Assembly: GCF_008831285.2 (NCBI RefSeq)
Contig: NC_045141.1
Coordinates: 20,332,848-20,396,847, forward strand
Direction: 5' to 3'
DNA: 64,000 nt
From: Nymphaea colorata
Lineage: Eukaryota > Streptophyta > Magnoliopsida > Nymphaeales > Nymphaeaceae
Shown here: positions 1-64,000 of the stretch, in pieces
Position numbering within the stretch: position 1 is the stretch's first letter
Layout: the number at the start of each line of letters is the position of its first letter
The notes under the pieces: model-generated
What the model saw: only the letters and a program-made list of their open reading frames with translations
What the model was told of the DNA's origin: nothing
Databases searched by the model: none
Made by a program: the position numbers and the translations under genes

Positions 1-1610
1 TAATAATGCGTCATACGTAATGGTAGAAAGATATCGTTTTCGTGGAAATGAGTGGACCAATTGATGAATTCTCCGCTAAGACATGAACTCCCAGTAGAAT
101 CCGGATACCATGTCTCAGAAAACCAGTACGCCACATAAACAACTCAGGATTAGGGTGGCGAAGCAGATGCATATTTAGGTTAAGCGAAAGCTTGGTTCCA
201 AGATGAACACTGCCCATATATGATATATCCTAGACGAGCACCCATCTAGACTGTGGCCAGTGCCATTCATTCACCCTGGAGCTATAGCACGTAATTCAGT
301 AAATTCCACTCCCTCTGTCTTCAAATTTCAATTGTTTCTTTTTCTTATTAGTCAAATCTCAGATAACCAGTTGTTGGGGGCATGATTTTAGAGAGAGAAA
401 GAGAGAGAGAGACAGTGCATATGTTCACTCGGCAAGAGCAAACCAAGGAGTTTTACTACCCGGTGAACTTCTGACCCCCTTCTACTGCTTGATATGAAGA
501 ACAAAGTTGACAGCCCATTTAAGGTGATCACCTCGACATTCTTCACTACCCTTTCCCACCTGCACTTTACCTGAGGCAAAAAAACGTCGATAATATCTAT
601 GTGCAGCTGCGGTTTGGCCGCCGTTACCAGAAGATGCTGTACTCTGCAAATATTTTAAAGAAGGATAGGTGAATTCGTTGACGAGGGTGAGTCCCACCAG
701 CACTTGACGAGGCTCACCGGCATTTGTACTGCCTTGGTAATGAAACTGAATTTTCATAAGAAAAAAGAATACCCAGGTAATCGGCTCAGGTAGTCTATAT
801 ACCCCTCTCTATAAATTAGTTATGAACCATAACGTATGTATATGTGCCTGCAAGTGAGTTGGCCCCAACAACGTCCCACTCTGCAACAGAACCTTATGTC
901 ATCATATTACGCCATGCAACTGCCTGATAATACATGAGGCATGGCGTCACAAAGAGGCAACCCGAGACATCAGCTTCTTTCCCTTTCCCATGGACCACAC
1001 CCATATATAACAGTGCACAGCATTTGCAGACCACCATTAATTTACGCAGAGGTTGGTAAATGAGAAAATGAAGACAAGCTATTAGCTTACGTTGGGATAA
1101 GCTTATTGTGGAAAACATTTTCTTTTATTGCTAATCGAAATACAATTGAGACCATAAACCTCTCAAGTCATGTATGTCAGGAGCTTATTGTAGAAGATTC
1201 TTGTTTCAAAGATGTAAGTGTGGGATTTGGATCTGAAGTTGTTTACCTGCAGCAAGCCAATTGATTAAGATATGGACTCTCCCATATAAAACGGCCATCT
1301 TTAGATAACGTTTAATATTAGCTAAGAAATGCTGTTCAATCCATTGGAGCCAGAACTATGGTTTCATATGGTTTTGGTAGGTCTATAACATATCTAATCC
1401 GAAGGCTACTCTCAGTTAATTTTGTTACTTGATCACTAATTATTTGGAGATATAGCTTACCAGGCCGTAGGAAGAAGCCAGTTGATATCTTAAACTTCGT
1501 TTATGAAAATTATAAAGAACTTAGTGCATCATGTGTTTATGAACTCTATAACACAAAGATGATAACAATACTAAGAAAGCCAGAACCTCTTGCTTTGTTA
1601 ACTCATGTCA

Positions 1611-1651
<41 letters not shown>

Positions 1652-2090
1652 GAGAGAGAGAGAGAGAGCGAGAGAGAGGTGCCCTCATTTGAAGAATTTT
1701 AATTGACCCCCCAGTCTGTGGGCAACACAAATGGCAAGTACAGGAGCATCAAATGGAGGTTTAGGGTGTGCAACGGAAGATTAATTTATTTATAATAAGA
1801 GCAGCAGAAGCAGCTGTTGCTGCAATACTAATAAAGTAATAGATATTATTGTAGGAAAATCATCATTATTATTTATTTTATTCTAAATAATTATAAATGT
1901 CGCTGTAATTATCATTATCAATAGTATGCTGGTGGTCCATTTATTAAGATATGGCTGAAATCTCCATGTTATAGTGAATGGCAAGGCTTGTGATACTCCA
2001 AGGAGTTGAGGGCTATTATGTTCCCGTTCTTGTATAATTGAAGAAATCGGCTGTCTCTTTTTCCACCCTGAGCTCCCTCCCTCTCCCTTC
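1..2090. other. Intergenic DNA, no supported gene
   Basis: No gene is recognised here. A minus-strand open frame at 482-757 contains a stretch at about 575-650 with acceptable splice borders (TTTGCAG before it and CAG/GTAAAG after it). The encoded residues match no family I know and no partner exons were found. The stretch 1614-1679 is a compound microsatellite of TA repeats followed by GA repeats. The rest is AT-rich unique sequence. Confidence 0.5.
1614..1679. repeat. Compound (TA)n(GA)n microsatellite
   Basis: About 15 TA units run directly into about 14 GA units, interrupted once by a C. The same TA-next-to-GA (or CT-next-to-AT) arrangement recurs at about 8904, 9190, 10141, 51417 and 51672. 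Confidence 0.9.
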
Positions 2091-3074
2091 ATGCTTCCCT
2101 CTCTCTCCCTCTCTTCTTATGGGTTTCTTGTATTCTTTATGGTTTTTGTTTTAGATGCATCAGATTCACCCTTTATTCCGGGTTCTGGTGCATTTCTTTG
2201 AGGCGAAATTCATGGCATGCTCATCTTGCCGTGTCAAGATCTCTTTGTAGGTAGATTTTGTAATCTTCATTTTGTTTTCCTTTCTCATCTGGTTTCTATC
2301 CAGCCATTAGATTAGGGCTGATTACCTCTGGACAGCATTAGATTAGATCTGATTGCGTCCGGATACTGTCCAGGGTCCATGGATCTTTCAGGCTTTCTTA
2401 GTTCAAAATTTTGGTTCAAACTTTTGATAAATCATGATTTCCCTTTTTCCTGCAACAATGATATCCTGGTTTTACATTTTCCCGATAAGAAAATTTCTTG
2501 GTTTGCTAAGTTACACATCTACCATCTTTCTTCAAGCTACTGGCCATTTTCACCTAGAGAATCAGTACCATCCCTCCAATATCAGGGCAACGCCAAAGGC
2601 AAACCACAGGTTTCCCTCAGGTATGCTCTTAAATCCTGCTGACTTATTCTCTTTGGAAAAGAAGAGCAGAGTTCTTTCAGTCGTGTTGGTTACGAATATT
2701 TCATTCTTTTCTCAAAATGGGTACCATAAATCTATTTTTGGTAGTCAACAAAACGTTTTTACGGCGATCAAAAAGGAGCGAAAACGATTCAGTTTCGGAA
2801 GCCTGCCTCGATTCATTCCCCAGTTTCCTCATAACCTTATGAGTTAGAATTAAAGGCCTCAATATGGTGTATACTTAGATCCTCCTCAGTTTCAAATCGA
2901 TTCAGAGGGGACTTTTCGTTCTCTTTCTATTTTTAGGAAGAAAGGTTCTGATCATCTTTTTACCGATATAAATATTGCTAAATCGGAAACCACTTCTGAC
3001 ACGATCATTTACAGTTTTCCTACTATTCGTAAGCTACAGCTACCAGGATTCCTGCTTTTTTTTTTTTACCACGA

Positions 3075-3077
<3 letters not shown>

Positions 3078-3109
<32 letters not shown>
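3078..3109 (+). repeat. (CT)n microsatellite
   Basis: About 16 uninterrupted CT units. They lie roughly 200 bp upstream of the miR172 foldback, so they are probably within or close to its primary transcript. Confidence 0.9.
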
Positions 3110-3112
<3 letters not shown>

Positions 3113-3329
3113 AGAAGGGCCAAGGGGTGCAAGAGTTGCATAAAAGTTGTACGGGAGAAGAGTGATGTTGTTTTCCATGGAGCTGTGGTGCATGCACCAT
3201 AACACCGAGGAAAAAGGTGCTTTTGGTTTCAGAGGGTCCTCCTACTGTCTCCTGCCCACTGCTGCTGCTGCATGGATGGATCCATCGATGGATGGTTGTG
3301 GGGATATCTTTCGGTCGCTGCTTGCAGAT

Positions 3330-3350
3330 GTAGCATCAACAAGATTCACA
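3330..3350 (+). ncRNA. miR172 star (5' arm)
   Basis: These 21 nt contain TAGCATCAACAAGATTCAC. They differ from the commonest miR172 star at one internal position (CAA instead of CAT), which makes a single mismatch opposite the mature strand. Confidence 0.9.
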
Positions 3351-3447
3351 TATATCTGAGGTGGCCCACTCCGCCATTTCTCTCCTTCTGCACATGCAAT
3401 TACGTGCAGATTGTACGTGTGGGGACATGGAAAGAGTGACAGATATG

Positions 3448-3468
3448 AGAATCTTGATGATGCTGCAT
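3448..3468 (+). ncRNA. Mature miR172 (3' arm)
   Basis: The 21-nt sequence contains GAATCTTGATGATGCTGCA, preceded by A and ending in T. This is the miR172a/b form, as opposed to forms beginning GGAAT or ending GCAG. It is identical to the conserved angiosperm sequence as I know it. Confidence 0.96.
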
Positions 3469-3489
3469 CGGCAATTAGCGACTAATTCT

Positions 3490-4950
3490 CGTTTTGATAC
3501 GCGTTCGTTCTCTGTAGACGGATGGAAGCCCGCCTGAGGGGAAGAAGACAGGAAAATCTAAGAAGAATGGTTGCGGTTGTAGACTATTGAAAGGGTATTG
3601 TGAATCTATTATTGCGGTTCATTGTCACCCTGAACTTTTCCGTCATTTATATCCTTCCAGCAAGATCATATAAGGTTTGTGAAATATGCAGCTACTGGTC
3701 AATTTGCGAGGAGGAAGATTGTTTTCTCTAGCACCCTCTTCTTTTTTCGTAGAGAGAGTATATTGGATCCGTAGTTTCTTATTTTACTTCCTATTTTAGA
3801 TGAATGCATCGTTCGGTTTAAGAGAAAGAAGAAAAAATTCTGGCTGTTGATTTGAGCTGTTGCAGCACTTACAGGATCTATTTTATTCGCCGTGGCCGCT
3901 GCACATCTGTAAGTGTTCCTTTTGTGTTCGCTCTCACGATCTAATGATCCGCGAATAGCTAAGTTATTTATCCATGAGATCTATCCTCTTGGCAGACAGA
4001 AGATGTACCATCTCTGCGATCTTTCGTTTTATACTTCCTAATTTCCTTAAGTTTCTGTTGCTAAAACTTCCAGAGGTCTGTTCTCCCTACCAAAGCAAAT
4101 TAAAGAAGCAAAAAGAAGAAAAAATCCGCACATCGGATATCATCTTAGCAGACTAGTTGCTGATCTTAAAGTGATATGCTCAAGAAGAAATACAGGAAAT
4201 TCAAATGGCCGAAATATTATATTCCACTCCCAAAGGAGTACTTTTGAAATGCTAAAGCAAATGATTTGACCTTTTTTGAGTGCTACTATTCTCGTTTGAC
4301 GTGATCCGTGAACCAGGTTGCTTTTCTGAATGCAAGTTGACGTTTGTATTATTTTTTATTAGATTTGATTAGTGGTTGATGAACAATAAATTGAATTGAC
4401 ATGAGCTTCTTAATTTCTTAATGCCGTCCTATACTATGTAGAGTAGTGAATAAGTGGAAGCTGTTTAAGATTGAATTAGTGGAAGGAGATATGATAAATT
4501 GATCTGATTCTCTAATTAAAATATTGGTAAAGCTTTCCCCTGTTCTAGCATCAGTGGATATCTTTTTCAAAATTTAAAAATCTAGGATCACAACAAAAGG
4601 GGTACATGCCTTTCATAAAGGTACAATATTCCTTCATTTGAAGTTTTTCAATGGCATTAGCCATTATGGCATTTATATTCGCTTTTCTAGGTTGGTGTTC
4701 TAACATTCACGCATTTTTCAAGCTCTTCTATGCCCATGTTTTAAAAAATGTGCATTCTTGGTCCTTTCAGCTTCTATACTCTACCTTCTCAAGCTCATGC
4801 CCTGCAAATTCCCACAAAAATTTTTTCAGCTATCAATTCTATGTCCAGCCTCAAGGCGCCGGTTCAAACGGATTTCTTGTCGACTTCTTTAAATGGCATT
4901 GGGATATAGTTAATGAGGACACATGTAATATTTTTAGAGAATTTCATCGA
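3490..4950. other. Intergenic DNA between MIR172 and LINE remnant
   Basis: AT-rich sequence with only short open frames and no recognisable domain. The stretch up to about 3900 may be the 3' part of the miR172 primary transcript, but no processing signal stands out. Confidence 0.4.
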
Positions 4951-6660
4951 AGCACATAGCTTCCTCTGGACATGTACAAGTGCTTAATCACACTCATTCT
5001 CAAGCATAGATAAGATAACCATACATCAAACTATTGTCCAATCTTTATAATGGGGAATTTAAGAAGGATTACTGCTAAGGTAATTGAGACAAGAACTAGG
5101 TCACTCCTCGAATTAATTTTGCATGATCTGTTTACACTTATACTGGAAAGAGATATTCAACATGCTCTTATTATGGCACCCATTTTTCATGTTTAAGGTG
5201 GACTTAAGAAAGGCATTTGACTATATATCATAGTCCTATTTGCTGCAATTGTTGAAGTATATGAATTTTGGTAAACAATATATGTCTTGGATCAAAGAGT
5301 TGCTTACCAAATCAAAGACATCTATCGTTATCAATGGACGCTTAAGACCCTCCTTCATACCACAACGAGGAGTTTGGCAAGGTTGCCCCTTTATCCCTGC
5401 CTTGTTCAACAAAACAATGGAAGGTTTAGTAGTTTTAATTAAAAGGGCAGCCGCAAGTGAGTTGCCTAACCCTATCAATGTGGATGACCTCTCATCTAAT
5501 ATTATTCAGTATAAAGATGACTTGATGTTTTTTGGGGAAGCAACTTTTCAACAGATAATGGTAACATTGCTCATTATTTGTATCTTCTCTATGACATCTT
5601 ATCTTGACATTAATGAAGACAAATTGTCTATTACCTTGTTAAATGTTGATGCATACATTAAGTTTGAATCTTTGATGCATCTCTTTCAATGCAAATGATC
5701 GATCTTTATATTGAATACTTGGGGCTTTCCCTTCAACTACAAGCAATCAAAACACCTTCTTGGTTGCCAATCATTGATAATATTAACAATAGATTGGCTT
5801 CTTGAAAATCTAGACATCTATCCCAGCTAATAAAGTAACCATGATCAAGTATGTCCTCTCCACTCTGCCTTCTTATTTCTTGTCGGTGTTCTCCCTACCT
5901 GCTAAGGTGGAAAATGGGCTGAATCACATTCTCAAAAAAATTTTGTAATGTGGGCCTAGCCTGAAGAAGAAAAAACATCTTGTAGCTTAGAAATCTATTT
6001 CTCTACCCTTTTCTCGTGGAGGTCTAAGAATTCCACATATCAGAAAAAGAAATATATCTTTCATTTTAAAGTGGTGGACTTTTGTCCAAGACTCCAATTC
6101 AATTTGTGCGATGGCTTTCCGCCACAAATGCAATTTGCATAGTCTCTTATGTGCAGTTCAAAGATAGTTTCCATATAACAATTTTCTTCATGGGAATGAG
6201 ATGGTGAAGGGCGTTTCTCTGTAGCTTGTGCTTACAATTTGTTTTAACCTCTCAGTGTTGATTGGTTCCTTCATAATATCCTTTGAGCTGGGGGTCCTAC
6301 TCGACGATCCAAAACTTTTTGCCTAACTTATTAAGATGGACCACATATAGACTCAAAATAGCCTAATGAGGTCTGGTTTTCACCTTGCTAGCAAATAGCC
6401 ATTAAGTTGTTGTGCCGAAGAAACTACCACTCACTTGTTTTGGTTTTGTTGAGTGTCTCAAGATATTTCATGTGCTTACCTGGTTTATGCTTGAAGTCAA
6501 AACATATCTACGATTCAGGATCTTATTCATGGACCAGTTACTTCTTGGTGGGTCATATGGAACTCCAAGAATGATATTATTTATAAAAATAAGGTTGTCT
6601 CAGTTTGCATTACATAATTCATTTTGTATGATGTTTGGTTAATTACTCATAACTTATAGG
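4950..6660 (+). mobile_element. Decayed LINE (non-LTR) retrotransposon fragment
   Basis: This is a degenerate reverse-transcriptase region of a plant L1-type LINE. Reading through stops and frame changes, RT landmarks appear in order: VDLRKAFDYI (about 5198-5227), ending in an in-frame stop at 5229; an open stretch at 5240-5698 containing GVWQGCPFIPALFN, the degraded form of RQGCPLSP.LF; and QYKDDLMFF near 5507, where a YADD-type catalytic box is expected. Downstream, broken frames give YLGLSL, a TLPSYFLSVF-like segment, SRGGLRIP and a C-terminal zinc-finger-like tail, all typical of LINE ORF2. Several stops and frameshifts show it is not functional. No 5' ORF1, poly-A tail or target-site duplication was identified, so the true ends are uncertain. 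Confidence 0.85.
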
Positions 6661-8901
6661 GGAATGACAGTATCTACAACCTCTTACAAGAATTAAGAGT
6701 TGAGTCTTAGAAGTAACCTATATTCCAAGTTCAACCCTTCTTTGGATGTTATTTTCCTCTCTCTCTCATCCCACCACCCCCACGCCCCTAGGTTGGTGAG
6801 TAGAAAACAAAGTTCAAAGGAAAATTACACCCTCAGAAATCGTATACAATATAATTAAATCATAGCAGTGGCCACACGATGTGCAGACACTAATGTTCGC
6901 AGCAGCTGGTCATTATAAGCAGTAACTGCTTAGAGTCACCTTGCGTTGCTCTGCGAACTGATCAGGCTGTACTTTTTTGGTCCCTGCTTCACCTATATTC
7001 ATATATCTAAAAATAAAAGCTCACCCCCACATGGGCAGACATAAAGCACGTACGCAGTCAATCATAATCACATGCATGTTCATAGAAGCACACGCATTCC
7101 CCTCTTTCTCTCTCTCGGCTCACTTTGTGATGAAATACTTCAAACCAGCCGAAGGATTTTTTGCTAAACCTTTATCCGGAATTTTGTGTGGAACATGAAC
7201 GAAAAGAAGAAAATCTTAAAACGCATATTTCCACTCTTCGATTCAACACGATGGTTAAAGACTAAAGAACCATGGACGTACAACGCATGGACTTGGTTTC
7301 AACATTACACTTGATGAACTTGGTCGATCTCCCTTTCTCCAGAAGCTGAAGTCCTGTACATCCAGATGGCTGGAACTGTAAATGTCTGTTTGTTGAAATA
7401 TAGTCTTTTCCGTCTTCTATAAATCATTCATGCACAGTGAAAAATTGAAAAGAATTTTTTAGAATCACAAATCTTGCAAATTGGGACGGGAAAAAGAGGG
7501 TGACTGCAACACGTAAATCATTCACGGTTTCTACTTCAAATACAACGATGGTATATGTCTACCTTCCTGCAAATTCACCTTTTTATTTCATATATAATCT
7601 TTTAGAACTTCAACGTCTCCCACTCTGATCGAAACTACTTATTAACAGGAAAAAACTGCGACTATGGTCACCGACCATTCAAGCTAGCTTCCATCAGTGA
7701 ATATTTTTTTTAGATTTCAAACTTCCTTCATGAACAGGAAGCTCCGTTCCATGGCGGTGCAAGGCCTTTAAGCTATCTCTGTAGGTTGTCTTTGATGCCT
7801 TGGGAAAATTTCCTGAGTGGGCCAGCAATTGCTTGTGGCATGTGCCCTACTGATATCAAACAGTTCGCCCATTGAGAAATCAAGGACAGGCACGCAGAGA
7901 CGGCAAAAGGACCCTGCAGTGTCTCGATGGGAGCCATGCCATGCAGGTACCACCGTCTTTTGAACCATGCACTATATGTTGCCAAAATTAGCAGAAAGAC
8001 AGCAACAGTAAGAGATCCCCTTGTTTGTTTGTTTCTTATCGTTGCCTAAAATCGTGACTGTGAGAGATATATATCTTTCTTCTATATTCAATATAGCTTA
8101 GAGTAATATGTCTCATTGAAACATATAACTTATGTACTGTAACCAGGTGAGATGTAAAGTGGAGATTGAGTTACTATAAGTAAAGGTGGCTCTGGTTCCA
8201 AGGGCCATTGATGTCTGGCCGTGCAAGATATGCATTGGAATGCTTGCCTATCGAATAATTTTGAAAATTAAAAGAAAATGTTCAAGAGGGCATCGGCTTC
8301 CTGGTGGTACGTACATTTTTTATTTGGCATGCATTGTTCTCATTGGATTCAGCTTTGCCCGCGTTACAGAGAAAATGTGTCCTAGAATATTCATCATTAG
8401 GCCACAGACTATTATTATTCAGAAACTGCCAGACGAGGACCTACGGTCACCAAATCGTCGTTGGTCGTTCTTTTTCCCCGAAAGAAAAATTCATTACTTC
8501 ATGTTAAAAAAGTTTTACAACTTAGGTGGGCGTGTATTAAGTTTTCATTTTAATCAAGGACAATATTGAAAAGTATACCACTTATACATTAGGCACCTAC
8601 ATATATAGATGGTGTGTAAATCAACTTTTCAGAATTCAGCTACTAACTTACTAAGACATGAGAGTTGTTTGTGATTAAATTGCAGTCGTTTGCCTCCTCC
8701 ATACTTTCAGAATGCAGTTGTTAGATGATAAGTTGCATAATTGACGATTCAATATCCAAAGTGCTATTCATCCTTTCTTGCGAATATGTGAAGTTGGTGA
8801 TTATGATGCATCTCCAACTATGTATATGGATGGATTTATCGACTAAAACTATAAGATTCGAAATGAAGAATGAAAATCAAAAGTAATATTAGATATAATG
8901 G

Positions 8902-8903
<2 letters not shown>

Positions 8904-8973
<70 letters not shown>

Positions 8974-8975
8974 GA
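8904..8975. repeat. Compound (AT)n(GA)n microsatellite
   Basis: About 17 AT units are followed by about 16 GA units with one GGG interruption. Confidence 0.9.
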
Positions 8976-9177
8976 AACAGACAGACATGCAGACAACAGA
9001 CACACCCAAGTCCTAATTAACAACTGTAACTATTGAGCCAGCTTCTCAGTTTTCTCCTTATTAATTAATCATATTTAATGAGAGAAAAAAAGAGATTAGG
9101 ACATTTAAGGTTGTCGCCAATGTACATGTAAGGATCTAGTGTTCTGTTTGTGCATGTGCACGCATGCGTGTATGCCT

Positions 9178-9337
<160 letters not shown>

Positions 9338-9452
9338 GTGCTCTTGAGAACACCTTATACACCTAGTTATAGATGTTCATTTTTCATAAACAATGTTTTT
9401 TTTTGTTCAGCCAATCTTGCAGGTAAGATCTACATATATATTTTACTAGACA

Positions 9453-9497
<45 letters not shown>

Positions 9498-10137
9498 CAA
9501 ATTTTGAAGACAAGAAAATTCATGTTTTCAAGCCCAACTTACACAATTTCCTTCATATAAAGTTCGTAACATAAGCATAGCTTCCGGCCAGAAGCACCAT
9601 TGCATTATTCTCTCTTTCTCTCTCTCTCTTTCTCTCCCCTCTGTCTCGTTGCGGCTGAGTCTCGAGTCCACCTTTTTACCTCTCGCCACTTTTTTCTTTA
9701 GTGTTCTTGTCTCTTTCTGGCTTTTTCTTGTTAGTAGCCTTTTAGATCCACTCTCCATTTGTCTTTTTTTCTTCTTCTGTCATTCCCCTCGCTTGGCGGT
9801 TTCCTGGGGTTGTGTCTGGAGGTTGTGGCTCATTTCAGCTTAGTGGCGCATTTGAGAAGCGCGCAATAATACGGTCTTCAGGGGCGCCTTCTCTTCGTCG
9901 GAGTCTGTGGCTCGTCTTGTGCAAGGGGGTGTTTATTTTGTCATTCGGCTACGACGTCGTCCTTCGTCTGCGACTGGGTGATTGTGCCGCTCCGTCTCCC
10001 CACTCTCTCTCCACCCCTTTTATTTTGTTTTACTATACATTGTATTATATATTTCGTTTCTTTGCTTATATTTGCGGCTGTTATTGTATTGGGGGACTTC
10101 TTGTCTCGAAATTTTGGTATAAATTATCATTTTATCG

Positions 10138-10140
<3 letters not shown>

Positions 10141-10193
<53 letters not shown>

Positions 10194-10231
10194 GATATAT
10201 ATATATATATATATGTTTGTGTGTGTGTGTT
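10141..10231. repeat. (CT)n(AT)n(GT)n compound microsatellite
   Basis: About 15 CT units are followed by about 22 AT units with one GA interruption and then a short GT run. It has the same CT-to-AT organisation as the array at 9178. Confidence 0.93.
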
Positions 10232-13200
10232 TATTTATTTCTGTGAAGAAATATGCCGTCTGACCTTTTAGAAAAACGAATCAATTTTGAACCTTGAATA
10301 TTATAAAGAATTACATTAAGGAGGTGAATGGTTCATTCTACCTCCCCAAGCACTCAGTTTTTTTCCAATCTATAACGTTGGTACACAGAGGTACTTAAGC
10401 ACAGTGATTTGTTCACATTATTCCATATAATTAAAAGGTACGTTACCTCTAACATCTTCCAGTGTCGTATATAGTATCATAGAAAAAGCTTGAAAAATAG
10501 AACCAGAATATTAATGTACGAAGCACAACGTTGCATGAAATGTAATAAAATGATCGACATGTACACAAATTAGAAAATAAAGTTTTTGCATGAAATGAAT
10601 TAGTGAAATGAATATTGACTTTGCTACGTTTTCGCTAGTTGCCCACACATGCTATTCAGCTTAACCTTGCATAAAATGTCTTTACCGAACCCTATTGATC
10701 AACTGCCTATTTGTCACATCAATGTAACTGAAGTTTGTTGCCTCCACAGTGGCATCCGAAAGTTCTAAGTAGTTTGGTGAAGAATGAATAAAAATGCATT
10801 TTTGTAGGAGAGAGAGAGAGAGTGTGCATAACGACTCGTTGCAATACTAACTCGGGTGACTAGTATATGAATAACACTTATAAAACCTTCAAGGGTTCTT
10901 AATATTATCAATATAAAACTATTTTTACTTCTCTCGCATAAAGTGTCACCACCCTCCACTCCTTAGCTGACTACGATTCACTCTTAAAGAGACATGCATG
11001 TATTTGGACAATTGATAGTAAGGGTCCTAAGAAACTGTTTGATCCTAACAAATAAGGTAAATTCAAGGAACAATGTGTGTAGGGTGACGTGAATCTGCCT
11101 CTTTATTTGCAGAGATGATAGCAATAATGTGTTACTATTGTCAAACACTGATTTTCCTTCCATTGGAGGTTTTTTCTTTATTTGGCCCTTTCTATAAATA
11201 ATTGAATAATTATTTTTCTAATTTTGTATGTTTTGCCTCGCACAGAATAGGAATTACCTCACTGTGTAAGAAGGCATGCATTATTATGCTGTGTATCTTG
11301 TATAAAAGACAAGCTAATGAAATTTTCAACTTAGCTCAACCTTTTAGGGTGGTGTTCACTCTTTCTGTATCATGTATTACGCTGTCCTGATCACTATACA
11401 ATAGCATATGCCCGCTAGATCGGTCTGAGTTAGAAGTGGACAACGGGTTGGGTACCGGACGGGTCGATCAGGCCCGGGTTTGGACCCGACAAAAGCCCAG
11501 ACTGGCCTAATTCGTTTCGATAACTTTTTAATATTATTTTTATTTTATTAATAATATATAATTTATTATTAAAATATATTATATTCAAAAAAATATTTTA
11601 AAAATATTTTTTATTTTGATTGGGCCTGGCCTGTCAGGACCTTACTTTTACTTTTGTCGGATTGCAAACTCGATGCCTAAGCTTAGTCTCAGTATTGCAC
11701 TAACAAATGCATAATGGGTTCAAATCCTATAACTAATATTCTTTTGAACTGTAAATGATGGTGACAGAACGGGCATCATAGATTCGTAGGGTAGGGGGCG
11801 AAGAGAGGTTAGCTTGGCCTCTTGCAAACGACCACTATACAGTCGCATATTTTTTTTCTTGGCAATGGACAACAACTTTTCAGCTTAATTAATTCCCATT
11901 TTGTTCTCATACATAAGAGTGGACACCTTTTTTTTATCTTTTGAGGGTATTCTTGTTATTTCACCGCGTGGAAGCCAAACATATGATAGCTAGCTTCCAG
12001 GTCCAGCCAACTCAACCTAATAGGGTCACCTTTCCAACACTCAACCCCATATTGAAAATGAAAACCCTTAGAACCTCAAGAACCTGAGAGGAGGTTGCCT
12101 AGGTCAAAAGAAAAGGGGATATTTTGATAATTATTTAAAAAAATGTCCTTTTTAATCTTTTCATATTTTTTATTTTGTTCTTTCTCTTTACAAAAACTTT
12201 TCGTTTTTATTAACTGAAGGTATTTTCATCATTAACTATATTAATGCACAAAAAAATTGTGCACCAGGTGTACATAATCAGTCCCAACAACTTTGAGTCG
12301 CATGAAGCACAGGTAAACCCTGCCCCTGGAAAGGAACAAGTTGAGGGTTCAAGGACAAGAGCGAGGTTTGAACCCTCACCCAACTATCCACCGGCTTGCC
12401 CCCTCTTCAATTATTACGTAAAGTATTTGTACTTAGGAAAGTAAATAGTTATTATATATATATATAGCTATTGTATCTGTCTCAAAGATACAATGAATGA
12501 ACCCACCATATAACCCATGATTTTCTTTGTGCTGCATGTACTCTTCTGGCATCGCCATTGAATTCAAGTATGACACATATTAATGTATATGCGCTTATTC
12601 TTTTGCAGTTTCGGGTCATTATCAACTGCTGTTGTTCATCTGTTATGTATAATATCGTTTCTCCTTGTTCTCTGGTAGCTCTGAGCTCTGCATGTATTGA
12701 TTGCCAAGACTTGATAAGTTCATGATCCTCATAAATGCTCTCGTTGCCTGGATGCTGCATCATAAAGTTTGCGTCTTCCAGCTGCTAAGGGTGCAGACGG
12801 GTCGGATTCATCAGTCCCATCGAGTTTCTACCCATGTATTTGAATTCATTGTGGATCTGCATGCCAGTCCCAAACATTAATCAGATTGACCGCAAAAATC
12901 AGGAATCTGTTGATGGTGGAGTATCTTATATAGAGTAAGTGCCCGACATGATGCGAATTTGCTTGTTAAAACTCTATTAAAATTCAGATCGGACTCAAGT
13001 GTAAATGTATGTTTGAAATGTTAAATTAGTCGAGTTACAGTTGTAAGAACTTGACTCTTTTAAACTCAACTCGGCTCAACTATATAATGAATGCTGAACT
13101 ATAATAAATGAATAGTTAAACGAGTAGCAATTGAACGAGTTGAACAAATTAACGATTTAAACAAGCTAAAAGAAACAAAACAGACTTAATAAAAACAAGT

Positions 13201-13627
13201 TAAGCGAGTTGAAGATGGTATCGTCAAGTCAAGATCGACATAGAATCAAGCTCAATCCTATTCTACTTGATCAGGTTCAAACAGTGTTCGAGCTCAAGTT
13301 TTTTTAGTTGAATTGAGCTCACTCGGTTCGTGTGCAGCCCAATATAGGGGTTGGGTACTTTCCGCAACAGTTGGTGAGCCTGATCATGATGAAGGGCACA
13401 TGCCAATTGCCATACATATTTCAGATATCAAAGGGGGTGCCGACATCTTCCATAAAACAGAAATGCTTGTATGAACAGATCAAAGAGAAGCCTCGATGCC
13501 TGATGGATTATACTCTTGAAAAATGAAAACCCATTATGATTCATTATTAGGAGTTAGAACAGATCATAACTACAATGCTTATATTGTGTAAAGCCACGTG
13601 AAATGTACAGGGTAATTAAATTGGAGA

Positions 13628-15650
13628 CTACACACGCGGGGGTGTGGTCTCTATTGGGGTTCTCACGGATGCCACGCGCTTGCCTCTCTCAGGCCTGCTG
13701 TTCTCTGCAAACTTCACGCTTCCATGGTGCAGTCCCTTCTCTTTCTCCGCGCCGGTCCACTCTGATGCATAGAAATGCTCCTCGGTGACGCCCTTCGATT
13801 GCGGCAGGAACATGCTCCCCCACGGAGGGAAGTGCACCAAAGTGGCCGGGAGGGTGCAAGCTATGATCATCACGCCCATGTAGGTGAGCCCATCTGCACC
13901 AGAGTATTTGGCGCTGGTGAAGAAAAGGAACTGAGTTAAAGCAGCACCCACATTTCCCCCGGCACCCGTCATGCCGGAAATTACGCCGAGGGATCTCCGG
14001 GATATGAAAGGAACGATGCCAAACGTCGCCCCTTCTGCCGCTTGTGTACATATGGAGAATAAGATCATGGCCAAGATCGAGAGTGGTAGAGTGTTGGCCT
14101 TTCCTAGCCAAATGCAGAAGAGACCTCCTAGAGTTTGCAGGATCCATAGGTTCCACAGACGGCCGCGCATGCCGAATTTTCGAGCTCCAAAATCAGACGC
14201 AAGTCCACCAACTGAGCGAGCAAATATGTTGGCCAATCCGGAACTAGCAGCAACGATGCCGGCAGTGTGGAGTTTCAGGTGGAACCGATCGTAGAAGTAC
14301 TCGGCGATGACATTGTCTGTGGTAAGCTCGACGCCTAAAGAGTAGCCATACAGAAAGACAAAGACCCATGTCCTGTAATTGGTCACCGCACACCACAAGA
14401 CCTGCAATATTTCCAGTACAGAAGTGAACACTTGTCCACGAGACAGAAATCATAATATAATTTGACCATCTAATTAGTGTCATTATATCTATAGTTCTGA
14501 TTCTCTTTCTCTTTAACTATCATAATCTAGTTTTACAAAAGTACCAAACTTGATTATTTGCCCGAAAAGTACCACACTTGAATATTCAAAAGAAAAATAT
14601 ATTTTGTCTTAAAAGGTTAATTAAACTGTATTATGTAATACATTCTTTCCAACCAGAGAATGAAGAGCAGAGGTGATAAATAGATCCATATACAGCATTA
14701 CATTCCGTTTGGGATTAGAAAAAGCTGTAATCTTACCTTCTTCTTATATCTATGATAAATACCATATGCACTTCTTTGAACTTGAATGGAGAAATAGGTT
14801 TAATTGTGTATGTGTGTGTGTAAATATATAATACCTTAGAGAATTCATCCTTGTGAACATCTCCCTTCTTGTGGAGAGTTCTCAAGTTTCCATCCGGCAG
14901 GTCCTGTCCTTGACAGAGGATAAGGATGCCCATGATGAGAAGCATGAGTCCAGGAACAAAAAAGGCTATCCTCCACGCAGTAAATGGAGTAACACCCATC
15001 TTGTGAATCACCTGATACAAGAGTGGCATGATGAGTTGGGTAGCTCCCCCTCCCATGTTACCCCACCCAGCAGCCGTCCCATTGGCAGTTCCCACGATTT
15101 TGCTGTTGAACATGACGCTCATCCAGTACTGGCACGACACGAAAGTCGCCAGCGAGAATCCAATCACAAACCGGACGGCGACGAACCCGGTGGCGGTGGA
15201 CACCAGGGCCATGCAGAACACCGCCGGCGCCGATAGCAAGAGGAGGAATGCGCACCCATGGCGCGGCCCCAGCATGTCGCAGACGGCCCCCATGACGAGC
15301 CTGGAGAAGATGGTCCCGGACACGGAGGCGACGCCGGCGTGGCCGATGTCGGCCTTGGTGAGGTTCAGGTTGTCGCGGATGATCGGAACGAGGGGAGCGG
15401 CGGCGAAGGTGGAGACGAAGCAGGTGAAAAAGGAGAGCCATGAGAGATGGAAGGTCAGCATGTGTGGCCTGCTGAAGGACAAGAATTTGATCACTTTCGC
15501 CCTGTTCTCGGAGTCCACAGGCAATGCGAACCATGGTGTGGCTTCTGTGGGGACTTCAGGGGAAGCCACAGACAGGGGAAATGCCGACTTTGTGCCATGG
15601 ACTCCGTGCATGGAAGTGCCTGGAGACCCTTCTGTGTTGTTGGCAGCCAT
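13628..15650 (-). CDS. NRT2: High-affinity nitrate transporter, NRT2 family
   Basis: This gene encodes a 529-aa plasma-membrane proton-coupled nitrate transporter of the MFS nitrate/nitrite porter family. In plants these work with the NAR2/NRT3 partner for high-affinity root uptake. There are two exons: 15650-14835 and 14401-13628, with a 433-bp phase-0 intron (AAG/GTATTA donor, TTGCAG acceptor). The ATG at 15650 is the first in frame and starts MAANNTEG. Family landmarks include SMHGVHG near the N terminus, [20 protein letters not shown] in TM1, [15 protein letters not shown] (MFS loop motif), the first NNP signature [10 protein letters not shown], and after the intron [25 protein letters not shown] and the second NNP signature [11 protein letters not shown]. 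Length equals Arabidopsis NRT2.1 (530 aa). The tail KRVASVRTP keeps a serine (about residue 517) at the place of the regulatory C-terminal serine of NRT2.1. The sequence is intact. Confidence 0.97.
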
Positions 15651-15738
15651 GGAAGCAACTTCAGAGGTTGCGCGCAACAGCAAATGAAAGAGAAAAGGAA
15701 GAATGGAGATGTTGTGACCCCCAGGCTTTCGTTTGGGG

Positions 15739-15747
15739 ATTTATATA
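15739..15747 (-). promoter_or_regulatory. Putative TATA box of the NRT2 gene
   Basis: TATATAAAT on the minus strand lies about 90 bp upstream of the NRT2 ATG, a normal plant core-promoter position giving a 5' UTR of roughly 60 bp. No second in-frame ATG lies between them. Confidence 0.7.
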
Positions 15748-15759
15748 AGCTTTAAGAGT

Positions 15760-18351
15760 GGAGATGATGCAAGAGATGCCAAAATGAATATACTGTGTGG
15801 GGGTCAAGAGTAAGGGAAGGGATAGGAATCCATGTCGCCACTTACAGCGTCTCTGAGATGGCCCTTTGGACCCGACGAGATTCCAAAGGTTGGAAGATTG
15901 AGTACTCACCAGTTCAAGATTCCATCTCAACATATGATCTAATATTCCTGTTTAAATGAATCAATCTCCGTCTTCAAACTCTGTTAAAACAAGAAATTAG
16001 TTTCCTTTTAACTGAAACATAGCTTTTTTCCTGATCGAAGGCAGCATCTGGGCATTCAAATATTTTTACAAAAGATAATCAAGAAGTCGTAATTTTAAAA
16101 AATTTTCAGGGCGCTAAAGATCTTTCTTCAAAATATGGTGGTTTTAATCTCTATCCAGAATGTGAGGGTGCCGAGGCCACCTGTCTAAGACTCTGCACTA
16201 TAAGTCTCAAGTCGACGCACGTTGCCGTGTTGTGTCATGGAGGAGAGAGTACCCGGGGCTACGCTTTCGTCTCTTTACATGTGTCTTTAACGTTTTTTTT
16301 TGGTTAATAAACGGGAGGGAACCCACCGCCTTCTCACTTGAAGTTGAAGTATTTCCTCCTGCTTGTAAACCCTTTAGGGGTTTAGAGTAGCGTTTAGAGT
16401 TACTTCAGTAGTACACTCTTTTAACTTAACATGTTATTGTTTGGTTTTAACTTAACATGTTATCATTTGGTTTAAAAGAATAGTATCTATAGGAATCAAA
16501 TTTATATGCATTGACAGCATGCCACTCGACCCGGCCGGTTATACCATGCTACTCAAGGAAGCATTAAATTGAATTTTGAGACGTTGGGCAGAACATTTTT
16601 AACAGAATAATAGTAACACCGAGCAGGGATATAAACGGTTTGGACCCAGATGCGGGTCTGCCATCTACCGGATCTGACTTAATTGGATTCTCAATCTAAA
16701 TTGGAACTCAGATTCAAACAGCCATTTGATCTTCATCAGACTTTGAATCCCTTACAAACCAATGGATATAAACAAATGGCCTATTCCAGAATCCAACTTG
16801 TTTCTATGAATGTTTTATTGAGCTATTTAGGGGGCAATTGATTGCCCATCATCTAAAATCCTCAAGATTTGAAATCATTGATGTAAAGATCGTATCATTC
16901 CCTCTTCAAATGTAAAAAGAGAAAATAAGCATTTCAAGTGTGGATCTTATGTCTGTCCTAAGATACTTTAGTTTGATGAACTATGAATCTTACTGCTAAC
17001 CTTTTGGTACATCAAATCCATAGATTTTAAATTCGAAGTAATCAAACACACCTTCAGATTTACATCCGGTTGGAATTTGGGTTGGAACTAGACATTTCCA
17101 AAATTAATATTTAATATGGACTGCATGTATGTAACGAGACTCCGATTCGAATGTTGTTTTTTAAAGCAAATTCTGGTCCAACAGATTCGTTGAATCATTC
17201 TTGGATCCTTATTGGAAGCGGAACCAGGATTTTTGCAGACTTTTCTTTCCTTTTCTTTTTTTTTTTTTGGAGTGCGGGCTTGTTCCAGCACCTCTTAAAT
17301 TTACTGAGCATGGGTTGCCCAAGTAGCTACGCTCCGGACAGAAGCATTCAATGCCATTCTTTGATGAGAGACTTCATATTCGAAATTCAATTAAATCGTC
17401 AGATATTTGGGCACCTGTTATTCACGGAATCCTCCGGCAATGTACATCCATATTACTTCGGCCAATTGCTTTAACGTGACGCTATTTAAAAAAAAGAAAA
17501 CAAAAAGTTGAATTCCTATAATATTAATACGTCAGTTTTTGAGGCCCCCCACTTGTTAAAATGAAGACCCAAGAAGAAGGAATATATATTGGAAATAGCC
17601 ATCCAGCTCGTCCTTTGGGAAGCAGAAAAGCTTCTGGGTTAAGTCTATTACGATCTAATCCGCTCTAGCTTAATGAGACATATACTTGAATCATAAACAG
17701 AAGCAGAACAGTCAAAACCAAATGCTGATCACTCACTCGGTATAAAATCTCATGAGCCCCAATTTGGGCAGTTGGTCACACATTCATTTTGAACTAGGAT
17801 CTTAATTTGGATTTAAACCTTCATATCGGGGATTATCCTAATATAATATGATTTAAATCCAATTTGTGCTACTTAATGGTAAGTAAGGAGGATGTTTGGA
17901 TTCATGCTTTCACAGATTTGATCTGGATACAAATGCCAAACTGCTTAGACCCCCCTTAAGGGGGTGTTTGATGTGAAGGTCAAATTCACAAACATATTCC
18001 TTTTTCTTTTTAATGTTTCCTTGAGACAAACTTGAGATATGTACTTAGTGGTGAAGCCAAAAGGGGCCGGCCGGGTCATGGTCATTTTAAATTTAAAAAA
18101 CAAGTAACTTTAAAATTTTTAATTTGCCACATAAAAATTTTGAAGAAATATATTTTGGTCCCTATCAAAATTTCGAAAATCATATTTTAACCCCCAAATA
18201 AAAAAATTCCTAAATGTTCCCCGGCTGGACCTATATCCCAAAGTCTTAATTCCATTAACAAATGGGTCTTGGGTCTCTTGACAGCGCCTTTGGGTACCAA
18301 GAAATTTCTCAACCCGTCATTTACCACCTGCGTGACACATGCATGCACACA

Positions 18352-18383
<32 letters not shown>

Positions 18384-18560
18384 TTGATTTGTATATTATA
18401 CACTCAAATATTTGATATGTTTCCTTCTTTGTCTTAATAAAGATATGATATACAATGGAATATTGTATAAAAAAACATGAACTTTCACTTGCTATGAGAT
18501 TTTGACAACATCTACACAAAACCGTATCCCTCCTCTGTAAAGGGAGGGTCATAAACCCGT
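15760..18560. other. Intergenic DNA upstream of NRT2
   Basis: No gene is supported. It should contain the NRT2 promoter in its first 1-2 kb. A MITE-like dispersed repeat lies at about 16831-17056. A GC-rich scrap at 16620-16680 (GGACCCAGATGCGGGTCTG) and an AT-rich block at 18050-18230 look like remnants of other repeats. CA and GA microsatellites lie at 18345-18385. Confidence 0.5.
16831..17056. repeat. MITE-like dispersed repeat, copy A
   Basis: The stretch starts GGGGGCAATTGATTGCCC and ends AATCAAACACACCTTC, whose reverse complement begins GAAGGTGTGTTTGATT, so the ends are roughly inverted. Its interior (TTTCAAGTGTGGATCTTA, then TTAGTTTGATGAACTATGA) recurs in diverged form at about 21090-21200 and 50555-50800. 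It is therefore a dispersed non-coding family, probably a MITE. Confidence 0.6.
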
Positions 18561-18569
18561 ATCCTCTCC

Positions 18570-18890
18570 TCACTGCCTCGGCTCAGACGCCGTTCGAGAA
18601 TCACACGACAAGTACTCAAAAGGGTGAGAATTCACGTATCGGCTCGGCGCGGACGGCGGCGGCCGGAAGCCCTTTGGCAAGCAGTTCTTCAGCTGGGGGG
18701 CTTCCGCGGCTTGTTCGTGCTTCTTGGTTACTCTATGCACTTCGGCAGCAACGTCTCCGGACTCTACGGCAAACGCCTGCATCGCTGCGGGACCAAGCCT
18801 CCGGTAGGTCGCTGCAGATTCCGGCGGGAAGAGAAGCAGCAGCAGGACCATGATGATCATGGTGGTGGTGCTACAAGGGGCCGGAGACAT
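18570..18890 (-). CDS. Putative IDA-like secreted signalling peptide precursor
   Basis: A 106-aa intronless precursor. The ATG at 18890 (MSPAPC) is the first in frame. Residues about 11-28 (MIIMVLLLLLFPPESAA) form a good secretory signal peptide. The middle is variable and charged. Near the C terminus is LPKGFRPPPSAPSRYVN, which aligns with the LPKGxPIPPSAPSKRHN core of the INFLORESCENCE DEFICIENT IN ABSCISSION (IDA/IDL) family: LPKG, PPSAPS and the final N are kept. IDA peptides signal through HAESA-type receptor kinases in abscission, root emergence and defence. Oddities: SKRHN is replaced by SRYVN, and about 20 residues follow the core instead of the protein ending close to it. It could be a divergent IDL or an unrelated secreted Pro-rich peptide. 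A TATATATA stretch about 65-75 bp upstream could serve as the TATA box. Confidence 0.6.
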   Translation of the reverse strand: MSPAPCSTTTMIIMVLLLLLFPPESAATYRRLGPAAMQAFAVESGDVAAEVHRVTKKHEQAAEAPQLKNCLPKGFRPPPSAPSRYVNSHPFEYLSCDSRTASEPRQ

Positions 18891-18952
18891 TTTAAATTCA
18901 AAAGAGAGAAAGAGTATATTGATTCTTAAATGGTAGGGCACTGGGAAATACC

Positions 18953-18966
18953 TTATATATATATAT
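18953..18966 (-). promoter_or_regulatory. Possible TATA element of the IDA-like gene
   Basis: An alternating TA stretch lies about 65-75 bp upstream of the ATG at 18890. The spacing is plausible, but simple TA repeats are common in this window, so the call is weak. Confidence 0.35.
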
Positions 18967-18969
18967 GTA

Positions 18970-21900
18970 TCAGTATATATATGGGAGAGAGAGAGACGAG
19001 CAGGTCTAATAAATGAACTCGTGACTACCGCATCGCATGTTGATGGAGAAAGCAGAGGGAGTTGTTCTTGGCAAGGCAGGCGGTACAGCTCATATCCCCT
19101 GGTGGGGATGGCGTGAACCCCCGCAATTTGACCACATTGTGGGGAGAATGCTCGTGCACCTCCATTAATTTACTCCCTCCGAGCTCTGCGTCGTATGGTA
19201 CAGGACCTCCTCTCCTGCTGGTCAGATAGAGAGAGAGAGAGGAGCTTATTACTCAAGCCTCAAGGCCTGTGTAGGGCACCCCTGCCCCCTTACATGCCCA
19301 CACATGCGTAAAATTTATAACTTCCCCTCATAGATGCATAGGATACCCTTTAATTTGAAGAGGGTACTGGTCTTTTCCCTTTTTTTTTTTTCTTTTGCAG
19401 TACTGCCTAGGATGATTTCATGCATCCCTTTAATCAAAGGAAAGAGCATAGGTGATCCCCTTCCCACTTTTCCCTCACATTTAAGATCCAATGTTTCTTT
19501 GGAACGGAATATGTTTTGATTCGAATGTTGCACATGTTACTACTCTTTGCAGTTCAAACAAATAACACCCATAAAAATTGGACTAAGACTATATCATCAA
19601 CATGATACTCAAACCAACCTACCACACCCTTAGAGAACTTATGATTCATGAGGTTCGTTAGCTAGATTCCCACAAGAAAAGTCAAAAAAACAAGAGCAGC
19701 ACCAACATTGTCAACGATCTAACACTAGGCCCTCTTCCACCTTAAAACTTTTAAATGGTCAATCTTCTTGCATCTGGTCAGGTTGGTAAGGTTTTTCACT
19801 TTATATTTGTATGAAAAGGATCCATCCGCCACTTTATAAGGTTCGCTATAGTATCAACTAAAAACATGAACCTAGCAAAAGATATTCATCAATTGACCAC
19901 CATTAAGTTTCACTGTCGTAAATAATTGTTTGATTCACACCTAAGGCAGTCAACTAGAACTGCTGTGGGAGAAATAAATAAATAACCAACCTAAGGTGGT
20001 TAATTGGCCGACCTATCACATTATGCCGACTTTCTGACTTGGCTCGGTAAAGATGACTAGTTCCCAATGGGAAGCAGCCACTTTCCTTGTGATGGACCGA
20101 CTTTATGGCTTTATTGTCAACTGCCGGCCAGTCCACCAGCTCCCCTTCAACGTTTAGTCTACCGGACGAAACGCAATTGGAGGGCGCGGGACTCTCTCTC
20201 GCAGGTGCACTGATAGATCTCTCAGCCACCTAACGCTTCTCAACTGCAAATTCAATTCGGTGGAAACGATACTTAGCATCAATGTTTGTTCACTTGTGAT
20301 TAAATATCGGGTCCCGATGGGTAATTGAGTATCAGATATTGGTATATAAAATATTTTTAATTGTCATGCTAATAGTTTGCTCTCTTAAAACTTTTGATGC
20401 TTTGTCGAGGGTTTCTAAGATACGAAAAGAAGAAATGTTAAAGGTTTAGTAAGTCTTGAACCGGATTCAATGGACATGAAGTTGATAGTTGGGTGAAGTC
20501 CAATAACTAATTAGACTAGGAAGGACTTCAGGCCTACCCAAGCCACGCTTTATCGAACCTCAGCCCAATGCCCATCCTGTATATAGGAGGGCCTCTGTGT
20601 TCAATCCAGTACCGGACATGTTTTTATATGTTTTGTATGTTCAATTTGAGGGCATTTACAAAGGCGTTCTTCCAAGTGAAACAGACACTGAGGGGCGTTC
20701 CGACTGTGCCCTCTTCTTGCCATGGACTGACTTCATCATGAAAAAACGTTCTGCCCCTATAATAGGTAGCTGTTCTTTTCTGGCAAGTAAATGAGTTTGC
20801 AGAAACTGCAAATCCAAGTGTTGAATCTTTGACAGTTATATATACATGCATACATACATACATACATATAAAGGAGCATGGGCAGAACCGAATCTGCTAA
20901 CTAAAGATTGACAAGCTACTCAAGCCTTATCAGACTGACCCATTTGCAACTATTAAAGGTAGAATATACATGTGGAAGTTTATGAGTTTAACATAAACTA
21001 AATGCTCCAGTTTTGTATCCATGAACAGGGTTTATTTGCTTGCGCTGTTCATAGCTCCTGTAGTGAAAGCCTAAGATCGATCTAGTATGAGATCAAACCA
21101 TGATTTTGTATTGAATTTTATCAGTGTAAAGAGTAAAAAGAAGATTTCAAGTGAATCTTTGGTCATTTGACTTAAGATGCTTAGTTTGATGAGCCATAGA
21201 AAGGGCCAATAAGACGAATTGGGAGAGAGCTTGTGTATTGTGCTAAACACCGATGAAGGAAGGATGCAAATAAATCAAAACTGATCACTAATAATCTCAC
21301 TAATGTAAGAACCTGCTGCAAAAATTGACCTTTAGCCGGCTTCAACTTGTATATTTAAACGCTCGAAACCTTGCTTAAGAAACACCCATTTTCGTATGTT
21401 GGACCTTATACTATACAAGCAATTAAGTCCTTGAAGATGTCTTATAATCTTTATATAAGACTATTATGGCATTATTCTCAATTAGTCTTCCACATTTAAG
21501 TCCTTAAGTGCATTTTAATAATTTCAGTTAGTTAAATATGGTTTGCCTTAATGTTAACTAGGCATAAGTTCGATAACACATACTATTAGTGCATCTAGCT
21601 GCGTGGGGGAACACAAAGGTCTTACTATGATTGGGATGAACGTTAGGTACTTACTACTGAGGCACTCTTTCTTCAAAACCAAGTAATGGGAAAATTTTGC
21701 CGAGATTTAAGTTTACATGTTTAGATGGCTGCAGGTTGGGGCTTTTACTGTTATTTGATTTCTTTTAAAATTTTCATTTACAACATACACGAGATATTAC
21801 AGTGCTTTTAGTTGAGAGCTTCAGTAGCTTGCCTGAAGACATATAAAACCTACAACAGTCGGATCCAACCCACCTGAAGTTGTGTTTGCTCCAAAAGCGC

Positions 21901-23150
21901 TATGAAGCAGAACATTAGTCATTAAGCCAATCCCTTTATGAACCCTTCAAAATTTCCAAGAATCTTCAATAAAAGAGTAAATTCTCCCATAACGAGGTGA
22001 CATCTTGCCTTAACTATCCTTTCTAACCCTTGGAGCTTTATTTATCTAAAAGTTAAAATGTCATAAAATCAAATAAGGCATTGATCGTTTTCTAACATGG
22101 GAAGAAAGGAACTAAGAAATGGCTTGATTACTTTTCCATGGAACATTTGACCAAAAAAAAGAAACACCCAACTTTCTAGAGAAATATCAAAAGCATATTC
22201 TAGTTTGATAGTGCTAGTTTAACTGCGAATGGCATTGGGTTGGAGATGATCCAATTTAACAATTAAACGGAATCATGCTGCACTTTGAAGAAGAAAAGCC
22301 TGAACGATAACTGAATTTTGATAACAAAATAACCTGGTTTTATGTAAGTTTCGGATGTCATGCCTGTCAGATCCAGATTTGGCTTTAAGAATTCAAATCT
22401 GAGTCCCAACAGGATTATCTCTGACTCAGAAGATTCTAGGAATGAACGAATCAGAACCATTTATTCCCTAAGCGCAACAGTGTAGTGTTTAAATAAAAAT
22501 CACATTTTACTATTCCTTTGGGAGTTAAGAATGTCATGATGGAGTGTTCTTTTCTATTAACAAATGCCATTCCCACTATTTTCTTCGACTTGAATTGGAC
22601 GTCGACGAATTTTTCTCTAAAACCAAATATGGATGCAAATCTTTGTAATAAGATTCAGATTTTTTAACGAATTTCATTAATTTCAATTTGTACTACGATT
22701 CGAACATGATACTGCAAATGTGCTCCCGATCCAGTGTTGGTTTCAGTATCAAACTGAGGTAATGGGATCTGAATTGAGGTCAGCTATGAAATAATCGGAT
22801 CGATGATGTTCTAGGTTGCAGTCAGCATGAAACAGGGCCCGCTTCGTTCACTTAACAGGAGTGGAAAATCTGAATCAGTTCCGACGCCATTGTTGAGGAA
22901 AATGTGACGGCTTGAAAATGCGGCAAAATTTTTCCTGACAAAGGCTCCTGAAAGCGGATCAAAGCAACTAAAGCCCCCTTGAATCTCTCCCGCGTATCTT
23001 CGTGAATCGCGTGGGAATCGTGAAGCAAATCATTCTTCAGGGGCTAGGATTCATAGTGTTGGAGCTATAAGAAACTTTTCTGCAGTTCTCCTCTCTTTCT
23101 CAAACGGTCATCATTAGCTTTTCGCTTACCTCTGCGGTCTTTCCTTCCTC
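18970..23150. other. Intergenic DNA
   Basis: No supported gene. The stretch 19300-20240 has open frames on the minus strand without recognisable domains. A diverged copy of the dispersed repeat family (copy B) lies at about 21090-21200. The last 200-300 bp should contain the promoter and 5' UTR of the thioredoxin gene that follows. Confidence 0.45.
21090..21200. repeat. MITE-like dispersed repeat, partial copy B
   Basis: GATTTCAAGTGAATCTTTGG and GCTTAGTTTGATGAGCCATA match the interior of copies at 16831-17056 and 50555-50800, in the same orientation. The inverted ends are not recognisable, so the copy appears partial or decayed. Confidence 0.5.
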
Positions 23151-23304
23151 CTCCTTTGATTGCAGGTGTGAATCAATTACAACACCCCCCGCAAGAGATC
23201 GATCACGGTTCGATTTTTGTCCATCTTCCCTCTGTAACCCTCTCTTCAGAGGGCTTGCGATCGTGGTTCACTTCTGTTTTCTTGGGCTTCTCTCAAACAA
23301 TACC

Positions 23305-25491
<2,187 letters not shown>

Positions 25492-28400
25492 TCATTAACA
25501 TCTGCAGTATTTGCTGTATCGGTGGTCATTTGCGATCCACAATTTGAGAAAATTGATATCGTCTTTCATTAGTTTGTGACTAGTAATTTTTGTTTCAAAA
25601 AGGAAATTCCTTCTGCTTCATACTTGCTCCTTCCAAATGCGGGATGACCCCAAATTATGTTTTCATGGTTCTCATGTTCATCCATAGAGATTTGCCTAGG
25701 TATCTTTTGCATCTCGCTTAGTGCTGACAAAGCAGTTAAATTTCAAGGTGAATCCAAATTCTAAAGTTACTTTGAACTTTCCTTTATGATCCACCATCCT
25801 CAATCTTCTTTTCTGGGGTTGCTTAATCAGAACGAGTGACGTTCCCCAAGTTTTGAGCACTTTTTTTTGCATGCAGTCAGTTTTGGGGGATAATATATGG
25901 GAAATTCAGATTTTCAAACTTTATGTATTATCCAGGCCAGGAATCTCGATTTAATTAGATTATAATGGAATTATAATTTGGCGGATTATCCAAATATCCC
26001 ATTACTTAGATGTTATTTGATTCATCGGCATCACTGCATTGATAATGAGAAGTGCCAAGCATGGGCTTTGGAAAACCTGAGAATCTACTTGAAAAATACA
26101 ACTGAAGTCTACCGATTGAGGTTGCATACGCTGGGGAGCATGAAGTCTACCAAATTTTCACCTATAAAAGGTAAATTAAGGAAAAATATTATGTACTTTT
26201 GAGTAAAAGGCACTACCTGAATATTTCAGTCATCAATATTTCAGTCACCAATGTGCTCATGAAACTAAATGAACAGATGTGATCCGCAATTTGTAAGTGG
26301 AGCAATGGGCTAATTTGTTTTCTTTTTTTCTTTGTAAAGTTCTTATTCTGTAAAAATTCAAAAGTCAAGTGACAGAACATTAGTAACTTACGGAATGATA
26401 ATTGAACTTTGAAAAACATGAATTACTTTAGTCTATGGTTTCCAAAGATGAAACGCACATTCGTATTCTCGTGAAGTTCAAATTGTGATCAATGGAGACG
26501 TTGAAGTAGTATGCATTGCACTTGACTTTACATTAACACTTTCCAGTCCAAGTTTTCCTTCCAAACATATTTTTGCAAAAAAATATAAAAAGAATAGAAA
26601 ACCAACTGCACCCAAAGGATTCTCTTCACAAACGAATCTTTTATTATACGCAGAATGCAGATACATGCACAATAATAATAATTTAAAGATGTAACTGGGG
26701 TGCTTAGGACCGCTGTAGCCAAATAGGAAAGATCGTAACTGGCGAGCGTAAAAGTAGTTGAATCTTCGATCAAACAGTAGACATGTCCCGGAAGGCAGTT
26801 CGAAAGTAAACCCCTGTGATCTTTCTAATCAGCTAGTTTGCTGTAAATAAGAAAGAAAAGAATCAGGAAAAACTATGGTTACTTGCATGCGGAACCCCTT
26901 TAATTGATGTCGGTAAGACGATGATGATGATTCGCGTCGGTCATGACACCTCACAATGAATAACACATAATACAAAAGAAGCTTGTCCAAGCTGGTGCTG
27001 TAGCCATGCCCCTAAATAATAGTTTTTTATCAGCTTATGATCCACTGATTTTATGCCGTACATGCCACTGGAATTACAAGAAGCCATCTACAAGGACCAT
27101 GGACCTGCTACAATCAAGGTGCTTTACCATTTAGGGGTTGAGAATTTTGCCGACAAACATCGCAGCTCCCCTTGAAAATGTGGTACACTTGTAGAACCTG
27201 AAATAAACTGCTGTCAATGAGATCCAGCAAGCACATTAAATGGAGTGTTACCATGGTCCGGATGCCATCAAGTAGTGAACGCCTGTGGTAACGGATAACA
27301 TCTGTTCTATGATTGAATATTAAAATCCAGCAGCAGTTAGGTCTGCTTTCTTTAATTTTTAGCCGTACTGTTCCATTGTTCATATAATGCTGATCTATGT
27401 AAAATCACTAGTTAAACCTGGAAGGTTCAAGTTTGAGGCGCTCACTTTAACCTGAAAAAGGGAGCAACTTTTAAATTCAACCGAAATCTACCTCTAGCAA
27501 TGAAGAATAGACAATTTATTAATCTACTTCTGCGGCTCTGCCTATAAATGTACTAGCAAAATTTCCAAGCAACTAATTTAAACATAGAAGATACATATCT
27601 GGTACACAACCAATGTAAAGCATAAGAACATAGGTAGCAAATGGCATATGCAAAGTGGAAAAGTAGGAAAATTGTGGTTTCCAGACCCAGCCACATTATT
27701 CAAAACAGGGTAAAAAGAAAAGGAACCAAACAAAGAAAACTTGAAGAGTAGAAATTACAAAGGACGATATAAAAGCAACTACCTAAATAAAATAATGCAT
27801 ATACCCACAAAGTTCTCAAGGTCTTTTTCTAACTAAACTATAAATGGCGAAACTAGAAAACCTTAAAAGATGAAATGCATTTGGTTTCTTTTCTACCACA
27901 AAAACAAATGAGCAGCTTCCTTCTACGAAGGAGAGGGAGCTGTTATAATTTGTGCAGTGCATTTTTTTCCTGATAAGCCAGAAAAATATTACGTCATAGA
28001 AATGTCCATGGTAGCATCTTACCTCGATGTTTATCTCTAAAGAAAAATCTCGCAGCATCTGATCATTCAGCAGTACACCAAAATGAGCCTTGTGACCACT
28101 AGAATTTAAGCCCCAGCTGCTAAATATATTATTGAACAAAATGAAATTCTCTAATCTAGCATTCAAGGTGCAGAATCAATCTGACTCTTTAGCATCAAAT
28201 GCATAAATTAGGTTTCTTGCTAAATTGATGTGAACAAGATTGTAAACCCATGTTTACTTAAGTACGGAACTGCATGTAAGCATGAATAAAGCAGAACTAC
28301 ATTTTCATTTTTTGATTAAACAAATCGAAAGAGGATAAGGAGACACAGACAAAGTTCTACTGCCACCATATGCTACATGAAAGACAAACCATCCATGCCC

Positions 28401-29276
28401 AAATCTTACAATATTAGATGTCTATAAATTACAAATGGATTTTATTTTTCAAATGTATTCATACTTCGGCACTTCTGCAATAGTAGATCACACTTAGATG
28501 CACACAATTTATTAGCACAGTTTGGCTTTGAGGAAGCAACTTGAAGTGACGGGCAAAGCAAAGCAGGGAAGTGAATATTAGAAAAGGAACACTAATTTCT
28601 TGTTAGCTATGCATCTTAGTAGACCAAAATAGATGGACCTGTTAAATGGTCAACTCCCAAACTCACGCTACCATCATTTATTTATTTATTTTTCTTTTAG
28701 GTGAAACCAAGTTGAATCTTAACTCATTTCTTTATGACAAATAAAGCATGAAAAGTGACATGTTAATGGTCAATACAAGCATTTGTCATGAGTTAACCAG
28801 AAAAGGAAGCAAATATCCAATACCAACTTCATCTATTAAACCAGGGGATCGCAATAAAGTTGATGGTCAATAGCTCCAACACTCGAACTACACAATAAGG
28901 AGATGACCAGAATTATAGAAAACATAAAACTTACTTTATGCTTCACGGAAGGTGTGCAAATGCCTAAGAAAGCTGCATGAAGAGACAAGGCCAAAGTGTA
29001 ATCTGGGACAAGTCCAAAGTGTAATCTGGGAAATATTGAAATTGAGATATTGGAAAGGCACAAATATCTGACATGTTGGGAGCATCCTGCCAAGCCTTCA
29101 TAGGAAGAATCAGTAGATCTGTTACCTCCAAAATAAGGTTTTCCAGATCCTAGTTTCAACTGTTGGTCAACAAACAGTTTGCAATTCATGATTCTGGAAG
29201 CATTTTCTAACACATAACCATCATCCTAGACAGCTTTGTGGCCCATAAGCAGCAATTCTGCTCAAACAAAGAGATA
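25492..29276. other. Region between thioredoxin and PPR genes
   Basis: No coding gene is supported. The two genes converge here, so both 3' UTRs lie in it. Past the PPR stop (minus strand), a candidate donor (TTTGGAG/GTAACAG near 29130) hints at a spliced PPR 3' UTR, which is inference only. Short open frames at 27114-27383, 27816-28166 and 28836-29213 (all minus) show no domain. Confidence 0.4.
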
Positions 29277-31826
29277 TTACTGCTGCTGAGGTGAAATGCA
29301 TCCCCTTTCCACAAATTGCACCATAAGCCTCTCTGCTTCACTTGAATTTCCCACTAGAATCAATCTCTCCTTCACTTTTCTACATATTTTTACATCAGGA
29401 ATTAGGTTTCTCTTAAACATTCGGCAAGCAACTTTGTAAGACCATAGTGGGAGCCCTTCATCCAAGAATCTCTTGATTAGCACATGACATGTATCAGCAT
29501 CTAATTTGGAGGCTGTCCTTAAAACTTTATCCAGATGCGTATAAGCCTCCTCAAGTTTTCCAAATTTACAAAGCTTCTCGATTACCTGGTTATAAGCAGT
29601 CCTAAAATGATGCTTCTGCATCATCTTTTCCAACAAGCCCAATAGTTCTTCAACCTTTCCCTTCTCACAATATCTATGAATTACTGTTCTGTAAGTTACA
29701 GCAGAAGGAATCAACCCCTTTTTAAGCATCTGGTTTATTAGTCGAGTTGTTTTGGCTAGCATGCCCTTCCGTCCGAGAGCATCAATCAACGTAGTATATG
29801 TCACCACATCAGGATGCCTATTGTTCAGATACATGTCATCAAATAATGAAAGTGCAGATTCAGTATCATCTTCCTTGCAGAACCCATGAATGAGAGTTGT
29901 GAAGTTCACCACATTAATCTTACATCCCTTTCTCAAGCATTCCTCCATGAATTCTTTTGCATTAGCTGATTTCCCATCTCTACACATATCATAAACCAGT
30001 AAATTGATTTCAACAGCAGTAGGAAAAAACTGTTTCTCTATCATCTTCATAACCAATTCACAAGCCTCAGCAAATTTCCCCTCTCTTCGAAGACCATGAA
30101 TGACAGCACCATATGTGATAGCATTTGGAGTCCACCACCTCTCTTCACTTGCATCAAGCATTACCCTTGCCTCAGTGGACCTCCCCAGCTTACAAAGCCC
30201 ATTAAGCAAAGCAGTATATGACACAGTATTTGGCTTGCATCCATTTTTATGCATCTCCTTGATTATCTTCTTTGCATGGTCTATCTTTCCTACCCTACAG
30301 TACCCATCCACAACAGCACTATAAGTTACGACATCAGGAATGCAACCATCCATGAACATCCTATTAACAACCTCTTTGGCTTCATCCATTTTCCCTTCAC
30401 GGCAGAAAGCATGAACTATTGCACTATATGCGACTTTATCAACTGGAAAGCCCTTACTCTTTGATTCCTGCAGGAATTCAAATCCTTCTTTTGCATGTCC
30501 ATTCTTTGAGAGAACATGTACCAGTGTGGAATATGTAACCTGGTCAGGAATTAAGCTATTCTCTGTCCACATTTTCTCCAACAAGCCTCTTACTTCTCCA
30601 ATCCTTTTATACTTACACAGGAATACCATTATAGTATGGTAGCTAATCTTATCAGGTGAACACCCATTTGCTTGCATTTCTTCAAATAAATCTATTGCAT
30701 CATCAACTCTGTGACGAATACAAAGGCCCTTTATCAAAATATTGTAGCTAACAACGTCAGGAGGTACACCTATCCTCTGCATTCTGTCCAAGAACCGCAT
30801 TGCCTTCTCTAATCGGTTGGCCATGACAAGGATGTGGAACACGGTGTTGCAGATGAACAAGTTTGGTTCACGCCCTGCCCTCTGCATCCAGTTCAGTGTT
30901 CGCAATGCACCTCTTAACTTGTTTGCACGGCTACAAGAGATCATCACGTTTGCAAAATCCTCTGACCTTTGATCAATTCCCCGGCGCTTCATCAATCGAA
31001 GGATCCGACGAGAATCTTGGCAAAGCTTGGTCTTGCTGAGGACCTCAAGCATTGTGTGGTAAACTTTACCCCCATGCCGATAGCGCCATTGTCGATCGGC
31101 CCAATAGAAGAAACTGAGGGCAACATTTTCATTTCTCTGAGCACGGAGAACAGCACAAACTTGTTCTTGTGTCAAGCTTCTGAGCAGGTTCCTCAACTTC
31201 CCTTCCAAGTCAGTATTCCATGAGAAGCGTTGCCCAATTAGTCTACAGATTTCTCTTACTAAAGGGTGCTTAGCTGTATTCTCATCTTCTTCAAATTTCC
31301 GAATTTGCTCCTTGTGTTTAATATTCTCAGAAAATACCAAGTCTCCACATTCAAGGTTTGATTCTGCCTGTAATTCCCTATTTTTGCACTCGCTGTCAAA
31401 CTCTGCAACAATTTGTCCCTCTTGGTCTTCATCATCACATTCTTCTTCTTCTTCTTCTTCTTCTTCTTCTTCTTCTTCTTCTTCTTCTTCTGTTTGATCA
31501 TGTTGTTGATTCTCTCCATCCTTCTCTACAGAACCCAAAATTCTGAATCCCAAATGCCCTGTCTCTTCAACCGCTGCTCTTTTACTGCCATACTCAAAAA
31601 TGTTTAGAACGTCAAAGCCTTCCATGTTTTCTTTGTGTCTCCTAGACTTTACAGACAGTTTCTTCACAAACTGAAACTTTTCATCATCACCATCATTGCA
31701 GTGTTCCGTATCAGCATGGGGGTTGCAAGAATTGAAGGTTGCAGAGTCAAAATTACAGAATAATCTAGAAACTAGAAAACTACATGGGCAGCCATGCAGC
31801 CTCTGAGGAGTTGCTTTCAGCAGCAT
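29277..31826 (-). CDS. P-class pentatricopeptide repeat protein
   Basis: An 849-aa protein encoded in a single exon, typical of plant PPR genes. PPR proteins bind organellar RNA sequence-specifically and act in its stability, splicing or translation. The first in-frame ATG gives a basic, Ser/Cys/Leu-rich N terminus (MLLKATPQRLHGCPCSFLVS) suited to a mitochondrial or plastid presequence. Residues about 40-140 are acidic and include about 18 consecutive glutamates (around 113-130) encoded by a GAA array. From about residue 190 a conserved pre-repeat segment (LRNLLRSLTQEQVCAVLR, then FFYWADRQWRYRH) leads into tandem 35-residue repeats to about residue 830, such as PDVVSYNILIKGLCIRHRVD, PDVVTYSAVVDGYCRVGKID and PNTVSYTALLNGLCKLGRS. 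No E, DYW, SMR or MutS domain follows, so it is pure P class, not an editing factor of the PLS type. The gene is intact; the RNA target cannot be predicted here. Confidence 0.95.
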   Translation of the reverse strand: MLLKATPQRLHGCPCSFLVSRLFCNFDSATFNSCNPHADTEHCNDGDDEKFQFVKKLSVKSRRHKENMEGFDVLNIFEYGSKRAAVEETGHLGFRILGSVEKDGENQQHDQTEEEEEEEEEEEEEEEEECDDEDQEGQIVAEFDSECKNRELQAESNLECGDLVFSENIKHKEQIRKFEEDENTAKHPLVREICRLIGQRFSWNTDLEGKLRNLLRSLTQEQVCAVLRAQRNENVALSFFYWADRQWRYRHGGKVYHTMLEVLSKTKLCQDSRRILRLMKRRGIDQRSEDFANVMISCSRANKLRGALRTLNWMQRAGREPNLFICNTVFHILVMANRLEKAMRFLDRMQRIGVPPDVVSYNILIKGLCIRHRVDDAIDLFEEMQANGCSPDKISYHTIMVFLCKYKRIGEVRGLLEKMWTENSLIPDQVTYSTLVHVLSKNGHAKEGFEFLQESKSKGFPVDKVAYSAIVHAFCREGKMDEAKEVVNRMFMDGCIPDVVTYSAVVDGYCRVGKIDHAKKIIKEMHKNGCKPNTVSYTALLNGLCKLGRSTEARVMLDASEERWWTPNAITYGAVIHGLRREGKFAEACELVMKMIEKQFFPTAVEINLLVYDMCRDGKSANAKEFMEECLRKGCKINVVNFTTLIHGFCKEDDTESALSLFDDMYLNNRHPDVVTYTTLIDALGRKGMLAKTTRLINQMLKKGLIPSAVTYRTVIHRYCEKGKVEELLGLLEKMMQKHHFRTAYNQVIEKLCKFGKLEEAYTHLDKVLRTASKLDADTCHVLIKRFLDEGLPLWSYKVACRMFKRNLIPDVKICRKVKERLILVGNSSEAERLMVQFVERGCISPQQQ
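31440..31491 (-). repeat. In-frame (GAA)n array coding poly-glutamate in the PPR gene
   Basis: About 17 perfect GAA codons on the coding strand. Because the unit is three bases, length changes keep the frame and only lengthen or shorten the acidic linker between presequence and PPR repeats. Confidence 0.95.
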
Positions 31827-34811
31827 GGTTGACCACTAAAAAACAGATGCCCCATAAACTTGTGGATGTTCTTACATAAAAGAAAACAGAACAGAAGTTT
31901 CAAGTTAGCAAGCCCTGCCCACTGTCTTTTCCACCAGAATTGTAAGCTAGACTGGTGAAGAATCATTGTAAATGGTGTGAGTTCTGGAGGTTTTCATATA
32001 CTCGGATGCTGGTGCATGTTTGCACTCAGAGTACTCTGTTCAGAAATATTCTTCTTCGTAGAAGACGTACTGAAAATTAGGCAATGCTTCTGGGATGAAA
32101 AACATAAAGAAGATCATGTTTATTGCATGGACGTTCCAGAAATATTTCAAAGGTACGTCAATGAACAGATGTAAATTGGCGGAGATTGTCAATACAGAAA
32201 GAAATGCAGCTAACTATCCTGTTAAGTGTTAACTGGGTTAGACATGTCCAGAAACAAATTGAACACATATGGGAACGATCTCAGTAAACAGATGCCGTTT
32301 TGAGTTTTTGATGCAGTATCAGCTGAACACTGTTAAAGGTACAACAAAAAACCCACAAATAGTAACCCAAAATCTCAAATGAAGCAAATTTCTGCACTAA
32401 AATGGTAGCAAGAAGCACGAGAAAAACAAATGGAATTTCTCCATTACACATTCATATTGAGCAAGAAATATGCACCTAAAACAGGGAATTCTTCTGAGGG
32501 TAAGTACTATTTAAGAGACTTGGAGTTTGGAGTCTATACTCAAACAACGTTTCTTTGGGGATCATTTACAACCAAGAAACCGAAAAAAAGTTCACATGCA
32601 CGACAGTTTGATTTCAAAAGGGATATTTGAACATTACGAGTGAAGGGTGAAAAAAAAGCATAGGAATACAATGAAGCGTGAAAACAAGGAAGAACCACCT
32701 TCATAATCACGTACGTAAGATCAGCATGGAGGAGAATGCATGCCAATTTTCTTCGAAATTCGCCCAAATTGATGTCTTCAATCCTGCCATAAAGAAGGTC
32801 GTCTTCGTTTGGTAGAAGTTGCAAATGGAGTATACATACGGAAATGGAAACTGCAAGGACGATTCAAAGTGAACAAGAGCAAACTAGTAGATGAGCCGGC
32901 AAATGCAGATTGCCGGATTCTGCTCGAGGATGGTTCCTCCTTGGCCATCCTTGGACGGCCATCCTCGGCTGGAACAATGGAACCCTGGCATCGGAGTTCC
33001 CGGCCCGAAGAGATGAGTATATTCCGAAGAAAAGCACGACCCCACCCCGCCACATCGATACTCCCATAAATAGAGAGAAAATTAGGCGCCAACAAGTTAG
33101 AAAACCCAACTGGCTACCATATAACTAATACACAAAGACGAAAAAGAATGCCTAAATTTCTCCGATACAGAGACAAATGAGAAAGAATAGCCAAGGTATG
33201 TGACGTAGTGGGCTCCCAGAGACTGTCACCGGTGCCTCCAGCCGGAATTGCCGGTCTTGGCTCCGGCGCTGCAGTCCACTGATGAGAGGCAAACCTTTCA
33301 TAGCCGGAGAACTTGACCAACGCCGTAGACGTATGCCCAACGGACCAGCTTCTTCATGCTTCCCTCTTCTACGCGCCGGCGGCTGGCTAAGAGAGGGAGT
33401 CAGAATGCGACGGAAGGCGCCTTACATACAGGGTCGTTTATGGCCCCATTCCAAACCAGTGAGATCCAAATCTGGTGTGGGCGAGAGAGATCACTCCCAT
33501 TAATGTATTGTTCAGTTTGGAATATTTGATTGAACCTTGTCCCACATGGATCAAATAACTGCATGAGGCCGTTTTAGCTGTTACCATCTTCGACTAATTG
33601 GATTTTTTTATCGGACATAAGATTCAAATTCGAATGTCCAAAATGCAGAACCAAAATCAGACTTGCATGTCTGTTAAATTAGATCTTCTCTGGGCTCTCG
33701 AACTTCCTAATGTCATTACCAAGAAAATTTAATACTGAATCCAAATTCCGTCGTTAATCAGAACCGCAGGCGCAGTTTCTTATTGCGACAGACTGAAAGA
33801 ATTTTGCAAGACCGCACTGATCCGATTTCCCTGGCTTAATGTCCTCGGCCTCTTTCACGTGGAGGGAGAGAGAGACGATCGAAATGACTTGCTCCTCGGG
33901 CTTAATGGGTGACTTCAGTAAAGTCTTTGCAAGGTGGACATGAAGATGTGAATTTTAACATTTTTTTATTAGGAAGGATTGAAGATTTGTGACTTGACAT
34001 TAAAATAAAGTAAATTAAGCCAGCATTGAATCAAAATTCAATAAAGAACGTCAAGCCTTGCTACTACAAGAGAAGCCAACCTACCCCTTAACACTTTGTT
34101 TGGATAGAGAGAAAAGGGAGGAAAAAGGAACAGTCAATTTTGTCTTTGGGTTGTTAGTTCTAAAAGAGAGAAAGGAAAGGATTAAATGAAGTGTATTTGA
34201 AAAGAACGGAAAGGAGAGGAAAGAAAGAGGTCGTTCATCTTCAATCCCTCCAGAAGTATCATTTCCTTTTCATTCATCCAAACAAAGCCTAAAGGTTTGC
34301 TGTTGATTATCTTTATCAAAGCCTCTAAGCATATGTCATGCAAGTACATGCTGCTCCATCCTGGTGTCCGAGATTACGAACTTAGTCCTAATCTCCAACT
34401 CTCTGTTCTTTCCACTGGATTGAACAATGATTGACTTTAGTAAGCGAGAGATGCCCAAAGACGGCCTGATGCTATCCCCCTTTCTCCAATCCCCAAGGCC
34501 CAAGATTGCTTTTGAATTTGGATGGATTCCAGTAGACCCATCAGCTTGAGTATTCTGTGTTTTACCGTCTCCAATCCAAAACATGCTGCCTACCCAACCA
34601 GCTATGCTACATCATTTGGAACAGACAAAGATTGTCTTGAATCACGACAGTTTTATTATGTAAAAGTATGTTATCTAAATCTTCAAATTTGGCATTTTTA
34701 TAACTGAGATTTACAAAAGTGAAAGGTAATCTTATTTAAGGAAACCTGCTGACGAAGTTCTCTAACTATTACAGCTCTGTAATAATCTTACTAGCAAACA
34801 ATTTACGTAAC

Positions 34812-34860
<49 letters not shown>

Positions 34861-35099
34861 AGAGACAGATCTTGGACAGTAGGTAAGAGATCCTGCGGAA
34901 ACATAGACAAGGCTTATTGGCAGATGAATAGGCGGCATACAACAAAAAATGAGAACATCTATATCTCCACTCATCGAGACAAAATTTAGGCCCATAGGAT
35001 GGTTCATTCTTATCCGCTAGAACATACAAAAACTTAACTTGACAGTGCCAACATATTACAGATGTGCCCCTTCATGTGCACGAGAGAGAAAGAGAGAGA
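31827..35099. other. Region between PPR gene and AVT1 gene
   Basis: The PPR promoter and 5' UTR should lie in the first 1-2 kb. Overlapping open frames on both strands at 32780-33500 are GC-richer than the surroundings and could include 5' UTR exons, but none encodes a recognisable domain. A (CA)n array lies at 34813-34857. Confidence 0.4.
34813..34865. repeat. (CA)n microsatellite
   Basis: About 22 CA units followed by three GA units, just beyond the 3' end of the AVT1 coding region. Confidence 0.93.
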
Positions 35100-38000
35100 T
35101 CAACCTAGGCTTTCAATAATTTTAGATACAGCAGAATATGTGCCTGAAATAGAGGAAGCAATCCCTACTGTGATAATGAAGGAGCATAAAGAACCCTGCA
35201 AGAGCGACGAATATATTCAAATCGATTGAGTAATTAAAAAAGAAAGGAAATATTACGGAAGGTGCATAAACAACCAGTACACATGATCGAACACAATGAG
35301 CTATAGCCAACCACCAGAATACACAAAGACACTTCAATGTGCTTTCCATATAGAAAATAAAATTTGTCAATCTGGGTTATGAGCCAAATCTTGACAGCTT
35401 TGACCAGCAATTTCATTTAGGTAACTGCATGACATGTCGGATGTGCATCAATCTGGCTCTGATTTCAAACACATTTATATTTTTAATGGTCCTCATCTAG
35501 TTTAGGTTGCCCTCCTTTTTCATTCCAACAAAAATTCAGGGAGATGATACAGAAATTCTAGTGGCAGCATATGCATCTCCAGAAAACTGCATTTCGCCTA
35601 AACTACTTCTGAAGAATTTGTTATTTTTATCCAGAAGTATAAATGAGTTATATATATATATATACCAATGATCTCAATTAGGACCCAAAAAAAAACATTG
35701 GAAAAGCTTCACCGGCCAGCCATACAAAAGATCAAATACCTGTACAAATGTGATCTTTCCCCGAAGGATGCTGAGGAAGCAAGCACAAGGAAGAATCAAG
35801 GTCTGTCAAAGTTGAATGCACATTTAGTTTCTGTAAGATAAGTAATGGACAAATAAAATAGTGAAAAGCAATGTCACATACAACAAGCATTGTTAGGAGG
35901 GACCCAATCAGTGCCATCACAAGACCTGTTTATAAGATAAATAAAACGTCAGAGCTATCAACTATAGCTTCCATTGGCAACCAAAATTTTAATTGCAAGA
36001 TGACAGCGGTATTGAAAAGGATTCTCTCATAGAATGACAAAAAATATCAATAAAGAACTATCCAACTGCTATTTGTGAAAGAAAAAATAAAAAACGCTGA
36101 ATGCTGATAATTTGAAAAATTCTTCAGTGTACAAACACAGCTATACTGGCACCTTCAAAGTGCTGACTGTCTCTGGAAAATATAGAGTATTATCTTTGCA
36201 AACAGCTATTCGGTTCAGGAATGTACATGATAATGCTCTGAAATAGTCCCACCATATTCACACAGATTTTTTTCACAAAGAACAGGGGGAAATGGTCCAT
36301 GTTATTCCCAAAAATGAGACAATAGGAAGCAAACTTTCTGTCACTATATGCAAGCACAAGAGCTAGTAACAGAAGAGTATATTCTAATGTGGTAACAAGT
36401 TTCTCTAAAGCAGATTAGGAAATCAAACTCACCAAAAAATGGAACACTCAAAGCCACAACCAAGGTGGAGATGACAAGCACTGTTCTGATGACGATTGCA
36501 TAGATGTGAGACTTGAGGTGGGTTGAGGGTATCAACTCTTCTAAACTTAGAGCCACTGGAGACAATGTCAATGCAAATGTACTTCTTGTTAAGGAATGCA
36601 ACCATCAATAAGTGGACAGGTCCAGTAAATTTGAAAGGATGAACTTGATGTATGATACAGTGATGCCAAAGTTGTCAAGAACTATGGCAAAACTAATAGC
36701 AATCATGAATTATGCACAAGAGTTGTGGAATCTATGCAATTCTTGCCCACATCCATGCAAGGATGTGAAAGGCCAGGAGCCCAATCCAAGGTGTACCCAG
36801 AAAAACGAAGTTATATAGGAGCTGAGAAGGAAGAATAAGGTCTTCTTCCTTTTCCACACTCAGCCTAATCTTTGGAATAATATGATTTATCATTTGCCCC
36901 CTCTAATACCCCTTCCAATAGCCACTAGGGGAACAACAATATATCAGCTCTGAGTGTATTTCATGAATTACCAGATAGTAACAGAGTAAGACTATTTCTA
37001 TTGTAGAGAATTACTAAAAGATGAGATGCAATAAGAGAAATCAGTATGTTGTGTGGTAAATATATAAATGTACATATAAAATACTTACATAAATATATAC
37101 ATTCATGCATGGATTCAGACACAGACACACACAGAGAGAAGAAGAAGAAGAAGAAGAAGAAGAAGAAGAAGAAACTAAAATCATTTCTGCATGCACATGC
37201 AGATTTTGGAAAAACAAACTCCATAGTAAATGCTTGGCAAGTCAAAGGGAAATGGCCAAAAAAATGGAAAGAGATAACAAGTTGCAGAAGTGTAATAGTT
37301 AATGAAATATGAATTATATTTTATGAGAAAAGAATAATAAAGGATCGATAGATAGAGAAACATCAATCATCAAATTAAAAGGAACGTAAAAGAAGTCAAT
37401 GAGGCCAGAGATGAACTTCATAAGAGGTTGACGAAGGAATGACACAGAGACTGTCACATGGATACAGATGAATGAGGCAATAACTGGATTTGCTTGGCAG
37501 AATGCAGTCATTTTTCAAAATCAGGATATGGGAACACAACACAATTCTCAATGCAAGCTATAAAATATGATTATTATCAAGTTATTATGATAAAAAATAA
37601 TTAAAAACGAGCTCAAAAGTTAATATAATGTAGTTCAGGACAAATTACAGGAAAAGCCAGGTGAACACAGAATATGAAATCAAGTCTATGGAGACCATCG
37701 AAGAATAGATAAAGCCAAATAACACATTTGACGACAGAAGACATTGGCTTGTCTGTATCAACCAAGTATCTTAGCATGTAGGAGAAATGGAGAATCATGT
37801 CATGTCGGGAGGGGTTACACATGCTAACTCTCAAGCGGAATTCAAAATTGGAAAGCTTTCTTAAATTAAGCATTATGTTATCCAGAATAAACCATATTCT
37901 ACATACACATAAAATGTCTTCAGCAAGTATTAAGCTTAAAACAAAAGATCAAGATAAGTTTGTGGATATTTTGTAAATGGGTTCACCACCTGCAAAAGAA

Positions 38001-41000
38001 CCACAATTAAGTCATCCACTTGCTGAAAAGAATAAATTGTTCCAAGACAATGTTTGCAGAAGCAAGAAAAGGTACTACATGTTCCAGCTGCATACCGTTG
38101 TCCAAACTGCAATCTTTGAGGCAACAAAATTTTGGGGCATGTTCAGTGTGAACTGTGAGGCTGTTGCATCTCCAGACATGGTGTAACCCATGAAAGCAAC
38201 TCCAGCATATAAAATTGTACAAATTACAAAGCTGAAATTACAAAATAAATCTTTTAATGTCTCTTTAATGTCTCAGAAAATAGAGAATGCTCAATAACAG
38301 AAGAGATACCAGATAATGGTTACTGAGGTGGTCAAGAAAGACAAAAAAAAAAAGACACCTTGTCAGAAGAACCGTTGGGTACTGGCTGGGTTTCTTCATT
38401 GAAGAATAAATATTTGGGAAGACAGCATGCCCCGAATAGCAGTATCCAAAAAGTCCAATTGCAACAGGGAAGTTGGTCAGGGAGAGAGCAGTCCCTTTAT
38501 GTTTGAAACCAGCTTGATCGACCAAACCAACCCAAAATAAACAAAGTGCAACCAGTATTGATGCAATAACTCCTCCAGCTGAATATTAGCAAAATCAGAC
38601 AAAAGATTTTGCAAACCAATAGCATGAATGTGTTTGCCAAACAAACTCCCATTGCATTTAATATGTAGTCAGTCCATTCTTAATTAAGTGGAAATCACAG
38701 AAACAAATATCATATTAAGACAGCAAAAAACCAGAGGCACAGCAGGTATCATTTTTCTTTGTGAATTCATGTCCTGATCAACATTATACTACAACCAGAG
38801 AAAAGATAATGCTTGGTAGACAGTAAAGGTACAGAATTGGTTTCCCTTTATTTAAGCAGTGGAGCCCATCTTGCTGGACAAAACAGTGTTTTCATCAGCT
38901 GGCAATGGTGGAGCCACATATGAGCCAGAGGGGCCACAGATATATGACAATGGCTATTTTTCTTCCATTCAGCTAAAATGGTTACATATCTATACACACC
39001 ACACCCCCCCCCCTCCCCCAACCCCCAACCACAAAAAAAAAAAAACCTGTAAATTTATAGTATTACCACTAAGTGACTGGGTTAATGCAATGCATTCCAA
39101 GCCAAAAACAAGTCCTGATAGCCCAAACAAACAAACTCTTCATGACATGAGTTCTTAATGTGTAAACTTAAAGTCGTTGGAAAGAGTAATGAGGGAAAGA
39201 AAATTCTAACAGATACATATGTCTATGTTATGTTGGACTGACGAGGTACAGCACCACACACTGAGTATTCTTCATCAATGCTCTCAGAATAGGCCTGAAT
39301 GAATCGAATCAGTTGAATCGGTGGGAACTGATTCAATTCAGTGGGCAATTTAAGGGTGTCATCTGTCAGCTTTTGACACATTTTAAATATTTTAAGATTT
39401 TTGTACGGTTAATTTTGATATATTTTCTTTGTTTGTTTTGTTCAAAAATTTGTAACATTTTTAGCTGATTCACAACTGAATCAGCTGAATCAGTGAATCA
39501 GTTGATTAACAAAATCAGCGGACCTGCCAATTGATCCAGTAACTAATTTTTGCAATACTGCTCCTCATTGTTACCCCACTATTCTAGACCATCAATAGAA
39601 AGTCTTTTCAGGTATGTCTCATGGGTGTGAGTATGGGCATGGACACAAGTGAGCCTGCGGACATAGGTGTGGACAATTCCAAAAAAAAATGAGTACAGAC
39701 ACAGCTATATTATGTGTGTGTGTGTGTGTGTGGATACAGAAGTATCCACATCTGTGTCCAGCCATATTGACACAAATCTGGCACCCATTTTGTCATGTCC
39801 GTGTGACAAAGATTTTTCAGTCAGTCAATGCTGGTGTGGTGTTTCAAGAATATGTTCACACGCTAAGGGGAAAAATTCGAAACATTCACGAGATGCAAGT
39901 AACTCATTTTTTGCCAAAAATAAAAGTTTGAAATGCAAGGGTGGTATATGCTATAAAAGGAACCCAGAAAGTGGAGGGACTTGTGAAAAGTTTGCAAGGA
40001 TGGGTGCAGCACTTTTGGACGATGGACAAGAATCAAGCATACTTTTGAAACAAGCACGGATAAACACATGCATAATTTGGCCTGTCATCAAAGTGATATA
40101 AGCCTTTCTTCAATAAAAAATGACATCAAGCAAAAATTATACCTGAGATGTAGCTCAGTAAGCTTAGATCGCGAAGCCAAACAGTGGGAAGGACAGCAAG
40201 GCAGGTCATGATAGCGAACAGGTGGTGGGGATCAAGTTCAAAGCCACCTAGACTTAGATGTGCATTGGGAAAGAGTGAAGTCAAGTTATCACTCTCAAGA
40301 ATTATATATTCAACACAACAAGCCTGTTTCAACAAAGCCAACAAAACCAGCATTAAAAGGCAGCGATACAGTGGGAACAAAGAACTAGGTGGCATCATAT
40401 TGGCATGAACAAATCCTTGGCATGTAGACGCAGTTCAGATCATGTGAGAAAATTCCCTCACTGAACTTACATCACACAAACATTTGACTCATGAATGAAA
40501 GTGTGTGAGATCAGATCACAAGCAGGATATCAGAATCAAGAGAAAAGAAAAAGGTATAATTTGAGTGCCGAACAATTTGAATCCTCTTTCTTTACTTTTC
40601 ATGATATGGTAATTCAATATTTCAACCTAATTTGCAAACAGAAGAACTCAGATATGTAAAAATAACTTTAGAAGTCCATAAGACAAGAAATGGGTAGGCA
40701 TATGAAACTGTGAAGAGAGAGTCACACTTACGTACAATTCCGTGTATAAAATTATCTGCATAAAAAAAAAGAGAGAGAGAATCTATTAGCTTACATATCA
40801 ATGACAAGTTGCACAAAACAAAAGTTTGTAGGAAACAAGTAACATATTTTGACATACTGCTTATGTTAGAGAATGCCACAACACCGAAAAAAAACTTGAA
40901 AAAAGAAGAATTAGATGTCCCCATTGCAATGGATGCACTAGCACTAGCAGTACGGCATAAAAGATTCTGTAACATTACAAAATGAGCTGCAGTAGGTCAT

Positions 41001-43127
41001 GCGGGCAAAAATAGCACGTATGACATGGAAGGTGAGATGAATGCTCAGCATTCATGAAAGGAAGACTAACAGTTTGCTTCGAATTTTAGAGTTAAATAAG
41101 AACCAAAAGATTTAAGAGACTTTGAATCTCACCTTTGAACTACTGTCCTACCTTCTGGTACGTATAATCTACAAAAGCAGCATTCCTAGAAAGGAAGAAG
41201 CTAAGCACCAAGGAATCACATTCTTATTTTTGAATACCATATATTAGAGCAATGTACATGGTGAATTTTTTTGGTACAAAATGGTCTTGTACAAGTATTA
41301 GGTCCACTAGGTAAAGACCAACATGAGATGATTTTCTGAAGTAGAATGAGCAAACAGCATGTGTATATGCATGTTCCGTGTACTAGACGGAGGGGAGAGA
41401 CAGCGACAGTATGAAAAAGGTTCCATGACTTGACTTGATGTTTAGCAACTCTAAACTAGTGTCCTTATGTACCAATTAGTGTCATTGGCATCACTGAGTA
41501 TTTCTGTAGCTGTCCATAAACATGCTTCATCTGCCAACACATATTAGAAGTGTTCAATTGTTTAATAGTGTTCTGCACAGTTGTTTGAAATATTCTGCAT
41601 AATAAAGGAAAATGCAATTTCCCTACCAGCAAGACCAGTTGAAGCTGCTGAGATTAATACGCAATCTTAAAATTTGTACTTTTCATAAGAATAATAAGAA
41701 ACTCACGGATATAGCAAGACGACCAAAGGTGCCAAATGCAGCCTGTCCAATATCAGGGTAAGTTTCGAGCCCAGGTTCACTGTCCAAGCAGTGGCGGAGA
41801 AGGATCCCCGTATAATAAGAAAGAATGCCAAAGGTAAGCAACACTAGGAGTCCAAGCCACCCTGCTTCCTTAACTGCATATGGGGTAGAAAGTATTCCTA
41901 CTCCACAGAGAACATTTATCCCTAAACAAGAATAGTAAAGAAAGGCATGTCAGTTTGTATCAGGAGTAACTATTCACTGGCCATCACAACATCTAAAGAA
42001 TAGGTGCATGCACCTCATGCAATGTTAGTTTCACACATTTTGTTGGCACCTCAACAGGAAATATGCATGTGAGGAAACTCACCTTTCCTCATAATCATTT
42101 TTTTTTCCTCCAAAACTCCATTCACTCGTAATTGGATTTCACAAAAAAATTAAGGGCTTTCTAATATCCATATTTTCAAGGACAGAAAAAACAGAAATTT
42201 TGAAAATCAAGTTTTGGCAGTCAAAACATAGAACACTAATTTGAATAATTTGGTTCTTTCACGAATCAGTATAATCCATCAATGACTTTTGGGATTGGTG
42301 AGTGGCTGTGCTTCAAAAGATTACTGAAAAGAGAACTAAAATGAAAAGTACCATTGATCACTGACTGTCCATAAGAGCAATCACGACCAACTGGCATCTC
42401 ATGTGATGTCCATGCTTCATCTTTTTCATGTATTGCCTTCTTTGATGAAAGCCATGTAGATTCTGCAGGTATGGAAGCATGAGAATCCTGCTCTTGCTGC
42501 TGTTCAGACCTTGTTGGTAGTAATGGCTTAACCAGCGAAACAAGTATCTCAGGAGTATGCATTCTTTGAAGTGAACTTGTTAAATAAGAGCTGCTCAAGC
42601 GGGACAAATTTGGAGTGCCCAGAAACCCGATATTTGGGGAAGCTACAGTAGTGTACATATCAATGGATTGCCTGCATACAAACAATACTACTTTCACTTT
42701 ACCAATAGATTTGAATTTAGACAAAACAGATGACAAGCTAACGGTTTAATCTAACTGCAGAAGAGAGAACATCAGTTTAAGCATGTATCCATGAAGCTTC
42801 AGCCTTTTGTCCAAGCCCGTAAAACAGAAGAACCTTTTGGCCCAAGAACAAGAGCTCTAACACCATGATAGTCGACAGTTACAGCCAAAAATATGACATG
42901 CAAAAGAAAATCACTTCACATAATATCTCAAACTACAAAACATTATACCTGTAACTTTGTGGCCATGATGTGGTATACGAATTCGGCCGTGTACGCTGAG
43001 GGCTGTCAGGTGGAGAAGAATCTGAAGAATCCGATTCATCTTCCTCTCTTCTTTGATCCTTGTCAGCTGCACTTTCATCATCCTCGCTCTCAATGTAAAG
43101 CCTCTGCTCGGAACTCAACTTCTTCAT
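35100..43127 (-). CDS. AVT1: AVT1-type vacuolar amino acid transporter
   Basis: A 547-aa amino acid/auxin permease (Aa_trans) of the plant AVT1 clade, homologous to yeast Avt1 and predicted at the tonoplast. Coding exons: 43127-42949, 42671-42352, 41921-41707, 40755-40732, 40323-40143, 38578-38359, 38231-38096, 37989-37970, 36578-36433, 35925-35882, 35802-35740 and 35195-35100; together 1644 bp in one open frame ending TGA. The N-terminal 160 residues are acidic and Ser-rich ([48 protein letters not shown]), as in Arabidopsis AVT1 proteins. The transport domain then starts [20 protein letters not shown], followed by [80 protein letters not shown] and [20 protein letters not shown]; about 11 membrane segments. 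All introns are GT-AG except the one between exons 8 and 9, which reads AT-AC. Exons 4 (24 bp) and 8 (20 bp) are very short. Which AVT1 paralogue (A-J) it matches cannot be settled by eye. Confidence 0.95.
36579..37969 (-). other. U12-type AT-AC intron in AVT1
   Basis: The intron between exons 8 and 9 begins ATATCCACAA and ends GTAC. TTCCTTAAC, a perfect match to the U12 branch-site consensus, sits about 10 nt before the 3' end. Splicing here joins ACA AA to A TTT GCA, giving NPFTKFALTLSP, exactly what the family requires. I found no GT-AG pair that keeps this frame. It interrupts codon 432 in phase 2 and is 1391 bp long. It contains a (GAA)n array at 37137-37173. Confidence 0.92.
37137..37173. 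repeat. (GAA)n microsatellite within the AVT1 AT-AC intron
   Basis: About 12 AGA/GAA units on the + strand (CTT on the transcribed strand). It is intronic and does not touch the splice signals. Confidence 0.9.
39280..39800. repeat. Repeat-derived sequence in AVT1 intron 5
   Basis: The stretch 39290-39560 is built from many GAATCAGTTGAATCAGTG-like words in direct and inverted forms around an AT-rich centre, as in a decayed MITE. Next to it, 39600-39790 is rich in GTGTGGACA-like words plus a short (GT)n run. Open frames here (for example 39667-40101, +) are repeat shadows. The family cannot be assigned by eye. Confidence 0.5.
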
Positions 43128-43211
43128 GTTTTACCCCAATAAATGTTTTGTCGATGTGTTGAAAAAGGTAATTGTTATAAATAGCCAAATCTTCAAGTGG
43201 GAATGGCAGTT

Positions 43212-44351
43212 CTGAGCAGCGGAGTTGCCCTCCACTAACTGTTAGGCAAAGATACACAGCCTGCTTGGAGATAAAAGAATCACATATCCTTCAGCTATCA
43301 ATATGCCAAAATCAAAAGCCGTAGACAGTGAGTTAAGATGAAGGAAGACTATTAACAATAAAGTATGAAAAAACCATTAACAAATATGGCAAGCAATACA
43401 AAAGTCTAACATGCACCGTCAGGGCACTAACCAAAAGCTGAAAATGCAAACGGACTCACAATGGTTTAAACTCTCACATTGGGCACAGCAACACGAACCA
43501 GACATAGGATATCACGAAAAGACTCTTAAGGACAGGATGTCTCCGGTTTCAATGACTCAGATATCTAATTACGGACGAAACTCTTCAAATGAACAACATC
43601 CAAGTGACCACGAAAAACTTTGCATAAAATTGGCCAGGAAGTATACCTGAAGTGGCAATTCACACATAAAGGCAGGAAAAATCCGCCTTTTTGAACATCA
43701 AGAAAGATCATCCAAGAGAAACGAAGAGAAGAAAAGGGGAGTAGAGAAAAGAAAAGAAAGCGAGATTCTTATTCTTAAATTTGGATCATGAAAGGTAAAA
43801 AGGAGACACGTCTGCAAGATAACTAGGACCTTCTGCGTGAAAAGAAAAAAAAAAAAACAAATAAATGTAAAACTCAAAGCCACTTCAGTCAATCAAGAAA
43901 AGCAGAATCTGCCGATGAAGTTCTGATTTTGCAATTTTACAAAGTTTCAAAACAAAAACATAAGTAAACACAAAAATAAAATTGAACCTAAGAAAAGCTA
44001 CGAGATCAGGGAAGCGAGTTCGCAATGTTCCAGAACAACTTGAATTTCCACGGCGGAAAAGTGACTGCTATGAATAACGTTCTACAAACAAAGGAGGAGG
44101 AGATCATTGCTTTAACGAATATTAAAATCCCCAGAAACTCAAAAAGAGCTCTAGTAGATATTTGAGAGCTAAGACGTAACAAATTCAAAAAAATATCAGA
44201 TCCAATGTGGAGCAGAAACGTTTGAAGGCTTCGAAAACCAGAGTAAATCGCAAAACACATTCCCGAGATTGAATTTCATAAGAAAAAAAAAATCTTCGGA
44301 ACCAGAATTAATTTCGAGAAAATCTGAATCAGCTAGAAAAAAGCAATACTC

Positions 44352-44389
<38 letters not shown>

Positions 44390-44544
44390 CTTCGATCTCC
44401 GCTTCTAACAAAGGAGGACGTGTATCTAAAAGCATGCTTAGCATCATTCGGACTAACTAAATCCAGATTGCTTCTGCAAAGCACGCTCAGCGGAAGAGAA
44501 GGAAAAAAGAACAGATACTTCAGATCCATAGCAAAACAACTTAC
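43212..44544 (-). other. Possible 5' UTR intron of AVT1
   Basis: A strong donor (CCCCG/GTAAGTTG) at 44544 and an acceptor (CTGCTCAG) at 43212 would join a CT-rich 5' leader starting near 44765 to a short segment before the AVT1 ATG at 43127. The distance between promoter-like sequence and ATG makes a leader intron likely, but the exact borders are inference. Confidence 0.45.
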
Positions 44545-44789
44545 CGGGGCGAAGAAATCCGCACCTCAACCCAATCTCTAACTCCGACGCTCGTTTTTGC
44601 GAAATGTGACAACAAATTCTCACAGAAAACTAACAGAGAAAACAAGCACCAGAGACTGGACAGCGAGCTCTTTCTTTTCCTTCCTATATCTTCACTGCCT
44701 CGCTCCTTAGCTTGCCACAAAAGATGAAGAGCTCCGGATGAAGAAAGAAAGCGATATGAAGAAGAAGAAGAGAGGAGGAGGAAGAGGAG

Positions 44790-44906
44790 TATAAATAGAG
44801 AAGAAGAAGATGAAGAAGAAGAAGAGGAAGAGCGTTCTTGCTGGCTCAAGGCTGAGTCACGCAGAAGTGAGTGGAATGCGGGAGCTTCAGGCCGCCTCCG
44901 ACGTCA
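44790..44906 (-). promoter_or_regulatory. Candidate AVT1 promoter with bZIP-type motifs
   Basis: On the minus strand a TATTTATA element (44797-44790) lies just upstream of a CT-rich stretch suited to a leader. Further upstream are TGACTCA (44859-44853, the GCN4-like motif) and TGACGTC (44906-44900, a C-box/ACGT core). Spacing of the motifs from the TATA-like element is about 60-110 bp. The motifs are real in the sequence; their use is inferred. Confidence 0.4.
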
Positions 44907-47900
44907 TCCTCTTATTTATTGACAAGCATACAGAAGCAATCAATTGGTCGTCTCGGCTCTCCCGGGGTGGGGGACGCCCCCGAAGGTACCACATCACAAA
45001 TCGACGGGACGGACGAAGGCCCACAACGAAGATTAAAAAGAAAAAAAAAAACTATCCAAATAATAGACGGAGGAAGGGGGAAACTGAAATAATGAATATA
45101 ATAGAAGGCGAGAGGGATAGGACGTGGGACATACGCCGTCGAAGTACTTTCTCCTCTTGTCTTCGTCCCCGCTACCAGTCTACTGCAACCCTCCTTCACC
45201 GCACAGAGAGAAATGGAAAGCAATAAGATATTCAGATTCAAACCTTTCCACCTTTTCCTCGAATCTCTTCTCCTCCGCGAGAGAGGACTCGCTTCTTCCA
45301 AAATGAACAAGTCTCTCTCTCCGTCTCACCCTCCCTCCAAGTAAGGAAAGCCAAAGCTCGAAAGGAAGGAGATAGCCTTCGCCGGAAGGCCTGGGTTGTG
45401 AGAAGCAATCGTCTTCGTCATCTCCCGCCATGCTCTCCATCATTTCTACGGTTTGACAGGTTTCCCGCTCGACGTCCTCGCCTTTTCTCTCTCTCCCTTT
45501 GACTCCTTCGTTCAGACAACCTCCGGGCCGCGAGCTGAAACTCGGACGTGGTCTTCGGCGTGTTGATCTGAACTGCGAACCGGGTCCGACCTAGCAAAAC
45601 CAAGATCCAGTCCAGATGCATATTTGGATCAAGTAGGGCGAACAAATTATGTGTCCAACCAAACGTTCATATCTTCTTTCTTGTTATTACTACCAGATTC
45701 TTTGCCTTTTCTGCTTATTGTATGGTTCGTATACTATTTGATGGAGATTCATTTTCATGTTTCGTATTGTTTTTTTGCGTTCATTTTTGCTTCGGATTTC
45801 GCGTTCTAGGTCCATTTCATATCTTGGTAGTTGCTTCCAACATCGCTGTCCGGGTATCCAGTTGGTATCTTTATATCTACATGGCTTTGATATGAGGTCG
45901 ACAAAGCAACCTATTTCAATATGTCATAAGTCCTCGCGTCTTCTCGATACATCAAAATATTCTCCAGATAATGTTCATACGTCCTTTTGTAAAGAGTTGA
46001 ATGTCACGTTCTTGGGACATCGAAACTTCAAATTTAGTGCACAAGTAGGACAATGTCATGTTACGCTCATTCCAGGCTTCCGTATTGCCCAATTTGAGAC
46101 CATGCCCATTTTTATATTTCATAATTAATTAATAAATTAAATGTATTAATATTTTAAAATTCTTGAATTTCCAATTATTATTTAAGCCCATAAATGGATT
46201 CACATGTGACCTTTAATTTAGAGAGAGAGAGATAGAGACCTTATTGTTCCTAAACAGCAAACCTACAAAAACTCACATGGGCTGCCATCACACAGTCTTG
46301 TAGTTAGTTGTTTTCTATATTTCACCTGCAACGGTAGAACGATATTACAATACTTAATGAAATATACCAATGTTCTTGTAAGCATGTAAAAGATTTCAAA
46401 TACACCAATGTTGCCAAATGATTGGAGATTAGAAATTCACAACATATGTTGCAACAATGGTTTATGTTTGTGTTTTTCATTAATAGTTTAAAGTGCTTTC
46501 AAACAACAGATTTTTAATTTTTAGCCATTTAATAACATACATCTAGAAGATTTAAATTATATGGCAAATACAATTTTAGAAAACCCTGATTGTTGTTTCC
46601 ATATCTTCTTCTTCTTCTTGTGTGTTTGATTGAATCATAAAAGAATAAATGAAAAAGTAAGAATTGCCAAAAACGGCTTGACAAAATACCCAAATAATTG
46701 CTAACCGAAGGCCAAAACTTTGTTTGAATGTTTATTCAAATCAAAGAATTTAGCAATAATGATCACATTTACTTGAATGGAGAAGATACATGAGTGGCCC
46801 ACACCAGCGTACCAAAAACTTCCACGTAAAAGGACTTAAAATTTATATGGAGTGCTCAAATCAAACCGACTAGAGCGCCGTTCAACCAAAAAATCCTGGC
46901 TCTGCCACCGACTTACGTGCTTACATATGCCGGAAAGCATGTTGCAAGAGATTTTTCTTCTTGACGTCCGACTCGGAGTATTTAATTAAGCCATTAAAGT
47001 GAACGGTCCATATGTAATCCCACATTGGATTTAAAACTGAATCCAACAAGCTAGATTCTAAAAGAAAACTCAAATCTGATTAATTATTAACAGGATTCTG
47101 ATTCCGTATGCAAAAGAAAAGTCCCTTGCCCTAATCTTGCTCTTAAAGGCGAAACAAGCAGTTGTTGGCAAGCAGTTGTCATTTACCTAAAAAGCATTTA
47201 AAGATTGCCAAGTACCCCAATAATTGAACATTACCCAAATGCGGCTGCCCAATATTCTGGATTCATATCTTTCAATCCCATTTAATGGGGCGGCTTGATG
47301 CGAGGAAATAGCCAATGCGAGCAATTAATTATGTAAGGATATTTCTTTCAATTGTCGGTAACATACAACTTGTGCTTACATTAAGTTGTCGATATCAGAA
47401 TCGGAGATGAATCATTTTATACAATGACATAGGGAAGTGGGACACCTCAACCATATTAAATGCGGCCACAGGCATAATCATTGTATGAAAAATGCGTTTG
47501 CTTTAATAATGGCTTTAATTGCATGACAATGCATTAAGTTATCCATAGGTGATTGCATATGACTTGACAAGTCTTGGTATTTTTCGTTTGATTTTCATAA
47601 GCATTAATTTAGTGAAGGAGCATTAGGTACAAAATTTTAAACTTTTAAGGGGGGACATCAATATATAATTTAAATGAGAAAAATAGTCCTGAAACATCAA
47701 TATGACAATGAAAACTTTTTGGGTATGTGCGGACAATTGCTCACACTCAGCTCGCACCTGCCTCCACCCCTGGCATTAACCCAGTGCAGCCCTGAAGCCT
47801 AAGGGCAAAGAGGAGAATGAACTTTAAGGGTCGTTCGGCCATGGGAACATTAAGATATTGTTTCGTGTATATGACTTAAAAATTGGAGCACATATATGTA

Positions 47901-48336
47901 ACATTTTTCTATTAATCTATCTCAATCTTTAGGACAGATACATAGAACGGTATGTTACTAATTGTATTCCCCTTAGCTCCTCAGCAAACTATAACTTGGT
48001 AATCATAATTGTGTTATAGGTAAAACTAGGGTTAGTCTTATACCTAGCCAAATATTGAAGTATTCAACTCTTCTAATCTAATACCCCATGGTTTGAAATC
48101 CACCGTCCGAGCCCAGTGCACAAAATGAATAGCTTCTAACAAAGAAAATACAAAAAGATAGAGATTTTGATAGAGATTTTGTTTTCTTTGCAGTTTTTTT
48201 TTTCGTAGACTGGGAAAGGGATGGACCGAGATAAGGTTAGCCAATAAGTTATCGCTAGAAACATGTGGGTGCTGGTCCCATCGCTTATCTCTAATCACAA
48301 ACTACTTATATTCATAATCATATGATAAGGAACAAG

Positions 48337-48482
48337 GGCGAAGCCAAGGTAGGGCTCGCATGGACCCTGACTCCACCTCATTTTTTTTATGTAAAAATTT
48401 TGAAAAATGATATTTCCACTCTATTCAAAATTTAGAAACTTTAATTCTGCCCATCTAACAAAAAATTTCTAGCTCCGCCCCT
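48337..48482. repeat. Short MITE-like element with GGCGAAGCC ends
   Basis: It begins AGGGCGAAGCCAAGG and ends TTTCTAGCTCCGCCCCT, whose reverse complement is AGGGGCGGAGCTAGAAA, so the ends are imperfect inverted repeats around an AT-rich interior. A related sequence (CTGGCTCTGCCAC) occurs at about 46898 and a related AT-rich interior at 18050-18230. No clear target-site duplication was found. Confidence 0.5.
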
Positions 48483-50554
48483 AGTAAGAAGATTTTATAA
48501 AAAAATATATATAAGATTAACTCTTATGATAAATGAAAAATGTTGGGTGGAAAGAATTATATGAGGGGGGGCAACTGATGTAGGACATGATTATTATGAG
48601 TCAGCACCTTCAAGTCCAAGACGAGGCCATTCCATCTCCCTTGTATGTCAAAATAAGCCAGCGCACATATCCAGAGCAGAGGCGTTCGGCCAAGGGTGGC
48701 GGGTCCCAACTCAGTTGGATTTGCCATGGAGCCTGAGCTCAACGGACCTCGATAGACCATGCTAGGCCCACTTCCTGCTAATGACGACTCGGCATCTCGA
48801 TGTCGTGTTCTATATGAAAATTACATGCTACCAACCCACTCTGTATGTGAGAGAGAGGGCGGCATTTGACAACTGAACTTTCAGATTTTATAACAAATGA
48901 AGCACACAAATATGATTTTCAAAAAATTCGACAATCCCTATATGCAAATAGGACTGCATAAGCTAATCTCATACATATTTTTCAAGAACTATGTTTCTTG
49001 GGGTTATCAACATGATATTGATGTTACCTGACTTGAAATTTATAAAGGGAAAATACCATTTTAGGCATGAAGATGGGGGCAGATTAGCTTGAGAGATTGC
49101 TTGGTCAGGTGCATTCCAATGTAAGGGTCCACCTTATATGTATTTATTCAGATTATGCATGTTTGTCACATGTATGCCAGGCTAGGGGCCCGGCTTGTGA
49201 GTATATGCTTCAAATTGAAGGCCATCACAATCTTTGTGGTCAAGGTATCTCGTAAATTTTGAATTCGAAATATTCAAAGTTACATATGCATATATCGTGT
49301 CCCATTTACGCCTTAACGCACCCTAAAGAACAAAATGATGCGATGAATAATAACGGAAAAATGACCATCATATATATATATATATATATATATTTATTGA
49401 ATTGTGACTTTAGCTTTTTAGAGTCACCTAGTCATTTAATCAAGACCATTTGATCTACCACGATGGATGGTTAATAAAAAAAATACACAGAAAAAGGTGA
49501 TGGACATTTATATCATCTAAGTTCTCACATTTTTCTTTATATTTTTCTTTCAACTATCCATCTACATTAAATGGCCTTGGTTAAATGATTGGGTAGCTCT
49601 TGATAACCTGAGTCACCATTCTATATATTTATTTATTTATTTATTTATATATTTATATATTTATTTATATATTTATTAAAACTAAGTAAACAATGGTAGG
49701 TGAGATGCCTCACGAGGGTTGGTGCACCAGCTTGATCCAGTAAGTGGTAGGTGGTTAGCCACTAGTTCTAGTGGTGTGAGTGAGCCAGTATACTAGCTGA
49801 CATGTAATGGGTCCCTAGAGTGCTAATACAGCCTTATACCTTAAAGCCAAAGGAAGGGAATGAGGGCTTGTGCTCTCACTTAAACAGAGGCGCACACCTT
49901 CCACTCGCTAGAAACAAGTAGCGAGATTTGGAAATTAGTTCAATCTTCTCATATCCCAAAAAAAATTGGTAATTGTTCGAGACTTGATGGAATAATCTTG
50001 TTTGAGTTGGCATTAAATATTGAATTTGTGCATGAAAGACATCTATCATATCCGGTTTTTGTGGGCCAATAATATCAAAATGTTTAGTAGAAAGATGAGG
50101 ATAAGTTGAAGGGAAAATATGAAATGAGTTTGTGGGGTTTCCCACATTTGGAGTTGGAGCGCAAATATATAATGGAGGATGGAGAAGGGAAGGGGCCCCC
50201 ATGTGTAGCCTCTCAAACCCACACCGTATATGTACGGACATAATACAGGGAGGCCCCAACCCTTGTGAGTTTCCCTTCATCCTTATCCATCGGGAATTAC
50301 ATTTTTACTGCGCTTTAAGTCCACAAAATACATACATGGGCTCGTCTTCTAGCGTAATTTGAACATGTGCCTGGTATTTTCTTATTTTCTTATACAAGTT
50401 CAAAACTTTTTCTTGTCGACAGTTTATGGGTCATGAGACCATCGGAATTGCATGGCATCACAACATTTAAAGGATTGAACCTTTTGAAAATGTTAGAACC
50501 AAAGTAAGACAAATTTTAAGAACCAAATGAATTGGAATAGCATCTCCAACATGT

Positions 50555-50800
50555 GTATATTTTGTCCGTGTTTGACTGCCATTATCCTCGTGACATGAGA
50601 TCCATGGGTTTAAGAACAGATTTTAGAACAACACTTTCTTCAAAGTAAAAAGGTAAAATGAGGATCTCAAGTGTGAATCTTAAGCTTGATTTAAAATCCT
50701 TAGTTTGATGAACCATGACTCTTACTAAAGACATGATCAACACAAACATGTCACATCAGATCCATGGATCTCAAATCCAAAGTAATGAAACACTCCTTTA
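50555..50800. repeat. MITE-like dispersed repeat, copy C
   Basis: It shares CAAGTGTGAATCTTAAG, TTAGTTTGATGAACCATGA and TCAGATCCATGGATCTCAAA-type blocks with the copy at 16831-17056 and, partly, that at 21090-21200, in the same order. Its ends (GTGTTTGACTGCC and AATGAAACACTCC) are roughly inverted. Confidence 0.6.
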
Positions 50801-51416
50801 AAGTTATAAACAACCCAAAAGTGGGTAGAGTACGTTACATGGAAGCATCACGTGGTCAGACTTGATCGTACAGAACTTACTGGACCCACTGGGCGGACCT
50901 TGGACCCACTTACGCAACCTTTTATAGCACCCACCAATGATATTTGCATCCTTGGAATTAATTTCTTGGTGCTCGCGAGAATCATTGTCGGTCATTCGAC
51001 CATGCTCATTCAAATGATTTCAAGCACAACAAAAAGTAATTTGGTGAAGTCCAAGACAAAATTGGGGTGAAGAATATCCAGATTTTCAGTTTTATGACCA
51101 ATTTTAGGCATCTCATCAGTTTTGATCAACACATCAACTACCATTTCTTTTTCCTAAGATTTTACAAATTAGAACGTTTCGCATTCAAGCAAATGAGTAG
51201 ATCTAGAAGCAAACGAAAAGAAGACGACCTTTAGCCAACAATCGAATGTAATATTTCATCTAAATATAAAAATCCTTAAAAAGCCACTATGTTTGTCCGA
51301 TACAAAAACCACACTGAAGCCATTTCTTTACTTAATATCTTAACTAACAGATATGCTTAAATTATCTAAGAAACGAAAAACTCCTAAAATTTCAACCCAT
51401 GTATCAACTAACATCA

Positions 51417-51497
<81 letters not shown>
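51417..51497. repeat. Compound (CT)n(AT)n microsatellite
   Basis: About 12 CT units run directly into about 28 AT units. Confidence 0.93.
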
Positions 51498-51500
<3 letters not shown>

Positions 51501-53798
51501 GACAGACTCACATGACAGCACATGGCAGGACATCCGGACTGCTCATATGTCAGTTTAATGGATGTACATGAATGTGACGTGGAAAAAAAAGGCCGTCGAC
51601 TGTTTCATCAAAAATAGCTGCTATATATATATCTATTTATCTGTTTGATCAAAAATAGCAGTCATATATATATATATAAAGAGAGAGAGGGAGAGAGAGA
51701 GAGAGAGGGAGGATAGGAACCATCGGCCATTGAACTGGTGGGGCTCCATTATTGATCTATGATTAAGAGCGAATCATGTGAGTAGCACGCCCAAAGTTAT
51801 CATTTGGGGCCCCAAAAATTGAGATAAGCTGCTCATAGGGTCCCTTCCTATTTCGGCTGCCGAAGCGATTCATTTTTGTACGCCAAAGAGTTTCGCGTAT
51901 AATAGCTGTACAAGTGTAGAACGTCAATTTTGTTATTGTGTCTTGAAACATGTTTTTATTTTTCTCTTAAAAAGTGAAGTGGAATTGGGTTCACTTCATG
52001 ACCCTATGATTTAACTGTAAAATCACATAATACATGAAATGACCTATGGGACTCAAGGATCTTTTATGGCTGTTTTGACATATTTTAGCTCTCATCACAC
52101 ATTGTTATTGTCTCATGAATGTGTCTCAAAAAATAGGATAGATCTATAAAATGCATTGTTACAATGCTTGTCGAACATGTCTCATTTTTCAGACTACATT
52201 CACGGGACGATAACAATGTGTTACTGTTGCCGAACGACCTTTCAATGTATTTAACTTGCTTGCATCTTTCCTTTACTTGGCAGGCTGTGCGAGACAAAAC
52301 AGGAGATATGGTTTTTCAGCATCGCCAGAAGGTTGGTACCCATCATGTAGGCTGTCTAGTTTCATTGTATCCTGAGCATTTGTATGTCCAGATTCAATGT
52401 ATGAACTAGGCATGCCCAAGGTGGGATCCACAAAGTTCGTATTGGCTGTCGGGAAGTGACTCTTTAGGCAAACACCAAATTTTGTCATCCCCCATCAACA
52501 CGTAATGGTTATCTTCCTTTGCTTGGAAAAATCATGGTTGTTTCTTTAAAAAAAAAAAAAAAAAAAATCTTCTTTGGTTAATTGCACCGGGTATCGCACC
52601 TCGTTCGGAGACTAAGTGGCTAACTCAAACCAACGTCGTCACACCAAAGTGAAATTACAAGCAGCAAATACCAAGTGGGAGTAGTGATCCACATTTCCCT
52701 TTGTGTACTCCCTAAACTAGTAGCAATTTAGAAACGTATGCTTTTTCCCTTAGTCACGTTCTTATCATACTGCCAAAAGTTGAGATCCTTTCCATTTTTT
52801 ATATGTAAGGTTTAATCATCTTTTTCCTAAGTCACTAATAGAGGTGCAGATACTGCTTCTTTGCAACAAAAGTGAGCCTGAACCTGAAGAATATTTTGCA
52901 CCCTAAAAGAAAAAATGTAAAAACAAAAATGAACGTCCAGTCACTTCTATAAGAACATTTAGCAGGGCAATTTGCTTGTAAGGTAGGCAGAAATCCGAAA
53001 CCAAACTGGACTGTCTTAACTAAAACATGCTACACACGTCGAGATCGACTCTGGGAGGAGCTTATTAAATCAAGTGTGTAACTAATCTCTACGTAAAGTC
53101 AGATCTCATGTACACAATATAGAGCGCAGGATACGCTTATCGGAAAGGCTTGTTTGAACCTCGCTTACCTTCCCGTCCACAGATGCCAATTGAACTAAGG
53201 AACAAAAAATTTGAAGGTTAATGACATCTGTATCTTTTCAGCATTATCGTCTCAGTTAGGAGATGATCTTTTGGATCCTTTGGTGGTCAAACGAACCATG
53301 AAATCTCTCAGGTTGAGAGAAAAAAAGTTCAAATCCCTTCCGTGAAAAATCTTGAATGCTTGGGATTGCATGAACTTCTCCGTGGGTCGTGATTTAATGA
53401 GAGAAGCTAGAAAAGGACGGGGCACTAAATTTAAGGTTCCAACCATGCCCGCACTCAAACGCGAGATAGGAGGCACCGCGAACAGCCCTCACTACCCTTT
53501 CTTTTCATTCCAACCACATCATTCACAACTGAAGAAATAGACAGTCGTATCTTAACACACTATAAGTATCATTCAACAATCCGATTAACACAGAGATGTC
53601 ACTCTGACACATTACACGCACAAAAAAGCGGTCCTTAGCAGATCGCACCAGTAATATCTGCACAAATCTACAAGCATATCATAGATATCATAAATGTCTA
53701 ACAAGTCCGGTTTATCTTATCGGTCGTTCATGGTAGAGACGACAGGTAGCACATCAAGGACATAAGCAAGCCATAGGCAAAGAACAGGCAGTAGATCA

Positions 53799-56700
53799 TC
53801 AGCTGTCAGATGTTGAAGAACCATCACCAGAAGACTGACTCTCATCACGGAGCCTCTTCATTTCATAAGCCCACTCTAAGCCAGGACAGTAGTGCAGAGG
53901 AGGATTGAATCTCATGTCATTGATGTCGGGTGGCAGGAAAGCTCCATTTTCAATCAGAAATTCTACTGCCGCCTTCTTTCTAGCCTTCGCTGCATTGTGT
54001 AGAGGAGTCCCTGGTAGAAATTGAAGGACCATCCACCAATTACTAAGTTTGAAGATTACGTTAACAAATAATGGTAGCAAGCAGTTCCAAATGGCAGATA
54101 GGATCACTCATAAATGATAAAATCTATGAGTACTGTTCAATCAAAAGAACAAAACGTTCCTCAACAGTAATTGACAAAGGGAGTCAAATGCATCAATACT
54201 TGCACCCTCTATGGAGAATTCTACCGTCCACGTGGAAATATAAATAGCCACTTCTGCACGAATATCTTTACATGTGTGTGAATCATACTTTATGCACACA
54301 ACCACGACCAATAACTAAAATCTTTTATTCATGGCCTCCCAGACCTCCAGGTGTTGTTATCCTTAAAAAAGCTTCATTGAAGAAATGCACTTGGATTTCA
54401 CTTTAGACTCATGAATACTTAATCTATTGCTTATTTGACATTAAACTAATGGTTTAGACATTGCTGCTGAAGAACTGGCAGCTTACCTGTCCACAAAAAA
54501 TCGAGAATACGGAACATCCACAAACTTACGGAGGTATAAATAGAACAGATTCATTAACTGACAAATTTTTAGCCCTATTTAGAGCAACCTGTTATGAAAT
54601 TTGAAATTAAAATTTCAATTCAGATTTAAAAATGTGGTTAACAACCAATTTTCAGAAGAAAAATATATTAACATGCACTAATTTTTAGTGCGACGTTAAA
54701 TGTACAGCAACACAAGCCTACAGACATGTCTGCATGGTCCACATTCATGGCACATCTGTACATTTGACAGCATTCCTTGCGCGAAAAATGAAGATTAATG
54801 GCCTAATTACAGATTTCACCAAATTTTAAATCATAAAAAGATCATTCATGAACGAAAAAAAGGCATATATAAAGGCCTACAACCATGGTCATCCATGACC
54901 CATATTCTCGATCTACCCTCTTTAGTTCGCGCTACAGTTTCCTATCACCTAGCAGAATGGCAAGTGTAGCTTAATTTCTAGTTTAAACACAACTAACAAA
55001 CTACCATAACAAGATTGTTACAAACGCAGAAAATCAAAAACTTGCTTAACAATACAAGTTTAAGTAATTTAAGAGCCATACTAGATAAAGACTTCCAGCT
55101 AGTGTCATCCGTACCATTCGATACGGAACCGTATCATGATACAGTACCATCCTATATGACACAGTATCAATACACAATGTTTGTGTATTGATACAGCCCC
55201 CATATTGATACGGGCCATACCTTACAATGCGGCGCTTTTTTAAAAGGAGGCCCCACGCCCCTGTTTGCCGAGTTCTCTGTTCAAAGCTCCTCTCCCCTTT
55301 TAATTTCAATGTTCCTAAATGCTGTGGGAGGGGGCGTTTTTACCGTTTTAGAGACACAATGAAGCAATGAAACAAAAATTGAAGCAAATGGGAATGAAGA
55401 TAGGATGAAGATGAAAAAGAGATGACGATATATCATATTGATTGATGACAATTGTCACTTAAAGATAAAAATAATTTCAGTTTTCATTTACAGTGAATAA
55501 TTACGAATTGGCTTGGATGTGATGCAACAAATTTTAAACTTTATTTTATTAATATGTCATTAACATACTAATAGCTTATGAATGATTAATCGTGAATGTT
55601 AATTAATGAGTTTCATACAAAAAAAAACCATTTTTCTTGATTTTTTCTGAAATTTTCTCTATTTATTTTATTTTTCTGATTTTTGTGCATTAAAAAATAA
55701 TTTTACAATAAGTCCACGATATGTTACAATACATGTATGGGTCAGCATGATCAATACACATTAAGGTAACTTTTCATGGATTGGAAACTTGGAATTGAAA
55801 AAATATTTCTGGAAATAAGTTTTTTGGAATAAAGGAATTGGAAAAATCTTTCCGATTCTCATTTGGATGTGTGTGTGATGGCTGAGAAATAAATTTCAAG
55901 AAATTTATTTCTTAGTTTGATGAAAAAGAAATATATTTCCAAGTGAAGAAGGCGAGCCAGGGAGGAAGAAGGGAGGCGAAGGAAGAAGGGAGGAAAAAGG
56001 GAGGCAGAGGAAGAAGGGAGCGAGGGAGGAAAAAGGGAGGCGAAGGAAGGGAGCGAGGGAGGAAGAAGGGAGGCAGAGGAAGAAAGGAGCGAGGGAGGAA
56101 GAAGGGAGCGAGGGAGTAAAAAGGGAGGCACAGGAAGAAGGCGAGCGAGGGAGGAAGAAGGGAGAAAAAGGAAGCGAGGGAGGAAAAAGGGAGTGGGAGG
56201 AAGAAGGGAGAAAAAGGGAGCGAGGGAGGAAAAAGGGAGTGGGAGGAAGAAGGGAGTGAGGGAGGAAAAAGGGAGGCACAGGAAGAAGGCGAGCGAGGGA
56301 GGAAGAAGGGAGAAAAAGGAAGCGAGGGAGGAAAAAGGGAGTGGGAGGAAGAAGGGAGAAAAAGGGAGCGAGGGAGGAAAAAGGGAGTGGGAGGAAGAAG
56401 GGAAAAAAAGGGAGCGAGGGAGGAAGAAGGGAGAAAAAGGAAGCGAGGGAAGAAAAAGGGAGCCGCAGAAAGAAGGGAGAGGCGGAGGAAAAAGGGAGCG
56501 AGGGAGGAAGAAGGGAGCGATGGAGGAAAAAGGGAGCGAGGAACAAGGCGAGCGAGGGAGGAAAAAAGGAGGCGGAGGAAGAAGGGAGCGAGGGAGGAAA
56601 AAGGGAGCAAGGAAAAAGGGAGCGAGGGAGGAAGAAGGGAGGCGGAGGAAGAAGGAGGGAAGAAGAAGGAAGGCGGAGGAAGAAGGAGAAGGGAGGCGCA

Positions 56701-59700
56701 GGAAGAAGGGAGGCAATGGAGGAAGAAGAAGGGAGACGCAGGAAGAAGGGAGCGAGGGAGGAAGAAGGGAGGCGGAGGAAGAAAGAGGGAGGAAGAAAGG
56801 AGGCAACGGAGGAAGAAGAAGGGAGGCGGAGGAAGAAAGGAAGCAGCGGAGGTAATGGTCCAAAAAAAAAAAACCGGAAAAATTTTTCCGGCTCTCAACA
56901 GGAAAAAATTTTCCGAAAATATATTTCCGCGGGGCCAAAAAAAAATTTTCCATGTTTGATAATATGAAAAAATTTTAAAAATTTGAAATAAATTTCCTGT
57001 GCTACAGTGAATTTCCAGCCCATCAAATGTTACCTAAGATACGCCTTTTACAACAATTGCTTCCAACATTATCTAAAAGCACAGTCGATCTGAAAAAGGA
57101 AGCAGATCATCATAAGCAAAAAACACTCCCAAACCAAGTCAATTTCAGGAATTCATGGAATGCAATACCAACTTGGATTAAGTTTCAAATTTTCCATCAT
57201 CATCCAAATTAGTGACATTAAGATACTTACAGCCACAAGCACCTTTCGTTCTAGCATCGATATCAGCACCACGTTCAAGTAATTCATCCATCACCTTGAG
57301 GTGGCCTCCTTGAGCAGCAAGGTGCAGTGGGGTCAGACCAAGTGATCGGGGCCCCCATGCTGCAATGTTAACGTCAATGCCATCCTCAAGAAGCCGTCTC
57401 ACCTGAGGAAAAATAAAGCATTACAATGACAACCTTTAAGAGGGCGTTTGGATGACATCCTCATCTAACCCAGCTTTTTGAAAATTTGGTTTTATGAAGA
57501 CAGAGCTTTTTAATGGGTTTAAAAAACCATTTGTTTGGGTGACACACCCAAAACCTGGTTCTTGAACAACCTGAGGGGGGCCAGGTTTTCCACTCTCTTT
57601 TACAAAACCAAGCTTTGTCAAAACCAGGTTTTTCCTCATACCCAGTTTTGCAGACACCAAAACATGCCAAAAACCTGGTCTTGAGGTGTCATCCAAACAG
57701 CCATTAAACAATAATGAGATAATTTGTGCATAAACAGTTTCTTTGCAAAGTGCAGACCAGGTTTTTTTCCACCATTCAAGCAACTTAAACAAAATACATG
57801 AGGAAAAAATTACATGTTTTTCCTTCCATCTAACCATTACAAAAAAATAATGACAAAACAGAGACTAATATTACATCCAAATCAATGTCATATACCAATA
57901 AGAAATAGATTCGTACAGAATCCCGTTTAATAATGAGAAATTGGACCAACTAAGAAAATTAGTGTAAACTTTAAAGACTTTATCCTATAAACGTGAAGAA
58001 ACAAATAGCACAAATCAACCCAACAAGTTACAAACTCATACATCTCAGTAATAGTGAAGTATAGTCACAAAAACATGATAAGCTCTTCGCCTGAACTCCA
58101 AATAAATGCATAGTTGAGAAAGTATTGCCTGCAACCACCAACAGGCAACAGCCACTTATTTGCGCCATTATATGCAACTTAGCTTTACAATGACAGGAAG
58201 GCATTATCTATTAAAGGCATGTTCTGGATAAAATTCCTATACCATATTAGAGCATATGGTACTTTTCCTTTTTCCGAGAAAAATAAAAAAACCTTTACGA
58301 GGGTAAGATAACAAACAAACACATAAGAGAAGATTTGAGAGGTCACAAGAGATCAGCCAAATGAAAATGGAAGAGAGAAATGTTCTCCAAAGACAAAATT
58401 CCCAGCCAATAATATTTGAATATCCTCACTTTGTGCCCATGTGATCAAACACCTCCATAAGTTTGTAATTAGCATGAAGGTTAATTCTACATCATCTCCC
58501 TACTTTCTTTGCAGCCAGAATTTTCATGGGGGCAATGTGTCACTCATCACTACATAATACAGCCTACAGTGAACGACTTTAATGCCAAAACAAGAAGTGA
58601 AAGAAAATTTGCATTTTAAATTTTCAGTCATTAAATTTACATTTTAAATTTGCAGCAATTTCTTCGGCAAGTTTGAAGTGAACTCATAGACTATGAATAT
58701 CATCAACTCATCCTGTTTGTATTCCACAAGTTTTTTGAGTCTTTGACATCACGGACTTGCATTCTATTTTTATTGAACAGCCTCATTATCTTTTTCACCT
58801 CATGGCTCATACACAGTTGTTGTTCTTTACTTATTCACGCAGTCAAGAATCCTTCATTTTCATGTGTTATTCTATTGACCAACAAAACTAGTTTTTAGCG
58901 TTTACCATTTCTGTACCAATTTAATTTAAATTTGCATTTAGAGTCTTAGACATCATCCCTATAATCTGGTTTGTATTTTAACAAGTTATTCATTTCGGAT
59001 CAAATAATTAGCATTTGGTAATATGCTTCTCACTTAGTTGCTTCCCGAATCATCAAAATTTTTGAAATGATCACTTCCTATTTTTCAAAGCCTTGCGTCT
59101 TCAGACTCTTCACATTTTTGTTCCAACATTCGAAACCATGGTTTAGTCAGAAATTTCATTTGCAAGAATGAAAAACCAATGGCTCCAAAGTTCTGGGATT
59201 GCCGTCTACTTTCTTTCTGGGATTGCAGTCACTCAGGTAATTACATTAAGTGGTTAAATTGTCTAATGTGACAAAGTTTAACATCAACCTTGATACAACA
59301 CTCGGACACCAATCTTATAACCGCAAGACAACGTTGTGATACAAATCAGATGCAAAAGCAAAACAGAAAGAACTAGGATGAATCAGACAGCAAAGGCTTT
59401 TTCCTTTTTATCAAACAAAGGAACTGTAAAGCAAGCTCAACTTGCAGAATCGAAGAGAAACCCATCAAAAATTCAAATCAACTTGTACGAGAGGAATATT
59501 AGAGGAGATCGCAAGAAAGATCTTCGAATCTAACTATACCATATGTATGCTGAAGAACATAGAGCGATAGCCTTTCAACGTTAAAAGAGCAAAGACTTCA
59601 CAAAGCTTTTCCAGAAACTACTGCACTTCGCGACCGCTGGGAATAAACTATAAAGATAACAAAATAATGAACAACCCAATACCTCCTTCAGATCGCCTTT

Positions 59701-59814
59701 ATGAGCACCAACATGAAGAAGAGTCCAACCTCTATCATCCCTCTCTTCAGGACATATCCGCAACCACCTTCTGGATAAATTGCGCCTCAAAGAAGGCCTG
59801 CACTCTTGAGGCAT
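53799..59814 (-). CDS. Ankyrin-repeat protein, phytochrome-interacting (PIA) type
   Basis: A 171-aa ankyrin protein resembling Arabidopsis PIA1/PIA2, small cytosolic/nuclear proteins reported to bind phytochrome and modulate light responses. Exons: 59814-59683, 57402-57231 and 54010-53799; introns GT-AG; total 516 bp ending TGA. Residues: a basic N terminus (RPSLRRNLSRRW), then DDRGWTLLHVGAHKGDLKE (first ankyrin repeat, about 26-44), SLGLTPLHLAAQGGHLKVMD with LLERGADIDART (second), and GWTPLHNAAKARKKAAVEFL with IENGAFLP (third). The family-specific tail is NPPLHYCPGLEWAYEMKRLR and ends in a Ser-rich SSGDGSSTSDS. The Trp codon of GWTPLH spans the exon 2/3 junction, confirming the splice. Length fits the family (about 170-175 aa). 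Odd: GWTLLHVGAHKG departs from the GWTPLHVAARKG consensus in repeat 1. Both introns contain transposable elements. Confidence 0.93.
55765..57034. mobile_element. PIF/Harbinger-like non-autonomous element carrying a GA minisatellite
   Basis: The left end reads GGTAACTTTTCATGGATTGG and the reverse complement of the right end reads GGTAACATTTGATGGGCTGG: 20-bp terminal inverted repeats with four mismatches, continuing into GAAA. The element is flanked on both sides by TAA (55762-55764 and 57035-57037), the target-site duplication of the PIF/Harbinger (Tourist) class. Its subterminal parts are rich in GGAAA and TTTCC palindromes. The centre (about 55945-56850) is a purine-only minisatellite. It has no transposase. 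It lies in intron 2 of the PIA-type gene. Confidence 0.85.
55945..56850. repeat. GA-rich minisatellite, about 0.9 kb
   Basis: Tandem imperfect copies of a roughly 17-20 bp purine unit such as GAGGGAGGAAGAAGGGAG, with higher-order repeats. For example a block beginning GAAGGGAGAAAAAGG recurs at about 56157, 56207, 56305 and 56356. The + strand is almost purely purine over 900 bp. Long open frames in five or six frames (up to 364 codons) arise only because pyrimidine-containing stop codons are rare; they are not genes. Confidence 0.95.
57439..57703. mobile_element. MITE with GTTTGGATGACA inverted ends
   Basis: The left end reads AGGGCGTTTGGATGACATCC and the reverse complement of the right end TGGCTGTTTGGATGACACC, about 265 bp apart. 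TTA flanks both sides (57436-57438 and 57704-57706), consistent with a Tourist-type target duplication. The interior holds several direct and inverted AAAACCTGGTTTT-like words and no coding capacity. It lies in intron 1 of the PIA-type gene, 36 bp from the 3' splice site. Confidence 0.75.
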
Positions 59815-60423
59815 ATCTCACGAAAACAAAATCGTTGACAGTTTACCAGAAATTACAACAAGAAGATCACTCCCGGAACACTCAAACCGAAGACACTTTT
59901 TCCACAGCCCTTTTTGTCTATATCAGAGAACCTCAACGATTTCAAACACAACCAGAATTCTTAACGTTCCATAAGACCATAAACAACTGTCTCACGAGAA
60001 ACTAAACCGGGATTTACATGGCAGGCTAGGGTTTGGAAATTAACGAGAGAAGAAGGAATGATTCGCCATGCCGTATGGTGCGAAGGGATTCAAGCCGGGA
60101 CCAAAGATGCGACGGAGGTTCTGAGACGCGAAGCACGGGAGGAGTTTCAATGGGGAAGTGATAATCATAATGGAGATCTTTGAAAGAATCGAAAAAAGAA
60201 ACAAGAGGAAGAAGAAGAGAATCCTTAGAAGGAATCAAAAGAGGGAAGAAGATGGAATCATCACACAGATTAGAACGTGTTACCTCGTGAAGGAGGAGGA
60301 GAAAGCAGAAGTCGTTGGAGAAGAAACATGAAAAACTGAAACCCTAGAAAGAGATAAGTCACTCTCCAACGCGAAGAAGGATTCCCTGCCACCCGGGAAA
60401 AAGCAAAACCGCCGTCCCTGCCC

Positions 60424-60432
60424 ATATATACA
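60424..60432 (-). promoter_or_regulatory. Possible TATA box upstream of the PIA-type gene
   Basis: GTATATATG on the minus strand, about 610 bp upstream of the ATG at 59814. If used, the leader would be long or contain a small intron. No better TATA element was seen closer. Confidence 0.35.
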
Positions 60433-60540
60433 ACAATCCGTCCAATTGTCTCAGATCCAAATCCGATTAATCCGGATGAGTCCACGTTTTGTCTTCCCCG
60501 ATAGCCATCGTACTTACCCGCCGGTTCTCGACGTGCTCGA

Positions 60541-60823
60541 GCGGCAGTTACATGTGTGAAATTTTAAATAACTTAGCTACGATTAGTATTTACTAATTGA
60601 ATATTTGCATGTAAATATCAAAAACTGTAAATAATATATGCTATTACCGGAGCTTACTAATTGAATATTATGTGAATATATGCGGTAGTTATGTGTGTAA
60701 AATTTTTAAATAACTTAGCTACGATTAGTATTTACTAATTGAATATTTGCATGTAAATATCTAAAACTTTAAACAATATAAGCTATTACCAGAGCTTACT
60801 AATTGAATATTATGTGAATATAT
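60541..60823. repeat. Tandem duplication, two copies of about 142 bp
   Basis: The block containing ATAACTTAGCTACGATTAGT and ATTACCGGAGCTTACTAATT is followed head-to-tail by a second copy (ATTACCAGAGCTTACTAATT), with period 142 bp and few differences. It sits immediately upstream of the putative PIA promoter. Confidence 0.93.
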
Positions 60824-60829
60824 ATAAAA

Positions 60830-62338
60830 CTTGTTTCGATACAAAGCAATATGGCTGGATTGGTATAGCAGATCCTTACCCGTTTCGTAGTCAGCTCAGT
60901 TTGTATTTAGATGGACACGGATCTCTACCCGTCTCTTAATCTGCTTCAAACCGTATTTAGACTTTAGAGGGAGCACGTAATCAAGGCACAAGGCATGTAA
61001 AAACATACTTTCTTGTCGACGTCCAGAGATGTAGGAGACATATATACACACGAATTATATGTTTAAAACTTATTAGTAACATGCAAAAATTGATGTTGCT
61101 CCTTGATTTGATAACCAAATGCTTAATACAATTCACCATGCTATTTAAAATAAAAACATAATGTTTTTCAAACATGTATTCTAAAAGCATATGTCCCCAA
61201 AACACAATATTCTTCGTAAACGGCCATTTAATAAGAAGAAATTTTGGAAGCAATTACAAAGCGAAAGCCAGGCGTAATTATGAATCAAGCTAGGTTGAAT
61301 TATTTGTTTTTGACAATAACTGTGTTGGGATTTTTATTCATGGCTATGGGTACTGATTAAAGTTATGTTGTTAATTTTTGTGTTGGCTTCCTGCAAGTTT
61401 TCCATATTTAACTAAGTAAATACTAACCATTATAGTTTGCTGCTCAACATTCTTTGGTGAGTGAAAGGAAAATCCAACTATGCAAAGAAAATCTCAGAGT
61501 TATACTCTCTTTTTTTTTCCGATCTACAGGGTTTTTTTTCCGAACAGGATTCAGGGCTGCATTGACGTCTACCGGCAAGGCTGCTGAACATTCTCTAGAG
61601 TGTCGGTAGAAGTAAAACGATGAACCCTCAAGCCTTAATTGACCCTCCTCAAGGTCAGGAAGCAGAGCCATGAATGAAAGAAGATAACGGCTCATAAGAC
61701 TTACCGCGCAACCACCGACTAAAGCCAACACCTTTTAGAGTTCAACACAATTTACAGGTTACACTTTTGAGAAGGACGGATCAAAGACAAATCTCGATCC
61801 GCAAAACCACGAAAATATAGGTAACATGGAGTTAAACTTTCAAAAAAATTTGCATCAGAGGTGGCGTGTCAATTAAAAAAAATTATATGCATTATTTCTC
61901 CAGGAAGATTTAAAGGAAGGAGAATCCTCTAATCCCGGGTTCCTGCCCCTGATTCTAAACATTTATTTTTTTCAACTAACTTGTCTTTTTTCTTAAAAGA
62001 TGCCGGGGCTAAAATTCGAAACCATGTCCTCTAACCATCAGGCAGAGCATTTTTCTGATTGCACCAGATTTTCTAGGTGTTTCAGATGTAACAAAAGACT
62101 GACCAGACTCGTCCTGCCAACGAATATTGCAAAAACTAAATCACTTGATGAGAGCAGGTGACCGCCGTCAACAGAAGAAGCAGCTCATCCATTATGGAGA
62201 AGACAATGCTCATAACAAATTAAATCAGTATAAAAAAATATGGGAACCTGGCCATTATCTGTTTGCATTATTGGTAAACAGATATACAGATGAGGATACA
62301 AAGGAAACTAGCCACTATCTGCTTGCATTTGAATCGAC
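60830..62338. other. Intergenic DNA between PIA and RING genes
   Basis: No gene is supported. The stretch next to 62338 should hold the 3' UTR of the RING gene (minus strand). A minus-strand frame at 61444-61731 looked like a possible last exon but the true RING-completing exon is at 62396-62339. Confidence 0.5.
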
Positions 62339-64000
62339 TCACTCCAATGGCAAAGAATCAGACAAACAAACATTTGTTCGGCAAAGCGGGCACACCCTGG
62401 ATAACAATGGTAAAGATAATCATAAATCTCAACAAGAATTTTGGAGCACGAAATTGGCAACCAGATAAAACAGCAGACAATTTCGTGGTGATAATCAGTG
62501 ACAGGAAAATGCGCATCAAATATGCAGAGTACCTGTGAACTTCTTTCAACCACTTGTCTACACATGATTGGTGGAACTCATGCTGGCAGCGGAGAATTCT
62601 CATCCAATCACCTTCCTCATATTCCACAAGACAAATGTGGCATCTGCAGGAGACGCATACAAGAAGTAAGACAGTATGATGACTTTCCAAATAATAGAGC
62701 CAAACATTTTGCAGACCTTGTGCATCGTGCTGTGAAAGGGATAAGTTGCAGAGAAATGAACTGTTGTCCCCCAAACAACTTCTGGAGGGCCTTATCTTTG
62801 CTAAAACAAACTAGTATAAGCTTCAGAAAGTAAACAGAGAAGTTGACTCTTTCACCCCAAGTACCCAAGTACAACATCAGATAAAAAATTCAAAATATAA
62901 AAGTTAAAGCAACTAAGAGTGAAATCACGTCATATTTCCATTGCACACGCTTTTTGAAGAGAAAGTACTAAACAAGCATCAGTTATTTGGGCCACACCAA
63001 TATTCACTCCTGGGCCCCACCATTTTGGGCCAAGACCACATGTATGTGGTCCTTTTCTTTAGGGGTTCCAATAGGTTAAGATGTCTTGAGAAGCTAGAAC
63101 TCTACTCCTAGTGAAAACCATTTTCACAAAAAACAGTATCCGATTGTTCAACTGGGAAGATCTGACTGGTCAAGCACATGAGATTATAACTAATATCAGC
63201 TTAGACTTCAAAATGTTTACTTTCAAAACCCCCTTGGAGCTCTTATATCCATACTTCAGCAAAGTTAACTTACATGGCTTCGATATGATATTGGTTGCAT
63301 ATGAATGGAATACAATGAGTTGAATCAGGACTGTGATTTACTCATATAATACTCACCAATTAAGGTTTAACCCCGTACTCTAGTATATAAGCTACCAGAA
63401 TAATAAAGCACCAAAATACGCTGTAAGCCCATTTGGATAACATGAATAAAGTGCCTCTGAACCGACTATAACGGAACCATCCTGATCTTAATAATTCCAC
63501 ACTAACTAAAATAGGAGATGAATCCAACCAATCAAACCAAGTATTTAGCTGAAATTTCATATGAAATAAACAAAAAGTCGGTACATTTACAAATATACAA
63601 AAAAATATTCATGAAAACATCAAGGTAGATAGTTGACAACTTACTGGGCAGCTTCTTCATTCTTAATGCCAGATCTAGTATACAGTTTTAGAGGTAGACG
63701 TTCTACGTCCTCCTTTGGAGCAGGCACGGACCCAAAAGAGGAGACAGAAGGGCGAGAAGATGAGACCACCGACTGCTGGTGAATTTCATCCAGAACCTAA
63801 ATAAAATACCTAAATGTTCATACTCAAAATTATACCATGTGATCAGGAAAATTGTTCACATAAAGATCATGTAGCCTCTTACTTCAAATAATGCTTCTGC
63901 CAACATAACGATTCTTGATATACTTGTTCTAGTGCTTGGTTCGTCTTCACTATTCTCTGCCCGAGTACCAGTTCGGCACCGACAACGGCCACTGCGATAA
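62339..64000 (-). CDS. RING-H2 E3 ubiquitin ligase, C-terminal part
   Basis: The 3' end of a gene for a predicted RING-type E3 ubiquitin ligase; the start lies beyond the right edge. Visible exons: 64000-63883 (partial), 63796-63645, 62643-62533 and 62396-62339, all GT-AG, ending TGA. The deduced C terminus runs through an Arg/Cys-rich segment ([19 protein letters not shown]), [20 protein letters not shown], a Ser-rich linker, [13 protein letters not shown] and then a C3H2C3 RING: CHIC, 14 residues, CQHEFHQSC, a [10 protein letters not shown] helix and [10 protein letters not shown], ending SDSLPLE. The last zinc-ligand pair (CPLC) is supplied by the final exon, and the Arg before it is split across the junction. 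The [14 protein letters not shown] and VCPLCR blocks resemble plant RING proteins of the At5g10650/At5g24870 group. All eight zinc ligands are present, so it should be active. Confidence 0.9.

Follow-up and report, generated by a model that had tools for sequence, protein, structure and literature searches.

A very probable U12-type AT-AC intron in an AVT1-like transporter gene of Nymphaea colorata, with GT-AG introns at the same codon in paralogues

The window analysed here is a stretch of 64,000 nucleotides from Nymphaea colorata (contig NC_045141.1, positions 20,332,848 to 20,396,847), and it holds an amino acid transporter gene on the minus strand at 35100..43127. With exon borders placed by hand at GT/AG sites, the 12 coding exons join into a frame of 547 residues with no internal stop. 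The product matches Aa_trans (PF01490) at 226.8 bits, against a curated cut-off of 25.6, and positions 4-408 of 410 are covered; this full-length match is its likeness to the AVT1 clade of the AAAP family. The subfamily name AVT1 is our assumption, taken over from the initial annotation, and amino acid transport at the vacuole, which we take to be a trait of that subfamily, is at most a prediction for this gene. Matches to solved structures comprise seven distinct sequences of PAT1, auxin transporters ('five-fold weaker' by bit order) and SLC38A9, with PAT1 and the auxin transporters the nearest. The same strand also carries an open frame of 852 aa at 29277-31835, with a long glutamate run near its start, which reads like a putative pentatricopeptide-repeat protein.

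Ten of the 11 introns of the transporter gene are GT-AG, and intron 8 (36579..37969, minus strand; 1391 nt, 66% A+T) alone is AT-AC. On the same strand, exon 7 (38096..38231) is followed by intron 7 (37990..38095, GT-AG, 106 nt) and then by exon 8 (37970..37989, GTGGTGAACCCATTTACAAA), a coding exon of 20 nt that encodes VVNPFT and two bases of a lysine. This very short exon thus sits between a GT-AG intron upstream and an AT-AC intron downstream. The junction with exon 9 (36433..36578) splits the codon of K432 as AA|A (phase 2), and removal of the AT-AC intron restores the reading frame. Skipping of exon 8 shifts the frame, and retention of intron 8 leads, after 10 further codons, to an in-frame TAA at 37936..37938.

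The 5' splice site of U12-type introns follows the consensus RTATCC, then TT, and their branch site the consensus TTCCTTRAC, close to the 3' end. Read on the minus strand, the ends of intron 8 are ATATCCACAA ... GCATTCCTTAACAAGAAGTAC. The 5' splice site is ATATCC (37964..37969), followed by ACAA instead of TTTT, so that the donor ATATCCAC has AC in place of the usual TT. The branch site TTCCTTAAC (36588..36596) has no mismatch, its branch A lies 10 nt from the last base of the intron, and the 3' splice site is TAC (36579..36581). The initial annotation had proposed a U12-type AT-AC intron in a transporter gene at exactly these coordinates, with the branch site at the right distance, and at base level we confirm the donor, the branch site and the terminal AC. 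It made no mention of the 20-nt exon, of conservation across the family or of the weakness of the donor. A major-type AT-AC intron was rejected, as this needs G at donor +5, a base that marks such introns in, for example, sodium channel genes (PMC2831892), and intron 8 has C there (ATATC).

How much can the motifs carry by themselves? Both strands of the window together contain 52 instances of [AG]TATCC and two of TTCCTTRAC. When the window was resampled under a Markov-1 model (60 resamples), unanchored combinations of ATATCC, a perfect branch site and AC arose on average 0.53 times per resample, and 14 times when up to one mismatch was allowed. The window itself contains a second pair with a perfect branch site, formed by an ATATCC at 37529 within intron 8 and the same branch site, and this pair adjoins no exon. 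As unanchored pairs occur by chance, we rejected the motifs alone as sufficient proof, and it is therefore their anchoring to a codon that carries the claim. At a junction fixed by homology, a donor in any of three registers together with a perfect branch site at 9-20 nt would be expected about 2e-7 times, assuming independence.

We then searched the genome assembly (407,766,735 bases in 783 contigs) and took 13 regions from AVT1-like matches; five more distant places (C9, C5, C10, C13 and C1) were left out. An intron lies at the same codon as intron 8 in ten of these regions (L044-L052 and L056). All ten have an exon 8 of 20 nt and an intron that ends in AG, and the donor is GTATCC in nine of them and GTATAC in L056. 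The donor hexamer is followed by TT, giving RTATCCTT, in six of the ten. In eight the branch site is U12-like, with two mismatches or fewer (none in two copies, one in two and two in four); L049 has three mismatches and L050 four. The remaining three regions (L053, L054 and L055) have no intron at this codon and read straight through it as VNPLTKYALIV, INPLTKYALVV and LTPMTKYALEF. These three are intron-poor AVT1-like genes, a pattern that would fit loss of the intron along a single branch of the family.

The copies differ in length and in state of preservation. Intron 8 of the window gene is about ten times longer than its counterpart of 95-132 nt in nine of the ten intron-bearing copies. Nine of the paralogous regions (L044-L051 and L056) form an AVT1-like cluster of about 145 kb (G000:C4:17525500-17670000), in which four of the nine read broken in exon 9. 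Across all ten intron-bearing copies, a check limited to exon 9 found this exon open in six and broken in four (L047, L049, L050 and L056). In L050 (about 4462-4511) the intron has shrunk to 50 nt, the best branch-site match has four mismatches, and exon 9 runs out of frame near its end; this looks like a decaying copy. In a FastTree tree of 15 rows, made after removal of L004, L007, L047 and L056, in which few residues were aligned, placement of the window gene was weak (support 0.739). We therefore make no claim as to whether AT-AC or GT-AG is the ancestral subtype.

The genome also encodes parts of the minor spliceosome. One place scored over the Rfam cut-off for U12 snRNA and five did so for U6atac; U4atac gave no match in a genome search whose controls gave no match either. 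Paired with this genome's U6atac, the window donor forms a duplex of -3.4 kcal/mol, compared with -6.8 for GTATCCTTTT, and all six paralogue donors tried were stronger than the window donor (-6.8 to -8.2 kcal/mol). With this genome's U12, the window branch site gives -7.4 kcal/mol, joint best of the seven stretches tried. Intron 8 thus combines a weak donor with a strong branch site. The initial annotation had suggested that the efficiency of minor splicing could regulate this transporter. On that suggestion the signals pull in two directions: the weaker U6atac pairing would favour inefficient splicing, and the perfect branch site and the length of the intron, by analogy with CBP20 (PMC5932401), would favour the opposite. 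As long U12 introns of CBP20 were spliced better in protoplasts, the long, A+T-rich intron 8 may offset its weak donor.

The 20-nt exon, the introns at the same codon and the U12-like signals in paralogues argue that this is very probably an inherited U12-type intron, with a subtype, AT-AC or GT-AG, that differs between paralogues. We hold with high confidence that intron 8 is a U12-dependent AT-AC intron inherited in the AVT1 family, with GT-AG introns bearing U12-type signals at the same codon in paralogues. The U12-type reading of the initial annotation is borne out by the motif anatomy, the open frame, the Pfam score of the junction, the paralogue introns, the intron-free paralogues and the U12 and U6atac genes. 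From these observations we infer that intron 8 is itself spliced: the minor spliceosome would recognise ATATCC and TTCCTTAAC and join AA|A, restoring NPFTKFALTLSP. The GT-AG introns with U12-type signals at this codon point to a subtype switch between lineages, for which any direction, like any effect on expression, would be conjectural.

Could the splice, or the gene, instead be decaying? The TT of the donor would have been lost, the intron would mostly be retained, and little full-length protein would be made. Each of the six paralogue donors tried does pair more strongly than this one, retention meets its stop after the 10 further codons, and broken copies of exon 9 exist among the paralogues. 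Against this, all 12 exons of the window gene are open, the protein spans nearly all of Aa_trans, the branch site is perfect, and long U12 introns were the better spliced ones in CBP20 mini-genes (PMC5932401). We consider decay very unlikely.

Still less probable, in our judgement, is that a canonical GT-AG junction is used rather than the AT-AC one. Keeping the other exons fixed, we enumerated every GT/GC-AG pair whose donor lay between 38201 and 37851 and whose exon start lay between 36778 and 36479, and none of the 52 open in-frame models restored NPFTKFAL. Five junction models, AT-AC, AT-AG and three of the 52 canonical ones, were scored with Pfam, and AT-AC scored highest at 77.6 bits (the others gave 73.1 for AT-AG and 66.6, 72.2 and 57.7 for the canonical models). 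Two GT-AG forms keep the reading frame open. One lengthens exon 8 to a GT at 37942 and joins it at 36581 or 36584, adding 10 or 11 residues; the other lengthens exon 7 to a GT at 38078, joins it at 36581 and skips exon 8, giving 547 aa in which CSWNIT replaces VNPFTK. Both score lower than the AT-AC junction (66.6 bits for 37942/36581 and 72.2 for 38078/36581), neither retains TK[YF]AL, which three paralogues spell without an intron, and a U12-like intron lies at the AA| codon in paralogous copies. Scarcely credible, too, is an AT-AG variant, alone or as a minor isoform, with the same donor and an AG three bases upstream (AAGAAG|TAC): it keeps the frame, as worked out by hand, and AT-AG is listed among A-type minor introns (PMC8280824), but it scores 73.1 against 77.6 bits, adds a residue absent from the three intron-free paralogues and places its AG just 7 nt from the branch A.

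The initial annotation had also held that only this splice restores the conserved protein. This stands with respect to the canonical models enumerated; it does not extend to the register, as junctions shifted by +1 (TA-CA) or +2 (AT-AT) give residues identical to those of AT-AC. Because the shifted registers encode the same protein, the choice of AT-AC rests on the donor motif: it alone begins with ATATCC. In both auxin-transporter (AUX1) alignments shown, residues run ungapped over the intron-8 junction, and the PAT1 alignment has a gap of one residue within NPFTK.

Conserved positions of U12 introns in plants are already known, and so are switches of subtype. Intron 4 of CBP20 is a plant U12-type AT-AC intron, and it resembles intron 8 in its termini, its U12 branch site and its conserved position in a gene family (PMC5932401). 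Its length range of 76-2733 nt takes in the 1391 nt found here, and a short exon precedes the U12 intron in both (34 bp in the A. thaliana CBP20 mini-gene and 20 nt here; PMC5932401). CBP20 differs in being AT-AC in all ten species studied, whereas the paralogues of the window gene have GT-AG termini (PMC5932401). As that study describes, splicing of the CBP20 U12 introns in tobacco protoplasts was about 7 times (1619 nt) and 35 times (2733 nt) more efficient than that of the 134-nt one, although a short moss intron departed from this on the low side; for Arabidopsis, U12DB listed just six U12 introns over 1000 bp (PMC5932401). Both subtypes occur at one position in 36 U12DB clusters according to PMC2831892, which disputes the wide view that switching runs one way. 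Those clusters are orthologous, whereas here both subtypes are found in paralogues of one plant genome.

Exon 8 also resembles plant microexons (PMC8831610, PMC12409088), which are likewise coding, very short and of a size that stays constant across a gene family; the microexons of PMC8831610 are 15 nt or less, compared with 20 nt here, and the main text of both papers mentions neither U12 nor AT-AC. Searching outside the U12 intron catalogues, we found no report that ties a U12 intron to AVT1 or to another plant amino acid transporter, and term look-ups for 'transporter' gave no hit in PMC4892727 or PMC10639083. An Arabidopsis counterpart of intron 8 may already be catalogued.

Subtype may matter for how the window intron is spliced. 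When CENATAC was depleted in human cells, 92% of A-type minor introns were affected, compared with 24% of the G-type, and where minor sites competed directly, GT-AG was chosen in preference to AT-AC (PMC8280824). One speculative possibility, which we regard as a long shot, is that major intron, 20-nt exon and minor intron form a fixed unit in AVT1 genes that needs joint exon definition by both spliceosomes, and that the AT-AC version, unlike the GT-AG paralogues, would depend on CENATAC, the factor for A-type introns; intron subtype would then allow amino acid transporter paralogues to be controlled separately. The intron and its neighbouring exon allow a correct gene model to be drawn where GT-AG-only prediction should fail, because the exon has 20 nt and the next intron is AT-AC. 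With AT-AC and GT-AG minor introns at one codon of one genome, the AVT1-like genes of N. colorata offer a natural test of whether subtype changes splicing efficiency, and likewise of the way in which the two spliceosomes bridge an exon of 20 nt.
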